From Acidimicrobiia bacterium (lineage in GTDB: Bacteria > Actinomycetota > Acidimicrobiia > Spongiisociales > UBA11373), in NCBI GenBank assembly GCA_030584185.1, contig CP129495.1:310001-374000 (forward strand): 64,000 nucleotides of DNA. Direction: 5' to 3'. A program made the translations under genes and the position numbers. Of the stretch, positions 1-64,000 are shown one piece after another; within the stretch, counting starts at the first letter, position 1, and every line of letters starts with the position of its first letter. The notes below the pieces were generated by a model. The model did no database searches. It was not told where the DNA came from and saw only the letters and a list, made by a program, of their open reading frames with translations.

Positions 1-754
1 GGGCGACCGTTCCGTCGGGAACCGGGGCCACGGTCCCCAGGCTGCCCGCCTCCGCCTCTCCGAGAAACACCTCGGCGCCGTCGGGAACCTGAGCCGCCGG
101 GAAATCGATCCGACGCAGATGACGGTTGACATGGCCGCGGCTGTCGATTCGAGCCACCAGTTCCTGGCCGAGGTAGCAGCCCTTGGTGAAGGACACCGCT
201 TCAGCCACCAGCCCGGTCTCATGGGGGATGGTGTCCTCGCCCACATCCCTCCCGAACTTGGGCTCACCGGCCACGATCCGGTGGGCGGCCACCTGTTCGG
301 CGGTGAGCCAAGGCCCGCGCGCCCCTGCCATCGCCCTATGGGGTGCGGTCCCGGGTAGCGTGATCACGGGCCCTTCGGCTGCGAGTTCCCAATGGGGCCG
401 GTCGTCTTCCCCTCTGCCCCAGAATGTGTCCAGGGTCTCGCCCGGTTCCACCCGGGCATCGGTCCGGAACAGGAACCTGCGCAGGGCGTCGACGACCACC
501 GGGGCTCGGTCGAGCTCGCAGAGGAGGCCGGCCCCGGACTCGGCTCGCAGCACCCAGACGATGGCCCGCAGCTTGCCGCGGGGTTCCAGCAGGAAGGACC
601 TGGCCACCGCACCCGGAGCCGACCCGGCCACGTCGGCGGAGAGCTGGCCATCGAGAAAGGCGACCGCCTCGGGGCCTTCAACCCAGACCACCTGGTGCGT
701 GCTGGCCGACCACCCCGAAGCGAGCGGAACCGGCAAGGGTCGCCGGTCGCTCAC
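1..754 (-). CDS. ygfZ: YgfZ/GcvT-fold folate-binding protein, C-terminal end cut by the window
   Basis: Folate-dependent protein of the YgfZ family, which supports Fe-S enzyme maintenance and tRNA modification in the cytoplasm. The minus-strand reading frame starts at a GTG at 754 and stays open to base 1 (about 251 residues visible). The family signature KGCYLGQE lies near residues 191-198, with its conserved Cys at about residue 193, followed by a GHVNRHLR stretch. The GTG overlaps the stop of the upstream CcdA-like gene in a GTGA, so the two are probably translated together. Only the last part of the C-terminal domain is missing. Confidence 0.88.
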   Translation of the reverse strand, partial: MSDRRPLPVPLASGWSASTHQVVWVEGPEAVAFLDGQLSADVAGSAPGAVARSFLLEPRGKLRAIVWVLRAESGAGLLCELDRAPVVVDALRRFLFRTDARVEPGETLDTFWGRGEDDRPHWELAAEGPVITLPGTAPHRAMAGARGPWLTAEQVAAHRIVAGEPKFGRDVGEDTIPHETGLVAEAVSFTKGCYLGQELVARIDSRGHVNRHLRRIDFPAAQVPDGAEVFLGEAEAGSLGTVAPVPDGTVA

Positions 755-1497
755 ACGTTCCACAGGAATTCGGGAAGAACCTGCTGAAACCACCGATTGA
801 GGGCCACCAGGCGCCCGGTCACCATCAGCACCCCGAACCCTGCGAGGAGGGTGCCCGAGGCGAAGGTGATCGCCTTGAAGTGCCGCTTGAACCAGCCGAA
901 GGCCGAGTAGGCCCGGGTGATCGCCAGCGAGGCGATGAGGAACGGGATGCCCAGCCCCATCGAGTACACGAAGAGCAGCACCATCCCCTGTCCGACCGTC
1001 TCCTGAGTACCGGCCACTGTGAGGATCGCCGCCAGGGTCGGCCCGATGCATGGGGTCCAGGCGAACCCGAACGCGACACCCATGACCGGCGCCGCCCACG
1101 GGCCCAGCCGGGAAGGGCGTACCTCGACCCGGCGCTCACGCATGAACGGCAGGAGCAGCCGTGGGTTCCACAGCGCCGAGAAGGCGATGAACACCCCGAA
1201 GACGATCACCAGCCACCCGGCGATCGTGGTGATCGTCCCCTGGTTGCGCAACAAGGTGCGGCCCACCGTCGTGGCGGTGGCGCCAAGCGCCACGAACACG
1301 GCGGTGAACCCTCCGACGAACAGGGCCGTGGAACCGAGCATTCGACGGGTCGATGCCTTCCCCTCGGCGAGGTCGGCGGCGGTGTAGCCGGACATCATCG
1401 ACAGGTAGCCGGGGAGAAGCGGCAGGACACAGGGCGACAGGAAGGAGAGCGCGCCGAAGACGAAGGCGGCGATGACGTTGACGCTGGCGACTTCCAT
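751..1497 (-). CDS. ccdA: CcdA/DsbD-type thiol-disulfide transmembrane protein
   Basis: Polytopic membrane protein that passes reducing equivalents across the membrane for cytochrome c or other thiol maturation (known role of the family). The two conserved cysteines sit in the expected hydrophobic contexts: SPCVLPLLPGYLS near the N-terminus and TPCIGPTLAAIL in the middle. About six hydrophobic segments are visible. I chose the ATG at 1497 because GGAG lies five bases upstream; an in-frame TTG at 1524 would add nine residues. No thioredoxin-like partner or ResB is seen next to it, so the electron acceptor is unknown. Confidence 0.88.
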   Translation of the reverse strand: MEVASVNVIAAFVFGALSFLSPCVLPLLPGYLSMMSGYTAADLAEGKASTRRMLGSTALFVGGFTAVFVALGATATTVGRTLLRNQGTITTIAGWLVIVFGVFIAFSALWNPRLLLPFMRERRVEVRPSRLGPWAAPVMGVAFGFAWTPCIGPTLAAILTVAGTQETVGQGMVLLFVYSMGLGIPFLIASLAITRAYSAFGWFKRHFKAITFASGTLLAGFGVLMVTGRLVALNRWFQQVLPEFLWNV

Positions 1498-1551
1498 TAC
1501 GGCTCCGGTCGACTCCCTGCTCAACGGTACCGGGGGCGCCGGTGTTCCCGG

Positions 1552-1557
1552 TAACCT
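1552..1557 (+). promoter_or_regulatory. -10 element TAACCT for leaderless csaA-like transcript
   Basis: TAACCT ends eight bases before the GTG at 1566 and no Shine-Dalgarno is present, so transcription probably begins at or next to the start codon. Confidence 0.45.
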
Positions 1558-1565
1558 CGCCGAAC

Positions 1566-1892
1566 GTGCCCAACATCGACGACTGGAGTTCCCTGCAGGT
1601 TCGCGCCGGCACCGTGCTGCGCGCCGAGCCGAACGACGGCGCCCGTCAACCCGCCTACCGGCTCTGGATCGATTTCGGCCCCGATGGTGTCCTGCAGTCG
1701 TCGGCGAAGATCACCGACCGATACACCGCCGAAGAGCTGGTCGGGCGCCAGATCGTGGCCGTGACCGGCTTCGAGCCGATGCGGGTTGCGGGTTTTCGAT
1801 CCGACGTCCTGGTCCTCGGAGCGCTCACCTCCGAAGGGGTCGTCCTGCTGCGGCCGGACCACCCCGTCGCTCCCGGCGCCGAGGTGGCTTGA
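1566..1892 (+). CDS. csaA: CsaA-like tRNA-binding domain protein
   Basis: Small stand-alone tRNA-binding OB-fold domain (108 residues), related to CsaA and the C-terminal domain of bacterial MetRS. The family is described as tRNA-binding and, for CsaA, as an export-associated chaperone. Typical segments: the VRAGTVLRAEPN strand at the N-terminus, SSAKITDRYTAEELVGRQI in the middle, and a C-terminal LRPDHPVAPGAEV. An earlier GTG at 1542 is possible, but 1566 fits the -10 element and the usual length. It overlaps the following MFS gene at the stop codon. Confidence 0.8.
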   Translation: MPNIDDWSSLQVRAGTVLRAEPNDGARQPAYRLWIDFGPDGVLQSSAKITDRYTAEELVGRQIVAVTGFEPMRVAGFRSDVLVLGALTSEGVVLLRPDHPVAPGAEVA

Positions 1893-3139
1893 CCCGAGTG
1901 GCGGGCAGCCGCCTGCCTCGGTTCGGCCCGGGAGACCTGGGAGCTGTGGTGTTGCTGGCGGTGGTGGCCCTTGCCCAGGGCTGGTCCGGGGCGGTGCTCA
2001 CGCACGTGCTCCCGTTTCTCCAGGCGGATTACGACCTGACCGACGCCAGGGTGTTCGACCTCATGACCGTGGTGCGGGCGGCCTCCCTTGGCGCCCTTGC
2101 CTTCTCCTGGTGGGGAGACAACCGGGGACGGCGCCTCCCACTGCTCGCCGCCTTCGCCCTGTTGCCACTGGCCAACCTGGCCTCGGCCTTCGCCACCGGC
2201 CCGGGCGCCCTCGCCGTTCTCCAGTCGGTGGCACGCCTGGCGACGATCGCCGTCTCCGGGCTGGCCCTGGTGGTGCTCGCCGAACAGGTGCGGCCGGCGG
2301 TGAGGGCCCATGCCACGGCCATCTACGTGCTGTTCGGCGCCATCGGGACCGGACTCGGCTTGCTGTTGAGGCCGCTCGGCGCGGAGGGTGACGGGTGGAG
2401 GCTGCTCTTCGCACTCTCGGCGCTTCCCCTGGTTGCCCTGCCGATGCTGCTCAAGCGCCTCCGAGAGCCCGAGTTGTTCGTTCGCCCCAAGACGAGGCCG
2501 CCTCTGACGGCGGTGCTGCGCTCGATCCACGCCCGCCGCTTCTGGCCGATGGCCGCCTTGTCGTTCGCCGTCTCCGCCTACACGACCCCGGCAGCCAACC
2601 TGGCACTGGTGCGCCTGGAGGGTGCCCTCGCCTGGTCGCCAGGTTCGGCGTCCCTGCTGGTCGCCGCCGCCTCGGCTCCCGGGGTCCTCGCCGGCCTGGC
2701 GATCGGGGGGCGGATGGCCGACGCCCTGGGCCGACGCCCCACCGAAGCCCTGGCCATAGCCACCGGGGTCGGCGGCGGCCTCGCCTTCTACCTGATCGAC
2801 GGCGGGTGGCCGCTGGCTGCCGGAATACTGCTCTCCAATCTGGGAGCGTTCGCTTTCGCCCCCGCCTTCGCCGCCCACCGCGCCGAGCTCTTCCCCACCG
2901 AGTTGCGCGCCACCGCCTCGGCGTGGATCGTCAACGCCTCCATCGTCGGAGGGATCGCCGGATTCGCCGCCGGGAGGTTCGTGGTCGATGCCTGGGGGAT
3001 CGACCGGACCGTGTCGGCGCTCGGGCTGATGCTGCTGGGCGCCACGGCGCTGCTGCTGGCCCTCCCTGAGACCAAGGGGATCAGCCTGGGACCGAGTGCA
3101 GCGGACCACCCGGAGCCCACCTCCGCCACGCCAGAGTGA
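1889..3139 (+). CDS. MFS transporter
   Basis: Major facilitator superfamily transporter of 416 residues with about twelve hydrophobic segments. The loop 2-3 signature appears as WWGDNRGRRLP after the second segment, and a second copy, ADALGRRPTE, follows the mid-protein break. The C-terminal half contains a HRAELFPTELRATASAW stretch, typical of the sugar/metabolite-proton symporter branch. The substrate cannot be told from sequence. The TTG at 1889 overlaps the csaA stop and has GAGG upstream; GTG at 1898 is an alternative. Its 3' end overlaps the convergent MATE gene by 59 bases. Confidence 0.82.
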   Translation: MTRVAGSRLPRFGPGDLGAVVLLAVVALAQGWSGAVLTHVLPFLQADYDLTDARVFDLMTVVRAASLGALAFSWWGDNRGRRLPLLAAFALLPLANLASAFATGPGALAVLQSVARLATIAVSGLALVVLAEQVRPAVRAHATAIYVLFGAIGTGLGLLLRPLGAEGDGWRLLFALSALPLVALPMLLKRLREPELFVRPKTRPPLTAVLRSIHARRFWPMAALSFAVSAYTTPAANLALVRLEGALAWSPGSASLLVAAASAPGVLAGLAIGGRMADALGRRPTEALAIATGVGGGLAFYLIDGGWPLAAGILLSNLGAFAFAPAFAAHRAELFPTELRATASAWIVNASIVGGIAGFAAGRFVVDAWGIDRTVSALGLMLLGATALLLALPETKGISLGPSAADHPEPTSATPE

Positions 3140-4400
3140 GCGCACGAACCCCGAGCAGAACCATCACCCCCCACCACACGCCCGGCAGGCCCCAACCCAT
3201 TGGTATCACGAGCAGGAAGAAGGCCGCCCCCGCCGCCGCCGCCCCGACCATGGCCAGGGCCAGGTACCTGAAGTCTCCCACACCGATGAACACGCCGTCC
3301 CAGGCGAAGACGACCGCTCCCAGGGGCTGCATCACGATGAGGATCCACAGCGATCCGGATATCGCTTCCTCAACTGCCGGGTCGGAGCCAAACCAGGCGG
3401 GGATGAACGGCGAGAGCGCGGCCAGGACCAGCGCCGTCAGCATCCCGAACCCGAGGCCGAGCACGAGTACCCGATCGGCCACCACCACCGCCTCCCCCCG
3501 ACGGCCCCCTCCGATCATCCTTCCGATCAGTGCCTGGGCGGCGATGGCCAGGGCGTCGAGCGTGAGGGCGGTGAGGAGGAACACCTGCGAGAGCACCTGG
3601 TGGGCGGCGACGGCGACCTCGGAGATCCGAGCCGCCACCGCAGTCGCCATGGTGAAGGCGCCCATGACCGCCGTCACCCGGATGGCGAGATCACGACTCA
3701 CGGAGAGGAAGAACCGCACCTCGCCGGCGACCGGGCTCGCCCCCACCAGCCCGAATCGCTCTCGGCTCCGCAGCAGGAGGACCGCGAAGGCTGCAGCCCC
3801 GACGTACTGGGCGACGACCGTCGCCCAGGCGGCCCCGGCCACGCCCCAGCCGAGGCCGAAGATGAGTATCGGATCGAGGACCAGGTTGACGGCATTGATG
3901 CCGAGGGTCACGACGAACGGCGTACGGGTGTCCTGATAGCCGCGGTACGCCCCATGTGCGGCGCGCACCAGGAGCACGGCCGGTGCGGCCAGCGCCCGGA
4001 TGCCCACATAGGTGATCGCCGCCGACGCCACCTCTCCCTGGCCACCCAGCAACCCGACCAGGGATGCGCCGGCAACCAGGAGCACTCCGGTGAGCACCAC
4101 GCCGGACCCGCCGGCGATGAGGAATGCGGTGACCGCCGAGCGACCGGCGGCGGCGAGGTCTCCTGCGCCGACGGCCTTGGCCACGAGAGCGGTGGTGCCG
4201 TACTCGAGGAAGTCGAATACGAAGAAGGCGACAGCAAACAGTGCCGCCGCCACACCCAGGCCGGCAAGCGCTTCGGTGCCTACCCGGGCGACGAACCCGG
4301 TGTCCACCAGGCTGAGCAGCGGGTCGGCCACCAGCGACCCGAGAGCAGGGAGAGCGAGGCCGGCGATCTCCCTGTCGTACCTCGAGCCGCCCAAGGTCAC
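3081..4400 (-). CDS. MATE family efflux transporter
   Basis: Multidrug and toxin extrusion (MatE) transporter, 439 residues, with two similar six-helix halves. Recognisable stretches are LALPALGSLVADPLLSLVDT at the N-terminus, FDFLEYGTTALVAKAVG, and DTRTPFVVTLGINAVNLVLD. Members exchange Na+ or H+ for organic cations; DinF-like members are often near DNA repair genes. The GTG start at 4400 overlaps the nth stop in a GTGA, so this gene is probably translated with endonuclease III. The last 59 bases are shared with the opposing MFS gene. Confidence 0.88.
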   Translation of the reverse strand: MTLGGSRYDREIAGLALPALGSLVADPLLSLVDTGFVARVGTEALAGLGVAAALFAVAFFVFDFLEYGTTALVAKAVGAGDLAAAGRSAVTAFLIAGGSGVVLTGVLLVAGASLVGLLGGQGEVASAAITYVGIRALAAPAVLLVRAAHGAYRGYQDTRTPFVVTLGINAVNLVLDPILIFGLGWGVAGAAWATVVAQYVGAAAFAVLLLRSRERFGLVGASPVAGEVRFFLSVSRDLAIRVTAVMGAFTMATAVAARISEVAVAAHQVLSQVFLLTALTLDALAIAAQALIGRMIGGGRRGEAVVVADRVLVLGLGFGMLTALVLAALSPFIPAWFGSDPAVEEAISGSLWILIVMQPLGAVVFAWDGVFIGVGDFRYLALAMVGAAAAGAAFFLLVIPMGWGLPGVWWGVMVLLGVRALTLAWRRWAPGGPLHSVPG

Positions 4401-5065
4401 CCCGGACCCGGGGTCTTGTCCGGGAACGGACAGAGGTCTGCCAGGTCGCACTCCCAGCATCTCGGGCGCTTGGCATCGCAGGTGTCCCGGCCGAACTGGA
4501 TGAAGCGCATGGAGACCCCCACCCAGACCGACCGGGGGAAGAGATCCTTGAGATCCGACTCCACCTTGGCGGGGTCGGTGGCAGCGGTCAGGCCAAGGCG
4601 TCGCGACACCCGCCCGACGTGGGTGTCGACGGCGATGGCCGGTTTCCCCCAGGCCTCGGCGAGCACCACGCTGGCGGTCTTGCGCCCGACTCCCTTCAGC
4701 GACACCAGGCTCTCCATGTCGTCGGGAACCTCTCCGCCGAATCGATCCACGAGTTCGGAGCAGAGTTCGATGACGGCACGAGTCTTCTGCCGGTAGTAGC
4801 CGGTGGGCCTCACCACACCTTCGACCTCCTCGGGGTCGGCGGCCGCCAGATCCTCCGGGGAGGGCCAGCGGGCGAACAGGACCGGAGTGACTCGGTTCAC
4901 CGTGTCGTCGGTGGTCTGGGCGCTCAGGACCGTCGCCACTAGCAGCTGCCATGGGCTGCCGTGGCGCAAGGCGGTCTCTATCTCCGGGTATCGGCGCCGC
5001 AGTCGCCGCAGCACGGTGCGGGCGCGTCTGCCGACCGCCTCCCGATCTTCGGGGGATGGTTGCAT
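4397..5065 (-). CDS. nth: Endonuclease III (DNA glycosylase/AP lyase)
   Basis: Base-excision repair enzyme that removes oxidised pyrimidines and cleaves the abasic site. The 222-residue length is normal. The helix-hairpin-helix LKGVGRKTASVVL carries the catalytic lysine, followed by the catalytic Asp in VDTHVGR. The C-terminal [4Fe-4S] ligands are complete with spacing C-x6-C-x2-C-x5-C (CDAKRPRCWECDLADLC). The ATG at 5065 has no Shine-Dalgarno but lies nine bases after a TAGCAT element. It heads a two-gene unit with the MATE transporter. Confidence 0.95.
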   Translation of the reverse strand: MQPSPEDREAVGRRARTVLRRLRRRYPEIETALRHGSPWQLLVATVLSAQTTDDTVNRVTPVLFARWPSPEDLAAADPEEVEGVVRPTGYYRQKTRAVIELCSELVDRFGGEVPDDMESLVSLKGVGRKTASVVLAEAWGKPAIAVDTHVGRVSRRLGLTAATDPAKVESDLKDLFPRSVWVGVSMRFIQFGRDTCDAKRPRCWECDLADLCPFPDKTPGPG

Positions 5066-5074
5066 CGGCTGGGG

Positions 5075-5080
5075 ATGCTA
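5075..5080 (-). promoter_or_regulatory. -10 element TAGCAT upstream of nth
   Basis: On the minus strand TAGCAT reads from 5080 to 5075, nine bases before the nth ATG; no Shine-Dalgarno lies between. Confidence 0.45.
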
Positions 5081-5905
5081 GGCGGCGAAGCGGGTGCCAC
5101 CGGCCCCCGGATCGGGGCCACTAACCTGCCGATCCCAACCCCCTCGCCCCCCTTGACCCAACGACCTCAGGCTCCATCGCTCGCCTTTCACGCCTCGCGC
5201 ATCGTCATAGATGCCGGCGTCCTCATGGTCCTCGGAGCCATGAGCCTTCCCTTCGTCCGCTCGCCGGCAGGCGATCGCTCCGCCATCGAACTGGACGCTC
5301 TCCCGACCCTGTTGCTGGTGCTTCCGATCTTCGCCGTGACCATGATCCCCGACCACGCACGGCCCCTTCCGAGGCCGATCGGCTGGGGCGCACTCGTCCT
5401 GGCACTGGCCGCACTCCCCTACTCCCTGGTGAAGTACCTCGACTCGGCGGTCCTGGCCGACACCCTCGATGGCAGCCTCGGACTGGGAGCTCGCCTCCTC
5501 GTGTTCGGCGCACTGGTGACCGTCGTCGGGGTGGCGATAGGCCTCACCCGGACCTGGCTGGGTCTCCCCACCGCAGGCTCCGTCACCCGCAATCCCTCGG
5601 TGGCGCGCCCCCGGCGCGCCCCGGCGGCGCCGGTGCCGGCGAAGCAGGGCTCCGTCGAACAACCCGCCCAACCCCGACCACGTTCGCCCGAACGCCCGCT
5701 CGCAGACGTGAATCCGTTCGAGGCCCCTCTGTTCGACACGCTCGAGATCCCCGACCTGAGCGGGCCACCGAAGACGGCCGGTAGCCCGGCACCGCCACCA
5801 GACGAGCCCGGGAGAGTCTTCGACATCGAAGCCGCCGACCCACCCGACGACCGCCATCCCGGTCACGGAGCCGATGGCTCCGGGTCGGAGACGCCTACAG
5901 CGTGA
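5075..5905 (+). CDS. Conserved membrane protein with proline/arginine-rich tail
   Basis: Not recognised. About four hydrophobic segments can be seen in the first two thirds (around IDAGVLMVLGAMSLPFV, LPTLLLVLPIFAVTMI, IGWGALVLALAALPYSLV and LLVFGALVTVVGVAIGL). A long, probably cytoplasmic tail follows, rich in Pro, Arg and Asp. The start is uncertain: ATG 5075 is used here, but TTG 5153 would remove a non-conserved-looking N-terminus. It diverges from nth, and its last 11 bases overlap the next convergent gene. Confidence 0.6.
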   Translation: MLGGEAGATGPRIGATNLPIPTPSPPLTQRPQAPSLAFHASRIVIDAGVLMVLGAMSLPFVRSPAGDRSAIELDALPTLLLVLPIFAVTMIPDHARPLPRPIGWGALVLALAALPYSLVKYLDSAVLADTLDGSLGLGARLLVFGALVTVVGVAIGLTRTWLGLPTAGSVTRNPSVARPRRAPAAPVPAKQGSVEQPAQPRPRSPERPLADVNPFEAPLFDTLEIPDLSGPPKTAGSPAPPPDEPGRVFDIEAADPPDDRHPGHGADGSGSETPTA

Positions 5906-6419
5906 AGGGGATGCCGAAGGCGATGTAGAGCAGGCCGGCGACGACCTGCCAGAAAGCTGCCGGGTTGGGCGGCGGTCGCAGGCCCTTGCGCAGCCGCTCC
6001 CGTGGGTCGCGTGGCCGCCTCCCCTCACCCTCCCCCGACATTCCGTTCTCGTCCGACGGCCGCCCGCCGAACATCGACCCGAACGCCCCAACGGCGATGT
6101 TCCCGTATCCACCGCCACGCGCCCCGCCGGTGAGCAGCAGGGTGGTACCGGTGAATATCGCCGTGTAGCCGATGGCGTGTTCCAGTCGGGCGCTGCTGAA
6201 GGCGAACACGGCAAGGCCCACCACGACTATCCCGATGAGCCCGATCCCGAAGAGGCGCAGGTATGCGGGGAACCTCTCGCCAAGTGGAGGTGCGACCATC
6301 TCCCCGGTCCTCTGGTCCCAGCGGCGGCGATCGAGAAAGCGCTCCGGTCGCGGTGTCGGCATCAGGCGAGCGTAGAAGGAGCCGAGCGATGTCGACGCCT
6401 CTGCATGCCCGACCGGCAT
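5895..6419 (-). CDS. Conserved membrane protein, unknown function
   Basis: Protein of 174 residues with three hydrophobic segments: LFGIGLIGIVVVGLAVFAF, a Gly/Thr-rich segment around TAIFTGTTLLLTGG, and a C-terminal VVAGLLYIAFGIPF. A charged linker (RDPRERLRKGL) precedes the last helix. The ATG at 6419 is preferred because GGAG lies seven bases upstream; ATG 6362 would give a shorter protein. It is divergent from the EamA gene with a 28-base gap. No family could be assigned. Confidence 0.6.
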   Translation of the reverse strand: MPVGHAEASTSLGSFYARLMPTPRPERFLDRRRWDQRTGEMVAPPLGERFPAYLRLFGIGLIGIVVVGLAVFAFSSARLEHAIGYTAIFTGTTLLLTGGARGGGYGNIAVGAFGSMFGGRPSDENGMSGEGEGRRPRDPRERLRKGLRPPPNPAAFWQVVAGLLYIAFGIPFTL

Positions 6420-6435
6420 CTTCAGACTCCGCACG

Positions 6436-6441
6436 TATCCT
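6436..6441 (+). promoter_or_regulatory. -10 element TATCCT for leaderless EamA transcript
   Basis: TATCCT is followed by exactly six bases (ggggcg) and the ATG at 6448, the spacing expected if transcription starts at the A of the start codon. Confidence 0.5.
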
Positions 6442-6447
6442 GGGGCG

Positions 6448-7329
6448 ATGCGCAGACCCGCAGTCGCCGTCGCGGCCCTCGGGCTCGCCTCCTTCCTCTT
6501 CGGTGCCACCTTCGTGATGGTCAAGGACGCCATCACGGTGCTGCCCCCACTCGGCTTCGTCGGGTGGCGGTTCAGCCTCGGAGCCGCCGCCCTGCTCGCA
6601 ATCTCGCGCCCCAGGCGGCGTACCACGGTGCGCCACGGTGTCGTGGCGGGACTGCTGCTCTTCGCCGGGTACGCCTTTCAGACCAGAGGCCTGGTGGATA
6701 CCACCGCTTCGGCTTCGGGCCTGATCACCGGGCTGTACGTGGTGTTCACCCCGCTGCTGGCGGCCGCCGTCGCTCGCCGCCGTCCCCGGCTGGGGGTGAT
6801 GGCCGGTGCGCTGGTGGCGTTCGCCGGGCTGGTCGCCCTCACCTCGTCCGAGGGCCTCCGAGCCAGGCCGGGCGACCTGTGGACCCTGGGAGCCGCCATC
6901 GCCTTCGCCGGGCACATCGTCTATCTCTCCCGGGTGGCGAGACATCATCCGGTGATCGCCTTCACCGGGGTACAGCTCGCCGTGGTGGCCTTCCTCGGCT
7001 TGACCGGCTCCCTCATCCTCGAGGAGTTCGCCGTGCCAGGCGGAGCGAGCGTCACCGCCCTTCTGGTGACCGGGTTGGCGGTCAGCGGAGGAGCCTTCCT
7101 GCTGCAGGTGTGGAGCCAGACGGTGATCGGCGCCGCTCGAACCGCTCTGGTACTCGCCCTGGAACCGGTGTTCGCCGCCGTGGCCGGTGCCGTCATCCTC
7201 GGCGAGAGGCTGGGGACGGGAGGCATCCTCGGAGGACTGCTCATCCTGATCGGAATCCACGTGGTGCTGGCGGCGACGGGTGACGAGGACGACCTACCCG
7301 CGGCCGAGGCCGTCTCTGCCGCCCACTGA
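6448..7329 (+). CDS. EamA/DMT-family transporter
   Basis: Drug/metabolite transporter of 293 residues with ten hydrophobic helices built from two EamA repeats. The repeat hallmarks are FLFGATFVMVKDAI near the N-terminus and LALEPVFAAVAGAVILGE in the second repeat. Members export amino acids or other small metabolites; the substrate here is not predictable. It appears to be expressed from a leaderless promoter. Its 3' end overlaps a convergent small membrane gene by 36 bases. Confidence 0.88.
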   Translation: MRRPAVAVAALGLASFLFGATFVMVKDAITVLPPLGFVGWRFSLGAAALLAISRPRRRTTVRHGVVAGLLLFAGYAFQTRGLVDTTASASGLITGLYVVFTPLLAAAVARRRPRLGVMAGALVAFAGLVALTSSEGLRARPGDLWTLGAAIAFAGHIVYLSRVARHHPVIAFTGVQLAVVAFLGLTGSLILEEFAVPGGASVTALLVTGLAVSGGAFLLQVWSQTVIGAARTALVLALEPVFAAVAGAVILGERLGTGGILGGLLILIGIHVVLAATGDEDDLPAAEAVSAAH

Positions 7330-7608
7330 GCGGTCGAGCGCATCCCTGTCCCGTCGCCGTTCCAGGGTCTGCTGCACCTGACGGGCGGCGCGCAGTGCCA
7401 GCACCAGCAAGAGGAGTATCAGTGCGAGGATGGCGAGCAACTCGGGGCCATCGAAGTAGGAGGTGCGACAGTCCGAGAGGCCGCCCCCTGAGCAGATCCC
7501 CAACCCGTCGCCACCACCGGCGAGGTCGAGCAGGACGATCATGGGAAGCACCGCCACGGCGATGATGGCGGCGATGAGTCCGGCGACGAAGAGGCGAATC
7601 GGGGTCAT
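7294..7608 (-). CDS. Small two-helix membrane protein, unknown
   Basis: A 104-residue protein with an N-terminal helix (FVAGLIAAIIAVAVLPMIVL), an extracytoplasmic loop with two cysteines (GICSG and DCRTS, a possible disulfide), and a second helix LLAILALILLLLVLALRAA followed by a charged tail. The ATG at 7608 is chosen because AAGGAG lies just upstream (spacing three bases). Not recognised; convergent with the EamA gene. Confidence 0.6.
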   Translation of the reverse strand: MTPIRLFVAGLIAAIIAVAVLPMIVLLDLAGGGDGLGICSGGGLSDCRTSYFDGPELLAILALILLLLVLALRAARQVQQTLERRRDRDALDRSVGGRDGLGRG

Positions 7609-7669
7609 CGTCTCCTTCACGCTAGACGGCATGCCGCCATGGGCCTTGCCGCCGGGCATCCGCACCGTC

Positions 7670-7675
7670 TACCGT
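7670..7675 (+). promoter_or_regulatory. -10 element TACCGT for ThyX-like gene
   Basis: TACCGT ends eight bases before the GTG at 7684, with no Shine-Dalgarno between; likely a leaderless or near-leaderless transcript. Confidence 0.45.
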
Positions 7676-7683
7676 CGCCGGTC

Positions 7684-9360
7684 GTGACCCCCAGCGAGCC
7701 GAACCCCCGGCCCACCACCCCGCTGCTGCACCATCGCGAGGATTTCGCCGGCGCCGAGGAGAGGGTTCTCCGGCGCTTCTTCACCAACACCACCGAGCCG
7801 GTGTTCGCCCTCATCAACCTCCCCGAGGTCGTGAAGGGAGCGCTGTTCGCCCGCTACAGCCGGTCCCCCAAGTCGCTGCGCCGACTCTTCCTCGACGAGT
7901 TCTACGAGGCGCCCGAGGCAGGCGTGGCGGCCATCGCCGAGAGCATCGACGAGGAAGACGCCTCGGTGCGTACGCGGCGCGCCGAGGAGCTGTACGGGCG
8001 GATGTTCACCGACTACGGCGACGACTCCGTGGCGCAGCTCGGTGGCATGCACCTGGCCTGCGAACAGGCCTCCAACGTGTTGACCAAGGTCCTGGAGTGG
8101 GGCCGCCTGGCCGCCTACCTGGAACAGAGCACCCGCTACATGTTCTATGACAAGCACCTGGGTGGCCGCTATCGCTACACGGTCCCACCGGAACTTCTCG
8201 GCCATCCGCTCGAGACCGAGTTCCGACGGGTCATGGACGGCCTGTTCACCACCTACTCGGGACTCACCGAGAGGCTGACCCGCTATTACGAGACCCTGCA
8301 CCCCAAGGCCGATGGCGACTCCGACTTCGTGTACCGGAGCACGATCCGGGCGCGGGTCTGTGACGACCTGCGCGGCCTGCTACCGGCGGCCACCATCTCG
8401 AACGTGGGGATCTACGCCTCGGGGCAGGCATACGAGATGCTGCTGGTCAGGATGAACGCTCACCCGCTCGCCGAGGCGCGCGCCTACGCCGCCATGATGC
8501 TGGCCGAGCTGCGCAAGGTGGCGCCCGCCTTCTTGCGGCGGGTCGACATCCCCGACCGGGGTGGCGACTGGTCGCGATTCCTGGCAGAGACCGCCGCCGG
8601 GGTGGCGAGGTCGGCCGAGGCCGTAATCGACCACGAGCCTCGGAGCCGGCCCGAGGTGGTCCTGGTCGACTGGGATCGGGATGCCGAGAGCAGGGTGGCG
8701 GCGGCCGCCCTGTACTCGGTCACAGATCTCCCCGCCGACGATCTGCGGCGAGCCGTCGACGCAATGGATGAGGCGACGCGAGCAGCGATCGTGGCCGCCT
8801 ATGTGGGGGATCGCCGCAACCGGCGCCACAAGCCTGGCCGCGCCATGGAGGCTCCGACCTACAAGTTCGACATCCTCTGCGACTACGGCATCTTCCGGGA
8901 CCTGCAGCGCCACCGTCTCCTCACCCTGGAGTGGCAGCGACTGGGCACCCTTCACGGGTTCGTCACGCCGGAGTCCGTCATCGACATCGGTGCCCAAGGC
9001 TCCTGGCATGCCGCAATGAAGGAGGCGGGCGATCTGCACCGGCTGCTGGCCGATTCGCTGGGACCCGACACCGCCCAGTACGCCGTTCCCTTCGCCTATC
9101 GGATCCGCTTCTACATGCAGATGAACGCCCGCGAGGCATTCCATCTCATCGAGCTGCGCACTGCCCAAGGTGGCCACCCCGACTATCGGCGGGTGTGTGC
9201 CGAGATGCATCGCCTGATCCGCGACCAGGCCGGGCACCGGCTCATCGCCGACGCCATGAAGTTCGTGGACCACGGAGAGCACAGCCTGGGCCGCCTCGAG
9301 GCGGAGCGGCGCGCAGCGGCTCGCCGCGCCGCCGTCGGAGTCGCCGATCCCGGTGTCTAG
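7684..9360 (+). CDS. Double-domain ThyX-like protein (FAD-dependent thymidylate synthase family)
   Basis: 558 residues, about twice the length of an ordinary ThyX. Two ThyX-like halves are visible. In the first, the place of the RHRxxSxNExSxR signature is taken by WGRLAAYLEQSTRY (about residues 139-152), followed by a ThyX-like block with NAHPLAEARAYAAMMLAEL. In the second half RHR is kept (about 409-411) but continues as LLTLEWQRLG, followed by MNAREAFHLIELR and a Gly-Gly-His in the dUMP-binding region. Classic ThyX makes dTMP from dUMP using FADH2 and methylene-folate; whether this protein still does so is open. The GTG at 7684 fits the promoter. Its stop codon shares CTAG with the convergent gene. 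Confidence 0.82.
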   Translation: MTPSEPNPRPTTPLLHHREDFAGAEERVLRRFFTNTTEPVFALINLPEVVKGALFARYSRSPKSLRRLFLDEFYEAPEAGVAAIAESIDEEDASVRTRRAEELYGRMFTDYGDDSVAQLGGMHLACEQASNVLTKVLEWGRLAAYLEQSTRYMFYDKHLGGRYRYTVPPELLGHPLETEFRRVMDGLFTTYSGLTERLTRYYETLHPKADGDSDFVYRSTIRARVCDDLRGLLPAATISNVGIYASGQAYEMLLVRMNAHPLAEARAYAAMMLAELRKVAPAFLRRVDIPDRGGDWSRFLAETAAGVARSAEAVIDHEPRSRPEVVLVDWDRDAESRVAAAALYSVTDLPADDLRRAVDAMDEATRAAIVAAYVGDRRNRRHKPGRAMEAPTYKFDILCDYGIFRDLQRHRLLTLEWQRLGTLHGFVTPESVIDIGAQGSWHAAMKEAGDLHRLLADSLGPDTAQYAVPFAYRIRFYMQMNAREAFHLIELRTAQGGHPDYRRVCAEMHRLIRDQAGHRLIADAMKFVDHGEHSLGRLEAERRAAARRAAVGVADPGV

Positions 9361-9590
9361 GTGCTCAGCGGTAGCCGCAGCACCAGGTAGCCGCCTTCCA
9401 CCGAGGCCTCGGCATCGGCCACGAGGCTGTAGTCCAGGTAGTCGTCCTGGGCGGCGGCGAGAAAGGCCCGGCGGGCCTCTCCCTCCAGAGGGGGAACTCC
9501 CCGCTCCTTGACGGCAACGGCGCGGCGGCGGAACCGCTCCCGGAACCGATCGACATCGAACTCGGCCAACTCATCCTCCACTCGGGGCAC
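9357..9590 (-). CDS. Hypothetical protein, 77 residues
   Basis: Small acidic/basic protein with no hydrophobic segment: a charged N-terminal helix (VDRFRERFRRRAVAVKERG), a middle DDYLDYSLVADAEA and a C-terminal strand-like GGYLVLRLPL. The GTG at 9590 or the one at 9581 could be the start. It is divergent from the ArsA-like pair, with which it shares a palindromic promoter, and its stop interlocks with the ThyX-like stop. Function unknown. Confidence 0.5.
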   Translation of the reverse strand: MPRVEDELAEFDVDRFRERFRRRAVAVKERGVPPLEGEARRAFLAAAQDDYLDYSLVADAEASVEGGYLVLRLPLST

Positions 9591-9592
9591 CC

Positions 9593-9618
9593 AGGCTAGG
9601 CGCGTATCCGCCTAGCCT
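9593..9618. promoter_or_regulatory. Perfect inverted repeat containing a TAGCCT -10 box on each strand
   Basis: AGGCTAGGCG (9593-9602) and CGCCTAGCCT (9609-9618) are perfect ten-base arms around CGTATC. Each arm ends with TAGCCT read outwards: the plus-strand box at 9613-9618 is six bases before the ArsA-like GTG at 9625; the minus-strand box reads 9598-9593 towards the 77-residue gene. It is probably a bidirectional core promoter and possibly also a protein-binding site. Confidence 0.55.
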
Positions 9619-9624
9619 CGGAAT

Positions 9625-10467
9625 GTGCTCGACCGGCGTCTACTCATCGTCACCGGGAAGGGAGGGACCGGCCGCTCCGCCATCACCGCCGCCATCGCCA
9701 TCGCTGGTGGCCGCCAGGGACGGCGGGTACTCACCCTTGCTGTCGACTCCGGCGTCGGGCTGGCGCACCATCTCGGCAGCGAAGGCATCGGCCCCGATCC
9801 ACAGCGCATCGGTCACGTTGCCGTAGCCAGGGTCGACCCGGCCCGGGCACTCGATCAGTACCTGCGGCTCCGCACCCGGCTGCCCGCCGCGGGGAGCGCC
9901 GCTCGGGTCTTCTCGGCCCTGGCCGACGCCGTGCCCGGCGTGCGCGACACCCTGGTCCTGGGCAAGATCGTCTACGAGGCCACCCGGCCCCACTGGGATC
10001 TTGTGGTGGTGGATGCCGATCCGACCGGGCGCATCCTGTCGCGACTGCGCGCCGGGGCCACGGTACGCCGTCTGGTCTCACGAGGGCCGGTGCGGGAGGA
10101 AGCCGAGTGGTTGGAACGAGTGCTGGCCGACCCCAGCCACACGGCGGCGGTGCTGGTGGCGACTCCTGAGGATCTGCCGGTGCGCGAAGCGAACGAGTTC
10201 CGAGATGCCATCGACACCGAACCGCTGGTCGCCATCGGCGAGGTCGTCGCCAATCGTGTGCTCCCCGATCCAGACTTCACCGCAGCGCAGGCGCGAGCCG
10301 CCACGGGCTCGGCGGGGGCGATGGCGACCCTCCACCTCGGCCTACACCGGTCCCAGCGGGCGCCGCTTCGAGCACTTCGGGCCCGCCGGCATCTGCCCTT
10401 CCTCTTCGGCCTGCACACGCCGGCCGAGGTGGCGGAGAGCCTCGCCGACCTGGTCGAGCAGCCATGA
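9625..10467 (+). CDS. ArsA/Get3-like ATPase, subunit 1 (P-loop Lys replaced by Arg)
   Basis: Cytoplasmic SIMIBI-class ATPase of 280 residues. The deviant Walker A reads GKGGTGRSA (residues 11-19): the signature lysine K12 is kept but the P-loop lysine is Arg17. The switch I Asp is in AVDSGVGL and switch II is DADPTGRIL. It overlaps the second ATPase by four bases (ATGA). The arrangement resembles the mycobacterial Rv3679-Rv3680 pair, anion-transporting/Get3-like ATPases that act as a heteromer. No arsenite pump or CxxC zinc motif is seen, so arsenic resistance is unlikely. Probable leaderless GTG start. Confidence 0.82.
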   Translation: MLDRRLLIVTGKGGTGRSAITAAIAIAGGRQGRRVLTLAVDSGVGLAHHLGSEGIGPDPQRIGHVAVARVDPARALDQYLRLRTRLPAAGSAARVFSALADAVPGVRDTLVLGKIVYEATRPHWDLVVVDADPTGRILSRLRAGATVRRLVSRGPVREEAEWLERVLADPSHTAAVLVATPEDLPVREANEFRDAIDTEPLVAIGEVVANRVLPDPDFTAAQARAATGSAGAMATLHLGLHRSQRAPLRALRARRHLPFLFGLHTPAEVAESLADLVEQP

Positions 10468-11462
10468 CTGCGGTGACCCTGGTCATGGGTGCCGGTGGCG
10501 TCGGCAAGACGACCGTGGCCGCCGGCCTCGCCGCCCTGGCCTCCCGAAGAGGGCGCCAGACCCTGGTGATCACCGTCGATCCTGCACGCCGCCTCGCTGA
10601 CGCACTCGGCGCCCCGGCTGGAGACACACCCACACCCGTCCCCGGAATGCCTCGACTACACGCATCGATGGTGGACGCAGCCGCATCCTGGGAGGCCACC
10701 GTGCGCCAGCATGCAGATCCGGCTACGGCCGAGCGGCTGCTGTCCAACCCCTTCTTTCGCGCCGTTGCCGACCGGTTCCCGGCGGGCCAGTCCTACGCGG
10801 CAGCCGAAGAGGTGACCCGGCACACAGCCTCCGGAGACTTCGAGGTGATCGTCGTCGACACGCCACCCTCCGAGGGCGGCCTCGAGTTCCTCTCCGCACC
10901 CGAGAGCATGCGCAGCCTGGTGGCAGGGCGAGCGCTGCGGCTGCTCACCGGTGCCAGGATCCCCGGACGCCGGCTGTTCTACTCGGTCACTACCCGGCCC
11001 GCCCTCCGCATCGCCGACTCGATCCTCGGCGGACGCCTCCTCGAGGATGTGGCCGAGTTCCTCATCGACCTGAGCACCATCTACGGAGGGGTCGCCCGGC
11101 GCTCCCGAGAGGTGGAAGAGGTTCTGCGTGCGGCCTCTCCCGTGGCGGTGGCCACACCCGAGACCCACGCCGTTCACGAGGTGGAACGCATGCTGGGTCA
11201 CACCGGATGGCCGGTGCCACCCGTCGTGGTGCTCAACAGGATGCTCCCTGCCGACTGGGCGAAGGCCGGAGCCGGCAGCGGACCGCTGGCCATCAACGTG
11301 AGCCGCTGGCGTGCCGAGGCCCGTCGCCACGAGTCCTTGCGTCGCGCCCTGGCGGCCACGACCGGAGCGGAGCCGGCGGTGCTCCCCTGGTTGGCCACTC
11401 CCCCCGATACCCCGGATGCGCTCGCCGACATGATCGAGGCGGCAGGACTGCAGGTGGCCTAG
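10464..11462 (+). CDS. ArsA/Get3-like ATPase, subunit 2 (signature Lys replaced by Ala)
   Basis: 332-residue partner of the preceding ATPase. Walker A is GAGGVGKTT (residues 9-17): the P-loop lysine K15 is present but the Get3/MinD signature lysine is Ala10, the reverse of subunit 1. Switch I is TVDPARRLADALG and switch II is VDTPPSEGG. The C-terminal half carries LNRMLPADW, the family's nucleotide-base region. The complementary losses suggest an obligate heterodimer with one composite ATP site (inference). Translationally coupled through ATGA. Confidence 0.84.
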   Translation: MTAVTLVMGAGGVGKTTVAAGLAALASRRGRQTLVITVDPARRLADALGAPAGDTPTPVPGMPRLHASMVDAAASWEATVRQHADPATAERLLSNPFFRAVADRFPAGQSYAAAEEVTRHTASGDFEVIVVDTPPSEGGLEFLSAPESMRSLVAGRALRLLTGARIPGRRLFYSVTTRPALRIADSILGGRLLEDVAEFLIDLSTIYGGVARRSREVEEVLRAASPVAVATPETHAVHEVERMLGHTGWPVPPVVVLNRMLPADWAKAGAGSGPLAINVSRWRAEARRHESLRRALAATTGAEPAVLPWLATPPDTPDALADMIEAAGLQVA

Positions 11463-11469
11463 TCCGGCT

Positions 11470-14400
11470 TCAGGCGAGAACGGAGTCGGCCCCCAGGAGA
11501 GACCGCAGGTCTGCGTAGAGGGCGGCCCGAGGCTCCACGGTGTGCCCCTCGCCGAGCCGGACGACGGTGACCCCCGAATCGCCCTGTAGATGGGCGTACA
11601 CCGGCACCGTACCGGGGTGGTCGGCGAGGATCACCCGCAGTCTGTGGACGACCTCCGGCGACATCGCCGACGCCCTCATCCGCAACCGCACCGCCTCTTC
11701 CGCCTCCAGGACCGGCTCGGACACCTCGAGGGCGACCAGTTTCACATCGTCGCCCTTCTGGTCGACCCGGGCCTTCACCACCACGACGGCGTCATCACGC
11801 ACCATCGGGCCGCTCTCCACGACCACGCGCGGGAAACACACGACTTCGGCCGACGCCTCCAGATCCTCCAACTGGAAGAAGATCATGGCCTCGCCCGCCT
11901 TGGTGTACCTCCGGGTGATCGAGGTGACGATGCCGCCCACCGTGACCACTGTGCCATCGGCGAGGTCTGCCACCGTGGAGAGCGGGTTGCGGGCGAGGGC
12001 ACGGAGCTTGGACTCGACTCCGAGGAGCGGATGGTCCGACACATAGAGCCCGAGCATCTCCTTCTCGAAGGCGAGCCTGAGCTTCTTGTCCCACTCGACG
12101 TTCGGAATCTCCACCACCCCGCGCTGCACGGCCGACTCGTCGCCTCCAAAGAGGGAGTACTGCCCCATGTCCTCGGCGCGTCGGCGCCCGACCACGGCGT
12201 CGATCATCTGCTCCGCCACCAGGAGCAGGCCCTGGCGGGGCACACCGGTGCTGTCGAACGCCCCCGCCTTTATCAGGGACTCGATGGTGCGCTTGTTCAA
12301 CACGGAGACGTCGACACGATCGATGAACTCCTGGAATGTGGCGAACGGCCCGTTCTTGACGCGCTCCTGGACGATCAGATCCACGACACCCTCGCCGACG
12401 TTTCTCACCGCCGAGAGCCCGAAGGTGATCGCGGCGTCGGCCGCCACGAAGTCGGAGGCGGATGCGTTGACGTCGGGAACCCTCACCGGTATCCCCATCG
12501 TCCGGCACTCGTTCAGGTAGACGGCAGTCCGATCCTTGTCACGCTTCGACGAGGTGAGGAGCGCCGCCATGTACTCGGCCGGATGGTGGGCCTTGAGCCA
12601 GGCCGTCTGGTACGCCACCAGGGCGTAACCGGCGGCGTGGGGCTTGTTGAACCCGTACCCGGCGAAGTGAGAGATCAGATCGAAGAGGCTCTTTCCCAGT
12701 GCGGGCGGATGACCCTTGGCCACACATCCGTCGACGAACTTCTGCTCCTGCTCCGCCATGACCGAAGGGATCTTCTTCCCCATGGCCTTGCGCAGTTGAT
12801 CCGCTTCGGCCATGGAGAAGCCGGCCATCACCTGCGCCGCCTCCATCACCTGCTCCTGGTAGACGATGATGCCGTAGGTCTCGTCGAGGACCGGCTCGAG
12901 GGCGGGATGCGGGTACTCGACCGGAGCCCGACCGTTCTTTCGGTCGGCGTACATGTTGTGGGTACCAGCGCCCAATGGCCCCGGCCGGTAGAGCGAGATC
13001 AGGGCCATGAGGTCCTGGAAACGGTCGGGTCGAAGGCTTCGCATCAGGGTCTTCATCCCGGCGCCCTCGAGCTGGAACACCCCGGTGGCGTCCCCCCGCC
13101 CGAGCATCTCGTAGACCATCGGGTCGTCCAGCGGCACGCCATCGATGTCGAGCCGGGTGCCGGTGTTCTCCTCGACCAGCTCCAGACATCGCTCGATGGT
13201 GGTGAGGTTGCGCAGGCCGAGGAAGTCCATCTTCAGCAGGCCGAGCTTCTCGATGGCGTGCATCTCGAACTGGGTGACGACCTCGGCGTCGTCCCCCTTC
13301 CGCTGGATGGGGACGATCGAGGTGAGCGGCTCCGGCGAGATGACCACGGCGGCGGCGTGGATCGAGTCCTGGCGGCGCAGTCCTTCGAGCCCGCGCGCGG
13401 TGTCGATGATCCGACGCGCATCCGGATCGGCCTGGTAGAGGTCCCGCAGCCCAGAGGCATTGGAGTAGTACTCGCGGACCGCTCCATCGGCTTCGGGGCC
13501 TGGGGGCTGCAGGCACTGGTCCAGCGTGGCGTCGCGCCCCAGTATCGAGGGCGGCATCGCCTTGGCGACACGGTCGCCGAGGGCGTACTGATAGCCGAGG
13601 ACTCGTGCGGAGTCGCGCAGGGCCTGGCGACCCTTGATCGTGGAGAAGGTGATGATCTGGGCCACACGATCGGATCCGTATCGCTCGGAGGCGTAACGGA
13701 TCATCTCTCCCCGATACCGCTCGTCGAAGTCCATGTCGATGTCGGGCATCTCGCGGCGACCCGGATTGAGGAACCGTTCGAAGATCAGGCCGTGCTCCAG
13801 AGGGTCGATCGCCGTGATGCGGAGGCAGTAGGAGACGATGGACCCGCCTGCGGAGCCGCGCGCCGGTCCGGTCCGGATCCCGTTCTCCCTGGCGTGCCGG
13901 ATGAGATCCCAGACGATGAGGAAGTACGCCGGGAACCCCATCTCCTCGATCACCCGGAGCTCGTACTCGATGCGTTGCACCACGACGTCCGAGAGGTCGG
14001 CGCCGTAGCGGGCATGCGCCCCCTCCATCGTCAGGCGCCGCAGCAGCCCGGCCTCGGTCTCGCCCTCGGCGACAGGGAACTGCGGCAGCAGGATCCGGCC
14101 GAACTCCATCTTCACATCGGCGCGCTCCGCCACCAGCAGGGTGTTGTCACACGCGGCCGGGAACTCCTCGTCGGGGAAGAGCGCCCGCATCTGGGCTGCG
14201 GACTTCACGTGATACCCAGAGCCCTGGAAGGCGAACCGCTTCGGATCCGACATCTCCGAGCCGGTCTGAATGCACAGCAGTGCGTCATGGGCCTCGGCTT
14301 CTGACTCGTGCGTGTAGTGGCAGTCGTTGGTGGCGAGCAACGGGATGCCGACCTGGTGCGAGATCGCCAGCAGGTCGGGAAGGACACGCCGTTGTGCCTC

Positions 14401-14982
14401 CACTCCGTGATCCATGATCTCGACGAAGAAGTTCTCGCGGCCGAAGATGTCCTGATACATCCCGGCGACCCGCTTCGCCTCTTCGAAGTCGCGCTCCCCT
14501 CCCCGGTTCCCCTCCTCACCGGAGGCGTCCGGGGCCAGCAGCTGCGGAACGTGACCGCCGAGACATCCCGTGGTGCCGATCAGTCCGGCCGAGTGGCGCG
14601 CCAGCAGTTCGAGGTCCATTCGAGGCTTGTAGTAGAAGCCCTCCAGGTAGGCGGCACTCGCCAGGTGGATCAGGTTGGAGTATCCCTCCTGGGTCACCGC
14701 CAGCAGGGTGATGTGGTACTTGACCTCATCGCGCCGGGAGGGCCGGTCGAACCGGGAGCCCGGGGTGAGGTACCCCTCCATGCCGATGATCGGCTTGATC
14801 CCCGCAGCCACCGCCTGCGAGTAGAAGTCGATCGCTCCGTACAAGACGCCGTGATCGGTGATCGCCACAGCCGGCTGGCCGTCGGCGGCGGCGGCCGACA
14901 CGACGTCTCCCACCCGGGCGGCTCCGTCGAGCATCGAGTACTCGGTGTGGAGGTGGAGGTGGGCGAAGCTGCGATCCGACAC
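11470..14982 (-). CDS. dnaE: DNA polymerase III alpha subunit (replicative)
   Basis: Catalytic subunit of the replicative DNA polymerase, 1170 residues, the normal DnaE1 length. The N-terminal PHP domain starts at HLHTEYSMLDGAARV and its second motif is ITDHGVLYGAIDFY. The palm aspartates lie in RREMPDIDMDFDERYRGE; the fingers include ISLYRPGPLGAGTHNMYADR and YGFNKPHAAGYALVAYQ. A C-terminal OB domain (TVVTVGGIVTSITRRYTK) follows. The GTG at 14982 is chosen because GAGGAG lies just upstream and the PHP domain begins eight codons later. Monocistronic; it ends against the convergent ATPase pair with a seven-base gap. Confidence 0.97.
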   Translation of the reverse strand: MSDRSFAHLHLHTEYSMLDGAARVGDVVSAAAADGQPAVAITDHGVLYGAIDFYSQAVAAGIKPIIGMEGYLTPGSRFDRPSRRDEVKYHITLLAVTQEGYSNLIHLASAAYLEGFYYKPRMDLELLARHSAGLIGTTGCLGGHVPQLLAPDASGEEGNRGGERDFEEAKRVAGMYQDIFGRENFFVEIMDHGVEAQRRVLPDLLAISHQVGIPLLATNDCHYTHESEAEAHDALLCIQTGSEMSDPKRFAFQGSGYHVKSAAQMRALFPDEEFPAACDNTLLVAERADVKMEFGRILLPQFPVAEGETEAGLLRRLTMEGAHARYGADLSDVVVQRIEYELRVIEEMGFPAYFLIVWDLIRHARENGIRTGPARGSAGGSIVSYCLRITAIDPLEHGLIFERFLNPGRREMPDIDMDFDERYRGEMIRYASERYGSDRVAQIITFSTIKGRQALRDSARVLGYQYALGDRVAKAMPPSILGRDATLDQCLQPPGPEADGAVREYYSNASGLRDLYQADPDARRIIDTARGLEGLRRQDSIHAAAVVISPEPLTSIVPIQRKGDDAEVVTQFEMHAIEKLGLLKMDFLGLRNLTTIERCLELVEENTGTRLDIDGVPLDDPMVYEMLGRGDATGVFQLEGAGMKTLMRSLRPDRFQDLMALISLYRPGPLGAGTHNMYADRKNGRAPVEYPHPALEPVLDETYGIIVYQEQVMEAAQVMAGFSMAEADQLRKAMGKKIPSVMAEQEQKFVDGCVAKGHPPALGKSLFDLISHFAGYGFNKPHAAGYALVAYQTAWLKAHHPAEYMAALLTSSKRDKDRTAVYLNECRTMGIPVRVPDVNASASDFVAADAAITFGLSAVRNVGEGVVDLIVQERVKNGPFATFQEFIDRVDVSVLNKRTIESLIKAGAFDSTGVPRQGLLLVAEQMIDAVVGRRRAEDMGQYSLFGGDESAVQRGVVEIPNVEWDKKLRLAFEKEMLGLYVSDHPLLGVESKLRALARNPLSTVADLADGTVVTVGGIVTSITRRYTKAGEAMIFFQLEDLEASAEVVCFPRVVVESGPMVRDDAVVVVKARVDQKGDDVKLVALEVSEPVLEAEEAVRLRMRASAMSPEVVHRLRVILADHPGTVPVYAHLQGDSGVTVVRLGEGHTVEPRAALYADLRSLLGADSVLA

Positions 14983-15019
14983 GGGCTCCTCGAAGTGAAT
15001 TACAGGCGTGTGAGTGGCG

Positions 15020-15025
15020 ACGATA
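15020..15025 (-). promoter_or_regulatory. Possible -10 element TATCGT for dnaE
   Basis: On the minus strand TATCGT lies about 37 bases before the dnaE GTG, giving a short leader that contains the GAGGAG ribosome-binding site. No clear -35. Confidence 0.3.
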
Positions 15026-15067
15026 CCAGCAGGCCACCTGCCCGCGAGGAGGCGCCGGGGGCGGTCG

Positions 15068-15073
15068 TAGACT
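15068..15073 (+). promoter_or_regulatory. Possible -10 element TAGACT for the DUF2090-pfkA unit
   Basis: TAGACT lies 23 bases before the ATG at 15097; the short leader carries GGGAG five bases before the start. Confidence 0.35.
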
Positions 15074-15096
15074 CGGCTCCAGCTATCGGGAGCAAC

Positions 15097-15996
15097 ATGG
15101 GACCAGGGTACGACGGAAGCCTGTTCATCCTCGCCTTCGACCATCGCGGAAGCTTCAAGTCCAAGATGTTCGGGATCTCGAACGAGACCGACGACGACCG
15201 ACGACGGCTCCAGGCGGCCAAGCGGCTGGTGTGGCAAGGGTTCCTCGCCGCCGCCGACATCGGACTGCCAGAAGGGGCCGGCATCCTCGTCGACGAGGAG
15301 ATGGGGGCCCCGGTCGCCAGGGAAGCGAAGGAGCGCGGGGTCATCCTCAGCATGCCCGTGGAGATGTCAGGTCAGGACGTCTTCGACTTCGAGTACGGCG
15401 ACGATTTCGACACCCACATCGAGGCCTTCGGTCCCGACTTCTCCAAGGTGCTCGTGCGGTGGAATCCGGACGACCCGGCCGAAACCCGCGACCTGCAGGG
15501 TGAGCGTCTGGCTCGGCTCGGACGCTGGCTCGCTTCGACGGGCCGACGTTTCCTGTTCGAGCTCCTGGTGCCGGCATCCGCCGGGCAGCTTGCAGCGGTC
15601 GGCGGTGATCAGGGCCGGTACGACACCGAGATTCGCCCCGGCCTCATGCTGGAGACGATCGCCGACATCCGGGAACGGGGCATCGAGCCAGACGTGTGGA
15701 AGATCGAAGGCATCGACGACCAGGACGACTGTCGGCGTGTGGCCGAACTGATCACGGCGGACGGAAGGGATCGGGTGATGGCGGTGGTCCTGGGGCGCGG
15801 TGCCGACGACCAGCGCGTGGAGCACTGGCTTCGCGCCGGCGCTCCGGTACCGGGGTACGCCGGGTTCGCCATCGGACGCTCGATATGGTGGGATGCGGTC
15901 GCGGCCTGGCGCGATGGCGAGGCGTCCGAATCCGAAGCGGCGGAGACCATCGCCTCCCAGTACCTGAGGTTCATCACCGTCTACCTGCAGGCTTGA
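15097..15996 (+). CDS. DUF2090 / IolC-C-like aldolase-fold protein
   Basis: 299 residues resembling the DUF2090 domain fused to the kinase in some IolC proteins and the LacD-like class I aldolases, which form a TIM barrel. Visible hallmarks are FILAFDHRGSF at the start, an acidic ILVDEEMGAPVA segment, RFLFELLVPA, and PDVWKIEG. In the last, Lys202 sits where class I aldolases of this group have the Schiff-base lysine. The chain ends FITVYLQA. A GGGAG ribosome site precedes the ATG. It is followed after four bases by phosphofructokinase, so a sugar-phosphate cleavage role is likely (inference). Exact substrate unknown. Confidence 0.75.
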   Translation: MGPGYDGSLFILAFDHRGSFKSKMFGISNETDDDRRRLQAAKRLVWQGFLAAADIGLPEGAGILVDEEMGAPVAREAKERGVILSMPVEMSGQDVFDFEYGDDFDTHIEAFGPDFSKVLVRWNPDDPAETRDLQGERLARLGRWLASTGRRFLFELLVPASAGQLAAVGGDQGRYDTEIRPGLMLETIADIRERGIEPDVWKIEGIDDQDDCRRVAELITADGRDRVMAVVLGRGADDQRVEHWLRAGAPVPGYAGFAIGRSIWWDAVAAWRDGEASESEAAETIASQYLRFITVYLQA

Positions 15997-16000
15997 AGCC

Positions 16001-17017
16001 GTGACCATCGGAATCCTCACCGCCGGAGGGGACTGCCCCGGTCTCAATGCGGTCATTCGGGCTGTGGGCACCCGAGCCGCCCACAGCGACGCCGGACCGA
16101 TCCTCGGATTCCGCAACGGATGGCAGGGCCTGGTGGAAGGAGATCTGCTCGAGCTCGATCGCGAGGCGGTGCGCGGGATCCTCGGTCGCGGAGGCACCAT
16201 CCTGGGCACCTCGCGATACGACCCCTTCGTTCACGGGTCCGGCATCGACGAGGTCAGAGCCGGCTTCGAGCGGCACGGCCTCTCCGCCTTGGTGGTGGTC
16301 GGAGGCGATGGGACCATCCGCACCGCCCGCCTGCTCGACGACGCCGGGCTCCCGATCATCGCCGTACCCAAGACGATCGACAACGACATCCCGGCCACCG
16401 ACGTCACCTTCGGGTTCGACACCGCCGTTCAGATAGCAACCGACGCCGTCGACCGCCTCACCACCACCGCTGAGGCACATCACCGGGTGATGCTGGTGGA
16501 GGTCATGGGAAGGACGAGGGGCTGGATCGCCCTGCATGCCGGCATGGCCTCGGGCGCCGATGTGATCCTCATTCCCGAGCATCCACTCCCCCTGCCCGAG
16601 GCCGCCGAGTACATCTCCACAAGGGACCGGACAGGGCACCACTACTCGGTGGTGGTGGTGGCCGAGGGGTATCCCAGCCCGATGGCGCGTCGGCTGCCGG
16701 TTGACGACTTCGGCTTCGAGCGTCTGGGCGGTGTCGCCTACGCCGTGGCGCCGGTTCTCGAAGACCTCACCGGCTTCGAGACGCGGGTCACGGTGCTCGG
16801 ACACCTGCAACGGGGGGGCACACCGACCGCCTTCGATCGCGTGCTCGCCACCCGCCTCGGTGTCGCCGCCGCCGACCTGGCTCTCGCCGGCAGGCACGGC
16901 CTGATGGTGGCGGTCCGCGGAGAGGACATCGTCCCGGTGGCAATGTCCGAAGCCTGCATCGAACCGAAGGGGGTTCCTGCCGACCTGTACGACGTGGCCC
17001 GCACCATGTTCGGTTGA
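16001..17017 (+). CDS. pfkA: 6-phosphofructokinase
   Basis: Phosphorylates fructose 6-phosphate in glycolysis. The 338-residue chain starts TIGILTAGGDCPGLNAVIR; the nucleotide loop is VVGGDGTIRTA and the catalytic loop PKTIDNDIPATD, followed by VEVMGRTRGWIA. Glycine in GGDGT favours ATP as donor, while lysine in PKTIDND is usual in pyrophosphate-type and mixed group III enzymes, so the donor should be considered probable ATP, not proven. GTG start four bases after the DUF2090 stop; co-transcribed. Confidence 0.92.
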   Translation: MTIGILTAGGDCPGLNAVIRAVGTRAAHSDAGPILGFRNGWQGLVEGDLLELDREAVRGILGRGGTILGTSRYDPFVHGSGIDEVRAGFERHGLSALVVVGGDGTIRTARLLDDAGLPIIAVPKTIDNDIPATDVTFGFDTAVQIATDAVDRLTTTAEAHHRVMLVEVMGRTRGWIALHAGMASGADVILIPEHPLPLPEAAEYISTRDRTGHHYSVVVVAEGYPSPMARRLPVDDFGFERLGGVAYAVAPVLEDLTGFETRVTVLGHLQRGGTPTAFDRVLATRLGVAAADLALAGRHGLMVAVRGEDIVPVAMSEACIEPKGVPADLYDVARTMFG

Positions 17018-17033
17018 CGGGGGTCGAAGCAAG

Positions 17034-17939
17034 TCACCCCGTGGTGCCGGGGCCGGAGCGAGCGGTGAGGACGGCCTCCGCCAGGTCCGGCGGCAGCGGC
17101 GAGGCCACATCGATCCTGTCCCCGCCGACCGGATGATCGAACGCCAGTCGCTGGGCGTGCAGGAACATCCTGGGGCTCCCGGTGGCGATGCCGTACACGC
17201 GGTCACCCGCCACCGGCAGACCGATCGACGCCAGATGAACCCGGATCTGATGGGTGCGCCCCGTCTCCAGCGTGAGGCGCAGCAGGGTCCAGTCGCCGAG
17301 GGCCTCCTCGACGCGATAGTGGGTCCTGGCGGGCCGACCGCCGAACGCCACTCGACGCCGTGTCGGGCGGCGCCGATCCCTGTCCAACGGCGCATCCACA
17401 GTGCCCGAAGGCGCCGGCGGGGTCCCCCGCACCAGGGCGAGGTACTCCCGGGTCACCTCGCGGCGCCGGACCATCTGGCGCAGCCCGGCGTGTGACGCCG
17501 CAGTGAGCGCCACCACCATCAGCCCCGAAGTCTCGCGATCCAGCCGGTGGACGATCCCCCACCTCCCCTCGTCGCCGACGCCTCGCACCTCGGGCCAGCG
17601 ATGGAGGATGCCGGCGGCCAGGGTGGGCCCGGGGTCGCCTGCCCCTGGATGGACGACCACACCGGTCGGCTTGTCGATGACCGCCAGGTGTGCATCCTCG
17701 TACACCACGGCGAAGTCGACCGGGACCGGCGCCAACAGCTCCTCGGCCACCGCCGGTTCGAACTCGATCACCTCGCCCGGAGTCACGGGACGACGGAGGG
17801 TGTCGACCACGATCCCGTCGACGGCGACGCCTCCCCCTTCGATCAGGCGGCGCGCCGCCGCTCGACTCACTCCCCCGAGACGGCCGAGTGTTCGATCGAG
17901 CCTCTCGCCCCCGTAGTCGTCGGGGACGACGATCCTCAT
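17034..17939 (-). CDS. rluD: RluA/RluD-family 23S rRNA pseudouridine synthase
   Basis: Converts uridines of 23S rRNA to pseudouridine. 301 residues with an N-terminal S4 RNA-binding domain (SRAAARRLIEGGGVAVDG) and the catalytic block GIVHRLDRETSGLMVVA with the essential Asp. The RTHQIRVHLASIGLPVAGD stretch confirms the RluA/RluD clade. The ATG at 17939 overlaps the lspA stop (ATGA). lspA-rluD is a common actinobacterial pair. Confidence 0.93.
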   Translation of the reverse strand: MRIVVPDDYGGERLDRTLGRLGGVSRAAARRLIEGGGVAVDGIVVDTLRRPVTPGEVIEFEPAVAEELLAPVPVDFAVVYEDAHLAVIDKPTGVVVHPGAGDPGPTLAAGILHRWPEVRGVGDEGRWGIVHRLDRETSGLMVVALTAASHAGLRQMVRRREVTREYLALVRGTPPAPSGTVDAPLDRDRRRPTRRRVAFGGRPARTHYRVEEALGDWTLLRLTLETGRTHQIRVHLASIGLPVAGDRVYGIATGSPRMFLHAQRLAFDHPVGGDRIDVASPLPPDLAEAVLTARSGPGTTG

Positions 17940-18388
17940 TTGCGGACAGCGGCGAGCACGATCAAGAGGCCGGCGCCGATCGTGATCGCCGAATCGGCCA
18001 GATTGAACGCCGGGAAGAAGGAGAAGTCGACGAAGTCGACCACGCCCCCGTCGAGCAGTCCTGGGCCGCCGAAGACCCGATCGGTGAGGTTTCCCAGAGC
18101 CCCCCCCATGACCAGGCCGAGGGCGACCGCTTCGGGCCGGGCCTCGATGCGACGCATCAGGACCATGACGAACCCGATGATCGCAAGCGCTGCCAAGGCG
18201 ATCAAAGGCCCTGCTCCTTCGAGCAGGCTGAAGGCGGCTCCCGTGTTCTCCAGGTATCGCAGTTCGAGGAACCCGTCGATCAGGACGACCGGAGCGTCCT
18301 GCAGGGCCTCACTCGCCCACCACTTGGTGAGCTGGTCCAGGGTGAGGACGCCTGCTGCCGCTGCCGCCGAGAGATGCAGGGGCTTCAA
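17936..18388 (-). CDS. lspA: Lipoprotein signal peptidase II
   Basis: Membrane aspartyl protease that removes signal peptides from prolipoproteins. Four helices and all five conserved boxes are present: LTLDQLTKWW, ENTGAAFSLL, GGALGNLTDR (catalytic Asp), VVDFVDF and FNLADSAI (second catalytic Asp). The TTG at 18388 overlaps the DksA/TraR stop as TTGA and gives about 150 residues; GTG 18406 is an alternative. A likely client lipoprotein is encoded at 49403. Confidence 0.92.
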   Translation of the reverse strand: MKPLHLSAAAAAGVLTLDQLTKWWASEALQDAPVVLIDGFLELRYLENTGAAFSLLEGAGPLIALAALAIIGFVMVLMRRIEARPEAVALGLVMGGALGNLTDRVFGGPGLLDGGVVDFVDFSFFPAFNLADSAITIGAGLLIVLAAVRK

Positions 18389-18759
18389 CGGCGCATCGAG
18401 GCGCACTTGACGCACAGCTTCGTGTACGGCAGAGCGTCGAGCCGAGCGACTGGAATCGAGGTGCCGCACTGATCGCAGTGTCCGTAGGTTCCGTCGGCGA
18501 TGCGCCCCAAAGACTCTTCCACACTGAGCAGGATGTCCCGGGTGTTCTCCAGGATCGAGAGCTCCTTCTCCATCTCGAAGGCCAGAGAGCCGCCCTCCGC
18601 GGTGTTCGGGTCGGGGCTTCGGTCCGACGAGGTCTCGGTCAGGCGAACCTCTTCGCGCTCCTCCTCGATCTCGCGGATCACGTCGAGCAGCCGGACTCTC
18701 TCCTCTTCGAGACGCTTGCGGAAACGATCGGTGGTGGACTTGGCCAGGTCCCGGGCCAT
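18385..18759 (-). CDS. DksA/TraR-type zinc-finger protein
   Basis: 124-residue member of the DksA/TraR family, which binds RNA polymerase through its secondary channel. A long charged coiled-coil region (TTDRFRKRLEEERVRLLDV onward) precedes a C4 zinc finger: HCDQC, then LCVKC about 21 residues later. The ATG at 18759 has GGAG seven bases upstream; an earlier TTG at 18795 would add twelve residues. Located directly before lspA with an overlapping stop, as in many actinobacteria. Confidence 0.86.
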   Translation of the reverse strand: MARDLAKSTTDRFRKRLEEERVRLLDVIREIEEEREEVRLTETSSDRSPDPNTAEGGSLAFEMEKELSILENTRDILLSVEESLGRIADGTYGHCDQCGTSIPVARLDALPYTKLCVKCASMRR

Positions 18760-18804
18760 GAACAGGCTCCTGTAGAAGGCGGGCGACGATAGCACGGGGC
18801 CGGG

Positions 18805-19101
18805 TCAGTCCGGCGCCGACGCCGGCGGCGCCTCCATGGCGGCACGCGCCTCGGCGAGCGAGAGGCCCGAAACCAGAACCGTCTTGCGGCGACCGGATCG
18901 ACCATGGATCACCTCGGCAGACCCGGCACCGAGGTGAGCGGCGACCAGCCGTCCGACCGCCCGATTCGCACGGCCGGCCTCCGGCGGGACCGCGGTGCGA
19001 ACCCGGAGGGCGCCGCCGTGTTCGCCCACGACCTCGTCGCGCGATGCCCCCGGCACCACCCACACCTCCACCAACACCCCGTCGGGATGCGACCGCATCA
19101 T
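18805..19101 (-). CDS. DUF167 / YggU family protein
   Basis: 98-residue protein of the DUF167 family with unknown biochemical role. Typical elements: VEVWVVPGASRDEVVGEH at the N-terminus, PPEAGRANRAVGRLVA, and SGRRKTVLVSG. It has two consecutive ATG codons at 19101/19098 placed six bases after a TAGTGT element with no Shine-Dalgarno, so probably leaderless. It diverges from the ileS leader. Confidence 0.85.
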   Translation of the reverse strand: MMRSHPDGVLVEVWVVPGASRDEVVGEHGGALRVRTAVPPEAGRANRAVGRLVAAHLGAGSAEVIHGRSGRRKTVLVSGLSLAEARAAMEAPPASAPD

Positions 19102-19107
19102 CCGACC

Positions 19108-19113
19108 ACACTA
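19108..19113 (-). promoter_or_regulatory. -10 element TAGTGT for leaderless DUF167 gene
   Basis: Minus-strand TAGTGT (19113-19108) is six bases before the ATG at 19101. Confidence 0.45.
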
Positions 19114-19140
19114 GGAGGCATCGATCCCGGCTCGCACTGC

Positions 19141-19146
19141 TATCTT
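19141..19146 (+). promoter_or_regulatory. -10 element TATCTT for the ileS leader
   Basis: TATCTT opens the leader about 260 bases before ileS; transcription would start near 19153. No good -35 is seen. Confidence 0.45.
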
Positions 19147-19149
19147 GCC

Positions 19150-19407
19150 AACCGAAGCGCAGAAGGGGACGGGCCCACTCGGAGACGGGGCGAAGCGAGC
19201 CGGCAGAAGGTGCGAGGCCGGCGCCACCGACCGAAGGGGACATCACCCCGGAGCTGCGGGAAGAAACGGGAATCCGGAGTAGACCCCGCCGAGCTGGTCC
19301 CCCGATACGGGACCGACGAGGGGCCGCCCCTTGGGGACGGCAAGCCGGGTGGTACCGCGGGCCACGGCCCGTCCCGGCGGCACCATGCCGACCGAGGACG
19401 AGACAGG
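19150..19407 (+). ncRNA. T-box riboswitch (tRNA-Ile sensor) in the ileS leader
   Basis: Leader RNA that senses the charging state of tRNA-Ile. The hallmark GGGTGGTACCGCGG lies at 19347-19360; the UGGU at 19350-19353 can pair with the ACCA end of uncharged tRNA. It sits in the expected bulge between helix A1 (19344-19349 with 19373-19378) and helix A2 (19358-19363 with 19366-19371). A stem III candidate is 19296-19301/19309-19314. A short specifier hairpin GGGG-acatca-CCCC at 19237-19250 presents an ATC isoleucine codon at 19242-19244. No oligo-U terminator is seen, so control of translation start, as in other actinobacterial ileS T-boxes, is likely. Confidence 0.88.
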
Positions 19408-22400
19408 ATGGACCACAACCGCCCCTTCGAGCGCATCCCACCGGAGGTCTCCTTTCCCGAACAGGAGCACTCCATCCTCGACCTGTGGGACTCCCTCGAC
19501 GCCTTCTCCGAATCGGTCCGCTCGCGACCCGCCGACAAGGAGTTCACCTTCTACGACGGCCCGCCCTTCCCCACTGGGAGCCCCCACTACGGGAACCTGC
19601 TCGCCGGTGTCCTCAAGGACGTCGTACCCCGCTACTGGACGATGCGGGGACACCGCGTGGAGCGGCGTTTCGGTTGGGACACCCACGGACTCCCCATCGA
19701 GATGGAGGTGCAGAGGGAGCTGGGCCTCAACGGGCCGGAGGACATCAGACGTTACGGGATCGATCGCTTCAACGAGGCCTGCCGGGCGCGGGTCATGGCC
19801 AACACGGAGCCCTGGCAGGCGATCACGAGACGAATCGGCCGGTGGGTCGATTTCGAGAACGATTACAAGACCATGGACCCCGACTTCATGGAGTCGGTGT
19901 GGTGGGTCTTCCGCGGCCTCTGGGATCGCCAACTGGTGTACAAGGCCTTCAAGGTCCTCCCCTATTCGTTCGGAGCGGCGACGCCGTTGTCCAACTTCGA
20001 GGTCAACCTCGGTGGGTACCGGGACGTCGAAGACCCGTCGCTCACCATCCGCCTGGAAGTGACCGAGGGTCGGGGTCCGGTGGAGACGGGCGACTCGCTG
20101 CTGGTGTGGACGACCACTCCATGGACGATGCCTTCCAACCTCGGTGTCCAGGTCGGCCCCGAGATGGTCTACCGGCGGGTGGTGACGCCTCTCGGCGGAC
20201 ACTCCGGACCGTTCTGGGTTGCCGACGCCAGGGTGGCCGCCTACTGGCCGGATGGGGCCGAGACCTCGGCATCGGCGATCGGAGCCGACATGATCGGCAC
20301 CCGCTACCGACCGGCCCTGGAGCACTTCGCCGCCCTCGCCGATGACGGCGCCTTCGTCGTCCTGCCCGGTCCCGACGTGAGCACCGAGGAGGGCACCGGC
20401 CTGGTGCACACCTCGCCGGCTCACGGCGAGGACGACTTCATGGCGTTCGAGGAGGCCGGACTGACCCGGCTGCTCGTGGACCCGATCGACGAGCAGGGTC
20501 GCTTCACCTCGGAGGTCCCGGAAGTGGCCGGCATGAACGTCAAGGACGCCGACCCGGTGCTGGTGCGTCTCCTCGATGGCCGCGGCGCCCTGGTGCTGGA
20601 GGAGAGGATCGTCCACTCCTACCCGTTCTGCTGGCGCACCGACACCCCGATCATCTACAAGGCGATCCCCACCTGGTTCGTCGCCGTGGAGAAGATCCGC
20701 CACCGCATGGCGGAGCTCAACGACTCGATCCACTGGGTGCCGGATCATGTCGGGAGCAAACGCTTCGGCAACTGGCTGGAAGGAGCGCGCGACTGGGCCA
20801 TCAGCCGCAACCGCTTCTGGGGATCCTGCATCCCGGTGTGGGAGTGCGAGCACTGCGACCACGCCGAATGCGTCGGCAGCCTGGACCAACTCGAAGCGCT
20901 CTCCGGCGCCAGGCCCTCAGATCTGCACAAGCACGTGGTGGACGCCATCACTTTCCCGTGTGGGGCTTGCCCGGGGACGATGCGCCGCGTGCCCGAGGTC
21001 CTCGACGTCTGGTTCGAGTCGGGCGCCATGCCGTACGGACAGAGTCACTACCCCTTCGAGAACAAGGAGAGGTTCGAAGCCGGGTTCCCCGCCCACTTCA
21101 TCGCCGAAGGGCTCGACCAGACACGGGGCTGGTTCTACACGCTGGTGGTGCACGCCACCGCCCTCTTCGACCAGATCCCGTTTCGCAACTGCGTGGTCAA
21201 CGGCCTGATCCTCGCCGAGGACGGCCGCAAGATGTCGAAGAGCCTCAAGAACTACCCGGATCCGTTCGACCTGCTCGAGGCGACCGGCGCCGACGCCCTG
21301 CGGGCGTATCTGATCAACTCGCCTGTGGTGCGGGCCGAGCCGCTGCGTTTCTCCGAACGAGGGGTGCGCGAGGTGGTGCGCACCGTGATGCTCCCCTACT
21401 GGAACGCCTACTCGTTCTTCACCACATACGCAGCCGCCGAGTCACTGGGGGTCGCCGACCTTGTCGCCGCCCCATCGCCGGCCGACCGCCCCGAGATCGA
21501 TCGCTGGATCCTCTCGGTCCTGCAGAGCCTGGTCAAGAGGGTCAACGAGAAGATGGAGGGCTACTACCTCTACGACGTGGTTCCGCCACTGATCGAGTTC
21601 GTCGACGATCTCACCAACTGGTACATCAGACGCTCCCGGCGGCGCTTCTGGACCGGCCGATCGGGTGGCGGCGGAGATGCCCTCTCCGCCTTCGCCACCC
21701 TCTACGAGGTGCTGGTGACCTTTGCCCGACTGATGGCGCCCGTCCTGCCGTTCATCACCGAGGTGATGTATCAGGACCTCGTGGCCGCTCGCACCGAAGG
21801 GTCCCCTGTGAGCGTGCACCTTGCCGACTACCCGGAAGTGGACCCCACCCTGATCGACGAGGGCATCGAGGACTCGATGGCCGTGGCCCGCCGGGTGGTC
21901 GGGCTGGGAAGGGGCCTGCGCGTCGAGGAGGGGGTGAGAACCCGACAACCACTTCCCCGACTGACTGTGATCGCCCACGATCCGGCCGTGCTGGCGGCGG
22001 CGGGTTCTCACGCCGACCTGATCGCCGAAGAGCTGAACGTGAAGGAGGTGCTCACCTCGAGCGACGAAGGCGCTGCCTCTCGCCTGGGAGCAAAGCCCAA
22101 CTACCGATCGCTGGGGCCCCGCTTCGGGTCCCGCATGGGGGAGATCGCGGCTGCCGTGGAGGCCCTGAAGCCGCACGAGGTCGAAGCGGTCCTGTCGGAA
22201 GGCCGTGTGGAGGTGGCCGGCGAGGTGCTCACCGTCTCGGACCTGGCCGTCACCCGCGCCCCGCTGCCCGGCATCGTGGTCGCAGCCGACGAGCTGCTGG
22301 CGGTGGCGCTCGACACCACCATCACGCCCGACCTACAGGTCGAGGGACTCGCCCGTGAGCTGGCCAAGCTGGTCCAGGCCGCCCGCAGGAAGGCGGGACT

Positions 22401-22593
22401 CGACGTATCCGACCGAGTTCGGCTCAGATGGTGGAGCGACTCGCCGCGGGTGCAGGCGGCGATGGAGGCCTACGGCGAGTGGTTGGCGGGCGAGGTGCTG
22501 GCCACCACGGTTGAGGTCGGAACCTCGGCGATGAAGACTGCGGATGCCGCCGGCGAACCGGTGGCCATCGAGGTGGAGCGCAGCCCCGGCTGA
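19408..22593 (+). CDS. ileS: Isoleucyl-tRNA synthetase
   Basis: Class I aminoacyl-tRNA synthetase charging tRNA-Ile, 1061 residues. The HIGH-type motif is PHYGN (about residues 59-63, with Asn in the last place) and KMSKS lies near 608 in GRKMSKSLKNYPDP. WFRGWDTHGLP-type text (RFGWDTHGLPIE) and the editing-domain SPAHGEDDF are present. The overall form fits the type 2 (eukaryote-like) IleS found in actinobacteria. ATG at 19408 is the in-frame start directly after the T-box; GGACGAGACAGG precedes it. Convergent with yggT. Confidence 0.97.
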   Translation: MDHNRPFERIPPEVSFPEQEHSILDLWDSLDAFSESVRSRPADKEFTFYDGPPFPTGSPHYGNLLAGVLKDVVPRYWTMRGHRVERRFGWDTHGLPIEMEVQRELGLNGPEDIRRYGIDRFNEACRARVMANTEPWQAITRRIGRWVDFENDYKTMDPDFMESVWWVFRGLWDRQLVYKAFKVLPYSFGAATPLSNFEVNLGGYRDVEDPSLTIRLEVTEGRGPVETGDSLLVWTTTPWTMPSNLGVQVGPEMVYRRVVTPLGGHSGPFWVADARVAAYWPDGAETSASAIGADMIGTRYRPALEHFAALADDGAFVVLPGPDVSTEEGTGLVHTSPAHGEDDFMAFEEAGLTRLLVDPIDEQGRFTSEVPEVAGMNVKDADPVLVRLLDGRGALVLEERIVHSYPFCWRTDTPIIYKAIPTWFVAVEKIRHRMAELNDSIHWVPDHVGSKRFGNWLEGARDWAISRNRFWGSCIPVWECEHCDHAECVGSLDQLEALSGARPSDLHKHVVDAITFPCGACPGTMRRVPEVLDVWFESGAMPYGQSHYPFENKERFEAGFPAHFIAEGLDQTRGWFYTLVVHATALFDQIPFRNCVVNGLILAEDGRKMSKSLKNYPDPFDLLEATGADALRAYLINSPVVRAEPLRFSERGVREVVRTVMLPYWNAYSFFTTYAAAESLGVADLVAAPSPADRPEIDRWILSVLQSLVKRVNEKMEGYYLYDVVPPLIEFVDDLTNWYIRRSRRRFWTGRSGGGGDALSAFATLYEVLVTFARLMAPVLPFITEVMYQDLVAARTEGSPVSVHLADYPEVDPTLIDEGIEDSMAVARRVVGLGRGLRVEEGVRTRQPLPRLTVIAHDPAVLAAAGSHADLIAEELNVKEVLTSSDEGAASRLGAKPNYRSLGPRFGSRMGEIAAAVEALKPHEVEAVLSEGRVEVAGEVLTVSDLAVTRAPLPGIVVAADELLAVALDTTITPDLQVEGLARELAKLVQAARRKAGLDVSDRVRLRWWSDSPRVQAAMEAYGEWLAGEVLATTVEVGTSAMKTADAAGEPVAIEVERSPG

Positions 22594-22612
22594 TCGCTGC
22601 CGGCAGCAGACC

Positions 22613-22864
22613 TCAGCAGATGGCGCCGGCGAGCACCCCGAGACCCAGGATCAGGATCAGGGGCGATAGGTCGAGCCCAGCGCCACCGACCCGCACTGGG
22701 GGGATGAGGGCGCGCAGGGGACGCAACACCGGCTCGGTCACTGCGCGCAGCGCCGAGCGGACACGCGCCACCGGGTGGTCATAGGACACCGGGATCCACT
22801 CGAGAACGATCCGGGCAAAGACGACGAGCGAGTAGACCTGCAGGACGAGGCAGACGGCCCTCAC
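22613..22864 (-). CDS. yggT: YggT family membrane protein
   Basis: 83-residue protein with two hydrophobic helices and the YggT signature in the loop (SALRAVTEPVLRPLRALIPP). The family is found after sepF in many Gram-positive genomes and is thought to assist division or osmotic homeostasis. The GTG at 22864 follows the sepF stop by four bases. It is the last gene of the division cluster here; the divIVA gene that often follows is absent, replaced by convergent ileS. Confidence 0.85.
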   Translation of the reverse strand: MRAVCLVLQVYSLVVFARIVLEWIPVSYDHPVARVRSALRAVTEPVLRPLRALIPPVRVGGAGLDLSPLILILGLGVLAGAIC

Positions 22865-22868
22865 CGGA

Positions 22869-23597
22869 TCAGGCCTCTTCTGGGGCCTGGTAGTAGCCGA
22901 GATCCTTGAGCCGGCGGCGCTCGTCGCGACTCAGGTTCACACTGCTCGGCGTGACCAGCACCACTCCCTGGCCGATCTTGCGCATCGAACCTCCGAGGGC
23001 GTACGTGAGCCCGCTGGAGAAGTCGACGAGTCGTCGCACCATGGCCGGTTCCACCTTGCGCAGGTCGAGCACCACGGGGATGTTCGCCCGAATGTGATCG
23101 GCGAGTACCTGGGCATCGTTGTAGGAACGAGCCACGATCACCTGGGACTCGAGCTCCGAGGAGCTCACGGTACGCACCAGCGGTCGCTCCCCAGGCTGCA
23201 TGGTGACCCCGGCATCGGAGAGCGCCCGGTCGGCAACCGGCCGGCGGCGGGCCGTGAGTGGCGGTTCCACCCTCCGCCCGGCTACGCCCTCATGCTCTCC
23301 GCGGAGTTCGGTGGGATCTTCGAACATGCTCTCTGCATGTCGGTATCCGCCGGCGCCTTCCACCCTCACCGTGGACGACTCGGCGGGAGGAGCGGTCGGT
23401 TCCGGGGGCCGCGCCCGCAACGGGCCCCGTTGCGGCTGAACCACCTGCTGACGGGGCTCGGCGGCGCGGCGGACCTCGGCGGTCGGTCGTGCCGGCGGCC
23501 GGCGCTCCGGTTGTCGTGCCTGTGGTGTCGCCTCGTAACCGACCGAGTCCTCGTCGACCAAGCCCAGGTAGAACATCGTCTTCTGCCAGATGCCCAT
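22869..23597 (-). CDS. sepF: Cell division protein SepF
   Basis: Membrane anchor and organiser of FtsZ filaments, the functional substitute for FtsA in actinobacteria. 242 residues: an N-terminal amphipathic segment (MGIWQKTMFYLGLV), a long Pro/Arg-rich linker, and a C-terminal DUF552 domain with RSYNDAQVLADHIRANIPVV, VDFSSGLTYALGGSMRKIG and VVLVTPSSVNLS. AGAGG lies upstream of the ATG at 23597. Five bases separate it from yggS. Confidence 0.93.
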   Translation of the reverse strand: MGIWQKTMFYLGLVDEDSVGYEATPQARQPERRPPARPTAEVRRAAEPRQQVVQPQRGPLRARPPEPTAPPAESSTVRVEGAGGYRHAESMFEDPTELRGEHEGVAGRRVEPPLTARRRPVADRALSDAGVTMQPGERPLVRTVSSSELESQVIVARSYNDAQVLADHIRANIPVVLDLRKVEPAMVRRLVDFSSGLTYALGGSMRKIGQGVVLVTPSSVNLSRDERRRLKDLGYYQAPEEA

Positions 23598-23602
23598 GGG
23601 GC

Positions 23603-24268
23603 TCAAACCTCTTTGGGAGATTGTCGAAAGATAGCCCGTCCCACCCGCAAGATGGTGGCACCCTCTTCCACGGCCACCTCGAAATCGCCGCTCATGCCCA
23701 TCGAGAGTTCGGTGAGACCGGGAAGATCGGGCAGCAGGCGATCCCTCAGCAGGCGAAGTGCGGCGAAGTGGGGACGGGCCGCTTCGGGGTCGGGATCGAG
23801 GGGGGCCATCGTCATCAGCCCCCGGACCTCGATGCCCGCGATGCGGGCCTTCTCCACCAGTTGAGCCGCCTCGGCAGGCGAGACGCCGCCCTTCTGCGGC
23901 TCCCCGGACACGTTCACCTGGACCAGCGCCGGTGGGGGCGGTCCGTCGCCAGACCATCGCTCGATCAGCTGGGGCCGATCCAACGAATGCAGCAATGTGA
24001 CCACGGGACGCACCCGAGCGACCTTGTTTCGCTGCAGTCGGCCGATGAAGTGCCACCTCACGTCTCCGGGAAACAGGGAGGCACGATCGGCCAGCTGATC
24101 GGCCCGGTTCTCCCCGAAGTCGCGCACCCCTGCTGCATAGACCATCCATAGGTCGTCCAGGGCCGCCTCCTTCCCCACGACCACGAGCGTCACCTCGGAG
24201 GGGTCGCGACCACTGCGCATGGCCGCGGCTGCCACACGCGACCTGATCGAGGTCAGCCCGCCAACCAT
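23603..24268 (-). CDS. yggS: YggS/PROSC family PLP-binding protein
   Basis: Pyridoxal-phosphate homeostasis protein, a single TIM-barrel of 221 residues. The PLP lysine lies in VTLVVVGKEAALDDL; FGENRADQLADRA, WHFIGRLQRNKV, HSLDRPQLI and LSMGMSGDFEVAVEEG are the standard family blocks. The ATG at 24268 overlaps the 3' end of pgeF by 16 bases. Conserved position between pgeF and sepF. Confidence 0.93.
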   Translation of the reverse strand: MVGGLTSIRSRVAAAAMRSGRDPSEVTLVVVGKEAALDDLWMVYAAGVRDFGENRADQLADRASLFPGDVRWHFIGRLQRNKVARVRPVVTLLHSLDRPQLIERWSGDGPPPPALVQVNVSGEPQKGGVSPAEAAQLVEKARIAGIEVRGLMTMAPLDPDPEAARPHFAALRLLRDRLLPDLPGLTELSMGMSGDFEVAVEEGATILRVGRAIFRQSPKEV

Positions 24269-24879
24269 GCCACCGAGCCCTGACGCGCCGTGGTCCGGTC
24301 GCGCCGGAAGGAGTGAAACCCCGAGTCCGACATCGTGCACATCCCGGACCGCCAGACCTCGATGCCGTCGAGCGACCGAGAGATCGAGGCGACCAGATCG
24401 ACCGAAGGCGTGCCCCATGCCGTGCCGGCGGCCTCGTCGGGGAACGCTGCCGCCACCTCTGGACCGACCTCGAAACAGCAAGGACCGATCCCGGGCCCGA
24501 TGGCGGCCAGCTTCGGTGGCAGGTCGGCCTGTTCCATTGCGACCCGAAGTGCATCGACCACCCCGGCTGCCGCCCCCCGCCAGCCGGCATGGGCGATGCC
24601 GACGCCTCCCTCGGCGATGAGGACGACCGGATAGCAGTCGGCCGTGGCCACGACCAGGGGGAGCCCGGAGGTGGTGGTGAAGGCCGCATCGGCGCTGCCC
24701 AGCAGGCCGGGAGCACTCGCCCGCACCACGCGAGCCCCGTGAACCTGACGCAGCCATGCCCAGCCGTCGGATACACCAACCGCATCGGCGAAGCGCCGAC
24801 GAGCCTCGGGATCGGACCGCGGATCCCCATCTGCCGCCTCTCCGAAGGCGACCCCGGCGATGCCGTCGGGCCGGATCAT
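24253..24879 (-). CDS. pgeF: Peptidoglycan editing factor PgeF (laccase-fold)
   Basis: Member of the YfiH/PgeF family, which removes mis-incorporated residues from peptidoglycan precursors and has been reported as a purine nucleoside-processing enzyme. 208 residues. Metal-site motifs are complete: [32 protein letters not shown] and [12 protein letters not shown]. The ATG at 24879 overlaps the ftsZ stop (ATGA), as is usual in actinobacteria. Confidence 0.92.
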
Positions 24880-25970
24880 CCCTGAAGGAAGTCGGGGATC
24901 TCCAGGTCGTCGAGGGCGGGACCATCTGGAGCCTCGTCTTTCGGCTCCCTCCTGCCGGTGCCGGGCAGTTCGACCGAAGGTGCCTTGAACTTGGGGCGAT
25001 CAGGGGAACCGCCCGTTGGCCGCCCGAACCCGGCAGCGATCACCGTCACCCTCATCTCCTCGGCCAGGCTGTCGTCCACCGTCGCCCCGAAGATCACATT
25101 GGCGTCAGCCGTGCAGTGTTCGGCAATGGCGGTGGCCGCCTGATTGACCTCGTGGAGCGACATCGAGGAGGGCCCGGTGATCGAAAGGAGCACCCCGCTG
25201 GCTCCCTCCACCCCCGTCTCCAGCATCGGGCTGGAGATGGCCTTCTCGGCTGCCTGTGCCGCCCGGTTCTCGCCGGTCGCCCGACCGATGCCCATCACCG
25301 CCGAGCCGGCGCCCCACATCACGGCCTTGACGTCGGCGAAGTCGACGTTGATCAAGCCGGGCGTGGTGATCAGATCCGTGATCCCACCCACCCCCTGGAG
25401 AAGTACCTCGTCGGCCATCATGAAGGCATCCATCATCGGGAGGTTGCGGTCGGCCTGCTCCAGCAGCCGCTGGTTGGGGATGACGATGAGGGTGTCGACC
25501 GCGTCGCGCAGAGTCGAGATCCCGGTCTCCGCCTGGACGGAACGCCGACGACCTTCGAATCCGAAGGGACGCGTCACCACGGCCACCGTGAGCGCTCCGA
25601 GGCTCCGAGAGATCTCCGCCACGACCGGTGCCGCCCCGGTACCGGTGCCGCCGCCCTCGCCGGCGGTCACGAACACCATGTCGGCGCCACGAAGGGCGTC
25701 CTCGATCTCCTCACGATGGGCCTCGGCAGCCGTCCGACCCACCTCCGGGTCGGCCCCGGCCCCTAGGCCCCGGGTGAGATCACGCCCGATGTCGATCTTG
25801 ACGTCGGCATCCGACATGAGCAGCGCCTGAGCATCGGTGTTGACCGCGATGAACTCGACGCCCCGCAGTCCGGCATCGATCATCCGGTTGATGGCGTTCA
25901 CGCCGCCGCCGCCGACACCGACCACCTTGATGACGGCCAGGTAACTCTGCAGGCCGTCGTTGCTGGTCAT
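24876..25970 (-). CDS. ftsZ: Cell division GTPase FtsZ
   Basis: Tubulin-like GTPase that forms the Z-ring. 364 residues. N-terminal [15 protein letters not shown], the tubulin signature [12 protein letters not shown] (GGGTGTG at 106-112), T7-loop [11 protein letters not shown], and the conserved C-terminal peptide LEIPDFLQG that binds SepF and others. The ATG at 25970 has GGGGAGGAAG upstream, and is preferred over upstream in-frame starts that would add an unrelated extension. A 103-base gap before it holds a possible internal promoter. Confidence 0.97.
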
Positions 25971-26041
25971 GGCGCTTCCTCCCCGGGCACCCGATGCGCC
26001 CAAACCGTGTCGCGGGTGCGAGCCCGCCGGCATCGTCCCAC

Positions 26042-26047
26042 AGGATA
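26042..26047 (-). promoter_or_regulatory. Possible internal -10 (TATCCT) for ftsZ
   Basis: TATCCT on the minus strand lies in the only sizeable gap of the 3' half of the cluster (ftsQ-ftsZ, 25971-26073), giving a leader of about 65 bases. No convincing -35. Confidence 0.3.
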
Positions 26048-26073
26048 GTGGACCCTCGACCCGAGCATCACTC

Positions 26074-26826
26074 TCATCCGCCGGAACCTTCGACCTCGCC
26101 TCCAGGGTTGGATCCGGCACCGAGGGGAACCACGACCGGGCGCAACGGGGCGGAGACGTCGACGGTGGCTCCGACGGGGAGCTGCTGCTGGAGCAGGGCG
26201 CGTAGGGCGCGTCCCTTGTCGGCCAGGTCCACGGGCGTTCCGAACCGCACCGGGTGGCCGAACGCCTCGCTCCACAGCTCGGTGCCCTGCAGGCGGAGGG
26301 TCATCGTGCCGCCGATGTCGTCGCGCAGCACACCGGCCAAGGCGACCACCTCGCGCCACAGGGAGTCTTCGGGCCGCTCGCCGGGCTCGTGGTCGCCGGT
26401 GCCGATGGCGGCACGAAGCAGCCCGCCGCCTGCCGTTGGAGCTCCCTGGAGAACCATGCCGTCGCCGGCCACGAGCATCCATGCCGACTGCCCTTCGATC
26501 CAGACGGCGGGACTCCGCTCGAGGACCTCCACCACCAGCCGGTCCGGCCATACCCTGGTGACCCTCGCCTCGGACACCCACGGATCCTCGGCGATCGAGG
26601 CTTCGAGGGCCCCGGTGTCGATCCACACCAGGATGGCACCGTGTCCGACGCCGCCCGCCTCTACGCGGGATGCCGGATCGGAACGCACGGCCCCGACGAT
26701 CTCGATGCTGCGCAGCGACAGCCAGGGTGAATGGAGGGCAAAGCCGACGCCGGAGACGACGGCGAGCACCACCCAGGGCCAGAGGCGAATCCGTCGGCCC
26801 GGCGGAGCCGGGTCGGGGACGCTCAA
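26074..26826 (-). CDS. ftsQ: Cell division protein FtsQ
   Basis: Bitopic divisome protein with a short cytoplasmic tail, one membrane helix ([17 protein letters not shown]), a POTRA domain beginning [10 protein letters not shown] and a beta domain with [21 protein letters not shown]. 250 residues, normal for the family. The TTG start at 26826 overlaps the murB stop as TTGA. Expected to form the FtsQLB complex with the FtsL-like protein at 38169. Confidence 0.9.
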
Positions 26827-27725
26827 TCGAAGTCTCCGACGAATCGCAGCTCGACGTCGAGAACGATTCCGGTCGCCTCCTCGACCCGTCGCCGTACCTC
26901 CTCGACGAGAGAGCGGATCTCGGCGGCCGTCGCCCCGGGCCCGGCCACGAAGAAGTTGGCATGGCGCTCGCTCACCTCGACGGCGCCGATCCTCAAGCCT
27001 TTGAGGCCCAGCGAGTCGATGAGCCGACCCGCCGAGTCGCCCGGCGGGTTCTTGAAGACGCTGCCGGCGTTCAGCGTGCCCCCGGGCTGGTTCAGGCGAC
27101 GCCAGCGCGTCACCTCGCGGAGTCTCGCCTCCACCTCACGCCGGGTGGAGTGCTCGGTACGGAATCGGGCTGAGACCACCATCTCGCCTTCACCCAGGTC
27201 GGAGTGTCGGTAGGACATCGCCAGATCTGCCGGCGTCCGGTTCGACGCCCGTCCTGACCCGAGGTCGAGAACGCGCGCCTCCAGCAGCCATCCGGCGGTG
27301 TCGCTGCCGTGACAGCCGGCGTTCATGCGCACAGCTCCGCCGACGCTTCCCGGGATGCCCACGAAGAACTCGAGGCCGGACCGACCGCGGCGCGCCGCCT
27401 CCCGGGCGACCGCCGGAAGTGGACAGCCGGCGCCGGCGTCGACGGTGCCATCGGTGGCAACATGCGTCTGCGCCATCCCGGGTCCCGGGCGGATCACCAC
27501 GCCGTCGAAACCCTGATCGGACACCACCAGGTTGCTTCCCCGCCCCAGGACCAGAACCGGGACCCCTCGATCGGCGGCCAGCGAGGCGGCGCCGACCGCC
27601 TGCTCCTCGTCGTCCACCTCGATCATCCACCTCGCCAGCCCGCCCACCTTGTAGGTGGTCAGGGGTGCCAGCGGCACGTCCTGGCGAATCCGGCCCCGCT
27701 CGTCAGAGGCGGTGGATGCGTTCAC
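26823..27725 (-). CDS. murB: UDP-N-acetylenolpyruvoylglucosamine reductase
   Basis: FAD enzyme that reduces UDP-GlcNAc-enolpyruvate to UDP-MurNAc. 300 residues. The FAD-binding PVLVLGRGSNLVVSD, the FFVGIPGSVGGAVRMNAGCHG loop region (split across about residues 120-140), the YRHSDL segment and GSVFKNPPGDSAGRLID with the catalytic serine region are all present. GTG start overlaps the murC stop (GTGA). Confidence 0.95.
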   Translation of the reverse strand: MNASTASDERGRIRQDVPLAPLTTYKVGGLARWMIEVDDEEQAVGAASLAADRGVPVLVLGRGSNLVVSDQGFDGVVIRPGPGMAQTHVATDGTVDAGAGCPLPAVAREAARRGRSGLEFFVGIPGSVGGAVRMNAGCHGSDTAGWLLEARVLDLGSGRASNRTPADLAMSYRHSDLGEGEMVVSARFRTEHSTRREVEARLREVTRWRRLNQPGGTLNAGSVFKNPPGDSAGRLIDSLGLKGLRIGAVEVSERHANFFVAGPGATAAEIRSLVEEVRRRVEEATGIVLDVELRFVGDFD

Positions 27726-29086
27726 CGCGACGCAGCCAGCATGGGCAACAGCTCGTCGGCGACGAGGGTGATGTCCCCGGCGCCGAGAAGCAGCACCAGG
27801 TCGCCCGGCTCGGTCTCGGCGGCGATCGCCCGCGCCAGATCGATCCGATGCGGCACGTAGGCGACGTTTCCGCCCACCCGAGTCGCCGCCTCGGCCACCA
27901 GGCGCCCGGTGACACCGGGGATCGGGGCCTCTCCGGCCGGGTACACGTCGGTGACGAACACCCGGTCGGTCGTGGCAAGCGCTTCGCCCAGAAGCGCACC
28001 CTGATCGGCGGTCCGGGTGAATCGGTGCGGCTGGAAGACGGCCATCACGCGCCCCGAGTGACCCTGGCAGGCGGCGGCGATGGTTGCCCTCACCTCGGTC
28101 GGATGGTGGGCGTAGTCATCGACCACCAGCACTCCGCCGACCCGCCCTCTCACCTCGAAACGCCGCCGGACCCCGGCGAACGCCGCCAGCCCTTCGGCAG
28201 CGGCACGCACATCCATGCCCATCTCTCCGAGGAGGGCGAGCACCCCGGCGGCGTTGCGGGCCACATGCTCGCCCGGCTTGGGGATGGCGACCGGCACCTC
28301 GTCACCTGCCCCTCGGAGCACGAACCGCACCGAGCCCGGCCCGTGCGCCAGGCCCTTGATGCGCCAGGTGGCATCGGCAGCGGTGCCGTAGGAGGTGGAT
28401 CCGACGGCTTCACCCACTCGACGCGACCCAGGATCGTCCGCACAGACCACCACCGGCCCGGTGACGGCGGACGCCACCCGCTCGAAGGCGGACATCACCG
28501 CCTGGAAGTCCCCGTAGTGATCGAGGTGGTCCGCTTCCACGTTGGTGACCACCAACCCGCCAAGCGTCAACGAGAGAAAGGTCCCGAACGCCTCGTCGGC
28601 TTCCAGAGCGAAGATCCCCTCCTCACCGAGGTGGGCGTTGGTGGCGAGGTCCGCCATCTCCCCGCCCACCATGAACGATGGGTCGCGCCCCAGAGAGCGC
28701 AGGGCGGTCACCAGCATGGCGGTCCCTGTGGTCTTGCCATGGGTGCCGCTCACACCCAGCGTGGGCAGGGCGGCGGAGATGGCGGCGAGCAGCCGGGGAC
28801 GCAACCACACCTCGACCCCGGCGGCTCGGGCCGCTCGGAGTTCGGGATCCCTTTCGGGCACCGCGCTGGATGCCACCACCAGGTCCCACTCCGTGGCGCG
28901 TTCCGGTCGCGATCCCAGCCAGGTCTCGACCCCGGCGGCGGCGAGGGCGAACAGGGCCGGACCCGGCTTCAGGTCGGACCCCGTCACTCGATGCCCCGCC
29001 TGGGCGAGGATCTTGGCCAGGCCGGACATGCCGGCACCGCCGGCGCCGACGACGTGAACGCGGCGTGCCGATATCAACTCAGGCAA
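27722..29086 (-). CDS. murC: UDP-N-acetylmuramate-L-alanine ligase
   Basis: First Mur ligase, adding L-Ala to UDP-MurNAc. About 454 residues. N-terminal Rossmann VHVVGAGGAGMSGLAK, ATP loop GVSGTHGKTTGTAM, then FALEADEAFGTFLSL and DDYAHHPTEVRATI. The TTG at 29086 (overlapping the murG stop by eight bases, with AGGTGG upstream) is preferred; TTG 29077 is an alternative. No ddl gene lies near murC in this cluster. Confidence 0.95.
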   Translation of the reverse strand: MPELISARRVHVVGAGGAGMSGLAKILAQAGHRVTGSDLKPGPALFALAAAGVETWLGSRPERATEWDLVVASSAVPERDPELRAARAAGVEVWLRPRLLAAISAALPTLGVSGTHGKTTGTAMLVTALRSLGRDPSFMVGGEMADLATNAHLGEEGIFALEADEAFGTFLSLTLGGLVVTNVEADHLDHYGDFQAVMSAFERVASAVTGPVVVCADDPGSRRVGEAVGSTSYGTAADATWRIKGLAHGPGSVRFVLRGAGDEVPVAIPKPGEHVARNAAGVLALLGEMGMDVRAAAEGLAAFAGVRRRFEVRGRVGGVLVVDDYAHHPTEVRATIAAACQGHSGRVMAVFQPHRFTRTADQGALLGEALATTDRVFVTDVYPAGEAPIPGVTGRLVAEAATRVGGNVAYVPHRIDLARAIAAETEPGDLVLLLGAGDITLVADELLPMLAASR

Positions 29087-30146
29087 TTGCCACCTCGAGC
29101 AGGTGATCGGCAACGGCGTCGGCAGCCCCGGGGGCTGCAACCGAACTGGCGGCCGTTGCCATCGCCGCCAGCCGACTCGGGTCGCTGGCCAGGGAGGCAA
29201 CCACCCCGGGCAGGTCCCCGAGGGCTCCCTGCCGCACTACGAGCGCCGCTCCGGCCGCCTCGAGGAACGCCGCGTTGGCTCCCTGGCCGACCCGGTCCAG
29301 GGGAACCAGGACGGCGGGAGTTCCCGTGGCCGCAAGCTCGCTGACCGTCATCGCCCCGGCGCGGCAGACCACGAGGTCGACAGCGGCGTAGAAGAGGTCC
29401 ATGCGATCCTCGAAGGGGAGGCGTTCCCACGGTAGCGACGGCCTGCCGGCTGCGGAGTCGACACCGGCGGCCTGCGGTCCGGTGAGGTGGAGGAGATGAG
29501 CTCCATCGAGGGCGGCGATGGCAGGGGCAATCCGGTTGAGCACGAAGGCCCCCTGGCTGCCACCGAGCAGGCCGACGACGAACCCGTCTTCCGACAGACC
29601 GTACCGGGCGCGTGCCGCCACGCGGAGGCCTTCTCGATCGAAGGAGGCGATCTCCTGGCGCAACGGGTTGCCGACCACCAGCGACCGAGGCAGTCGCTGT
29701 GCCGGGCCGGGAAGACCGAGCAGCGTGAGACGGGCGCGTCTCGAGGCGAACCGGGCCGCCAGGGAAGGGTGGGCGTTCTGCTCGTGGACCACGAAGGGGA
29801 CTCCGGCCCTTCGCGCCGCGACGGCGGCGGTGACGGTCACGTAGCCGCACATTCCCAGGACCACTCGTGCCTCACAGTCCCTCAGGACCTGTTCCATGGC
29901 GACGGCCCCCCGATGGACCACCGCGGGGATCCGGAGATTCTCCAGGCTGGCGCTGCGACGCAGGCGGGTCAGTTCGAACGAGTGGAACCTGTAGCCGGCG
30001 GCAGGCACCGCCTCCGACTCGAACCGATCACCGCCGAGAAAGACGATCTGGCGTCGATCGGTCCCGCGACGCTCCAGTGCGGCTGCTATGGCCAGGGCGG
30101 GCAGGACGTGACCGCCGGTTCCGGCGGCGGCGATGGCGACACTCAC
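29079..30146 (-). CDS. murG: Lipid II synthase MurG
   Basis: Peripheral membrane glycosyltransferase that adds GlcNAc to lipid I. 355 residues. GTGGHVLPALAIA at the N-terminus binds the membrane-linked acceptor; HEQNAHPSLAARFA and GLLGGSQGAFVLNRIAP are family blocks, and the UDP-GlcNAc site appears as CRAGAMTVSELAATGTPAVL. GTG at 30146 overlaps the ftsW stop (GTGA). Confidence 0.95.
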   Translation of the reverse strand: MSVAIAAAGTGGHVLPALAIAAALERRGTDRRQIVFLGGDRFESEAVPAAGYRFHSFELTRLRRSASLENLRIPAVVHRGAVAMEQVLRDCEARVVLGMCGYVTVTAAVAARRAGVPFVVHEQNAHPSLAARFASRRARLTLLGLPGPAQRLPRSLVVGNPLRQEIASFDREGLRVAARARYGLSEDGFVVGLLGGSQGAFVLNRIAPAIAALDGAHLLHLTGPQAAGVDSAAGRPSLPWERLPFEDRMDLFYAAVDLVVCRAGAMTVSELAATGTPAVLVPLDRVGQGANAAFLEAAGAALVVRQGALGDLPGVVASLASDPSRLAAMATAASSVAAPGAADAVADHLLEVAIA

Positions 30147-31312
30147 CGGGCCCCCACATCGATCTCGACGGGGTGACGCGCCGCCGACATAAGCACGCCG
30201 ACCCCGACCAGCGAGATCACCAGAGAGGTGCCTCCGTAGGAGACGAACGGGAGGGGCACCCCGGTGATCGGCAGTAGGCCGGTCACGCCACCGACGTTCA
30301 CGATGGCCTGCATCGACAGCCAGGTGGTGATGCCGACCGCCACCAGGCGCCCGAACGGGTCGGTGCAGTTACGCGCTATCGAGATGCCGGCGACGGTGAA
30401 CACGGTGAACAGGGTCGCCACCGCCAGTGTCCCCACCATGCCGATCTCTTCCCCGAGGATGGCGAAGGCGAAGTCGGTGTGGGCATTGGGTAGGAACGAC
30501 CAGCGCGCCCGGCTGGCCCCCAGGCCCACTCCCCACACCCCGCCGGTGCCGAGAGCGACCAGGCTCTGGAGGGCCTGATAGGAAGTGCCAAGGGGGTCGC
30601 GCTGCAGGTCGAGGAAGGCGGTGACCCGAGCCCACCGGTACGGCGATGTGTAAGCCAGCAGGAAGGCTCCGGCGCCTGCCGAGAGGGCACTTCCCAGCAC
30701 CAGCCGAAGAGGGATGGTCGAAGCGGCCAGGATGGCAAAGCCTCCGGCCGCCACGAGCAGCGTGGTGCCGAGGTCCGGCTGCAACATCACCAGCACCCCG
30801 ACGGAGCCCACCGAGGCGAGCAGCGGCCACAGGAAGGGCCACAGGCGCGTCATGTTGCGCTCGTTGCGGCTCACCAGGGTGGCGAGGAAGAGGATCGTCG
30901 TCAGCTTGGCCAACTCGGAAGGTTGCAGCGACACCGGACCCACGACCAGCCAGCGGGTGGCCCCGTACATGCGGATCCCGAACCCGAGCACGGCAACCAG
31001 GAGAGCGAGGCTGATCAGGAACAGCGGAAACGAGGCTCTCCGCCACCAGCGAAGCGGCACGAAGGCTGCGGCCACCATCCCGGCGATCCCGACGACCAGG
31101 CCCACCAACTGCCTCTTGAAGTAGAACAGGCCGTCGCCGCTCTCGCGCAGACCGACCACGGAGGAGGCAGAGATGAGCACCCCGAGCCCGACCACTATCA
31201 GGAGGCCGACCGGCACCAGCACGAAGCCGATCGAGCGCGACACTCCCTGGGCGTGACGCGTGGCCTGCCGGAGGGCGGCGCGTGAGGTGGTGATCGAAGC
31301 AGTCCCGGCCAT
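30143..31312 (-). CDS. ftsW: SEDS family peptidoglycan polymerase FtsW
   Basis: Lipid II polymerase of the divisome, partner of FtsI. 389 residues with about ten helices. Key stretches: GATRWLVVGPVSLQPSELAK, VMLQPDLGTTLLV, PNAHTDFAFAILGEEIGM and LPFVSYGGTSLV, all diagnostic of SEDS proteins. The ATG at 31312 overlaps the murD stop by one base (TGATG). Confidence 0.95.
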   Translation of the reverse strand: MAGTASITTSRAALRQATRHAQGVSRSIGFVLVPVGLLIVVGLGVLISASSVVGLRESGDGLFYFKRQLVGLVVGIAGMVAAAFVPLRWWRRASFPLFLISLALLVAVLGFGIRMYGATRWLVVGPVSLQPSELAKLTTILFLATLVSRNERNMTRLWPFLWPLLASVGSVGVLVMLQPDLGTTLLVAAGGFAILAASTIPLRLVLGSALSAGAGAFLLAYTSPYRWARVTAFLDLQRDPLGTSYQALQSLVALGTGGVWGVGLGASRARWSFLPNAHTDFAFAILGEEIGMVGTLAVATLFTVFTVAGISIARNCTDPFGRLVAVGITTWLSMQAIVNVGGVTGLLPITGVPLPFVSYGGTSLVISLVGVGVLMSAARHPVEIDVGAR

Positions 31313-32592
31313 CAGGAATCCTCCAGAGACGCCACCGCGGTCGCAAACCGATCCCCGCGATCGGCGTACGAGGAGAACATGTCGAAGGAGGCGCAACCCG
31401 GGGCGAGCAGCACCGTGTCCCCGGGCTGGGCAATGGCTTTGGCGATGGCGACAGCCTCGTCCATGTCCGAGGCGATGACCACACCCTCGCCGGCGGCGGC
31501 AAGATCGTCGGCCGCCTCACCTATGGCCACGACTCCGCGCAGGTTGGGTCGTTTCGGAAGCAGGGACAGGTCGAGCCCCTTGGCGCGACCCCCTGCGATC
31601 AGCACCACGGACTCGTAGGCATCGATGGCAGCCAGGGCCGCGTGCGGGTTGGTCGCCTTGGAGTCGTCCACCCAGGCGACGCCCCGGAGCATGGCCACCA
31701 CCTGGCGCCGGTGGCGACCAGGCCGGTACGCCCTGGCCGCCGCTTCCACACCGGCGGGGTGGGCTCCGATGGCGAGGGCGGCGGTGGCTGCGGCAGCAAG
31801 GTCGACGAGGAAGGCGGCGTCTGTCCGGGCCAGGTCTTCCACCGGGATCTCGACACCGGGAGCCAGCAGCATCCCGCCGTCGACGCCCCACCCGCCCTCG
31901 GGCAACCGAACGCCGCTCACGGGCACCCGGCGGGCCGTCGCCTCGCGGACTACGGCCACGGCGCCGGCATCGTCGGCGTCGTAGACGACGATGTCGTCAC
32001 CATCCTGCCGTTCCAGTATCCGCCTCTTGGCGGCGAAGTAGCGCTCGACGGACCCGTGCCAGTCGAGATGGTCGGGTGCCGCGTTGAGCAGGACCGCCAC
32101 CGGGGTGTGAAAGGTGTCCACGAACCTCAGTTGGAAGGACGACGCCTCCACCACCAGCACTTCGTGCTCGCCGCCGACGAGTGCCGAGAGTGGATCTCCG
32201 ATGTTTCCCGCCGCCGCCGCTCTCAAGCCGGAGGCCACCAGCATCGCAGTCGCCACCTCGGTGACGGTGGTCTTGCCGTTGGTGCCGGTCACCGCGAGCA
32301 CCGGTGCCTTGCAGTTGCGAAAGCCGAGTTCGAGCTCGCTCCACACCGGCAGGCTCGCCTCCAGGGCGGCCACCAGCGGCGGTGCATGCTCGGGCACTCC
32401 CGGGCTGGTCACCACCAGCTCGATGCCTTCCAGGTACGACGCCTCCCAGTCGCCCGTCAGCACGGAATCGGCCTCGGTGCCCCGAACCGCCGAGGGGTCG
32501 AGGTCGTAGAGGACCACCTTCTCGCCGAGGTCGTGCAGCAGCCTGGTGGCGGCGCGTCCGCTGACCGCTGCCCCGACGACCAGGACGGTCAT
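31312..32592 (-). CDS. murD: UDP-N-acetylmuramoylalanine-D-glutamate ligase
   Basis: Adds D-glutamate to UDP-MurNAc-L-Ala. 426 residues. N-terminal MTVLVVGAAVSGRAATR, ATP loop VTGTNGKTTVTEVA, EASSFQL, NAAPDHLDWHGS and the C-terminal VVLIAGGRAKGLDLS and LAPGCASFDMFSSYADRGD. The ATG at 32592 overlaps the mraY stop (ATGA). Confidence 0.96.
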   Translation of the reverse strand: MTVLVVGAAVSGRAATRLLHDLGEKVVLYDLDPSAVRGTEADSVLTGDWEASYLEGIELVVTSPGVPEHAPPLVAALEASLPVWSELELGFRNCKAPVLAVTGTNGKTTVTEVATAMLVASGLRAAAAGNIGDPLSALVGGEHEVLVVEASSFQLRFVDTFHTPVAVLLNAAPDHLDWHGSVERYFAAKRRILERQDGDDIVVYDADDAGAVAVVREATARRVPVSGVRLPEGGWGVDGGMLLAPGVEIPVEDLARTDAAFLVDLAAAATAALAIGAHPAGVEAAARAYRPGRHRRQVVAMLRGVAWVDDSKATNPHAALAAIDAYESVVLIAGGRAKGLDLSLLPKRPNLRGVVAIGEAADDLAAAGEGVVIASDMDEAVAIAKAIAQPGDTVLLAPGCASFDMFSSYADRGDRFATAVASLEDS

Positions 32593-33635
32593 CCGATGCC
32601 TCCCGATGTGATGAAGTCGCCGTAGAACAGACCGAGGCCGAGGGCCACGAACAGCCCGGCGAGTATCCAGAATCGCACTATGACGGTGGTCTCCGGCCAT
32701 CCCTTCAACTCGAAGTGATGATGTATCGGCGCCATGCGGAAGATGCGCTTCCCCCAGCCCCGGAATGCCCCCACCTGGAGGATCACCGACACCGTCTCCA
32801 TCACGTAGAGGCCACCGAGCACACCGAGGAGCAGGTGCGTGTTGGTTAGCAGCGCCATGGCCGCCATGGCGCCGCCCAACGCCTGCGACCCGGTGTCCCC
32901 CATGATGATCTTCGCCGGAGCCGCGTTCCACCACAGAAAGCCGAGACAGGCGCCGACCAGCGCCGCCGACATCACCGCCAGCTCCAGGGTCCCGGCGACC
33001 TCGTAGAACTCGGGATGGCGGAACTGCCAGAAGGCGATGATGACGAAGGCGCCGAAGACGAGGGCCGCCGATCCGGAAACCAGACCGTCGAGTCCATCGG
33101 TGAAGTTGACCGCGTTGGCTGCTGCGGTGAGGAGCAGCAGCACCCACACCACGTAGAACCAGCCGAGATCGATTCCGAGCGGACGGGTGAATGAGATCTC
33201 GGTGGTCACCTCGTACCCAACCGCCCCCCAGGCGAACAAGGCGGAGATGAGCAGCTGCCCGGCGAACTTGGACCGTTTGTTCAGGCCAAGGTTTCGCTCC
33301 CGCGAAACCTTGGAGAGGTCGTCGAGGAACCCGATGAGCCCCATGCCGACGAACGCCAGCAAGACCAGCAGTCCCGGCACCAGGAACGGCTTGAAGTTGA
33401 TGCTGATGGCGCCGGAGGGGTCCCGCAGGTCGACGTGACCGGCAAGCCATCCTGCGGTCACCGCCAGGATCATCACCAGGCCCCCCATGGTCGGGGTGCC
33501 CTGCTTGTGGGCGTGGTCGACCTCGTCCTGGATGAACTGTCCGATGCCGTGCCTCCGGAAGTGCCGGATGACCAGCGGCGTCATGAGGATGGTGACACCG
33601 AACGAGGTGGCGGCGGCGAGGAGCATGGCGATCAT
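32589..33635 (-). CDS. mraY: Phospho-N-acetylmuramoyl-pentapeptide transferase MraY
   Basis: Ten-helix membrane enzyme that forms lipid I from UDP-MurNAc-pentapeptide and undecaprenyl phosphate. 348 residues. Catalytic and Mg2+-binding regions: HKQGTPTMGGLVM, FLDDLSKVSRERNLGL, NAVNFTDGLDGL, MGDTGSQALGG and the HHH loop APIHHHFELKGWPE. ATG overlaps the murF stop (ATGA). Confidence 0.97.
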   Translation of the reverse strand: MIAMLLAAATSFGVTILMTPLVIRHFRRHGIGQFIQDEVDHAHKQGTPTMGGLVMILAVTAGWLAGHVDLRDPSGAISINFKPFLVPGLLVLLAFVGMGLIGFLDDLSKVSRERNLGLNKRSKFAGQLLISALFAWGAVGYEVTTEISFTRPLGIDLGWFYVVWVLLLLTAAANAVNFTDGLDGLVSGSAALVFGAFVIIAFWQFRHPEFYEVAGTLELAVMSAALVGACLGFLWWNAAPAKIIMGDTGSQALGGAMAAMALLTNTHLLLGVLGGLYVMETVSVILQVGAFRGWGKRIFRMAPIHHHFELKGWPETTVIVRFWILAGLFVALGLGLFYGDFITSGGIG

Positions 33636-34966
33636 GGGCGTTCACCCCCGAGCATGGCCGCCACCGACTCCAGGCCGGCGGCGCGCGAGGCCTTCACCAG
33701 CACCACATCCCCCGGGCGGAGCCGCGACGTGAGGTGGTCCACCGCCGACTCGACGTCGGCGAAGGAACGCGAGCCGGCGCCCGCCCCCTCGCCCAGACCC
33801 GGATCATCGCCGACGACCAGCACCTCGAAGCCGAGGCCGGCCGCCAGACGCCCGACATCCCGGTGCCACCTCGGCGACTCGGTGCCGAGTTCGTGCATCT
33901 TGCCCAGCACGGCGAAGTGACGTCCGGGCATGGCGGCGACGGTCTCCAGTGCGGCCGCCATCGACGCCGGGTTGGCGTTGTAGGCGTCGTTGACGATCCT
34001 CACCCTGCCGGTTCCGACCCGCGCCTCGACCACCTCCATCCGCCAGGGAGAGACCACTGCAGCCTCCAGGCGCCTGGCAGCGGCGTCGAAGTCGATGCCG
34101 GCCGCCACCGCTGCCGCGACTGCGGCGGCGGCATTGACCGCCTGATGGCGCCCGGCAACCCCAAGCCGGATCGGCACCGCCCGCGCTTCGTGCTCCAGGA
34201 CGAAGGAGGCGCGGCCCGAGTCGTCGACCATCACCGAGACGGCGCGGACATCGGCGGTCTCCTCCTCACCGAAGGTGATCGTCGGCCCGGCGACACCTCG
34301 GGCGAGCGACGGCTCGCCGGCAGGAAGCACCGCCACCCCGCCGGGCTCGAGCGCCTCCACCAGTTCCCACTTCGCCCGACGGACGGCGTCGAGGTCCCCG
34401 AAGGTCTCGAGGTGCGCCGGCCCGATGTTGGTGATCACTGCGACGTGGGGCCGGATGACCGGAGACAGCGCCGCGATGTGGCCGACACCGCGACTGCCGA
34501 CCTCGACCACCAGCACCAAGGCTCCTTCGGGACACCCCAAGATGGTGAGGGGCACCCCGACCTCATTGTTGAAGGAGAGGGGCGCGCCATGTCCGCCGGG
34601 ACCGACAGCGGCGACGATGAGATCCTTGGTCGTCGTCTTCCCGGAGCTGCCGGTCACCGCCACCACCCTTCCGTCGAACTCGTCACGCCGCGCCTCGGCC
34701 AGGGCGAGCAACGCCTCCTGCGGCACGGCGACCTCGACGCCGGGCGTTCCGTTTTGGAGCCGACCCGGCTCGGCGAGGGCGGCCACGGCCCCGGCGTGGA
34801 AGGCGGCTCCGATGAATTCGTGCCCGTCGAGCGAGGCTCCTCGAACGGCGACGAAGAGGTCTCCGGGGACGACGCGACGGGAGTCGACCTCGACCCCGGT
34901 GACGACGGCAGACCCGTGCCGGGTCCCGCCGGCGATCGTGGCCACCCGGTCGAGGTCCCACTTCAT
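33632..34966 (-). CDS. murF: UDP-MurNAc-tripeptide D-Ala-D-Ala ligase
   Basis: Adds D-Ala-D-Ala to complete the pentapeptide. 444 residues. Substrate domain with SRRVVPGDLFVAVRG, ATP loop AVTGSSGKTTTKDLI, NNEVGVPLTIL, VITNIGPAHLETFGD, and the C-terminal NDAYNANPASMAAAL. ATG at 34966 overlaps the murE stop (ATGA). Confidence 0.96.
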   Translation of the reverse strand: MKWDLDRVATIAGGTRHGSAVVTGVEVDSRRVVPGDLFVAVRGASLDGHEFIGAAFHAGAVAALAEPGRLQNGTPGVEVAVPQEALLALAEARRDEFDGRVVAVTGSSGKTTTKDLIVAAVGPGGHGAPLSFNNEVGVPLTILGCPEGALVLVVEVGSRGVGHIAALSPVIRPHVAVITNIGPAHLETFGDLDAVRRAKWELVEALEPGGVAVLPAGEPSLARGVAGPTITFGEEETADVRAVSVMVDDSGRASFVLEHEARAVPIRLGVAGRHQAVNAAAAVAAAVAAGIDFDAAARRLEAAVVSPWRMEVVEARVGTGRVRIVNDAYNANPASMAAALETVAAMPGRHFAVLGKMHELGTESPRWHRDVGRLAAGLGFEVLVVGDDPGLGEGAGAGSRSFADVESAVDHLTSRLRPGDVVLVKASRAAGLESVAAMLGGERP

Positions 34967-36411
34967 CGCCCGGCCTCCTCTCGCACCACCTGGCGATCGT
35001 CGAACGGGAGCACCCGGTCACCGAAGTCCTGGCCTTGCTCGTGGCCCTTGCCGAGCACCAGGACCATGTCGCCGACTCTCGCCGATTCCAACGCAGTTCT
35101 GATGGCCAGCCGCCGGTCGACCACGGTGACCACTTCGCCGGGGCCGTCGGCACCGCCGGCCACGGCTGCGACCACCGCCTCCGGATCCTCGGAACGGGGG
35201 TTGTCTGAGGTGAACACCGCCAGGTCGGCCTGGCTGGCCGCCGCTCCCATCAGGGGCCGCTTGGCGCGGTCCCGATCCCCTCCGGCTCCGACCACCACGA
35301 TCACCCTTCCGGCATCGGCCACGATCTCGCGCGCCGATGAGATGGCCGCGGCGACCCCGTCGGGCGTGTGGGCGTAGTCGACGACCACCGAACAGTCGAG
35401 CGGGGTGGGCACCAACTCGAACCTACCCGGTACGGGAGGTACCGACGCGAGTCCAGCGGCGATCTGCTTCATGGGAACTCCAAGCATCGCAGCACAACCC
35501 GCCGCCACTGCGGCATTGGCGATGTTGAACCTGCCCGCCAGGGCGACCCGGAATCGCCCGTCAAGACCACAACCCTCGAGCGTGAACTCGGACCCGGCCA
35601 GCCCGAGGGCCGTCGAGGCCACACGCAGGTCGACTCCGGACCCGGTGCCGACCCTGATCGACGGAATCGACAGTCGGGCAGCAATGCGGTCACCAGCAGG
35701 ATCGTCGATCCAGACCACGGCGTTGTCGCACAACTCGAAGAGTGTCGCCTTGGCGGCTTCGTACGACTCCATGTCGCCATGGAAGTCGAGGTGATCCTGG
35801 GACAGGTTGGTGAAGGCGCCGACGGCGAACCGGGTCCCGCTCACCCTCCCCATGGCCAGCCCGTGCGACGAGACCTCGACGGCGGCAACGTCGATCCCTG
35901 ATTCCACCATCTCGGCGAGGAGCCGCTGGAAGTCCGACGCCTCCGGTGTGGTGCGTTCCATGGGAAGCGAGCGATCGCCGAGCTGCGCCCCCACGGTTCC
36001 CATGACCGCTGTCGGGATGCCGGCGGAGCGACAGGCGGCGCCGACGAGATGGGTCACGGTGGTCTTTCCGTTGGTGCCGGTGACCCCGACCACCCGCAGC
36101 CGGCGAGAGGGGTCGCCGTGGACGAGCGATGCCAGCGGTCCCAGAGCCGCCCTCGTGTCGGGAACCACCAGGGCAGGCACTCCGATCGCCGACCCGGCGT
36201 CCTCGACACATACGGCTGCGGCGCCGGCGGCGATGGCGGCCGGTACGAACGAGTGGCCGTCGGCGGTGCCTCCCCGGATGGCGACGAAGAGGCTCCCCGC
36301 TCCCACCACCCGGGAGTCGTGATCGACGTCGAGGATCGAGACCTTCTCGTCCCCAATCAGTGTCGCCCCGCAGGCAGCGGCGAGTCGGCCGAGGTTCGTG
36401 CCGTCAGCCAC
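34963..36411 (-). CDS. murE: UDP-MurNAc-L-Ala-D-Glu:meso-diaminopimelate ligase
   Basis: Adds the third stem-peptide residue. 482 residues. DSRVVGAGSLFVAIRG, ATP loop VTGTNGKTTVTHLVG, TTPEASDFQRLL, NLSQDHLDFHGDMESY and the C-terminal FTSDNPRSEDP. The DNPR tetrapeptide is the marker for meso-diaminopimelate rather than lysine. The GTG start at 36411 overlaps the ftsI stop by eight bases. Confidence 0.96.
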   Translation of the reverse strand: MADGTNLGRLAAACGATLIGDEKVSILDVDHDSRVVGAGSLFVAIRGGTADGHSFVPAAIAAGAAAVCVEDAGSAIGVPALVVPDTRAALGPLASLVHGDPSRRLRVVGVTGTNGKTTVTHLVGAACRSAGIPTAVMGTVGAQLGDRSLPMERTTPEASDFQRLLAEMVESGIDVAAVEVSSHGLAMGRVSGTRFAVGAFTNLSQDHLDFHGDMESYEAAKATLFELCDNAVVWIDDPAGDRIAARLSIPSIRVGTGSGVDLRVASTALGLAGSEFTLEGCGLDGRFRVALAGRFNIANAAVAAGCAAMLGVPMKQIAAGLASVPPVPGRFELVPTPLDCSVVVDYAHTPDGVAAAISSAREIVADAGRVIVVVGAGGDRDRAKRPLMGAAASQADLAVFTSDNPRSEDPEAVVAAVAGGADGPGEVVTVVDRRLAIRTALESARVGDMVLVLGKGHEQGQDFGDRVLPFDDRQVVREEAGR

Positions 36412-38104
36412 CTGGAGGCACTCCCAGCTGGTTGAGGGCGGCGAGCGTCACCGCGGCGAACACCGGGGCCGCCCCCTTGCCACCGCTGGCATCGGTCTGC
36501 GGGGAATCGAGGACCACAGCCACCACCACCCGCGGATCGTCGATGGGAGCCATCCCGATGAAGCTGGCCACGACGTCGTCCTCGCTATAGACCCCGGACT
36601 CCTCCAGGTACTTCTCGGTGGTGCCGGTCTTCCCACCGACACGGTATCCAGGAACGGCCGCCAGCGAACCGGTGCCGTGGCTCACGACCTCTTCGAGCAT
36701 CAGACGCAGCTTCTGCGCGGTGTCGGCCGAGAGCACCCGTCGCTCCACCTCCTCCACCGCTTCCTGACGGCCATCGCCGTCGACGACGCGCTGCACGAGT
36801 CGCGGCTGGACCCAAACACCGTCGTTCGCCAGGGTGGCGTACACCATGGCCATCTGCAGCGGCGTGACCGCCAGGCGATACCCGATGGAGGTCGAGGCGA
36901 GGCAGGTGGTGGCACACCAGTCCTGATGCGGACGCAGCACGCCGGATGCCTCTCCCGGGTAGTCGACGCCGGTGGGCGAGCCCTGGCCGAACGAAGCCAT
37001 GTAGGTGTGGAGCCGGCGCGCCCCCAGCAGGTCACCGATCAGGATCGTCCCCAGGTTCGACGAGTAGGTGACGATCTCGGTGACGCTCAGCGCCGGGGCG
37101 TGCTCGGTGACATCTTCGAACACCGTGTCCTGGATCACTATCTCGTCGGGGATGTCGAAGGTGGTCCCCGGCACCACGACGCCCGATTCGAGGGCTGCTG
37201 AGATGGTCACCACTTTCTGCGTCGACCCCGGCTCGAACACGTCGGTCACGGCTCGGTTTCGCAGGGCCTGCGGGGTGATCGTGGTGCGGTCGTTCGGGTC
37301 GTAGCTGGGTAGGTTGACCATGGCCAGGATCTCGCCGGTTGCGGGATCGATGACGACCACCGAGCCGGAGCGGGCCCCGGTGCGTTCCAGGGCTGCGGCC
37401 AGCTCTCGCTCTGCGGCGTACTGGATCTCCGACTTGATGGTGAGCACCAGATCGCTCCCCGGCTGCGCCGGCTCGACCAGGTACTCGCCCTGCGGAATGG
37501 CCAATCCCTGCGGATCTCTCTCCACCAGAAGCGAACCGGGACTCCCCGCGAGTGCTTCGTCGTAGAAGAGTTCGAGCCCCTCCAGGCCCTCGTTGTCGTC
37601 CGCCCGAACGAAGCCGACCACATGAGCAGCCAGGGAACCTGCCGGATACACGCGTTTCGGCTCCGTCAGGAGGTGGATTCCGGGAAGCCCGGCCTCCCTC
37701 ACCGCCTCACCGACCGCCAGGTCCAGCTGCCTGGCCACGTAGACGAACTCGCCGTCCTGAGAGAGATCGCGCTCCAGGTCGGTTCGGTGGCGACCCACCA
37801 GTGGCGCCAGGGTCTCGGCGACGGCTGCCGGATCGGCGATCTCCCGCGGGTTGGCGTAGATCGTCACCGAGTCGACCGTCACCGCCAGCTCACGACCGTC
37901 CCTGTCGAAGATCGTCCCGCGGTCGGCGGCGAGGGTCTGTCGGTCGAGACGCTGATCGAGACCACGGGCGGCGAACGTCTCCGCCTGCGCCCCCTGGACC
38001 ACCGTGAGGCGATAACCCACCAGGGTCCACATGACCACGAGCACCACCCCGATGGAGAACAGCCGGGCACTTCCGGCCTGGCCCACCGGACGCTCATGAC
38101 TCAT
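36404..38104 (-). CDS. ftsI: Septal class B penicillin-binding protein (transpeptidase)
   Basis: Divisome transpeptidase, 566 residues: one N-terminal membrane helix (FSIGVVLVVMWTLVGYRL), a PBP dimerisation domain beginning RGTIFDRDGRELA, then the transpeptidase with SxxK at 294-297 (STQK), SxN at 348-350 and KTG at 492-494. ATG at 38104 is preceded by GAGGAGGAG. It works with FtsW at 30143. A 64-base gap separates it from the FtsL-like gene. Confidence 0.95.
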   Translation of the reverse strand: MSHERPVGQAGSARLFSIGVVLVVMWTLVGYRLTVVQGAQAETFAARGLDQRLDRQTLAADRGTIFDRDGRELAVTVDSVTIYANPREIADPAAVAETLAPLVGRHRTDLERDLSQDGEFVYVARQLDLAVGEAVREAGLPGIHLLTEPKRVYPAGSLAAHVVGFVRADDNEGLEGLELFYDEALAGSPGSLLVERDPQGLAIPQGEYLVEPAQPGSDLVLTIKSEIQYAAERELAAALERTGARSGSVVVIDPATGEILAMVNLPSYDPNDRTTITPQALRNRAVTDVFEPGSTQKVVTISAALESGVVVPGTTFDIPDEIVIQDTVFEDVTEHAPALSVTEIVTYSSNLGTILIGDLLGARRLHTYMASFGQGSPTGVDYPGEASGVLRPHQDWCATTCLASTSIGYRLAVTPLQMAMVYATLANDGVWVQPRLVQRVVDGDGRQEAVEEVERRVLSADTAQKLRLMLEEVVSHGTGSLAAVPGYRVGGKTGTTEKYLEESGVYSEDDVVASFIGMAPIDDPRVVVAVVLDSPQTDASGGKGAAPVFAAVTLAALNQLGVPPGG

Positions 38105-38168
38105 CGCTCCTCCTCGGCGTCGGGACTCTTCCCCGCCGCCCCGTCCCGGCGCCCGACGGGGCATGCGT

Positions 38169-38582
38169 CTACGGCTGAGCGCCGAGCAGGCTCTTCAGGT
38201 CCGACCAGCGCTGCTCGATGTCCGGACCTGGCGTCCCCAAGCCGGGGACCTCCACGCGTCGGATCTCGATCGGATACACCATCCCTGCCTCTTCGGCGAG
38301 ACGAGCGATCCGCTCCGGCGACTGCAACTCGGCCACCTGCAACCGCAGATCCCAGTACCGAGCCTCCTCGGCTTCGATCTGACGACGCACGTCCTCGAGC
38401 ACGAACGCCGACCGGTCGAGGGCGACCCTCGACGACACCATCAAGAAGAACACCGCGGCGACGGTGAACACCATGCCGAGGACACCACCCAACCTGCGCC
38501 GACGCGAACGGGGTCCGATGACGACGTGGAATCCGTTGCGGTGACGCAGGGGGACGGCGAGCGGTTGCGAGCGGGCGACCAT
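38169..38582 (-). CDS. ftsL: FtsL-like septum formation protein
   Basis: 137-residue bitopic protein in the position of ftsL between rsmH and ftsI. A basic cytoplasmic N-terminus (GPRSRRRRLGG) is followed by one helix (VLGMVFTVAAVFFLMVSSRVA) and a heptad-like coiled coil (LEDVRRQIEAEEARYWDLRL) ending ELQSPERIARLAEEAGM, the usual FtsL/DivIC closing motif. Identity as FtsL rests mainly on position and topology. ATG overlaps the rsmH stop (TGATG). Confidence 0.85.
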   Translation of the reverse strand: MVARSQPLAVPLRHRNGFHVVIGPRSRRRRLGGVLGMVFTVAAVFFLMVSSRVALDRSAFVLEDVRRQIEAEEARYWDLRLQVAELQSPERIARLAEEAGMVYPIEIRRVEVPGLGTPGPDIEQRWSDLKSLLGAQP

Positions 38583-39499
38583 CAGATCTTCTCCGCCGCC
38601 CGCAGCCGGGCGCTGCGCGCCCGGTGATTGGCGGCCACCTCGGCATCACCCGGACGAAGGGCGCCGCGGGTGAGCAGGCGGAGCTCGGCGGTGTGGCCGC
38701 AGGCACAGACGGGCAGGTCCGGAGGACAGATGCATGCCCTGGCGCCGGAAGCGAAGCGCCGCTTCACGATGCGGTCCTCGAGGGAGTGGTAGGAGATCAC
38801 GACGATCCGGCCTCCCGACCGCAGCACACGCAGAGCGGCGTCGAGGGCGTCGGCAAGTGCGCCCAGCTCGTCGTTGACGGCGATGCGAAGTGCCTGGAAG
38901 GTTCGCCGAGCCGGATGACCCCGCTTCCGGGCCCGAGCCGGCACCGCACCTGCGACGACCTCGGCGAGCCGTGCCGTATCCCCGATGGGACGGGCGGCGA
39001 CGATGGCAGCGGCGATGCGACGGGCGTTCGGTTCCTCTCCGTACCGGCGAATGATCCGTTCGAGGTCCTCGACATCTGCCTCATCGACGAGCCGCCCGGC
39101 ATCCGTCGGGGTGTCCGGGCCCATTCGCATGTCGAGTGGGCCGCCGTGTGCATAGGAGAACCCTCGCTCCCCCACGTCGAGCTGATGGGACGAGACACCG
39201 AGGTCGAACATGGCTCCGCCGATCTCATCGATTCCCTCCTCTTCCAGGACCCTCTCCAGGTTTCGAAAATCGGTGTGGTGCAGGGTGACGCCGCTCAGCC
39301 CGGCCAGGCCCGCTCGCGAGTCCGGGTCGCGGTCGATGGCCACCACCCTCGATCCGGGTCGGGCATCGAGCAACGCCCGGGTGTGACCGCCCCCACCGAA
39401 GGTCGCGTCGAGCACAACGCCAGGCGCGGCGCCGATCAGGATCTCCTTGACCTCGGCCACCATCACCGGCCGGTGGTACTCGGCGGTGGACCGATTCAT
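38582..39499 (-). CDS. rsmH: 16S rRNA (cytosine1402-N4)-methyltransferase
   Basis: S-adenosylmethionine enzyme (MraW) that methylates C1402 of 16S rRNA. 305 residues. YHRPVMVAEVKEIL, SAM loop VVLDATFGGGGHTRALL, AMFDLGVSSHQLD, GFSYAHGGPLDMRM and the late VISYHSLEDRIVKRRF are diagnostic. ATG 39499 is chosen with GGGGGG nine bases upstream. A 97-base gap separates it from mraZ. Confidence 0.96.
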   Translation of the reverse strand: MNRSTAEYHRPVMVAEVKEILIGAAPGVVLDATFGGGGHTRALLDARPGSRVVAIDRDPDSRAGLAGLSGVTLHHTDFRNLERVLEEEGIDEIGGAMFDLGVSSHQLDVGERGFSYAHGGPLDMRMGPDTPTDAGRLVDEADVEDLERIIRRYGEEPNARRIAAAIVAARPIGDTARLAEVVAGAVPARARKRGHPARRTFQALRIAVNDELGALADALDAALRVLRSGGRIVVISYHSLEDRIVKRRFASGARACICPPDLPVCACGHTAELRLLTRGALRPGDAEVAANHRARSARLRAAEKI

Positions 39500-39596
39500 C
39501 GCCAGCCCCCCGGAGCGCTGGCGCCGGCAGGGAGGCGGGCGGTTTCCGGGGCCCTCCTTCCGGCATCCAGGGAGCTGGCGCTGATCCGGTCCACAT

Positions 39597-40028
39597 TCAG
39601 ACTCCTTCCTCACTGAGCGCTTCCTCGATCCCCGAGTACAGGTCGTCGGCGGTCTCCTGGTTGGCTGCCCAGCTGGCTGCGTCCCAGATCTCGATCCGTT
39701 CGAACACCCCGACCACCACGACGTCCTTCTCCAGACCGGCGTAGGCGCGCAGCGGCTGCGGGATCTGGAGTCGACCCTGCTTGTCGGCCTGCAGGTCCGC
39801 GGCCGACCCGAAGAACGCCCTTGCGTAGTCGCGATTCCGGCGATTGGTCCTGGGCAGCCGATTGATGCGGGCGGCCTCCTCCTCGAACCGATCGGATGGG
39901 AAGACGTAGAGGCAACGCTCCTGACCCTTGGTGACCACGACCCCGCGAGCGACCCGATCGCGGAACTTCGAGGGCATCACGATGCGGCCCTTGTCGTCCA
40001 CGGTGTGCTGATACCAACCGAGGAACAC
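39597..40028 (-). CDS. mraZ: Division/cell-wall cluster transcriptional regulator MraZ
   Basis: Oligomeric AbrB-fold DNA-binding protein of 143 residues that represses its own operon in characterised bacteria. Both MraZ repeats are visible: HTVDDKGRIVMPSKFRD and LQADKQGRLQIPQPLRAYA. The GTG at 40028 has GGAG six bases upstream. Its expected operators, repeated TGGnG boxes, lie in the promoter just upstream. Confidence 0.95.
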   Translation of the reverse strand: MFLGWYQHTVDDKGRIVMPSKFRDRVARGVVVTKGQERCLYVFPSDRFEEEAARINRLPRTNRRNRDYARAFFGSAADLQADKQGRLQIPQPLRAYAGLEKDVVVVGVFERIEIWDAASWAANQETADDLYSGIEEALSEEGV

Positions 40029-40104
40029 CTCGATCTCCGCCCTTCTCTGCACCCTGATCGGGGAATCTCTCCCCCTGCCGAGCCACGAGCGTGTCCCGGC
40101 CGTT

Positions 40105-40147
40105 CTCCACTTCGCGCCACTTTGCCCCATAGATCCCCACTTGTCAA
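40105..40147 (-). promoter_or_regulatory. mraZ promoter with four phased MraZ boxes
   Basis: On the minus strand a consensus -35 TTGACA (40147-40142) is followed after 17 bases by CAAAGT (40124-40119) as -10. Four boxes TGGGG, TGGGG, TGGCG, TGGAG (40139-40135, 40129-40125, 40119-40115, 40109-40105) repeat every ten bases, covering the spacer, -10 and start site. This matches the known MraZ operator design of TGGGn boxes with five-base spacers. Two more TGGG boxes, out of phase, lie at 40158-40162 and 40167-40171. Confidence 0.75.
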
Positions 40148-40210
40148 CCACATCGTTCCCCAACCGACCCACTGCGTCCCATCGGTGGCTCGGTCGGTTC
40201 CACCGACCGA

Positions 40211-40216
40211 TACGCT
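40211..40216 (+). promoter_or_regulatory. -10 element TACGCT for leaderless SDR gene
   Basis: TACGCT is followed by six bases (ctggcc) and the GTG at 40223. Confidence 0.5.
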
Positions 40217-40222
40217 CTGGCC

Positions 40223-40969
40223 GTGCTCGAAGGCCGCCGAATCGTCGTGACCGGAGCCTCCTCCGGGATCGGGAGAGCGCTCGCCGCCGCCTACGCCGCC
40301 CATCGAGCAACCGTCTGGGCGGTAGGAAGAGACACCGACCGCCTGGCTGCAGTGGCCGCAGCCACCGGGGCGACGGCGGTGCCGGCCGACCTGACCACGG
40401 CCGCCGGCCTCGCAGCGGTGACGACGAGGGTGGCGGAGGCAGGCGCACTCGATGTCGCCGTCCACGCCGCCGGGGCACTTGGGCCGGTGGGTGTGCCGTT
40501 GCGCGACTACCCCGACCGAGAGTGGCGAGAAGTGATGCACACCAACCTCGACGCGGTGCACCGTCTACACCGGTCACTGGGACCTCTCCTCGACCTGGGC
40601 CATGTTCCGACGGTGATCGCCCTGTCCAGCACCGTGGGGCGCCAGGGTCGCGCCGGCTGGGGGATGTACGCCATCTCCAAGTACGCCCTCGAAGGCTGGG
40701 TGGCAGTGCTCGCCGACGAGTGGAAGCAGGGACGGGTGTACTCGGTCAACCCGGGAGGAACCCGAACCCCGATGCGCGCCGAGGCCAGGCCCGACGAGGA
40801 CCCGACCACCGTGCCGACACCCGAGGAGATCACGCCCCTCTTCCTTCGCCTGGCGCACCCGGCCGCCCCGGAGTCGACCGGGGTGCTCCTCGAGGCGCGC
40901 CACTGGATCGGCAGAGATCCTTGGGAGGGGTTGGGCGCCGACCCGACACCGACGTCGCCTTCGCCCTAG
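40223..40969 (+). CDS. Short-chain dehydrogenase/reductase
   Basis: Classical SDR of 248 residues. The nucleotide-binding VTGASSGIGRALA starts at residue 9; the NAG motif is replaced by HAAGALG; the catalytic Ser is in IALSSTVG and the Tyr/Lys pair in MYAISKYA, followed by VNPGGTRTPM. Substrate unknown. GTG start fits a leaderless promoter. Its TAG stop is part of the next gene's -10 element. Confidence 0.85.
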   Translation: MLEGRRIVVTGASSGIGRALAAAYAAHRATVWAVGRDTDRLAAVAAATGATAVPADLTTAAGLAAVTTRVAEAGALDVAVHAAGALGPVGVPLRDYPDREWREVMHTNLDAVHRLHRSLGPLLDLGHVPTVIALSSTVGRQGRAGWGMYAISKYALEGWVAVLADEWKQGRVYSVNPGGTRTPMRAEARPDEDPTTVPTPEEITPLFLRLAHPAAPESTGVLLEARHWIGRDPWEGLGADPTPTSPSP

Positions 40970-40972
40970 CAT
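40967..40972 (+). promoter_or_regulatory. -10 element TAGCAT for LapA-like gene
   Basis: TAGCAT includes the stop codon of the SDR gene and ends seven bases before the ATG at 40980. Confidence 0.45.
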
Positions 40973-40979
40973 CACCCCC

Positions 40980-41282
40980 ATGAGCACCGAGACGCGAGAA
41001 CGCAGGACGCGCTGGGCGGGACCCGTGCTGCTATTCACCTTCGTCGTGATCCCGTTCGTGATCCTGGTCTTCTCCAACACCGACGGCGTCACCGTCTCCT
41101 GGGCGGGTTTCGACTGGGAGAACGTGCCCCTGTGGCTCGCCCTGATGGCGGCATTCGTCGCCGGCGCCATCGGCACCCGCGTGTTCAGCTGGGTCTGGAA
41201 GGCCTGGCGACGGCGACGCCGGCGGCACGAGGCGGAAGCCGAGTATCTCCGCGCCCAGGCGGCATCCGCCGACGAAGGCTGA
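40980..41282 (+). CDS. LapA-domain-like small membrane protein
   Basis: 100-residue protein with two hydrophobic helices (VLLFTFVVIPFVILVFSNTD and LALMAAFVAGAIGTRVFSWV) and a strongly basic then acidic tail (WRRRRRRHEAEAEYLR). The first helix ending in FSNTDGVTVSW resembles the LapA/DUF1049 family, members of which assist envelope assembly. Role here unknown. Confidence 0.65.
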   Translation: MSTETRERRTRWAGPVLLFTFVVIPFVILVFSNTDGVTVSWAGFDWENVPLWLALMAAFVAGAIGTRVFSWVWKAWRRRRRRHEAEAEYLRAQAASADEG

Positions 41283-41324
41283 CCTCCCCGGGTTCGGCCA
41301 CGGTGCCCGAGGCGGGGCCGCTGG

Positions 41325-41330
41325 TATCGT
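41325..41330 (+). promoter_or_regulatory. -10 element TATCGT upstream of HNH gene
   Basis: TATCGT ends nine bases before the ATG at 41340; no Shine-Dalgarno is present. Confidence 0.4.
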
Positions 41331-41339
41331 GATCGCCGA

Positions 41340-41843
41340 ATGGCTCAAGCGCTGGTGCTGAACGCGTCCTACGAGCCACTGACCGTGGTGTCGCTCCGAC
41401 GCGCCGTCGTGCTGCTGGTGCGCGACAAGGCAGAACTGGTCCACGCCCGCGAGCAGACCTGGCGGTCCGAACACCTCGAGCTCCCCGTGCCGGCCGTGAT
41501 CCGGCTGCGCAGATACGTTCGCGTGCCCTACCGACGGCGCGTGGCTCTGAGCCGCAGAGCCGTGTTCGCTCGCGACCGAAACCGGTGCCAGTACTGCGGC
41601 TCGGAGGCGGAGAACCTGGACCATGTAATCCCCCGCTCCCGAGGGGGCGAGCACACCTGGGAGAACGTCGTCGCCGCCTGCCGGGCATGCAACGCCCTCA
41701 AGGGCGACCGCACCCCGGACGAAGCCGGGATGGGGCTCAGCGCTTCACCCGACGCCCCCCGCCAGTCTGCCTGGATCCTGGTCGGACTCGGGGCGCCGCC
41801 ACATCCCTCATGGGATGCCTATCTAGGCGCCGCCGCTTCCTGA
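41340..41843 (+). CDS. HNH endonuclease family protein
   Basis: 167-residue stand-alone HNH protein of the type common in actinobacterial chromosomes. An N-terminal [20 protein letters not shown] block is followed by the zinc-binding [20 protein letters not shown] (DHVIP supplies the catalytic His) and [20 protein letters not shown]. No toxin-immunity partner or restriction gene adjoins it. Nuclease activity is expected from motifs; the biological target is unknown. Confidence 0.88.
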
Positions 41844-41887
41844 CCCTCGGCAACTCAGCGCATCCTCACCATCACTTTCCGTGGTGA

Positions 41888-41893
41888 TATCAT
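41888..41893 (+). promoter_or_regulatory. -10 element TATCAT inside an 8-base palindrome
   Basis: TATCAT is part of the palindrome TGATATCA (41885-41892), about 20 bases before the TTG at 41915, which has AGGAGG upstream. Confidence 0.4.
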
Positions 41894-41914
41894 CCACTCG
41901 AGGAGGTGCCCGAA

Positions 41915-42472
41915 TTGCGCTTGGTGGGCTACGTGCGGGAGACCGCCGACCGTTCCGATCCCCGATCGGCGTTCGCTCAGCAGGAGGAGTTGCGGCGCCA
42001 CGCCGCCGATTCCGGTGACCTCCTGGTGGCGGTGTGCCAGGACACCCGGCAGCAGGGCGCCCCCACCGCCCGTCACGGCTTCTTCTCGATGCTGGGCGTC
42101 ATCGCCTCCGGTGCCGCCGACGCCGTGCTGCTCCCTGGCGTCGCCACCCTGTCCAGCGACGAGATCGTCCAGGAGATCCTGCTCTGGGACCTCCGCACCC
42201 GAGGGGTACGCGTGATCTCGACGCTGGAGGCCGACCGAGCCATGCTCGATGCCGGTGGCGAGCCGGATCCCGCCCGCATGCTGATCCGCGATGTGCTCAC
42301 CCGCGTCGGCGAGTACGCCGCCGACGTCGCCCACCTGAAGCCGGAACCGGCGTCACCGCCGCCTGCCGACGTCCTGGTACGCATCATTGGCGCCGACCAC
42401 GCCGAGGTCCGCCTCGCAACGTCTCCAGCCGGGGACGCAGCGCAGTTCGATCCGGCCGAAGCGAGCCACTGA
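41915..42472 (+). CDS. Serine-recombinase-like protein lacking catalytic residues
   Basis: 185 residues. The N-terminus LVGYVRETADRSDP followed by QQEELRRHAADSG matches the start of resolvase/invertase catalytic domains, and ILLWDLRTRGVRVIST matches their later helix-strand. The catalytic serine position (YxRxS) holds Thr10, and the DRxxR region is replaced by VATLSSDE, so strand cleavage is unlikely. There is no helix-turn-helix or zinc domain at the C-terminus. The TTG at 41915 has AGGAGG at good spacing; GTG 41906 would overlap its own ribosome site. Confidence 0.65.
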   Translation: MRLVGYVRETADRSDPRSAFAQQEELRRHAADSGDLLVAVCQDTRQQGAPTARHGFFSMLGVIASGAADAVLLPGVATLSSDEIVQEILLWDLRTRGVRVISTLEADRAMLDAGGEPDPARMLIRDVLTRVGEYAADVAHLKPEPASPPPADVLVRIIGADHAEVRLATSPAGDAAQFDPAEASH

Positions 42473-42490
42473 GGGCGGCAGCCGGGAGGC

Positions 42491-43108
42491 TCAGTCCGGT
42501 CGCAGAGCGGCCATGACCGCCCGAGCCAGAGCGTAGGGTCGACCGGCGGCGACCAGGGCGGACCCAGCCCCCCGCGAACCGTCGTGGCGTTCCAGGATCA
42601 CGGTGACCGCCACCGAGCCCTCGGCCTCGCACACCGTCATCGCAATCAGGCGTGCCGGACGGCCCTCCACCAGTGCCCCCACCGCCGCCACCACCGCCTC
42701 GCTCACCGATTCGTCGTCGGCGGGAGCCCGACGCGAGTAACGACGGCCGTCGACGGCGGTAGCCGTCACCACCACGCCCGCATCCGACTCGTCGACGGCC
42801 AGGGAGGCCAACCGGTGTGCCGTGGCGGCCTGCGACTCCCCGACCAGGTCGGCGGGTGCGGCAAGGATCCGGGGGGACTCGGCGGGTTGGTCGGCCTCGT
42901 CCTGTGCGGCCAGGCGTGAGGTGAGGCCGTGCTCGGCGAGCACCCTGCGCACTTCGGCTCCAACTACAACCGGATCGGCATCCGGGTCAAGGCGAACCAC
43001 CACACCCGACGAAGCCTCGACCGACCGGTCGAGTTCGGCGGCGGCGACACCGGGAACGGCCCGCAGTGCCTGCTGCAGCGTTTCGGACGTGAGGGTCAAG
43101 GAGTCCAC
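42491..43108 (-). CDS. Hypothetical protein, 205 residues
   Basis: Not recognised. Two parts can be seen: an N-terminal region that reads like a ferredoxin-fold pair (AVPGVAAAELDRSVEAS, then VVVRLDPDADPVVVGAEVRR) and a C-terminal alpha/beta region with two similar strand pairs (DAGVVVTATAVDGRRYSR and GSVAVTVILERHDG). No signal peptide or membrane segment. Start uncertain: GTG 43108 is used; an upstream GTG at 43126 follows a TACCCT element too closely. Divergent from the MoxR operon. Confidence 0.6.
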   Translation of the reverse strand: MDSLTLTSETLQQALRAVPGVAAAELDRSVEASSGVVVRLDPDADPVVVGAEVRRVLAEHGLTSRLAAQDEADQPAESPRILAAPADLVGESQAATAHRLASLAVDESDAGVVVTATAVDGRRYSRRAPADDESVSEAVVAAVGALVEGRPARLIAMTVCEAEGSVAVTVILERHDGSRGAGSALVAAGRPYALARAVMAALRPD

Positions 43109-43208
43109 CCGATGTGGTCGATGAAACACCCAGGGTAGCGTCACCCGCCACTCTCGGCGGCGGTGGACTCCAGCAGGCCGAAGGTCGAGCGCAAGCCCCA
43201 CGCGCTGA

Positions 43209-43214
43209 TAGTCT
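43209..43214 (+). promoter_or_regulatory. -10 element TAGTCT for the MoxR operon
   Basis: TAGTCT lies 25 bases before the TTG at 43240; the intervening leader carries GGAGGA as ribosome-binding site. Confidence 0.4.
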
Positions 43215-43239
43215 CCCCGGGCCGGATCGAGGAGGACCG

Positions 43240-44220
43240 TTGACCACACCGCCGGTAGGCCAGGCCGAACTCGACTGGTTCGCCGCCCAGTTCGATGCCG
43301 TCGCCGGCAACGTCGAGCGCGTGATCCAGGGCAAACGCCTCGTGGTCGACCTCGTGGTCATGGCCCTCATCTCCGAGGGTCACGTCCTCGTCGAGGACGT
43401 CCCCGGGGTCGGCAAGACCCTGCTCGCCAAGTCGCTGGCGCGCAGCATCGACTGCTCCTTCCAGCGAGTCCAGTTCACGCCCGATCTGCTCCCGTCCGAC
43501 GTGACCGGCGTCTCGGTGTGGGATCGGGATCGGGGCGGGTTCGTGTTCCGCAGGGGACCGGTGTTCGCCAACATCGTCCTCGGAGACGAGATCAACCGTG
43601 CCAGCCCCAAGACGCAGGCAGCCCTGCTGGAGGCGATGGAAGAACGTCAGGTGACCGTGGACGGGACCACGCACCACCTTCCGCCGCCGTTCATGGTCGT
43701 CGCCACGCAGAACCCGATCGAACACGAAGGGACCTACCCCCTGCCCGAGGCACAGTTGGATCGCTTCATGGTGCGGTTGGTCATGGGGTACCCGTCGCGC
43801 ACGACCGAGCTGGAGATCCTCGACACCCACGGACGCGGCTCGTCTCTCGACTCCCTGAAGCCCGTCGTCTCCGGCGCCGAGGTCGGGCGGATGATCGACA
43901 TGGCTCGACGGGTGTACGTCTCCGATGCCATCAAGCAGTACCTGGTGGACACCGTGGAGGCCACGCGCACCGACCCCGACCTCCTTCTCGGTGCGTCGCC
44001 GCGCGCCACCCTGTTCCTCCAGCGGATGGCTCGCACCCGCGCCGCAGAGCAAGGACGCCACTACGTCACCCCGGACGACGTGAAGACCATGCTGCGTCCG
44101 GTCCTGACCCACCGCCTCATCCTGAGACCCGAGGCACAGATGCGAGGGATCGCCATCGACGACGTCGTCGACTCGGTGGCCGCCGGAGTCCCGGTGCCAG
44201 GGAGCGGGGTCAGAGCCTGA
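43240..44220 (+). CDS. MoxR family AAA+ ATPase
   Basis: 326-residue chaperone-like ATPase. Walker A is VEDVPGVGKTLLAK, Walker B is IVLGDEINRASPKTQAALLE, sensor 1 lies in VVATQNPIEHEGTYPLPEAQ and sensor 2/arginine region in SPRATLFLQRMART. MoxR proteins act with DUF58/VWA proteins in folding or activating extracytoplasmic or membrane complexes. TTG start at 43240 with GGAGGA upstream; overlaps the next gene by one base (TGATG). Confidence 0.93.
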   Translation: MTTPPVGQAELDWFAAQFDAVAGNVERVIQGKRLVVDLVVMALISEGHVLVEDVPGVGKTLLAKSLARSIDCSFQRVQFTPDLLPSDVTGVSVWDRDRGGFVFRRGPVFANIVLGDEINRASPKTQAALLEAMEERQVTVDGTTHHLPPPFMVVATQNPIEHEGTYPLPEAQLDRFMVRLVMGYPSRTTELEILDTHGRGSSLDSLKPVVSGAEVGRMIDMARRVYVSDAIKQYLVDTVEATRTDPDLLLGASPRATLFLQRMARTRAAEQGRHYVTPDDVKTMLRPVLTHRLILRPEAQMRGIAIDDVVDSVAAGVPVPGSGVRA

Positions 44221-45389
44221 TGCCGACGGGACGCGGGTGGGCCGCCACCGGCGTCGCCGCAGCCCTGCTCCTGCTCTGGGTCGGTTTCGGCGAGATCGAA
44301 CTGATGACGACGGCCATGTTCCTGCTCGCCGCGGTGACGGTGGGAACGATCTTCGTGCGGCTCAACACCCCCGAGGTGCTCGTGGCGAGACGCCTGGCAC
44401 CGGCGCAGATCCATGCCGGCGACACCGTCGTGGTGGAGCTGGAACTCGTGCCCTTCGTGGGCAGGAGGTTGCGCAACGTAGCCGTCGTGGACGCCGTTCA
44501 CGGGCTCGGTCTCGCCCGCTTCGCCGCCGGGAGCCTCGCCCCGCTCCAGCCAGTGGTCGCCAGATACGAGGTGGAGTGCCATCGCCGTGGCGCCTACGAG
44601 GTCGGCCCCGCGGTGGTGACGGTGAGCGACGCCTTCGGCCTCAGCGAACGGAGCCGTCGGGTGGGGACCGCAGACCGGCTGGTGGTGTACCCGATCGTCG
44701 AGAAGCTGATGGGACTCCCGCGGATGCACGGCCTGGAGGCGAGCAGGCACCGCAATCGACCAGTGTTCTCACCGACCGGATCTCACGACTTCTACACGAT
44801 GCGGGAGTATCAGGTGGGTGACGATCTGCGAAAGGTCCACTGGCCATCGTCGGCACGGCGGGACACCCTGATGATCCGTCAGTTCGAGATCCACCCTCAA
44901 GAGAAGGCACTGGTCGCCCTCGACCCCAGGCATGGCACCGACCCCGAAGCATTCGAGCAGGCGGTGATCGGCGCCGCGTCGGTGCTGACCCATCTCTTCT
45001 CTGCCGGGTTCTCCACCGAACTCGCCTTCGGTTCGACGGTCGAAGGTGCCGCCAACGGCGACGGGTACCGCCATGCCATGGATCTCCTGGCTCGGGCGAC
45101 GCCGACCCACGACCCTGATCCGACCAGGAGCCTGATGCGGCTGCGTCGGCGTCACGGTGGCGGCATCCTCCTGCTGGTGACGGCGCGGCTCGATGAGACG
45201 GCTCTGGCCGCCTACCGGGCGCTGGCTCCCGGGTTCGGTCGCAGGATCGTCCTCACCGCCGATGATGCCGACGGGCAGCTACTGGCCACCCTGGTGAATC
45301 TGGGGGCCCTCCCGGTGGTCGCCCCACCAGGCCGAGCGTGGGCGACGCCGTGGACACGGGCGATGGAGCTCTCATGGTCTACCGCCTGA
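44220..45389 (+). CDS. DUF58 domain membrane protein
   Basis: 389 residues. Two N-terminal helices (ATGVAAALLLLWVGF, MTTAMFLLAAVTVGTIFV), an immunoglobulin-like extracytoplasmic segment, and the DUF58 core with SPTGSHDFYTMREYQVGDDL and RKVHWPSSARRDTLMIRQFE, followed by a VWA-like C-terminal half. DUF58 proteins are regular partners of MoxR ATPases. Starts on the MoxR stop (TGATG); its end overlaps the transglutaminase gene by 16 bases. Confidence 0.88.
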   Translation: MPTGRGWAATGVAAALLLLWVGFGEIELMTTAMFLLAAVTVGTIFVRLNTPEVLVARRLAPAQIHAGDTVVVELELVPFVGRRLRNVAVVDAVHGLGLARFAAGSLAPLQPVVARYEVECHRRGAYEVGPAVVTVSDAFGLSERSRRVGTADRLVVYPIVEKLMGLPRMHGLEASRHRNRPVFSPTGSHDFYTMREYQVGDDLRKVHWPSSARRDTLMIRQFEIHPQEKALVALDPRHGTDPEAFEQAVIGAASVLTHLFSAGFSTELAFGSTVEGAANGDGYRHAMDLLARATPTHDPDPTRSLMRLRRRHGGGILLLVTARLDETALAAYRALAPGFGRRIVLTADDADGQLLATLVNLGALPVVAPPGRAWATPWTRAMELSWSTA

Positions 45390-47737
45390 CCTGGATCGCC
45401 GGAATCGGCGCCATCGCCCTCGCCCTGGGGCGCGTGTCGCGTCTCCTCCAGCCCGCCGAAAGCGGGCTGCCCTGGCAGGTCGTGGTGGTGGTGGCTGCGA
45501 TCCTTGGCGGTGGCCTCACCGCTGTCGCCAAGGCAAGGAGAGCTCCCGGCTGGGTGATCGCCGTCATCGACCTGGTGGCCATGGTGCTGCTGGTGGTGCG
45601 CATCGCCGCCCCGGAGACGACCCGGTGGCTGCTGCCCACCTCGGCCTCTCCAGGCGCCATCGGGGAACAGCTCGCACTGGCGCGCGATGCGATCAGATCG
45701 GGGGTCGCCCCGGTTCCTCCGGTCGACGGGATCATCGCCATCCTCGCCGCCGTCTTCTGGCTGCTGGGAGCGCTGCTGGTGTGGGGCCTTCGCTCCGACA
45801 GACCCTACGCCGCCGTCCTGACTCCGCTCGTGGTGTATCTCGAGTTCGCCGTGATGGACCGCAGGGCCGCAGGTTGGTGGACCACCGGATTCATGGCGGC
45901 CATCGGGCTGGCCCTGATGGCCGTTGCGGTCGACCGGCGGGGTGCAGCCACCGGGCGCCTCAACGGTGGCAGGCGCCTGCTCGTCCGCACCCTCCCCGCC
46001 ATCGGTGTGGTGACGCTGACGGTCACACTGGCCACGGCGTTGGTGGCCGTATCGGCGGCAACCCCGCTGGTGCCTCGCAACGGCTACCTCGACTGGCGCT
46101 ACACGGGTGGGCTCACCGGGGACTACTTCGGGAGCGTCTCCTACAACCCGTTCGTCGGGATCCGTCAGCAGCTCATCTCCCCCACCAACGTGCCGGTGTT
46201 CCTGGCCACCGTCTCCGGCGACCTTCATCCCGAAGAGATCTACTGGAGGCTGATCACCCTGGACACCTTCGACGGAGAGCAGTGGTCGGTGGGCAAGGAC
46301 GCCAAGGTCCTGGCGCCCGAGGACCTCAAGTCCTACGAACCTTCAGGGCACGCCTTCGCCGGAGAAGTGGGCACCGTCCTGGCCGACATCACCATCCACG
46401 GGCTGGTGATGGACTGGATGCCCGCACCATACGCCCCAGTCGCCGTCAGTTCCGCCAACGACGCCGTCGAGCACGGGTTCCGAGTGAAGGGCGACGACGC
46501 CTCCTTGCGCTACGCCCCGATCACCTATCAGGGGATGTCATACACGGTCCGGTCCCAGGTGCCGCGACCCGAGGTCGACGCCCTCGCCCGGCGCCCCGAT
46601 GGTGCCCTGTCGACGATCTTCGCCGAGGCGGTGGCTGCGAATCGGCTCGACCTGGATCCGACACCGCGCCTCGTCACCACCCGACCGGCACCGGACCGCG
46701 AGATCTACCTCGAACTCCCCGAGACGGTGGGCCCCGACCTGCGCTGGCTGGCGTACTCCATCACGCAGGATCTGGAGACCGAATTCGAACGCGCCCTGGC
46801 ACTGGAGTCGTTCTTCCGCGACGGGGCTGCCTTCGCCTACTCGACCGACGTGGAGACCGGCCACGGCGCCGTCGACCTCGAGGCCTGGCTCCTCGATCCG
46901 TCGAGCCCCAACTACCGGACCGGCTACTGCGAGCAGTTCGCCACCGCCCTGGCGGTGATGGCCCGGGCCGTCGGGATCCCGAGCCGAGTGGTGCTCGGTT
47001 TCACCCCGGGCACCCTCCTCGAGGATGGGCGCCTCCTCGTGCGCGACCGCAACGCCCACGCCTGGGTGGAGATGTGGATGGGCGGTCAGGGCTGGGTGCG
47101 GTTCGATTCCACACCACGAGCCGACGGCGCCGGCTTCGGAACCGGCGAGAGCCTCGGTCTCGACCTCTCGACCCTGGCGCCCGACATCGACGCCGTTCCC
47201 CAGCCCAACGGTGACGACCCAGCGCCGCCCATCGCCGGAGACCTGGGCGAGGGCGGCACCGCGACCGACACGACACCGGAGGAGGCGCCGGTGGGACAGG
47301 CTTCGCCCGGCCCTGCTTCGGTGTGGCTCGACCTCGCCCTGGCAGGTATTGCCTTGGTACTCGCTCTGGTCCTCGTGGTCCCTGGTGCCAAGTGGCTGCG
47401 CCGGCGTCGGCGCCTTGCTCGGCTCGGTGCAGGTGACATCACCGCTGCCTGGCATGAGATCGTCGATCGAATGGCCGATCTGGGCCACGGCCCCACCCCG
47501 GCGACCACACCGATGGAGTTCGCCCGTGGCATTGGAAGGGCCGTCGAGCCGTTGGCGACGTTGTACGGGGCTGTCGAGTACGGTCCGTCACGCGATGCCG
47601 ACGCCGGGATGGTGGCGCTGGCGGTTCGCTCCCTCGATGGTGCCGAGGAGACCCTTGCTGCACGCTTCTCGCCGTGGCGACGCCTCACCGCCCGGCTCAG
47701 ACCCGCCTCGCTGCTGCGGCGCCGCCGCAACGGCTGA
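45374..47737 (+). CDS. TgpA-like membrane transglutaminase
   Basis: 787 residues. Five or six N-terminal helices, a large extracytoplasmic region with a transglutaminase-like domain, one more helix (LALAGIALVLALVLVVPG) and a cytoplasmic DUF4129-type tail. The catalytic triad is visible: Cys in GYCEQFATALAVMARA, His in RNAHAWVEMW and Asp in VRFDSTPR. The family cross-links or cleaves peptides on the outer face; some members are essential. The ATG at 45374 has GGAG five bases upstream. Completes a three-gene MoxR operon. Confidence 0.9.
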   Translation: MVYRLTWIAGIGAIALALGRVSRLLQPAESGLPWQVVVVVAAILGGGLTAVAKARRAPGWVIAVIDLVAMVLLVVRIAAPETTRWLLPTSASPGAIGEQLALARDAIRSGVAPVPPVDGIIAILAAVFWLLGALLVWGLRSDRPYAAVLTPLVVYLEFAVMDRRAAGWWTTGFMAAIGLALMAVAVDRRGAATGRLNGGRRLLVRTLPAIGVVTLTVTLATALVAVSAATPLVPRNGYLDWRYTGGLTGDYFGSVSYNPFVGIRQQLISPTNVPVFLATVSGDLHPEEIYWRLITLDTFDGEQWSVGKDAKVLAPEDLKSYEPSGHAFAGEVGTVLADITIHGLVMDWMPAPYAPVAVSSANDAVEHGFRVKGDDASLRYAPITYQGMSYTVRSQVPRPEVDALARRPDGALSTIFAEAVAANRLDLDPTPRLVTTRPAPDREIYLELPETVGPDLRWLAYSITQDLETEFERALALESFFRDGAAFAYSTDVETGHGAVDLEAWLLDPSSPNYRTGYCEQFATALAVMARAVGIPSRVVLGFTPGTLLEDGRLLVRDRNAHAWVEMWMGGQGWVRFDSTPRADGAGFGTGESLGLDLSTLAPDIDAVPQPNGDDPAPPIAGDLGEGGTATDTTPEEAPVGQASPGPASVWLDLALAGIALVLALVLVVPGAKWLRRRRRLARLGAGDITAAWHEIVDRMADLGHGPTPATTPMEFARGIGRAVEPLATLYGAVEYGPSRDADAGMVALAVRSLDGAEETLAARFSPWRRLTARLRPASLLRRRRNG

Positions 47738-47759
47738 CTCCGGGCTCGTGCGGTCAGCC
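47732..47759. terminator. Inverted repeat spanning two convergent stop codons
   Basis: GGCTGAC (47732-47738) and GTCAGCC (47753-47759) are perfect seven-base arms with a 14-base loop. Each arm contains the stop codon of one of the convergent genes. It could act as a bidirectional terminator, though there is no U-tract. Confidence 0.4.
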
Positions 47760-48245
47760 CTGGGCGGCTTCTCCCTGCACGTCGTCCTCGACGCGACGCA
47801 GCATTAGGAGGAACTGTTCGCGGTCCAGCTCGAACCGGGTCACGTCCTCCTCCACCTCCCGGGTGATCTCATCGATGGCGACGAAGAACGCCAGCTGCCC
47901 TTCGCGCAGGGCATCGATCAGCTCCTCCTCGTCGGAGGCGACCCTGAAGATCGACTTGCCGTCGGTGACCAGCTTGACCTCGGCGAGATGCGAGTCCATG
48001 TCCGCCGTGCGTCGCAGATAGTCCCAGGCACGCCGCACCCGCTGTACCGACATGCCGTTGTCCAGGAGCGAGCGGACGACGCGCAGGGCGACCAGATCGC
48101 GGAACGAATAGAGACGCCGCTTACCGGGTCGGCCGCCGGTTCCCTGCAGGGATGGAACCACCAGCCCCACTCGGTCCCAGTAACGAAGTTGGTGCGCGGT
48201 GCACCCGGTCAACCGACAAGCCTGCTGAGCACTGAACGCCTCCAA
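47754..48245 (-). CDS. MerR-type transcriptional regulator
   Basis: 163 residues. The N-terminal winged helix matches MerR: FSAQQACRLTGCTAHQLRYWD, GLVVPS, then RRLYSFRDLVALRVVRSLL. The C-terminal part (about 95 residues, acidic: DEEELIDALREGQLAFFVAI) has no cysteine cluster, so it is not a metal sensor of the classic kind. TTG 48245 is chosen because a GGGAGAGGGAAGG stretch precedes it; TTG 48272 is possible. Effector and targets unknown. Confidence 0.85.
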   Translation of the reverse strand: MEAFSAQQACRLTGCTAHQLRYWDRVGLVVPSLQGTGGRPGKRRLYSFRDLVALRVVRSLLDNGMSVQRVRRAWDYLRRTADMDSHLAEVKLVTDGKSIFRVASDEEELIDALREGQLAFFVAIDEITREVEEDVTRFELDREQFLLMLRRVEDDVQGEAAQG

Positions 48246-48317
48246 GACCTTCCCTCTCCCTGTCGTGGCCAAGGACGAAGCTGCGTCCGTGGCGGAGTCT
48301 TCCCGAGAACGGCGACT

Positions 48318-48650
48318 CTAGCGGTCCCGTCGCCGCCGCCGCAGCCTGGAGGCGAAAGAATCCGGCGAGCCGACGCCCACACCGAACCGGCGGCGCAGGA
48401 TGGCCACGGTCCAGGCGGCGGCCGCCACCATGGCGGCGAAGCCGAGAAGGGCGACCAGGGTCTGCCGGGTGAAGAAGCCGAGCATCAGAGCGAAGCCGAT
48501 GACGAAGAGCAACACTGCCCAGCGGAGATTGCGAGAAGCGGTGGTGGCGACCCTGGCATCGCGCACCGAAGCGGCGAGCTTTGGATCCTCCTGATAGAAC
48601 TGCCGCTCTATCTCCTCGAGGATCCGCTGTTCTCTGTCGTCGAGGGGCAT
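48318..48650 (-). CDS. DUF3040 small membrane protein
   Basis: 110 residues. Starts MPLDDREQRILEEIERQFYQEDP, the recognisable DUF3040 N-terminus of actinobacteria, followed by two helices (WAVLLFVIGFALMLGFF, LVALLGFAAMVAAAAWTVAIL) and an arginine-rich tail. GGAG lies eight bases before the ATG. Function unknown; it has the best -10 sequence of the window. Confidence 0.88.
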   Translation of the reverse strand: MPLDDREQRILEEIERQFYQEDPKLAASVRDARVATTASRNLRWAVLLFVIGFALMLGFFTRQTLVALLGFAAMVAAAAWTVAILRRRFGVGVGSPDSFASRLRRRRRDR

Positions 48651-48676
48651 CGCAGGTCTCCGCTCTTCGGGAGCCG

Positions 48677-48682
48677 ATTATA
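48677..48682 (-). promoter_or_regulatory. Consensus -10 TATAAT for the DUF3040 gene
   Basis: TATAAT on the minus strand (48682-48677) lies 26 bases before the ATG; transcription would begin near 48670. A weak AGGTTT at 17 bases is the only -35 candidate. Confidence 0.55.
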
Positions 48683-48723
48683 CCGGTGGTCGGGGTCACA
48701 AACCTGCAGCGAGTGCCCGTCCC

Positions 48724-48729
48724 TAGACT
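48724..48729 (+). promoter_or_regulatory. -10 element TAGACT for histidine phosphatase gene
   Basis: TAGACT ends eight bases before the GTG at 48738, with no Shine-Dalgarno. Confidence 0.45.
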
Positions 48730-48737
48730 CGTCCGCC

Positions 48738-49352
48738 GTGCTTCACAGCCTCCATCTCGTGCGACACGGCGAGGTGCACAACCCGGACGGAGTCGTCTAC
48801 GCCGACCTACCCGGGTTCGTCCTCTCCGACCTCGGGCGGGAACAGGCTCGGGCCGCCGCGGCTCGAATCGGATCCCTGGGGGCCGATCTGGTGGTCACCT
48901 CCCCGATCGCCCGGGCACGCGAGACTGCGGCGCCGATCGCCGCCGCCATCGGCACAACCCCCATGGTCGACGAGCGGCTTCGTGAGTGGGATCTGTCGCG
49001 CCGCTGGGCCGGGGTGCGCTGGGTCGACCTCCCGGGACGCTTCCCGGGCGAGGTCGAGGCCTACCTGGCCGACCCGGCCAACCTCCCCTTCTCCCCGGAG
49101 AGCATCGACGAAGTCGGACGACGGATGAGCGCCGTCGTCGACGGCCTGGGACGGTCCCACCCCGGGAAGGTCGTGGTGCTGGTCTCCCATCAGGATCCGG
49201 TGCAGGCACTGCGCCTCTCCCTCCGTGGGATCTCCTGGTCTTCGCTGTCGGTGGACAAGCCGGGACATGCCTGCGTCATCACCCTGGTAGCCGATGGCCT
49301 GGCGTGGGATGAGGTGGCTGCCTGGGAGCCCGCGGCCGACTCACCCACCTGA
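48738..49352 (+). CDS. Histidine phosphatase (phosphoglycerate-mutase-like) family protein
   Basis: 204 residues. The phosphohistidine motif LHLVRHGEVHNPDG begins at residue 5, DLVVTSPIARARETAAPIA carries the second conserved Arg, and the second catalytic His is in VVVLVSHQDPVQALRL. Such proteins dephosphorylate small metabolites or proteins; the substrate is unknown. Probably leaderless GTG start. Confidence 0.88.
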   Translation: MLHSLHLVRHGEVHNPDGVVYADLPGFVLSDLGREQARAAAARIGSLGADLVVTSPIARARETAAPIAAAIGTTPMVDERLREWDLSRRWAGVRWVDLPGRFPGEVEAYLADPANLPFSPESIDEVGRRMSAVVDGLGRSHPGKVVVLVSHQDPVQALRLSLRGISWSSLSVDKPGHACVITLVADGLAWDEVAAWEPAADSPT

Positions 49353-49366
49353 TATCGGGTTGGCCC

Positions 49367-49372
49367 TACAAT
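49367..49372 (+). promoter_or_regulatory. -10 element TACAAT for the lipoprotein gene
   Basis: TACAAT (one mismatch to consensus) lies 30 bases before the GTG at 49403; the leader includes GAGAGGAGAG. Confidence 0.5.
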
Positions 49373-49402
49373 CCGGCGACCGCCGGGAGAGGAGAGTCGA
49401 AG

Positions 49403-49828
49403 GTGAGGCGTCTGATCGGAGCTTGGGCCGCGGCGAGCCTGCTGTTGACGGCGTGTGCCAGCGGGCCATCGGCGTCGGCGATCGCCCTCGACCAGCAGCC
49501 GGCGACCACGACGACCACGGAGCCGACCGATGCCGGAATCTTCGTGGTGCGGATCACCAACGGGAGCTTCTCCCCGTCCAACGTCACCCTGGACCTGAAC
49601 GAATCCTGGATCGTGGAGTGGCACCACGAGGACGCCCCGCGTGAGTACACGCTGATCGCCAGCACCCGCGGCGAAGACGGCAAGCCGATCTTCGAGAGCC
49701 CCCTGCTCAAGGAGGGCGACACCTTCCGGTTCGATTTCAGCGAGCTCGAGCCCAAGCTGTACCGATACTTCAGCCTCATCGGGAAGCAGCGGATCCCCGG
49801 CTTCATCGACACCAGACCGGAACGCTGA
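49403..49828 (+). CDS. Cupredoxin-fold lipoprotein without copper ligands
   Basis: 141 residues with a lipoprotein signal peptide ending in the lipobox LLTAC, then a Thr-rich linker and a plastocyanin-like domain (VVRITNGSFSPSNVTLDLNE, ESWIVEWHHEDAP, GDTFRFDF). At the usual Cys-His-Met loop it reads YRYFSLIGKQRIPGFID, so the cysteine, histidine and methionine copper ligands are missing. Probably an exported structural or binding domain. GTG start with AGAGGAGAG upstream. Processing by LspA (17936) is expected. Confidence 0.78.
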   Translation: MRRLIGAWAAASLLLTACASGPSASAIALDQQPATTTTTEPTDAGIFVVRITNGSFSPSNVTLDLNESWIVEWHHEDAPREYTLIASTRGEDGKPIFESPLLKEGDTFRFDFSELEPKLYRYFSLIGKQRIPGFIDTRPER

Positions 49829-49850
49829 TCCGCCTCTCCGTCCGACGGGG

Positions 49851-49856
49851 GATAAT
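49851..49856 (+). promoter_or_regulatory. -10 element GATAAT for leaderless membrane protein gene
   Basis: GATAAT (five of six to consensus) is followed by six bases (ggaccg) and GTG at 49863. Confidence 0.55.
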
Positions 49857-49862
49857 GGACCG

Positions 49863-50621
49863 GTGCCGCTTGCACCGCTCATCGTCACCTCACTCGTCGT
49901 CGCTCCGATGGTGTTCGGTGCCGTACTCCTAGCGCTGACCCCGGCGCCGTTCTCGTCCGATGCCGCCCTCCTCCTGGCGGCCGGCAACACGATCCTGGGG
50001 ACGATCGTCGCCGTGGGGTTCCTTCTGGCCCGCGCCCGCTGGGCCCGTGACCTAGGACTTGCACTGGCACTGCTCTGGGTAGGGCTGGGAGTGGTCGGCG
50101 AGTCGCCCTGGCATTCGGCCTCGGTGGTACTCGGAGCAGGGCTCCTGGCGGCGATGGCCGGCCCCTGGCCGCAGCGCTGGCTTCGGCGGCTGCCCGCCAC
50201 CGAAGCCCCTCCTCGGGCGGCCGCCGCTCTCCTCTTCGCGCTGGTCTCGGTCCCGACGCTGCTCGCCATCGCATCTCCCACGGGCGTGACCTGGGCCTCC
50301 TGGGCGTTCGCCGCCTGGTGCCTGCTTCTCGCCTGGGCGGTGGCTCGCGCCGTCCCCGGTGCATCGACGGCGGCCCGCTTCGCCCACCCGGTGCTCGCCA
50401 TCGCCATCGCCTACGCGGCGGGTCGCTACGGAGGAGCAGTCGCGGTGGCGTCCGGCGCGGTCGTCGCCGTACTCGCCTGGCAGCGGGAAGTTCGGGTGGC
50501 TGTGGCTCCGCTGGTCCCACCCATGGCGGGTGAAGCGGTTCGCTTCCCTCCGGAACTGGCGCCCGCCGCAGTCCTCGAGGCCGCCGGACTCGACCGGTCG
50601 GGCAGACCGGAGAAGCCATGA
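49863..50621 (+). CDS. Multi-helix membrane protein, unknown
   Basis: 252 residues with seven or eight hydrophobic helices (for example IVTSLVVAPMVFGAVLLAL and AALLFALVSVPTLLAIA) and a C-terminal cytoplasmic tail. No family recognised; cytoplasmic loops are short and arginine-rich. Overlaps the next gene by four bases (ATGA), so the two products may interact. Confidence 0.6.
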   Translation: MPLAPLIVTSLVVAPMVFGAVLLALTPAPFSSDAALLLAAGNTILGTIVAVGFLLARARWARDLGLALALLWVGLGVVGESPWHSASVVLGAGLLAAMAGPWPQRWLRRLPATEAPPRAAAALLFALVSVPTLLAIASPTGVTWASWAFAAWCLLLAWAVARAVPGASTAARFAHPVLAIAIAYAAGRYGGAVAVASGAVVAVLAWQREVRVAVAPLVPPMAGEAVRFPPELAPAAVLEAAGLDRSGRPEKP

Positions 50622-50893
50622 AGCTCCCCAACCCCTGGTTCCTGATTCCGGTGGTGGTTGCGGCGGTCACCGGCGGGGTCATCGGGTTCTACGTAACCGA
50701 CGCCTCATGCACCGCGGGCTGCGCGCCGGCGGCCGTCTCCATCGGCCTGGTGGTCGCCCTCGCCTGCGCTGTTGGCGTCGGGGTGGTCGCCGTGCTGGCG
50801 GCACGATCCCTGGGCGAGTGGCGCAACCTGGCCGATCGCGAGCTCACCGTCCCTGTCGAGGGTCCGCCCGAGGAGCGGCCCCCGACGTGCTGA
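50618..50893 (+). CDS. Small two-helix membrane protein, unknown
   Basis: 91 residues: helix (FLIPVVVAAVTGGVIGFYV), a short loop with two cysteines (ASCTAGCAP) and a second helix (AVSIGLVVALACAVGVGVVAV), then an acidic tail. Coupled to the preceding membrane protein by ATGA. Not recognised. Confidence 0.6.
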   Translation: MKLPNPWFLIPVVVAAVTGGVIGFYVTDASCTAGCAPAAVSIGLVVALACAVGVGVVAVLAARSLGEWRNLADRELTVPVEGPPEERPPTC

Positions 50894-50921
50894 GAACTGC
50901 TCCTGCTCCGAGGAGCCGGCG

Positions 50922-51710
50922 ATGACCTTCGCTGCCGCCACCGCACTGCGCCGCCTCGAAGACGGTGTCTGGGAGGGTTCCATCGCCCCAGGATGGGACA
51001 TCGCCGGCGCAGCCAACGGCGGCTACCTTCTGGCGATCGCCGCCCGAGCGGCGTCGCTCACCTGCGGCCGGATCGACCCGGTGACCGTGACCGCCCACTA
51101 CCTGGCACCCGGGAAGCCGGGGCGAGTGACCGCCCACGTCGAGGTGGTCAAGTCGGGGCGGCGCTTCGCCACCGTCTCCACGGAGCTCAGGGATGCCTCT
51201 CGCCCGCTGCTGCGCATGCTCGGCTCGTTCTCCGACCTCGACGACGCGACCCCGACCACGGAGCTCATGGGCTCCGGTCCTCCCGATCTCCCCCCGGTCG
51301 CGGAGTGCCTGCCGGTGACCCCCACCGAGACCTTCCCCCCGCCGTTCATGGGTCGGGTCGACCTCAGGCTCCCCGCCCAGACGCTCTCCGGATGGGGAGA
51401 GCCGGGCCCTCCACGGGTGGCCGGATGGTTTCGTCTCGGCGAGGCCGAGCCCATGGACACGACCGGGCTGCTGGTGGCGGTCGACGCCTTCCCGCCCACC
51501 ATCTTCTTCGCCGGGCTGCCCGTGGCCTGGGTGCCCACCCTGGAGCTGACCGCTCACATCCGGGCCCGGCCGGCGCCGGGATGGCTGCGCGGTGCCTTCT
51601 CCACCAGGTTCGTCACCGGCGGGTTCCTGGAGGAGGACGGCGAGGTGTGGGACTCAGAGGGTCGCCTGGTCGCCCAGTCCCGCCAGTTGGCCCTGCTGCC
51701 TCGCACCTGA
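50922..51710 (+). CDS. Acyl-CoA thioesterase, double hot-dog (TesB-like)
   Basis: 262 residues. The N-terminal hot-dog carries IAPGWDIAGAANGGYLLAIA and VTAHYLAPGKPGRVTAHVEV; the C-terminal one has DAFPPTIFFAGLPVAWVPTLE and a closing SEGRLVAQSRQLALL, the normal TE_2/TesB ending. Such enzymes hydrolyse acyl-CoA. AGGAG precedes the ATG at 50922. It lies tail to tail with the fatty acid operon, a sensible functional context. Confidence 0.82.
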   Translation: MTFAAATALRRLEDGVWEGSIAPGWDIAGAANGGYLLAIAARAASLTCGRIDPVTVTAHYLAPGKPGRVTAHVEVVKSGRRFATVSTELRDASRPLLRMLGSFSDLDDATPTTELMGSGPPDLPPVAECLPVTPTETFPPPFMGRVDLRLPAQTLSGWGEPGPPRVAGWFRLGEAEPMDTTGLLVAVDAFPPTIFFAGLPVAWVPTLELTAHIRARPAPGWLRGAFSTRFVTGGFLEEDGEVWDSEGRLVAQSRQLALLPRT

Positions 51711-51727
51711 ACCCGCGCCGGCCATCG

Positions 51728-52975
51728 TCATTCGTGGGCGGTGAACACCAGGGCGACGTTGTGGCCCCCGAAGCCGAACGAGTTGGTCATCGCCGACCGC
51801 ACCCGATGTGGCCGCGAGACGTTCGGCACATAGTCCAGGTCGCACTCCGGGTCGGGGGCCTCATGGTTGATGGTCGGCGGCAGCACCCCGTCGCGGATGG
51901 CGAGAATGCAGGCCAGTGACTCGAGGGCACCGGCACCACCCAGGAGGTGACCGGTCATCGACTTGGTGGAGGAGACCGGCACCGAGTAGGCCGCCTCACC
52001 GAACACGGCCTTGATGGCGGCGGTCTCGGTCGAGTCGTTCGCCTGGGTAGAGGTCCCGTGGGCGTTGATGTAGTCGATCTCGGTCGGCGCCATCCCGGCG
52101 TCGTCGAGCGCGGCCTGCATGGCCCGCGCCGCCCCTCCCCCGCCGGGGCGGGGCAGGGTGATGTGATATCCGTCCGAAGACATCCCGTAGCCGGCGAACT
52201 CGGCGTAGATGTGGGCACCGCGCGCCAGGGCGCGCTCGCGCTCCTCGAGGATCAGGGTGGCGGCGCCCTCTCCCATCACGAAGCCGTCGCGGTCCGCGTC
52301 GAACGGGCGGCATGCCCGCTCCGGCTCGTCGTTGCGCGTGGACAGGGCACGCGCCTGCCCGAAGCCGGCCAGGGCGAACTCGCAGATCGGAGCCTCGCCT
52401 CCTCCGGCCACCATCACGTCGGCGGCGCCACGACGGATGATCTCGGCGGCGTCACCGATGGCGTTGGCCGAGGCGGCACATGCGGTAACGGTGCAGATGT
52501 TCGGACCAAAGAGGTGATAGCGAATCGACACCAGGCCGGCCGCCATGTTGGAGATGATCTGTGTGATCGACAGCGGACTCACCCGGTCGGGTCCGCGCTG
52601 ACGCATGGTGTCGATCCCCTCCTGGAACGAGATCATGCCGCCGATCCCGGAGCCGACCGCCACCCCGGCGCGTAGCGCCTCCGGGTCGGTCTCCCCGTGG
52701 TCGATCCCGGCGTCGGCCAATGCCTGGTGTGACGACGCCCAGAAGAACTGGTCGTATCGGTCGAGGCGTCGAGCCTCCTTGCGCTCGATGTACTCCTCGG
52801 GATCGAAGTCGGCCACCTCGGCTGCTATCCGGGTCCGCATCGCCGAGGCGTCGAAAGCGGTGATGGGCCCAACCCCCGAACGCCCAGCCAGAGCGGCGCT
52901 CCAGAACGACCCGACGTCCCCGCCCAGCGGGTTCACCGTGCCGAGGCCGGTGACGACCACCCGGCGACGCTGCAT
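51728..52975 (-). CDS. fabF: 3-oxoacyl-ACP synthase II
   Basis: Elongating condensing enzyme of type II fatty acid synthesis, 415 residues. The Cys-His-His triad is complete: Cys in TVTACAASANAIG, His in YINAHGTSTQAND and His in KSMTGHLLGGAGA; the C-terminal NSFGFGGHNVALVF is diagnostic. Its ATG overlaps the acpP stop by one base (TGATG). Last gene of the operon. Confidence 0.96.
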   Translation of the reverse strand: MQRRRVVVTGLGTVNPLGGDVGSFWSAALAGRSGVGPITAFDASAMRTRIAAEVADFDPEEYIERKEARRLDRYDQFFWASSHQALADAGIDHGETDPEALRAGVAVGSGIGGMISFQEGIDTMRQRGPDRVSPLSITQIISNMAAGLVSIRYHLFGPNICTVTACAASANAIGDAAEIIRRGAADVMVAGGGEAPICEFALAGFGQARALSTRNDEPERACRPFDADRDGFVMGEGAATLILEERERALARGAHIYAEFAGYGMSSDGYHITLPRPGGGGAARAMQAALDDAGMAPTEIDYINAHGTSTQANDSTETAAIKAVFGEAAYSVPVSSTKSMTGHLLGGAGALESLACILAIRDGVLPPTINHEAPDPECDLDYVPNVSRPHRVRSAMTNSFGFGGHNVALVFTAHE

Positions 52976-53220
52976 CAGGCCCCGAGCTTCTGAATCACGG
53001 CGTCGACGGCGGCACCGACCGTGGTGATCGACTCGGCCTCTTCGTCGGGGATGCTCACTCCGAAGGTGTCCTCCAGCGCCATCAGCAGCTCCACCACGCC
53101 CAGCGAGTCGACTTCGAGGTCCTCCTCGAACCGCGCTGCCGGGTTGATCCGGTCGCGATCGAGCCCGAGCTCGTCGACGAGCAGGTCGGTCATCTTTGCT
53201 TCCACTTCGGCTCGGTCCAT
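52975..53220 (-). CDS. acpP: Acyl carrier protein
   Basis: 81-residue carrier of growing acyl chains. The phosphopantetheine serine is in LEVDSLGVVELLMALE (the DSL motif), followed by the acidic helix DTFGVSIPDEEAESI. GGAGGGAG lies upstream of the ATG. Placed between fabG and fabF. Confidence 0.96.
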   Translation of the reverse strand: MDRAEVEAKMTDLLVDELGLDRDRINPAARFEEDLEVDSLGVVELLMALEDTFGVSIPDEEAESITTVGAAVDAVIQKLGA

Positions 53221-53264
53221 GCCGTGGCTCCCTCCGGGTCTGGTTTCCTACTGGTCATCCCGCC

Positions 53265-54005
53265 TCACATGGCGAGGCCGCCGTCCACCACCAGCACCTG
53301 GCCGGTGACGTACGAGGCATCTTCCGAGGCAAGATAGCCCACGGCCGCCGCCACTTCGGACGGTGTGCCGAACCGGCCGAGGGCGATGGAGGGCAGTGCC
53401 GCCTGGCGCACGCCTTCGCCCAGGGCGTCGGTCAGTTCGGTGGCGATGAAGCCGGGGGCGACTGCGTTCACGGTGATGCCGCGCGAGCCGACCTCCTTGG
53501 CCACGGATCGCGTGAACCCGATCAGTCCGGCCTTGGCGGCCGAGTAGTTGGCCTGCCCGGCGTTGCCGGCGATGCCGGCGACCGAAGTGATGTTGATCAC
53601 CCGACCCCAGCGAGCCTTCAGCATCGATCGCAGGACCGCTCGCGTGCAGTGGTACGCCGAATCGAGGTTGGTGCGCAACACCGACGCCCAGGCTTCGGGT
53701 CGCATCCGCACCAACAGGTCGTCGGCCGTGATCCCGGCGTTGTTCACCAGCACCTCCACCGGGCCCAGGGCGGACTCCACCGCCGAGAACATGGCCGCCA
53801 CCGCATCGGCATCGCCCACATCGCCCCCGACCGCCAGCGCCACACCGCCGGTGGCGGCAATCGCCTCGACGACCTCAGCGGCGGCGTCGGGACGCTTCAC
53901 ATAGTTGACGGCGACTCGATGGCCGTCGGCCGCCAGGCGTTGGGCGATGGCGCGGCCGATGCCTCGAGAGCCGCCGGTCACCAGTGCCACCCGCCCGTCG
54001 CTCAA
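53265..54005 (-). CDS. fabG: 3-oxoacyl-ACP reductase
   Basis: NADPH-dependent SDR of 246 residues that reduces beta-ketoacyl-ACP. VALVTGGSRGIGRAIAQR binds the cofactor; VNNAGITADDLL, NITSVAGIAGNAGQANYSAAKAGL with Ser-Tyr-Lys, and the ending SYVTGQVLVVDGGLAM are those of FabG. The TTG at 54005 overlaps the fabH stop as TTGA. Confidence 0.95.
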   Translation of the reverse strand: MSDGRVALVTGGSRGIGRAIAQRLAADGHRVAVNYVKRPDAAAEVVEAIAATGGVALAVGGDVGDADAVAAMFSAVESALGPVEVLVNNAGITADDLLVRMRPEAWASVLRTNLDSAYHCTRAVLRSMLKARWGRVINITSVAGIAGNAGQANYSAAKAGLIGFTRSVAKEVGSRGITVNAVAPGFIATELTDALGEGVRQAALPSIALGRFGTPSEVAAAVGYLASEDASYVTGQVLVVDGGLAM

Positions 54006-55072
54006 CCCGACCTCCCGTGGGCGGCGACGTTGGGAAGCACCAGGTCGAGGCCGGTTGCGGTCGTCGGGGGCAGGTGGGCGTCGGACGAGCCAAGCGGTTC
54101 CACCCGCGGCCCCCATCGATACACGCACGCGGCCCAGGTGAAGCCGGCCCCGAATGCGGCGAAGACGATGTCGGTCCCTGGCGTGATGCGGCCTTGCTCC
54201 AACGCCTCGGTGATGGCGATGGGAATCGTCGCCGAGGATGTGTTCCCGTACGACTCGATGTTGACGAAGACCTTGGCCGGGTCGAGGGAGAGCCGGCGAG
54301 CGGTGGCATCGATGATCCGCACGTTGGCCTGATGCGGGATCAGCAGGTCGATGTCCTCCAGCTTCAAGCCGGCCTTCTCGACCACCCGCATCGATGCATC
54401 GCCCATGGCCGTGACCGCCCGCTTGAAGACCTCGGGCCCCTCCATGAGAAACGAGGGGGTCTGCTGGCGCAGCGGATTGCCTTCGGTGCCGCTGGCCGGG
54501 ACGTAGAGAAGATGGGCCGCGGTGCCATCGGAACCGAGCTCGAAGGAGAGCAGGCCACCCTCCTCGTCGGATGCCTCCAGCACCACCGCCCCGGCGCCGT
54601 CTCCGAAGAGGACACAGGTGGACCGGTTTCCGAAGTCGAGCCAGAAGGACAGCTTCTCGGCGCCGATGATCAGCACCCGCCGGACGCCGCCGGCACGGAT
54701 CAGCTGGTCGGCGTGGGAGAGGGCGAAGAGGAAGCCGGAGCAGGCGGCATTGATGTCCATGGCTGCGGCGCGCGATGCGCCGATCTTCGCCTGTACCAGC
54801 GTCCCGGCACCGGGCACCAGGCGATCGGGCGTGCAGGTCGCCAGCAAGAGCAGATCGACCTCGTCGGCGGTGCGCCCGGCCGCCGCCAGGGCATGCTGTG
54901 CCGCCACCGCAGCCATGTCCGACACCTCGACGTGGGCGATCCTGCGCTCCTTGATCCCGGTGCGGGTGGTGATCCAATCGTCACTGGTGTCGGTGAGGGT
55001 CTCCAGGTCGGCGTTGCTCAGCACGGCGGGGGGAACACACTTCCCCCAACCGGTGATGATCGCGTTTGGCAT
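54002..55072 (-). CDS. fabH: 3-oxoacyl-ACP synthase III with a C-terminal extension
   Basis: Initiating condensing enzyme, 356 residues. Catalytic Cys in MDINAACSGFLFAL, His in IPHQANVRIID, Asn in IESYGNTSSATIP; the fold ends at AGFTWAACVYRWG. About 35 further residues follow, beyond the usual FabH end, and the reading frame runs into fabG. AGGAGG lies just before the ATG at 55072. Primer specificity (acetyl versus branched acyl-CoA) is not clear. Confidence 0.95.
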   Translation of the reverse strand: MPNAIITGWGKCVPPAVLSNADLETLTDTSDDWITTRTGIKERRIAHVEVSDMAAVAAQHALAAAGRTADEVDLLLLATCTPDRLVPGAGTLVQAKIGASRAAAMDINAACSGFLFALSHADQLIRAGGVRRVLIIGAEKLSFWLDFGNRSTCVLFGDGAGAVVLEASDEEGGLLSFELGSDGTAAHLLYVPASGTEGNPLRQQTPSFLMEGPEVFKRAVTAMGDASMRVVEKAGLKLEDIDLLIPHQANVRIIDATARRLSLDPAKVFVNIESYGNTSSATIPIAITEALEQGRITPGTDIVFAAFGAGFTWAACVYRWGPRVEPLGSSDAHLPPTTATGLDLVLPNVAAHGRSG

Positions 55073-55086
55073 CCGACCTCCTCCGC

Positions 55087-56016
55087 TCAGGATACGGCAG
55101 CGAGCCGTTGGGCGACTTCCCCCACGTCGGCGAGCGTGGAGACCACGAGCACCTCGGCACCCTCCACCGACCTCCTGGCCAGGCCCGCGGTTACATCGCC
55201 CGGTCCGACATGGACGAAGGTTCCGATGCCGGCAGCGGCCATCGCATCGAGGGACTTGGCAAAGAGCACCGGTGAAGTGAGCTGGCGGAGCAGGGCAGAT
55301 CGCGGGTCGGATCCATGGGGGGCGGCGGTGGCGTTCGACCACACCGGGAAGGCTCCGGAGCCGAAGCGGGTGGTCGCAACCGCCTCGGCCAGGTCGGCGG
55401 CGGCAGGCTCCATGAACGGGGAGTGGAAGGCTCCCGACACCTTGAGCGGAATCACGCGGCGGATGCCGTGGTCGGAAGCGTGGGCCGCGGCCCATTCGAG
55501 ATCGGCGGCACCACCGGCGACGACAGCCTGTCCAGGGGCGTTCATGTTGGCCACCCATAGGCGACCTCCCGAGCCGCGGCACGCCGCCGCCAGGCCCTCT
55601 GCCTCCTCGAAACCGGCGCCGAGCAATGCCGCCATCCCCGAGGGCTCGACGTCGGCGGCGGTGCTCATCGCCCTGCCCCGGGCCGCCACCAATGCCAGCC
55701 CCTCGGAGAAGCCGAGCACCCCGGCCGCCGCCAGGGCCGTGTACTCGCCCAGGGAGTGGCCGGCAGCCGCCGCCGGGGAAGGAGACACCCTCGACAGGGC
55801 GGCGAAGAGTGCGAAGCCGAGTGCGAACAGGGCAGGCTGCGCCACTTCGGTTCGTGTCAGCGCCTCTTCGGGACCCTCCAGGCAGACGGATCGGAGCGAC
55901 CATCCGAGGACGGCATCGGCGGAGTCACCGAGCAGATCGGGCATCGCATCGAAGAGATCCGCCCCCATGCCCACGAACTGGCTCCCCTGTCCGGGGAACA
56001 GAACCGCATGGGGCAT
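55087..56016 (-). CDS. fabD: Malonyl-CoA:ACP transacylase
   Basis: Loads malonate onto ACP. 309 residues. FPGQGSQFVGMG at the start, catalytic serine in AAAAGHSLGEYTALAA, the AAR loop LVAARGRAMS and the catalytic His in VSGAFHSPFMEPA. The ATG overlaps the LiaF-like stop (TGATG). Confidence 0.95.
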   Translation of the reverse strand: MPHAVLFPGQGSQFVGMGADLFDAMPDLLGDSADAVLGWSLRSVCLEGPEEALTRTEVAQPALFALGFALFAALSRVSPSPAAAAGHSLGEYTALAAAGVLGFSEGLALVAARGRAMSTAADVEPSGMAALLGAGFEEAEGLAAACRGSGGRLWVANMNAPGQAVVAGGAADLEWAAAHASDHGIRRVIPLKVSGAFHSPFMEPAAADLAEAVATTRFGSGAFPVWSNATAAPHGSDPRSALLRQLTSPVLFAKSLDAMAAAGIGTFVHVGPGDVTAGLARRSVEGAEVLVVSTLADVGEVAQRLAAVS

Positions 56017-56699
56017 CACCGCCACCGTCCGGAGTGCTTGACCTCGACCCCGCCGAGAGCCACCAGAGCCTGTACCTCCAGGCGAGGGGCACCCGAACCG
56101 ACGGCGTTGCGATCGGTGGTGTCGTCCCACCCGCCCAGCAGCGGCAACCCCCGGATCTCGACGAGCCAGCCGCGGGGAACGAGGATGGCGACGCTGCCGA
56201 GGAGGGCGGTCACCGACACCTCGGCTCCGCCGGGCACCGGAAGCGCCTCGGTCAGATCGAGGGTGATCCCACCGAGGATCGAGGTGAGCGATGCCCGCCG
56301 AAACGAGTGCGACCTGGTGGCGAGTCGTGCTGATCCGAGGACGGCGATGCCGTCCACCTCCTCGTCATCAGACGGTCGGATCCCGTAGCGGCGTCCCCAT
56401 CCCAGCAGGATCCAGAGTCCGACCAGCACCAGGGTGACCGGCCACACATAGTCCCAGGCGTCGGCACCGAAGAGACCCGAGGTGACGCCGAGCAGGCCGA
56501 GGCCGGCTCCGACCAGGACCAGCGTGCTCGCCCGAGGCCCTCGCGCCGAGGCGAAGTGGAAGACGCCGAGGGCAACGATCGCCGCGGGCCACCAGCGGGC
56601 CAGCGCATCCCCGGCATCGAGGGCACCGGCGGAGTCGAGCAGGAACACGACCCCGAGTGTGACGACGACCGAGCCGAAGAGGAGGCGACCGGCGTTCAA
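56016..56699 (-). CDS. LiaF-like membrane protein
   Basis: 227 residues: four helices near the N-terminus (LLFGSVVVTLGVVFLL, WWPAAIVALGVFHFA, LVLVGAGLGLLGV, VWPVTLVLVGLWILLG), a linker, then a soluble C-terminal domain with FRRASLTSILGGITLDLTEA and VSVTALLGSVAILVPRGW. This beta-helix-like repeat is that of LiaF/VraT envelope-stress proteins. TTG start overlaps the DUF1232 stop. No LiaRS two-component genes are nearby, so its signal partner is unknown. Confidence 0.75.
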   Translation of the reverse strand: MNAGRLLFGSVVVTLGVVFLLDSAGALDAGDALARWWPAAIVALGVFHFASARGPRASTLVLVGAGLGLLGVTSGLFGADAWDYVWPVTLVLVGLWILLGWGRRYGIRPSDDEEVDGIAVLGSARLATRSHSFRRASLTSILGGITLDLTEALPVPGGAEVSVTALLGSVAILVPRGWLVEIRGLPLLGGWDDTTDRNAVGSGAPRLEVQALVALGGVEVKHSGRWR

Positions 56700-57064
56700 C
56701 CTGCCACCGCCTCGGTCAGCCGACGCAGCCGTCCCGGCATCAGCGACTCGAGCGTCTCCACCGCCTTGGTGAACGCCTCCAACCCGGCCTGGTCCCCGTC
56801 CCAGTGTTCTCTGACCAACTCGTCGCCGGCGGCGCGGACCAGCCGCAACGCCGCCATGGCGAGGACGGCGGCGTCGTCGATGCGACCCAGCACGGGAAGC
56901 CGGGCCGGGATCAGGTCCCAGGGGATCAGGGCGTAGGCGACGGCTCCACCGGCGAACGCTCTCGCCCGGGCCGGAACCCGAGGGTCGATCGCCAGACGCC
57001 AGATCAGGCGTGCCGACGCAGCCAGGGTCGTCAGCGCCTCCCGCAACCCAGATGGTGCCTTCAT
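56696..57064 (-). CDS. DUF1232 / YkvA family protein
   Basis: 122 residues. The family core AYALIPWDLIPARLPVLGRIDDAAVL lies at about residues 43-68 (quoted blocks: YALIPWDLIP and VLGRIDDAAVL). Small, weakly hydrophobic protein of unknown function. ATG overlaps the ROK gene stop (ATGA). Confidence 0.85.
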   Translation of the reverse strand: MKAPSGLREALTTLAASARLIWRLAIDPRVPARARAFAGGAVAYALIPWDLIPARLPVLGRIDDAAVLAMAALRLVRAAGDELVREHWDGDQAGLEAFTKAVETLESLMPGRLRRLTEAVAG

Positions 57065-57984
57065 GTCGCTCCTCCTGCCGCCAGTGCCGCCCCGATCAGA
57101 CCGGCATCACCGCCCAGGGCGCCTCGTTCCACCGGGGTCGGCCTCCTGTGGGCCGCCCCCGGGATGGACCCCATCATCGCCGCCCGAGCCGGGTCGAGCA
57201 CCTCGTCGAGGAGTCCGACCGTGCCTCCGACCACCAGGACGTCCGGGTCGAAGACGCCGATCATCGCGCCCAGGCCGCGACCCAGCCATGACCCGACCTC
57301 GTGGACCGCCGCCGCGGCGTCAGCGTCGCCGGCTCGAGCGGCGGCGACCAGATCGACGCCACTCGGGGTCCGACCAGCGCATGCCGCTGCCAGGGCGCCG
57401 CGCGGGTCTGCAGCCGCCAGGAGCCGGGCGGCGCGATCGAGGGCCGTCCCTGATGCCATCGCCTCCCAGCAACCGCGGAGTCCGCACCGACACTCCGGGC
57501 CGCCTGGATCCAGGACCACGTGGCCGACCTCGCCGAGATGACCCCGCCCCCGCTCCACCGAGCCCCCCAGTGCCAACGATGCCCCGATCCCGGTCCCCAC
57601 CGTGATCAGGAGCACGGCGCGATGCCCCCGGCCCGAACCCATTCGGGCCTCGGCCAGACACGCCATGTTGGCGTCGTTGTCGACCACCACGGGAACCCCC
57701 ATGGCCTCGGCGACCCGGGTGCCGACCGCCACCCCGGTGCCGGGTCGATGGGGCATCCACGACACCACACCCTCGTCATGACGCACCAGCCCGGCCACAC
57801 CGACCCCCACCGCCTCGGCATCCATTCCCGAGGCCGCGGTGATGATGGCATCGGGCACGTCGGCGAGGCTCGCCGGCGTCGGGAGGTCCGTGCGGTCCAA
57901 GAAGTGATCCGCCCCCTCGATCAGGGCAAGGCGCAGGTTGGTGCCGCCGACGTCCACGGCCACCGTTCGAGGTACTCCGGGCAT
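57061..57984 (-). CDS. ROK family sugar kinase (glucokinase-like)
   Basis: 307 residues. ATP site VAVDVGGTNLRLALIE, VVVDNDANMACLAE, LITVGTGIGASLALGG and the ROK zinc site with CRCGLRGCWEAMASG. ROK kinases phosphorylate glucose, other hexoses or N-acylated sugars; a DNA-binding domain is absent, so it is not a ROK repressor. The ATG lies six bases after TAGCAT, and the gene heads the fatty acid operon. Confidence 0.9.
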   Translation of the reverse strand: MPGVPRTVAVDVGGTNLRLALIEGADHFLDRTDLPTPASLADVPDAIITAASGMDAEAVGVGVAGLVRHDEGVVSWMPHRPGTGVAVGTRVAEAMGVPVVVDNDANMACLAEARMGSGRGHRAVLLITVGTGIGASLALGGSVERGRGHLGEVGHVVLDPGGPECRCGLRGCWEAMASGTALDRAARLLAAADPRGALAAACAGRTPSGVDLVAAARAGDADAAAAVHEVGSWLGRGLGAMIGVFDPDVLVVGGTVGLLDEVLDPARAAMMGSIPGAAHRRPTPVERGALGGDAGLIGAALAAGGAT

Positions 57985-57990
57985 GACCGG

Positions 57991-57996
57991 ATGCTA
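57991..57996 (-). promoter_or_regulatory. -10 element TAGCAT heading the ROK-fab operon
   Basis: Minus-strand TAGCAT (57996-57991) is six bases before the ATG at 57984; it is the only clear promoter of the eight-gene unit. Confidence 0.5.
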
Positions 57997-58036
57997 TCCG
58001 CTGTGCATCTCATCGTGGCTTGTGATCCAATCTATC

Positions 58037-58065
58037 TTGACGACACTCAAGTTATCGTCTATGTT
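58037..58065 (+). promoter_or_regulatory. hsp20 promoter overlapped by a CTTGA-N6-TCAAG palindrome
   Basis: TTGACG (58037-58042) and TATGTT (58060-58065) are separated by 17 bases, an ordinary housekeeping-sigma layout. The inverted repeat CTTGA-cgacac-TCAAG (58036-58051) covers the -35 and half of the spacer. It resembles, but is shorter than, the HspR-binding HAIR element (CTTGAGT-N7-ACTCAAG). Confidence 0.7.
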
Positions 58066-58093
58066 ACGGCTGAGAACCGAAAGGAGGAAGGAG

Positions 58094-58513
58094 ATGATCG
58101 TGGATCTCGCCCCGTTCGATCCGTTCGCCATGCTGCGCGACATCGACCGGCTCGTCGAGCGAACCCCCGCCAGCCCCACTCGCTGGTTGCCCCGAATCGA
58201 TGTCTTCGATCGGGAGAAGGAGCTCGTGGTACGAGTCGAGGTCGCCGGCATCGACCCGAACGACATCGACGTGACCGTCGAAGACCGCACCCTGACCATC
58301 TCGGGAGAGCGCCATTTCGACGAGACCACACAGACCAACGGGTTCCATCGCCGGGAGATCTTCGCCGGCGAGTTCAAGCGGACACTGGTCCTGCCCGAAG
58401 GTCTCGATGCCGGCGAGGTGAGCGCACACGCCGACAACGGCATCCTCGAGGTGACCGTTCCCCGTCGGCCGGAGGTTCTGCCCCGCAAGATCAAGGTCGA
58501 CGTGGACGCCTGA
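58094..58513 (+). CDS. Hsp20/alpha-crystallin small heat-shock protein
   Basis: ATP-independent holdase chaperone of 139 residues. The N-terminus LAPFDPFAMLRDIDRLVER is typical; the alpha-crystallin domain has LVVRVEVAGIDPNDIDV, TLTISGERHF, FKRTLVLPEGLD and the closing GILEVTVPRRPEV. AAGGAGGAAGGAG precedes the ATG at 58094. Own promoter and terminator; convergent with an ArsA-Hsp20 fusion gene. Confidence 0.94.
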   Translation: MIVDLAPFDPFAMLRDIDRLVERTPASPTRWLPRIDVFDREKELVVRVEVAGIDPNDIDVTVEDRTLTISGERHFDETTQTNGFHRREIFAGEFKRTLVLPEGLDAGEVSAHADNGILEVTVPRRPEVLPRKIKVDVDA

Positions 58514-58531
58514 GCGATCTCAGCCCGATGC

Positions 58532-58560
58532 GAAACCCGGCCCTCCAAGGGCCGGGTTTC
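58532..58560. terminator. Strong intrinsic terminator hairpin after hsp20
   Basis: GAAACCCGGCCC (58532-58543) and GGGCCGGGTTTC (58549-58560) form a perfect 12-base stem with the five-base loop TCCAA. The run of three T in the arm and following TCGGTTTC make it a plausible terminator, 19 bases after the hsp20 stop; its symmetry would allow use from both strands. Confidence 0.85.
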
Positions 58561-58617
58561 TCGGTTTCGCCGGAAGCGATCCCCGGGGCACGAGTAGGCC
58601 GTCGCCGCCAGGCCCGC

Positions 58618-58815
58618 TCACTCGACGTCGATGTGCTGCGGACCGCTCCCCTCCTCCTGGGCGTCATCGTGAGCTGGGGCCGAGCCGATCTCCTCGAGGA
58701 AGGCGCTCACCCCGGCAACGACCTCTATCGCCGCCTTCATGAAGTGGAGCCCGGCACGCTGCAACCCGCGCCGCGTTGCGTCCCCGATCTCGTGGCCTTG
58801 GTGATGCTCATCCAC
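58618..58815 (-). CDS. Small hypothetical protein downstream of the ArsA-Hsp20 gene
   Basis: 65 residues from a GTG at 58815 that overlaps the ArsA-like 3' end by eight bases. A His/Asp-rich start (VDEHHQGHEIGDATRR) precedes an amphipathic helix (HFMKAAIEVVAGVSAFLEEI) and an acidic tail. An ATG at 58740 would leave only 40 residues. Not recognised; the coupled position suggests a real gene, but proof is lacking. Confidence 0.45.
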   Translation of the reverse strand: MDEHHQGHEIGDATRRGLQRAGLHFMKAAIEVVAGVSAFLEEIGSAPAHDDAQEEGSGPQHIDVE

Positions 58816-59980
58816 GGCGATCTCCGAAACGAACCCAGAGTTCACCTTCGCTGAGCCTGGCACCGATCAGCTCGCGCCGGCGCAGAGAGTCCGGCAGTGC
58901 CAGGGACCGCCGGTAAGGCCCGACCGTCACGTAGACGTCGTCGTGGTGTCGCATCACGTCCACCTCGCCCTTCTCGGCCAGGGGCAGGCGCAGGGCCAGC
59001 ACCACCTCTCCCCCCTCCTCGAAGACTCGGAACGGATCCGCTTCGGCGAGGCGGTCGGTCGGATCCAGATCGCGGTAGAGCTCCTCCCCCACGATTCGCA
59101 ATCGGTCCACGCCGACCATCTCCTCGTCGAACAGCCGCAGGTGGAGGCGGGACAGATCGGCGAAGGCCTCGTCGACTGTGGTCAGATGCTCCGCCTGTAC
59201 CTCTCGCCAGCGCTTGAAGTAGGGGTCGGTGACCTCCTCGGGAATGATCCGGTTGACCACGGCCGCATCCACGGCGTAGCCGAACAGTCCCAGGTACGTG
59301 TAGGTGCGGCGCGCCTCGCTGACCACCATCTTCTCCAGGTTCATCACCAGCCGGGCACTGGTGATGGCGGGGTCGGCGAGAACCCTCCGCACCCCGGCTA
59401 TCCGGCCGTAGAACCCCTCCCCGGCCTCGAACACGTCGTCGCCGGGTAATGGCATGGACATCACCCGCGACAGGACCGGCCTGACGACACGCGCCACCCT
59501 GCGCTCCAGCGGGAACAGCTTCTCCATGTACCAGCCGAGCACGTCGGGAAGGCTGAGCAGGCGGAGAGTCTCCGCGGTGGGGGCGCAGTCGACGACGACG
59601 ACGTCGAAGGCGCCGGACGCGACATGATCCTGGACCTCGGCCAGAGCGAACAGCTCGTCCATGCCCGGCAGGACCACCAGCTCCTCGGCGGCGATGCCCT
59701 GCGCGCCACCCCAGTCGAAGAGATCGGCCAGGTAGTCGCGCACCTTCCCCCAGTGGGTCTCCAGGCGACGCTGGGCATCGATCTGCTGGCCGAGCAGGCC
59801 CGGCACGATCTCGGTCGGAGTGTCCTCGAGGGGGACGGAGAAGGCATCGGAGAGGCTGTGTGCCGGATCGGTGGACATCACCAGGGTGCGATGGCCCAAC
59901 TCGGCGCAGCGCAGGGCAGTGGCCGCCGCCACCGTCGTCTTGCCCACGCCTCCCTTGCCGGTGATGAGGAGCACCCTCAT
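58808..59980 (-). CDS. ArsA/Get3-like ATPase fused to an Hsp20-like domain
   Basis: 390 residues. Full deviant Walker A TGKGGVGKTT (signature K9, P-loop K14), switch I STDPAHSLSDAF and switch II VDCAPTAETLRLL, then a helical substrate-groove region (MEKLFPLERRVARVVRP, VSEARRTYTYLGLFGY). The last ~70 residues form an ArsA_HSP20 beta domain (LALRLPLAEKGEVDVMRHHD, VYVTVGPYRRSLALPD). Role by family: handling of a tail-anchored or hydrophobic client, not proven. ATG overlaps the SRPBCC stop (ATGA). Confidence 0.9.
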   Translation of the reverse strand: MRVLLITGKGGVGKTTVAAATALRCAELGHRTLVMSTDPAHSLSDAFSVPLEDTPTEIVPGLLGQQIDAQRRLETHWGKVRDYLADLFDWGGAQGIAAEELVVLPGMDELFALAEVQDHVASGAFDVVVVDCAPTAETLRLLSLPDVLGWYMEKLFPLERRVARVVRPVLSRVMSMPLPGDDVFEAGEGFYGRIAGVRRVLADPAITSARLVMNLEKMVVSEARRTYTYLGLFGYAVDAAVVNRIIPEEVTDPYFKRWREVQAEHLTTVDEAFADLSRLHLRLFDEEMVGVDRLRIVGEELYRDLDPTDRLAEADPFRVFEEGGEVVLALRLPLAEKGEVDVMRHHDDVYVTVGPYRRSLALPDSLRRRELIGARLSEGELWVRFGDRRG

Positions 59981-60420
59981 CCGGCGCTCGCCAGCTCCTC
60001 GGCGCGTCGCGTCAAGCCGCGCAGCGCCGCCTGGACGATCTGCTTCTCGGCCTGCCTCCTGAGGAACCCGGGCACGGCGAATGCGGGCTTCACCCGGAGG
60101 GCGTACACCACCTCGGTTCCCCCATCTCGCGCGCTGAACTCGTAGTAACCCTCCATCTCCTCGATGTCCTCTCCGGGCACTGCGCTCCATGAGATGCGAT
60201 TCGGGGCCTGGTACTCGTATTCGAGCTCGTAGGTGATCCGCTTGATGAACCCGTCGACCTCGAAGCGGGCGCGCCCTGCCCTGCCGTCGGCATCGGTCTC
60301 CAGGATCTCGACGGCGGCCACGCCGGTAGCCCACTCCGGGTAGGCGGCGAGATCGGCCGCCACCGAGAAGACGACCTCCGGGGGGGCGGCTGCCTCCGAA
60401 GTGCGCACGGTTCCATCCAT
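59977..60420 (-). CDS. SRPBCC (polyketide cyclase/START-like) protein
   Basis: 147 residues with a helix-grip fold: VVFSVAADLAAYPEWATGV at the N-terminus, ISWSAVPGEDIEEMEGYYEF in the middle and a long C-terminal helix (FLRRQAEKQIVQAALRGL). This is the coenzyme Q-binding/cyclase-like subfamily that binds a hydrophobic ligand. Co-transcribed with the ArsA-Hsp20 ATPase through ATGA, which suggests a shared hydrophobic client. Leaderless ATG after TAGCCT. Confidence 0.85.
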   Translation of the reverse strand: MDGTVRTSEAAAPPEVVFSVAADLAAYPEWATGVAAVEILETDADGRAGRARFEVDGFIKRITYELEYEYQAPNRISWSAVPGEDIEEMEGYYEFSARDGGTEVVYALRVKPAFAVPGFLRRQAEKQIVQAALRGLTRRAEELASAG

Positions 60421-60427
60421 GACAGCG

Positions 60428-60433
60428 AGGCTA
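60428..60433 (-). promoter_or_regulatory. -10 element TAGCCT for the SRPBCC-ArsA unit
   Basis: Minus-strand TAGCCT (60433-60428) is seven bases before the ATG at 60420. Confidence 0.5.
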
Positions 60434-60468
60434 GCGAGACCCGCAGGGAAACCGCCGGGCCGGGGCCA

Positions 60469-61224
60469 TCAAGGAAAGTGACGAACCGGTCGCCCCGTTG
60501 CTCGAAAGTAGCCGACGTTGTGGCATGCCGTTCGCCCCACGCGCCATCGAGTCGCCTGCGGCTGGTGCACGTCACCGAAGTAGTGCCAGCGCGGGCCGCT
60601 CTCGAGCAAGTACTCCTTGACCGGAGTCGAGCCCTTGGGCAGGCCTCCGACGACATCGGTGCACAACTGGGGAACCGCCGGCGCGACGTGGGTGCACAGG
60701 ACGTCCACATCGCCGAGCGAGTCCAACCTCTCCCGCATCGCCTCGTCGGACACCTCTCCGGGCCCGCCCACCGAGGGAAGCCCTCCGCCGACGACCCCGA
60801 TCCGAAGACCCTCCACCTCGATCACTCCGCTCTCGACGAAGCGCACCCCTTCGGGAAGAGCCGCCGCCAGCAGGCCGGGATGGTCCACGTTGCCGAAGGT
60901 CACCACGGCGCCGGAACCGGCGAGCGCCGCCGCCGCCTCGGCGTGTGCCTCATCGATCAGAGACCGGTAGGCGTGGCGAATCTCTTCCTCGCGCCCGGCA
61001 GCGATGTCGCGCATCACCCGGCGAGCGCCCTCCCAGTCATTTCTGCTGCGGAGTTCGGCGACGCGGGCAACGGCGTCGCGCCCTGCCACCTCGGCGAGCA
61101 TGCCCTCGTGGGTGCGATGATCGACGAAGTTGAGCAGATCGCCGAGCACCAGCAGAGGCTCCCCCAGGGCCGCCACCTTGGCGAGAGCGCCAAATGCCCC
61201 GTGGACGTCCGACACCAGCAGCAT
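60469..61224 (-). CDS. Metallophosphoesterase family protein
   Basis: 251 residues of the calcineurin-like fold. Metal ligands are seen in LLVSDVHGAFGAL, LLVLGDLLNFVDH, VTFGNVDHPGLL, VLCTHVAPAVPQL and HYFGDVHQPQA; the last has GD instead of the usual GH, a variation in the metal site. A 70-residue helical insert lies between the second and third motif. Substrate unknown. The ATG at 61224 overlaps the queG stop (TGATG). Confidence 0.85.
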   Translation of the reverse strand: MLLVSDVHGAFGALAKVAALGEPLLVLGDLLNFVDHRTHEGMLAEVAGRDAVARVAELRSRNDWEGARRVMRDIAAGREEEIRHAYRSLIDEAHAEAAAALAGSGAVVTFGNVDHPGLLAAALPEGVRFVESGVIEVEGLRIGVVGGGLPSVGGPGEVSDEAMRERLDSLGDVDVLCTHVAPAVPQLCTDVVGGLPKGSTPVKEYLLESGPRWHYFGDVHQPQATRWRVGRTACHNVGYFRATGRPVRHFP

Positions 61225-62420
61225 CACTCCAGGCTACCGGTCGATGCCAGAGCAACCTCCTGGCGGACGTGGACGTCGGTCTCCGTCGCCGCCATCACCC
61301 CCAGTACCGCCCGCGCCCCATCCGAGCCGGTCCGGCCCAGGGCCCAGGCGGCGTGCCCTCGCAGCACGGGGTCGCCGTTTCTGCCGTACCCGGCGAGCAC
61401 GCCCACGGCGGCCGCTCCACCGGAGTTTCCCAGCGCCACCAGCAGGTTGCGGCGCAGCCAGCGGGCGTCGTTTCCGGGCACGTAGAAGCCGGCGAATCGG
61501 CGACGCAGCGTGCCATCGTCGAGTCCCAGCAGGGCGCCGGCATCATGGCGGCCCTTCGTCGGCGCTGCCGCCTCCAGGAGACGAGATCCCGGTGGGCATG
61601 CTTCCAGGCAGTCGTCACAGCCGTAGAACCGGTCACCGACCGCTGCCCGCAGTGGCCGGGGAATCCATCCTGGCGCCTGGAGGAGGGCCGAGATGCAGCG
61701 ACGAGCGTCCACCACCCCGGGTGCCACGATGGCTCCGGTCGGACACGCCGGCATGCATGCCTCACAGCGTCCACAGGTGCGCCGCATGGGCTTCGTGATC
61801 GGCAGCGGGGCGTCGGTGGCAACCGACCCCAGGAGCACCCAGGGACCTGCCCCCGGAACCAGGACCATCGCACTCTTGCCTCGCCAACCGACGCCGGCAC
61901 GCACCGCCGCCGCCCGATCCACGAGGCGGGAGTCGTCGACGAGCACGGTGGCGCGATATCCCTCCTGCTCGAGGAGGGCCGCCACCGCATCCAATCCGAC
62001 ACCGAGCGGGGCGTAGCCGTCGACGGCGGCGAACCGGGCGACGCGCACCGTTCCGGGCTCGGCCGGGCCCGGGCCCCCGGCTTCGGGCAGGTAAGGGCGT
62101 GCGGCGACCACCAGGCGCGCCGCCCAGGGGAGAGACCGGCGGATGTCGGAGGAACGGTACGGGCGCTTGAAGGTGAAGCCGAGATGCCCGCTCCTCCCCG
62201 AAGCCACCGCCTCCTCGATCCCCCGGCGCGCACCGTGGAAAGGCTCGACACCGGTGACGCCGACGGCACTGCACCCATGGTCGGCGAGGGATCTCACCAC
62301 CAGGCGGGCCAGGTCGGCAACATCGGGAGCGGGCGGGATGACACCACTGACCCTCGATGGGATGGCTGGGGACTCAGCCGATGCCGTCGTACACCCGTCA
62401 CCGGGACCAGGCAGGCTCAT
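61224..62420 (-). CDS. queG: Epoxyqueuosine reductase QueG
   Basis: Cobalamin- and Fe-S-dependent enzyme for the last step of queuosine synthesis in tRNA. 398 residues. The cobalamin/catalytic region includes VDDSRLVDRAAAVRAGVGW; two [4Fe-4S] clusters are given by CGRCEACMPACPTGAI and CDDCLEACP; a HEAT-like C-terminal part (LRRNLLVALGNSGGAAAVG, LRGHAAWALGRTG) binds tRNA. No other queuosine gene is in the window. Leaderless ATG after TAGCCT. Confidence 0.94.
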   Translation of the reverse strand: MSLPGPGDGCTTASAESPAIPSRVSGVIPPAPDVADLARLVVRSLADHGCSAVGVTGVEPFHGARRGIEEAVASGRSGHLGFTFKRPYRSSDIRRSLPWAARLVVAARPYLPEAGGPGPAEPGTVRVARFAAVDGYAPLGVGLDAVAALLEQEGYRATVLVDDSRLVDRAAAVRAGVGWRGKSAMVLVPGAGPWVLLGSVATDAPLPITKPMRRTCGRCEACMPACPTGAIVAPGVVDARRCISALLQAPGWIPRPLRAAVGDRFYGCDDCLEACPPGSRLLEAAAPTKGRHDAGALLGLDDGTLRRRFAGFYVPGNDARWLRRNLLVALGNSGGAAAVGVLAGYGRNGDPVLRGHAAWALGRTGSDGARAVLGVMAATETDVHVRQEVALASTGSLE

Positions 62421-62426
62421 CGGAGC

Positions 62427-62432
62427 AGGCTA
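62427..62432 (-). promoter_or_regulatory. -10 element TAGCCT for queG
   Basis: Minus-strand TAGCCT (62432-62427) is six bases before the ATG at 62420; it lies between queG and the upstream small gene's stop. Confidence 0.5.
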
Positions 62433-62440
62433 GGCACCGC

Positions 62441-62632
62441 CTACTCGTTGACGGCGCGGCGCACCAGGCGCAGGCGCGGTACGAGACCGACCTCGGCGAG
62501 GGCCTCGAGGGCGATCACCTGATGACGATCCACATCGACCGGGCCCGGCCATCGTTCGAGCAAGTGCCCGACGACGCAGTCGCCACATGCCTCGCTGTGC
62601 TGCAGGGCGCACTCGTCGCAATCGATCCGCAT
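62441..62632 (-). CDS. Small cysteine-rich protein
   Basis: 63 residues. Four cysteines near the N-terminus (CDEC at 5-8, then CGDC at about 16-19) could bind zinc or an Fe-S cluster; the rest is a hydrophobic-charged helix ending LRLVRRAVNE. AGGAGG lies eight bases before the ATG, so it is very likely translated. It precedes queG. Not assigned to a family. Confidence 0.65.
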   Translation of the reverse strand: MRIDCDECALQHSEACGDCVVGHLLERWPGPVDVDRHQVIALEALAEVGLVPRLRLVRRAVNE

Positions 62633-62706
62633 CGATCTGCCTCCTCCTCGGCTGACAAGGGTGAAGGTAGGACGGAGGTGTGACGGATTTGGCGTTCACC
62701 CGACCT

Positions 62707-63939
62707 TCAGCGGCGCTCCCGCTCCCAGTTCGCCACCGCGGTGGAGTACAGCGTCAAGGCTCCACGCTCGGCCGCCGCCTCCCGTACGGCGCGATCGTTG
62801 GACACCACCACGACGCCAGGCGCCGCCATGGCCACGATCTCCTCGTCGGCGGTCACTCCCGGCTCGGTGAATCGAACGGTCACGCCCGGCACAGCATCGT
62901 GCTCCGAAGCCTCGGAGGGTGAGTCGAACACGATTGTCACATGCCGCCGGCCGGCCGCCGACTGCAGCCTGCGGGCGACCAGCTCCACACGCCGCCTCAT
63001 CAGAGGCAGGTCCGGTTCGGTTCCATCCTCGATGAGGGCGAAGCCCAGGTTGTACCCATCGAGCACCAGATGGATTCGAGGGCGGTGAGAGAGGACCGCT
63101 GCCACCGCCTCTGCCTCTTCGGGCCCGACACCCGCGGGCAGCGAAGGCGGCACCTCCACGGGATGGGTGGCAACGCCGTGTGGCGGCTCACCCCGATCCC
63201 CCACCCCCGCCGCCATCTCCATCAGGTCGAGGCGACGCGCCAGCTCCAGGCCGGCCATGCCGAGGCCGGGCAGGATCTCGGGCGGCTCGATTCGCTCCTC
63301 CGCCTCACGACGCAGTCGGCGCTCGCGGTCGAGGGCGGTCCGCGCCTGGTCGTTGGCATCGACGAGGGCTGCGATCTCGGCGCGTAGACGATCGCCGTCC
63401 TTTGCTGCTCGCTGTTGCACGGCCAGGATCTCCGCCTTGAGAGCCTCCTCCCCCTTTCTCTCGGCGCGAACCGGAGCGCCCGCCTCTCGCCGCAGGGCAC
63501 GCTCCCGCGCCTCGGCATCCGCCAGCTTCTTGCGGGCGGCGGTCAGCTCCCGCTTCATCACGACCGCGCGCTCCTCGGAGGCGGCCCTCTTCTGGTCCGC
63601 ACCTTCGGCCTGGCGCACCCCCGCCGCCGCCCCAGCCTTCCAACCGAACTCGGCGAGCCTCAGCTCCCACCCCGGGGGCCGCACCAGAAGGAGCGCCGAC
63701 GCCTCTTCGGCTCCACCCTCCAGTGCCTTGCCGGCATCGGACCACTGCTCCAAGGCCTTCTCGCGCAGCCAGGTGTGCTCGTCGATCGCCTCGAGCAGGC
63801 GGATCTGGCGGGGAGGCGTGAGCTCGCCTCTGGCGACGACCTGAAGCGGCTGGGGCACCCGGTCGGGCTCCATCCGCGCCAGGGCGTCGCGTGCGGCCTC
63901 CAGGGCCCTGCGGTACAGGTGACGAGGTTGGAACCTCAT
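62707..63939 (-). CDS. NYN-domain (YacP/PIN-like) RNA-binding protein
   Basis: 410 residues. An N-terminal helical region and a central coiled coil (AVVMKRELTAARKKLADAEA onward, about residues 125-215) lead to a C-terminal NYN/PIN-like nuclease domain with IHLVLDGYNLGFALIEDG, VTIVFDSPSEASEHD, PGVTADEEIVAMAA and VVVSNDRAVREAAAE. These Asp residues are the usual metal site of YacP-like RNases. ATG at 63939 lies six bases after TAGCGT. The 61 bases beyond it to the window end hold no visible gene. Confidence 0.87.
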   Translation of the reverse strand: MRFQPRHLYRRALEAARDALARMEPDRVPQPLQVVARGELTPPRQIRLLEAIDEHTWLREKALEQWSDAGKALEGGAEEASALLLVRPPGWELRLAEFGWKAGAAAGVRQAEGADQKRAASEERAVVMKRELTAARKKLADAEARERALRREAGAPVRAERKGEEALKAEILAVQQRAAKDGDRLRAEIAALVDANDQARTALDRERRLRREAEERIEPPEILPGLGMAGLELARRLDLMEMAAGVGDRGEPPHGVATHPVEVPPSLPAGVGPEEAEAVAAVLSHRPRIHLVLDGYNLGFALIEDGTEPDLPLMRRRVELVARRLQSAAGRRHVTIVFDSPSEASEHDAVPGVTVRFTEPGVTADEEIVAMAAPGVVVVSNDRAVREAAAERGALTLYSTAVANWERERR

Positions 63940-63945
63940 CGCCCG

Positions 63946-63951
63946 ACGCTA
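63946..63951 (-). promoter_or_regulatory. -10 element TAGCGT for leaderless NYN gene
   Basis: Minus-strand TAGCGT (63951-63946) is six bases before the ATG at 63939. Confidence 0.5.
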
Positions 63952-64000
63952 TCACCCCGGAAGGGAGGCGGCTGATCTGGTAGCGCCGGCAGCGAGTATC

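Follow-up and report, generated by a model that had tools for sequence, protein, structure and literature searches.

Two overlapping genes in the window, by which we mean the whole stretch of 64,000 nucleotides analysed here, encode ArsA/Get3-like ATPases of which neither carries the motif GKGGxGK[ST] with both lysines, and they raise the question at which of its sites such a pair would hydrolyse ATP and whether the two departures from the motif depend on each other. Subunit A departs from the motif at Arg17 (codon CGC) and subunit B at Ala10, and jointly the pair holds each lysine once (Table 1). The Walker A motifs and the short overlap of the genes had been described in an initial annotation of this DNA and were borne out on reading the sequence and its frames. 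The pair is not a chance arrangement, as both genes are intact, confidently modelled (AlphaFold mean pLDDT: A 93.8, B 88.5) and conserved as neighbours.

Table 1. Features of the A/B gene pair (positions in the window)
Feature	Position	Strand	Remarks
Subunit A, BagA-like	9625-10467	+	GTG start, TGA stop included; 280 aa
Walker A of A, GKGGTGRSA, residues 11-19	9655-9681	+	Signature Lys12; Arg17 in the place of the P-loop lysine
Asp41 of A	9745-9747	+	Aligns with the Get3/ArsA switch-I Asp; Pro-Ala absent after Asp41; variable among A orthologues
ATGA overlap, B start / A stop	10464-10467	+	4 bases common to A and B
Subunit B, BagB-like	10464-11462	+	ATG start; 332 aa
Walker A of B, GAGGVGKTT, residues 9-17	10488-10514	+	Ala10 in the signature place; P-loop Lys15
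Switch I of B, Asp39-Pro40-Ala41	10578-10586	+	Invariant among B orthologues

A and B are homologues of BagA and BagB (Rv3679 and Rv3680) of Mycobacterium tuberculosis, since each subunit finds its best match, in sequence as well as in structure, in its own chain of the PDB entry 6bs3, the title of which refers to ADP-bound bacterial Get3-like A and B and the chains of which are Rv3679 of M. tuberculosis and its partner. Among solved proteins, A lies closest by sequence to 6bs3_A and B to 6bs3_B, and the same chains are the best structural matches of the two models (Z 28.2 over 277 residues for A, Z 28.7 over 313 residues for B). Both subunits exceed the gathering score of 24.3 of the Pfam model ArsA_ATPase (PF02374), with 66.5 bits (3e-18) for A and 86 bits (4e-24) for B, and their top NCBIfam models are BagA (123 bits) and BagB (183 bits), respectively, with scores that miss the equivalog cut-offs (400 bits for BagA, 521 bits for BagB). 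The kinship with Rv3679-Rv3680 that had been suggested from the letters of the window is thus supported by the best NCBIfam, sequence and structure match of each subunit. An assignment to the arsenite pump ATPases was rejected, as TIGR04291 scores only 46 (A) and 38 (B) bits against a cut-off of 650.

The likeness to BagA-BagB of M. tuberculosis (PDB 6bs3, 6bs4, 6bs5) includes the arrangement as an adjacent two-gene pair, the B motif GAGGVGKTT without the signature lysine, and the presence of this lysine in A. Unlike the window's A, however, Rv3679 retains the P-loop lysine (GKGGTGKS) and is longer, with 340 aa compared to 280 aa, and the window's pair differs further in its scores under the equivalog cut-offs and in its neighbours, a thyX-like gene and dnaE. 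The B model contains an additional helical stretch at approximately residues 156-223, partly of low confidence, where A is shorter. Rv3679-Rv3680 is reportedly the subject of a 2019 paper. The A/B pair is not the only Get3 homologue of the genome, as a conventional single-chain ArsA/Get3 of 390 aa is encoded at 58808-59980 on the reverse strand, with GKGGVGKTT including both lysines, the switch-I sequence STDPAHS and an ArsA_HSP20 domain at the C terminus.

Orthologous pairs were gathered from the window's order, from other orders of the class, from the phylum and from 85,000 scanned species genomes, the matches of which came from Actinomycetota, Myxococcota or other deltaproteobacterial genomes, and the resulting set comprises 237 A and 230 B sequences. 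The signature position of A is Lys in 236 of the 237 sequences and Gln in one, while the P-loop position, at which the counting pattern admits only Lys or Arg, is Lys in 222 and Arg in 15; both lysines are present in 221. In B, the P-loop Lys is found in all 230 sequences under the same pattern, and the signature position is occupied by Ala (92), Ser (91), Gly (18), Pro (12), Cys (11) or Thr (6), with Lys in 0/230. A pattern-free alignment of the first sequences of this set (170 A, 163 B) likewise gave Lys or Arg only at the P-loop position of A and Lys in 163/163 at that of B. The switch-I motif DPA occurs in 230/230 B and 0/237 A sequences, and the alignment of orthologues shows that A keeps the nucleotide-binding residues Ser18, Asp130 and Asn210. 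The statement that each subunit has lost a lysine hence stands as far as the residues are concerned and overstates the loss, Ala10 being the family state of B and Arg17 a conservative replacement shared by those 15 A orthologues.

A and B are same-strand neighbours in 227 pairs, 191 of which show an NTGA overlap, and in a proteobacterial MAG (SZUA-336) both are naturally fused into a single frame of 811 aa with a linker (L071:3944-6376, + strand), in which the A half carries GKGGTGKTS and the B half GTGGVGKTT. This fusion speaks for an obligate heterodimer laid out like ArsA and, along with the adjacent pairs, upholds the obligate pairing that had been proposed for the two subunits. In one genome (L212, G177) a single B gene is adjoined by two A-type genes, and two A matches per genome are frequent in other orders of the class. 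Residue 19 of A, which follows the Walker A serine, is Ala in 90 of 92 members of the order and usually Thr or Ser outside of it.

From our point of view, it is probable that A and B form a heterodimer of the BagA/BagB type with one catalytic composite site, composed of the nucleotide of B and Lys12 of A, and a second, degenerate site in A. For Get3 it is documented that a subunit's signature lysine touches the nucleotide of its partner (PMC9599529; PMC10248533). In the heterodimer geometry that we infer from Get3 and the structure of the M. tuberculosis complex, Lys12 of A would cross the interface as a lysine finger for the nucleotide of B, where Lys15, Thr16 and the switch-I Asp39 would bind ATP and activate water. 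The site of A would obtain no lysine finger from B, and its switch I is not conserved. Given that a positive P-loop residue (Lys, or Arg in the present case) and Ser18, Asp130 and Asn210 are kept, A probably still binds a nucleotide, which would serve a structural or regulatory role. ATP turnover at the B site could then open and close the dimer, which would act in this way on a putative client.

The single composite site, as such already proposed for the window, draws its support from the near-invariance of the catalytic residues of B and of the signature lysine of A, which the site of A itself does not share. Three observations speak against this reading, namely that Asp41 of the window's A lines up with the catalytic Asp of switch I, that an active enzyme, Get3d of Nostoc, tolerates Arg at the P-loop, and that the A protein of L160 (G123) has Gln at the signature position (AQGGVGKSA). 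The last is the sole A orthologue without the signature lysine, which its B lacks as well, and this pair would, judged by its motifs, have a lysine finger at neither site. We call the site of A degenerate because of the pattern in the family and the missing lysine in trans and not because of the window's Asp41; an Asp in this register is found in only 4 of 94 members of the order.

Rather unlikely, though the most serious of the alternatives, is that both sites hydrolyse ATP, with Arg17 standing in for Lys and Asp41 as the catalytic residue, in which case A, by itself or within the dimer, would work as a slow ATPase. A precedent is provided by Get3d of Nostoc (NosGet3d, PDB 3igf/8egk), a Get3 homologue with a natural Lys-to-Arg exchange in the P-loop and Glu for the catalytic Asp, which still hydrolyses ATP with a kcat of 0.28 per min, where Arabidopsis Get3d reaches 1.10 and yeast Get3 2.7 per min (PMC10248533). 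As this protein carries the Arg and is active, a P-loop Arg does not necessarily mean a loss of function, and since Asp41 is in register, some hydrolysis at site A may occur; the retention of Ser18, Asp130 and Asn210 would also suit a working site. Nostoc Get3d, however, which is further distinguished by a C-terminal alpha-crystallin domain, keeps its signature lysines, whereas site A receives none in trans, as position 10 of B is Lys in none of the 230 sequences, and the conservation of switch I is confined to B.

We consider it very improbable that the heterodimer became obligate recently, in this lineage, through two complementary and interdependent lysine losses, a reading developed from the initial annotation. 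Both residues are as that annotation described them, but the state of B is universal: since the signature lysine is absent from B everywhere sampled, Actinomycetota and Myxococcota included, its absence is, by the sequences at hand, ancestral to the sampled family and not a change of this lineage, and it is older than the Arg change in A. Reciprocal loss is further contradicted by the A subunits, and with both lysines in 221 of the 237 A orthologues the proposed coupling does not survive the alignment of orthologous pairs that had been suggested for judging it. In a tree of 99 pairs, from which the Walker A columns were excluded and which, as the product of a quick search, contains some weak forks, the Lys/Arg state at the P-loop of A changed at least seven times inside the window's order, with six changes forced by starred branches; this count is silent on direction, so that Arg was gained or reverted, each time where B was already without its lysine. 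Arg occurs in the families f1, f3, f4, f5 and f8 of this tree and once more in another order (L256), while the nearest relatives of the window's pair (G007 and G012) have kept the P-loop Lys in A.

The initial annotation had proposed to examine whether the Arg and Ala substitutions co-occur, and Arg17 is tied to no particular residue of B: it accompanies Ala, Gly, Ser or Pro at the signature position, and hence the alignments give no sign of a coupling to B. Among the columns listed, none co-varied with Arg17 beyond chance across independent pairs, a comparison of low power with at most six starred pairs. That all 15 non-Lys residues are Arg suggests that a positive charge is still required at the P-loop of A, with the lysine columns of the A and B alignments being too few for an empirical Lys-to-other control. 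It is likewise highly doubtful that neither site hydrolyses and that the pair serves as a scaffold or holdase stabilised by nucleotide, as the eroded site of A would allow, but the catalytic residues of B, invariant in 230 sequences, and the lysine finger of A, present in 236 of 237, imply selection for catalysis.

The heterodimer with a single composite site can be set beside several known systems. Get3/TRC40 of yeast and archaea has the same fold and the same cross-interface lysine finger, but its dimer is made of identical subunits and its two sites are equivalent, whereas A and B split the catalytic residues between them. As regards tail-anchored protein targeting, the task of Get3/TRC40, the analysis brought up no client or receptor for A and B. 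In ArsA of E. coli and L. ferriphilum, two non-identical Get3-like halves form a pseudo-dimer, a layout that is also seen in the L071 fusion; unlike A and B, both halves of these proteins carry both lysines in our alignment. Heterodimeric ABC transporters also pair a consensus ATP site with a degenerate one (PMC12038006, PMC4046567), although they belong to an unrelated family and provide a mechanistic analogy only. We think it somewhat more probable than its contrary that all BagA-BagB pairs, at least those of Actinomycetota and Myxococcota, combine a fixed composite site for catalysis with a second site that is permanently degenerate, with further drift to a P-loop Arg in some lineages including the present one, and that they would represent the Get3-family counterpart of the degenerate-site ABC transporters.

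In relatives of the window, the pair is flanked by a thyX-like gene and dnaE, unlike in Actinoplanes, where it lies in whiB/penicillin-binding-protein surroundings, and we found no hint to a client in the gene neighbourhoods of the window's relatives and of Actinoplanes. The thyX-like gene of the window (7639-9360, + strand) encodes a protein of 573 aa with two Thy1 (ThyX-like) stretches and adjoins the pair in relatives too (L039:2070-3701). The mycobacterial bagA and bagB genes have been linked to citrate tolerance by transposon work, which also cites earlier work tying the pair to glycerol and nitric-oxide toxicity (PMC10597346), and another screen ties it to survival of streptomycin and rifampicin (PMC12216072). 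Our searches for other BagA-BagB literature brought up two transposon screens and one microarray paper, and the transposon work names no client.

Overall, the pair of the window is a member of a known family with a recurrent P-loop Arg variant, and its asymmetry is an old trait of that family and no novelty of this genome. The idea of a single composite site is, at the level of sequence, well supported across the whole family. As such, the poorly understood BagA-BagB system, which is present in M. tuberculosis, gains a testable mechanism in which the heterodimer would hydrolyse ATP at a single site, and the natural series of pairs with Lys or Arg in the P-loop provides material to probe the role of the second, degenerate site.
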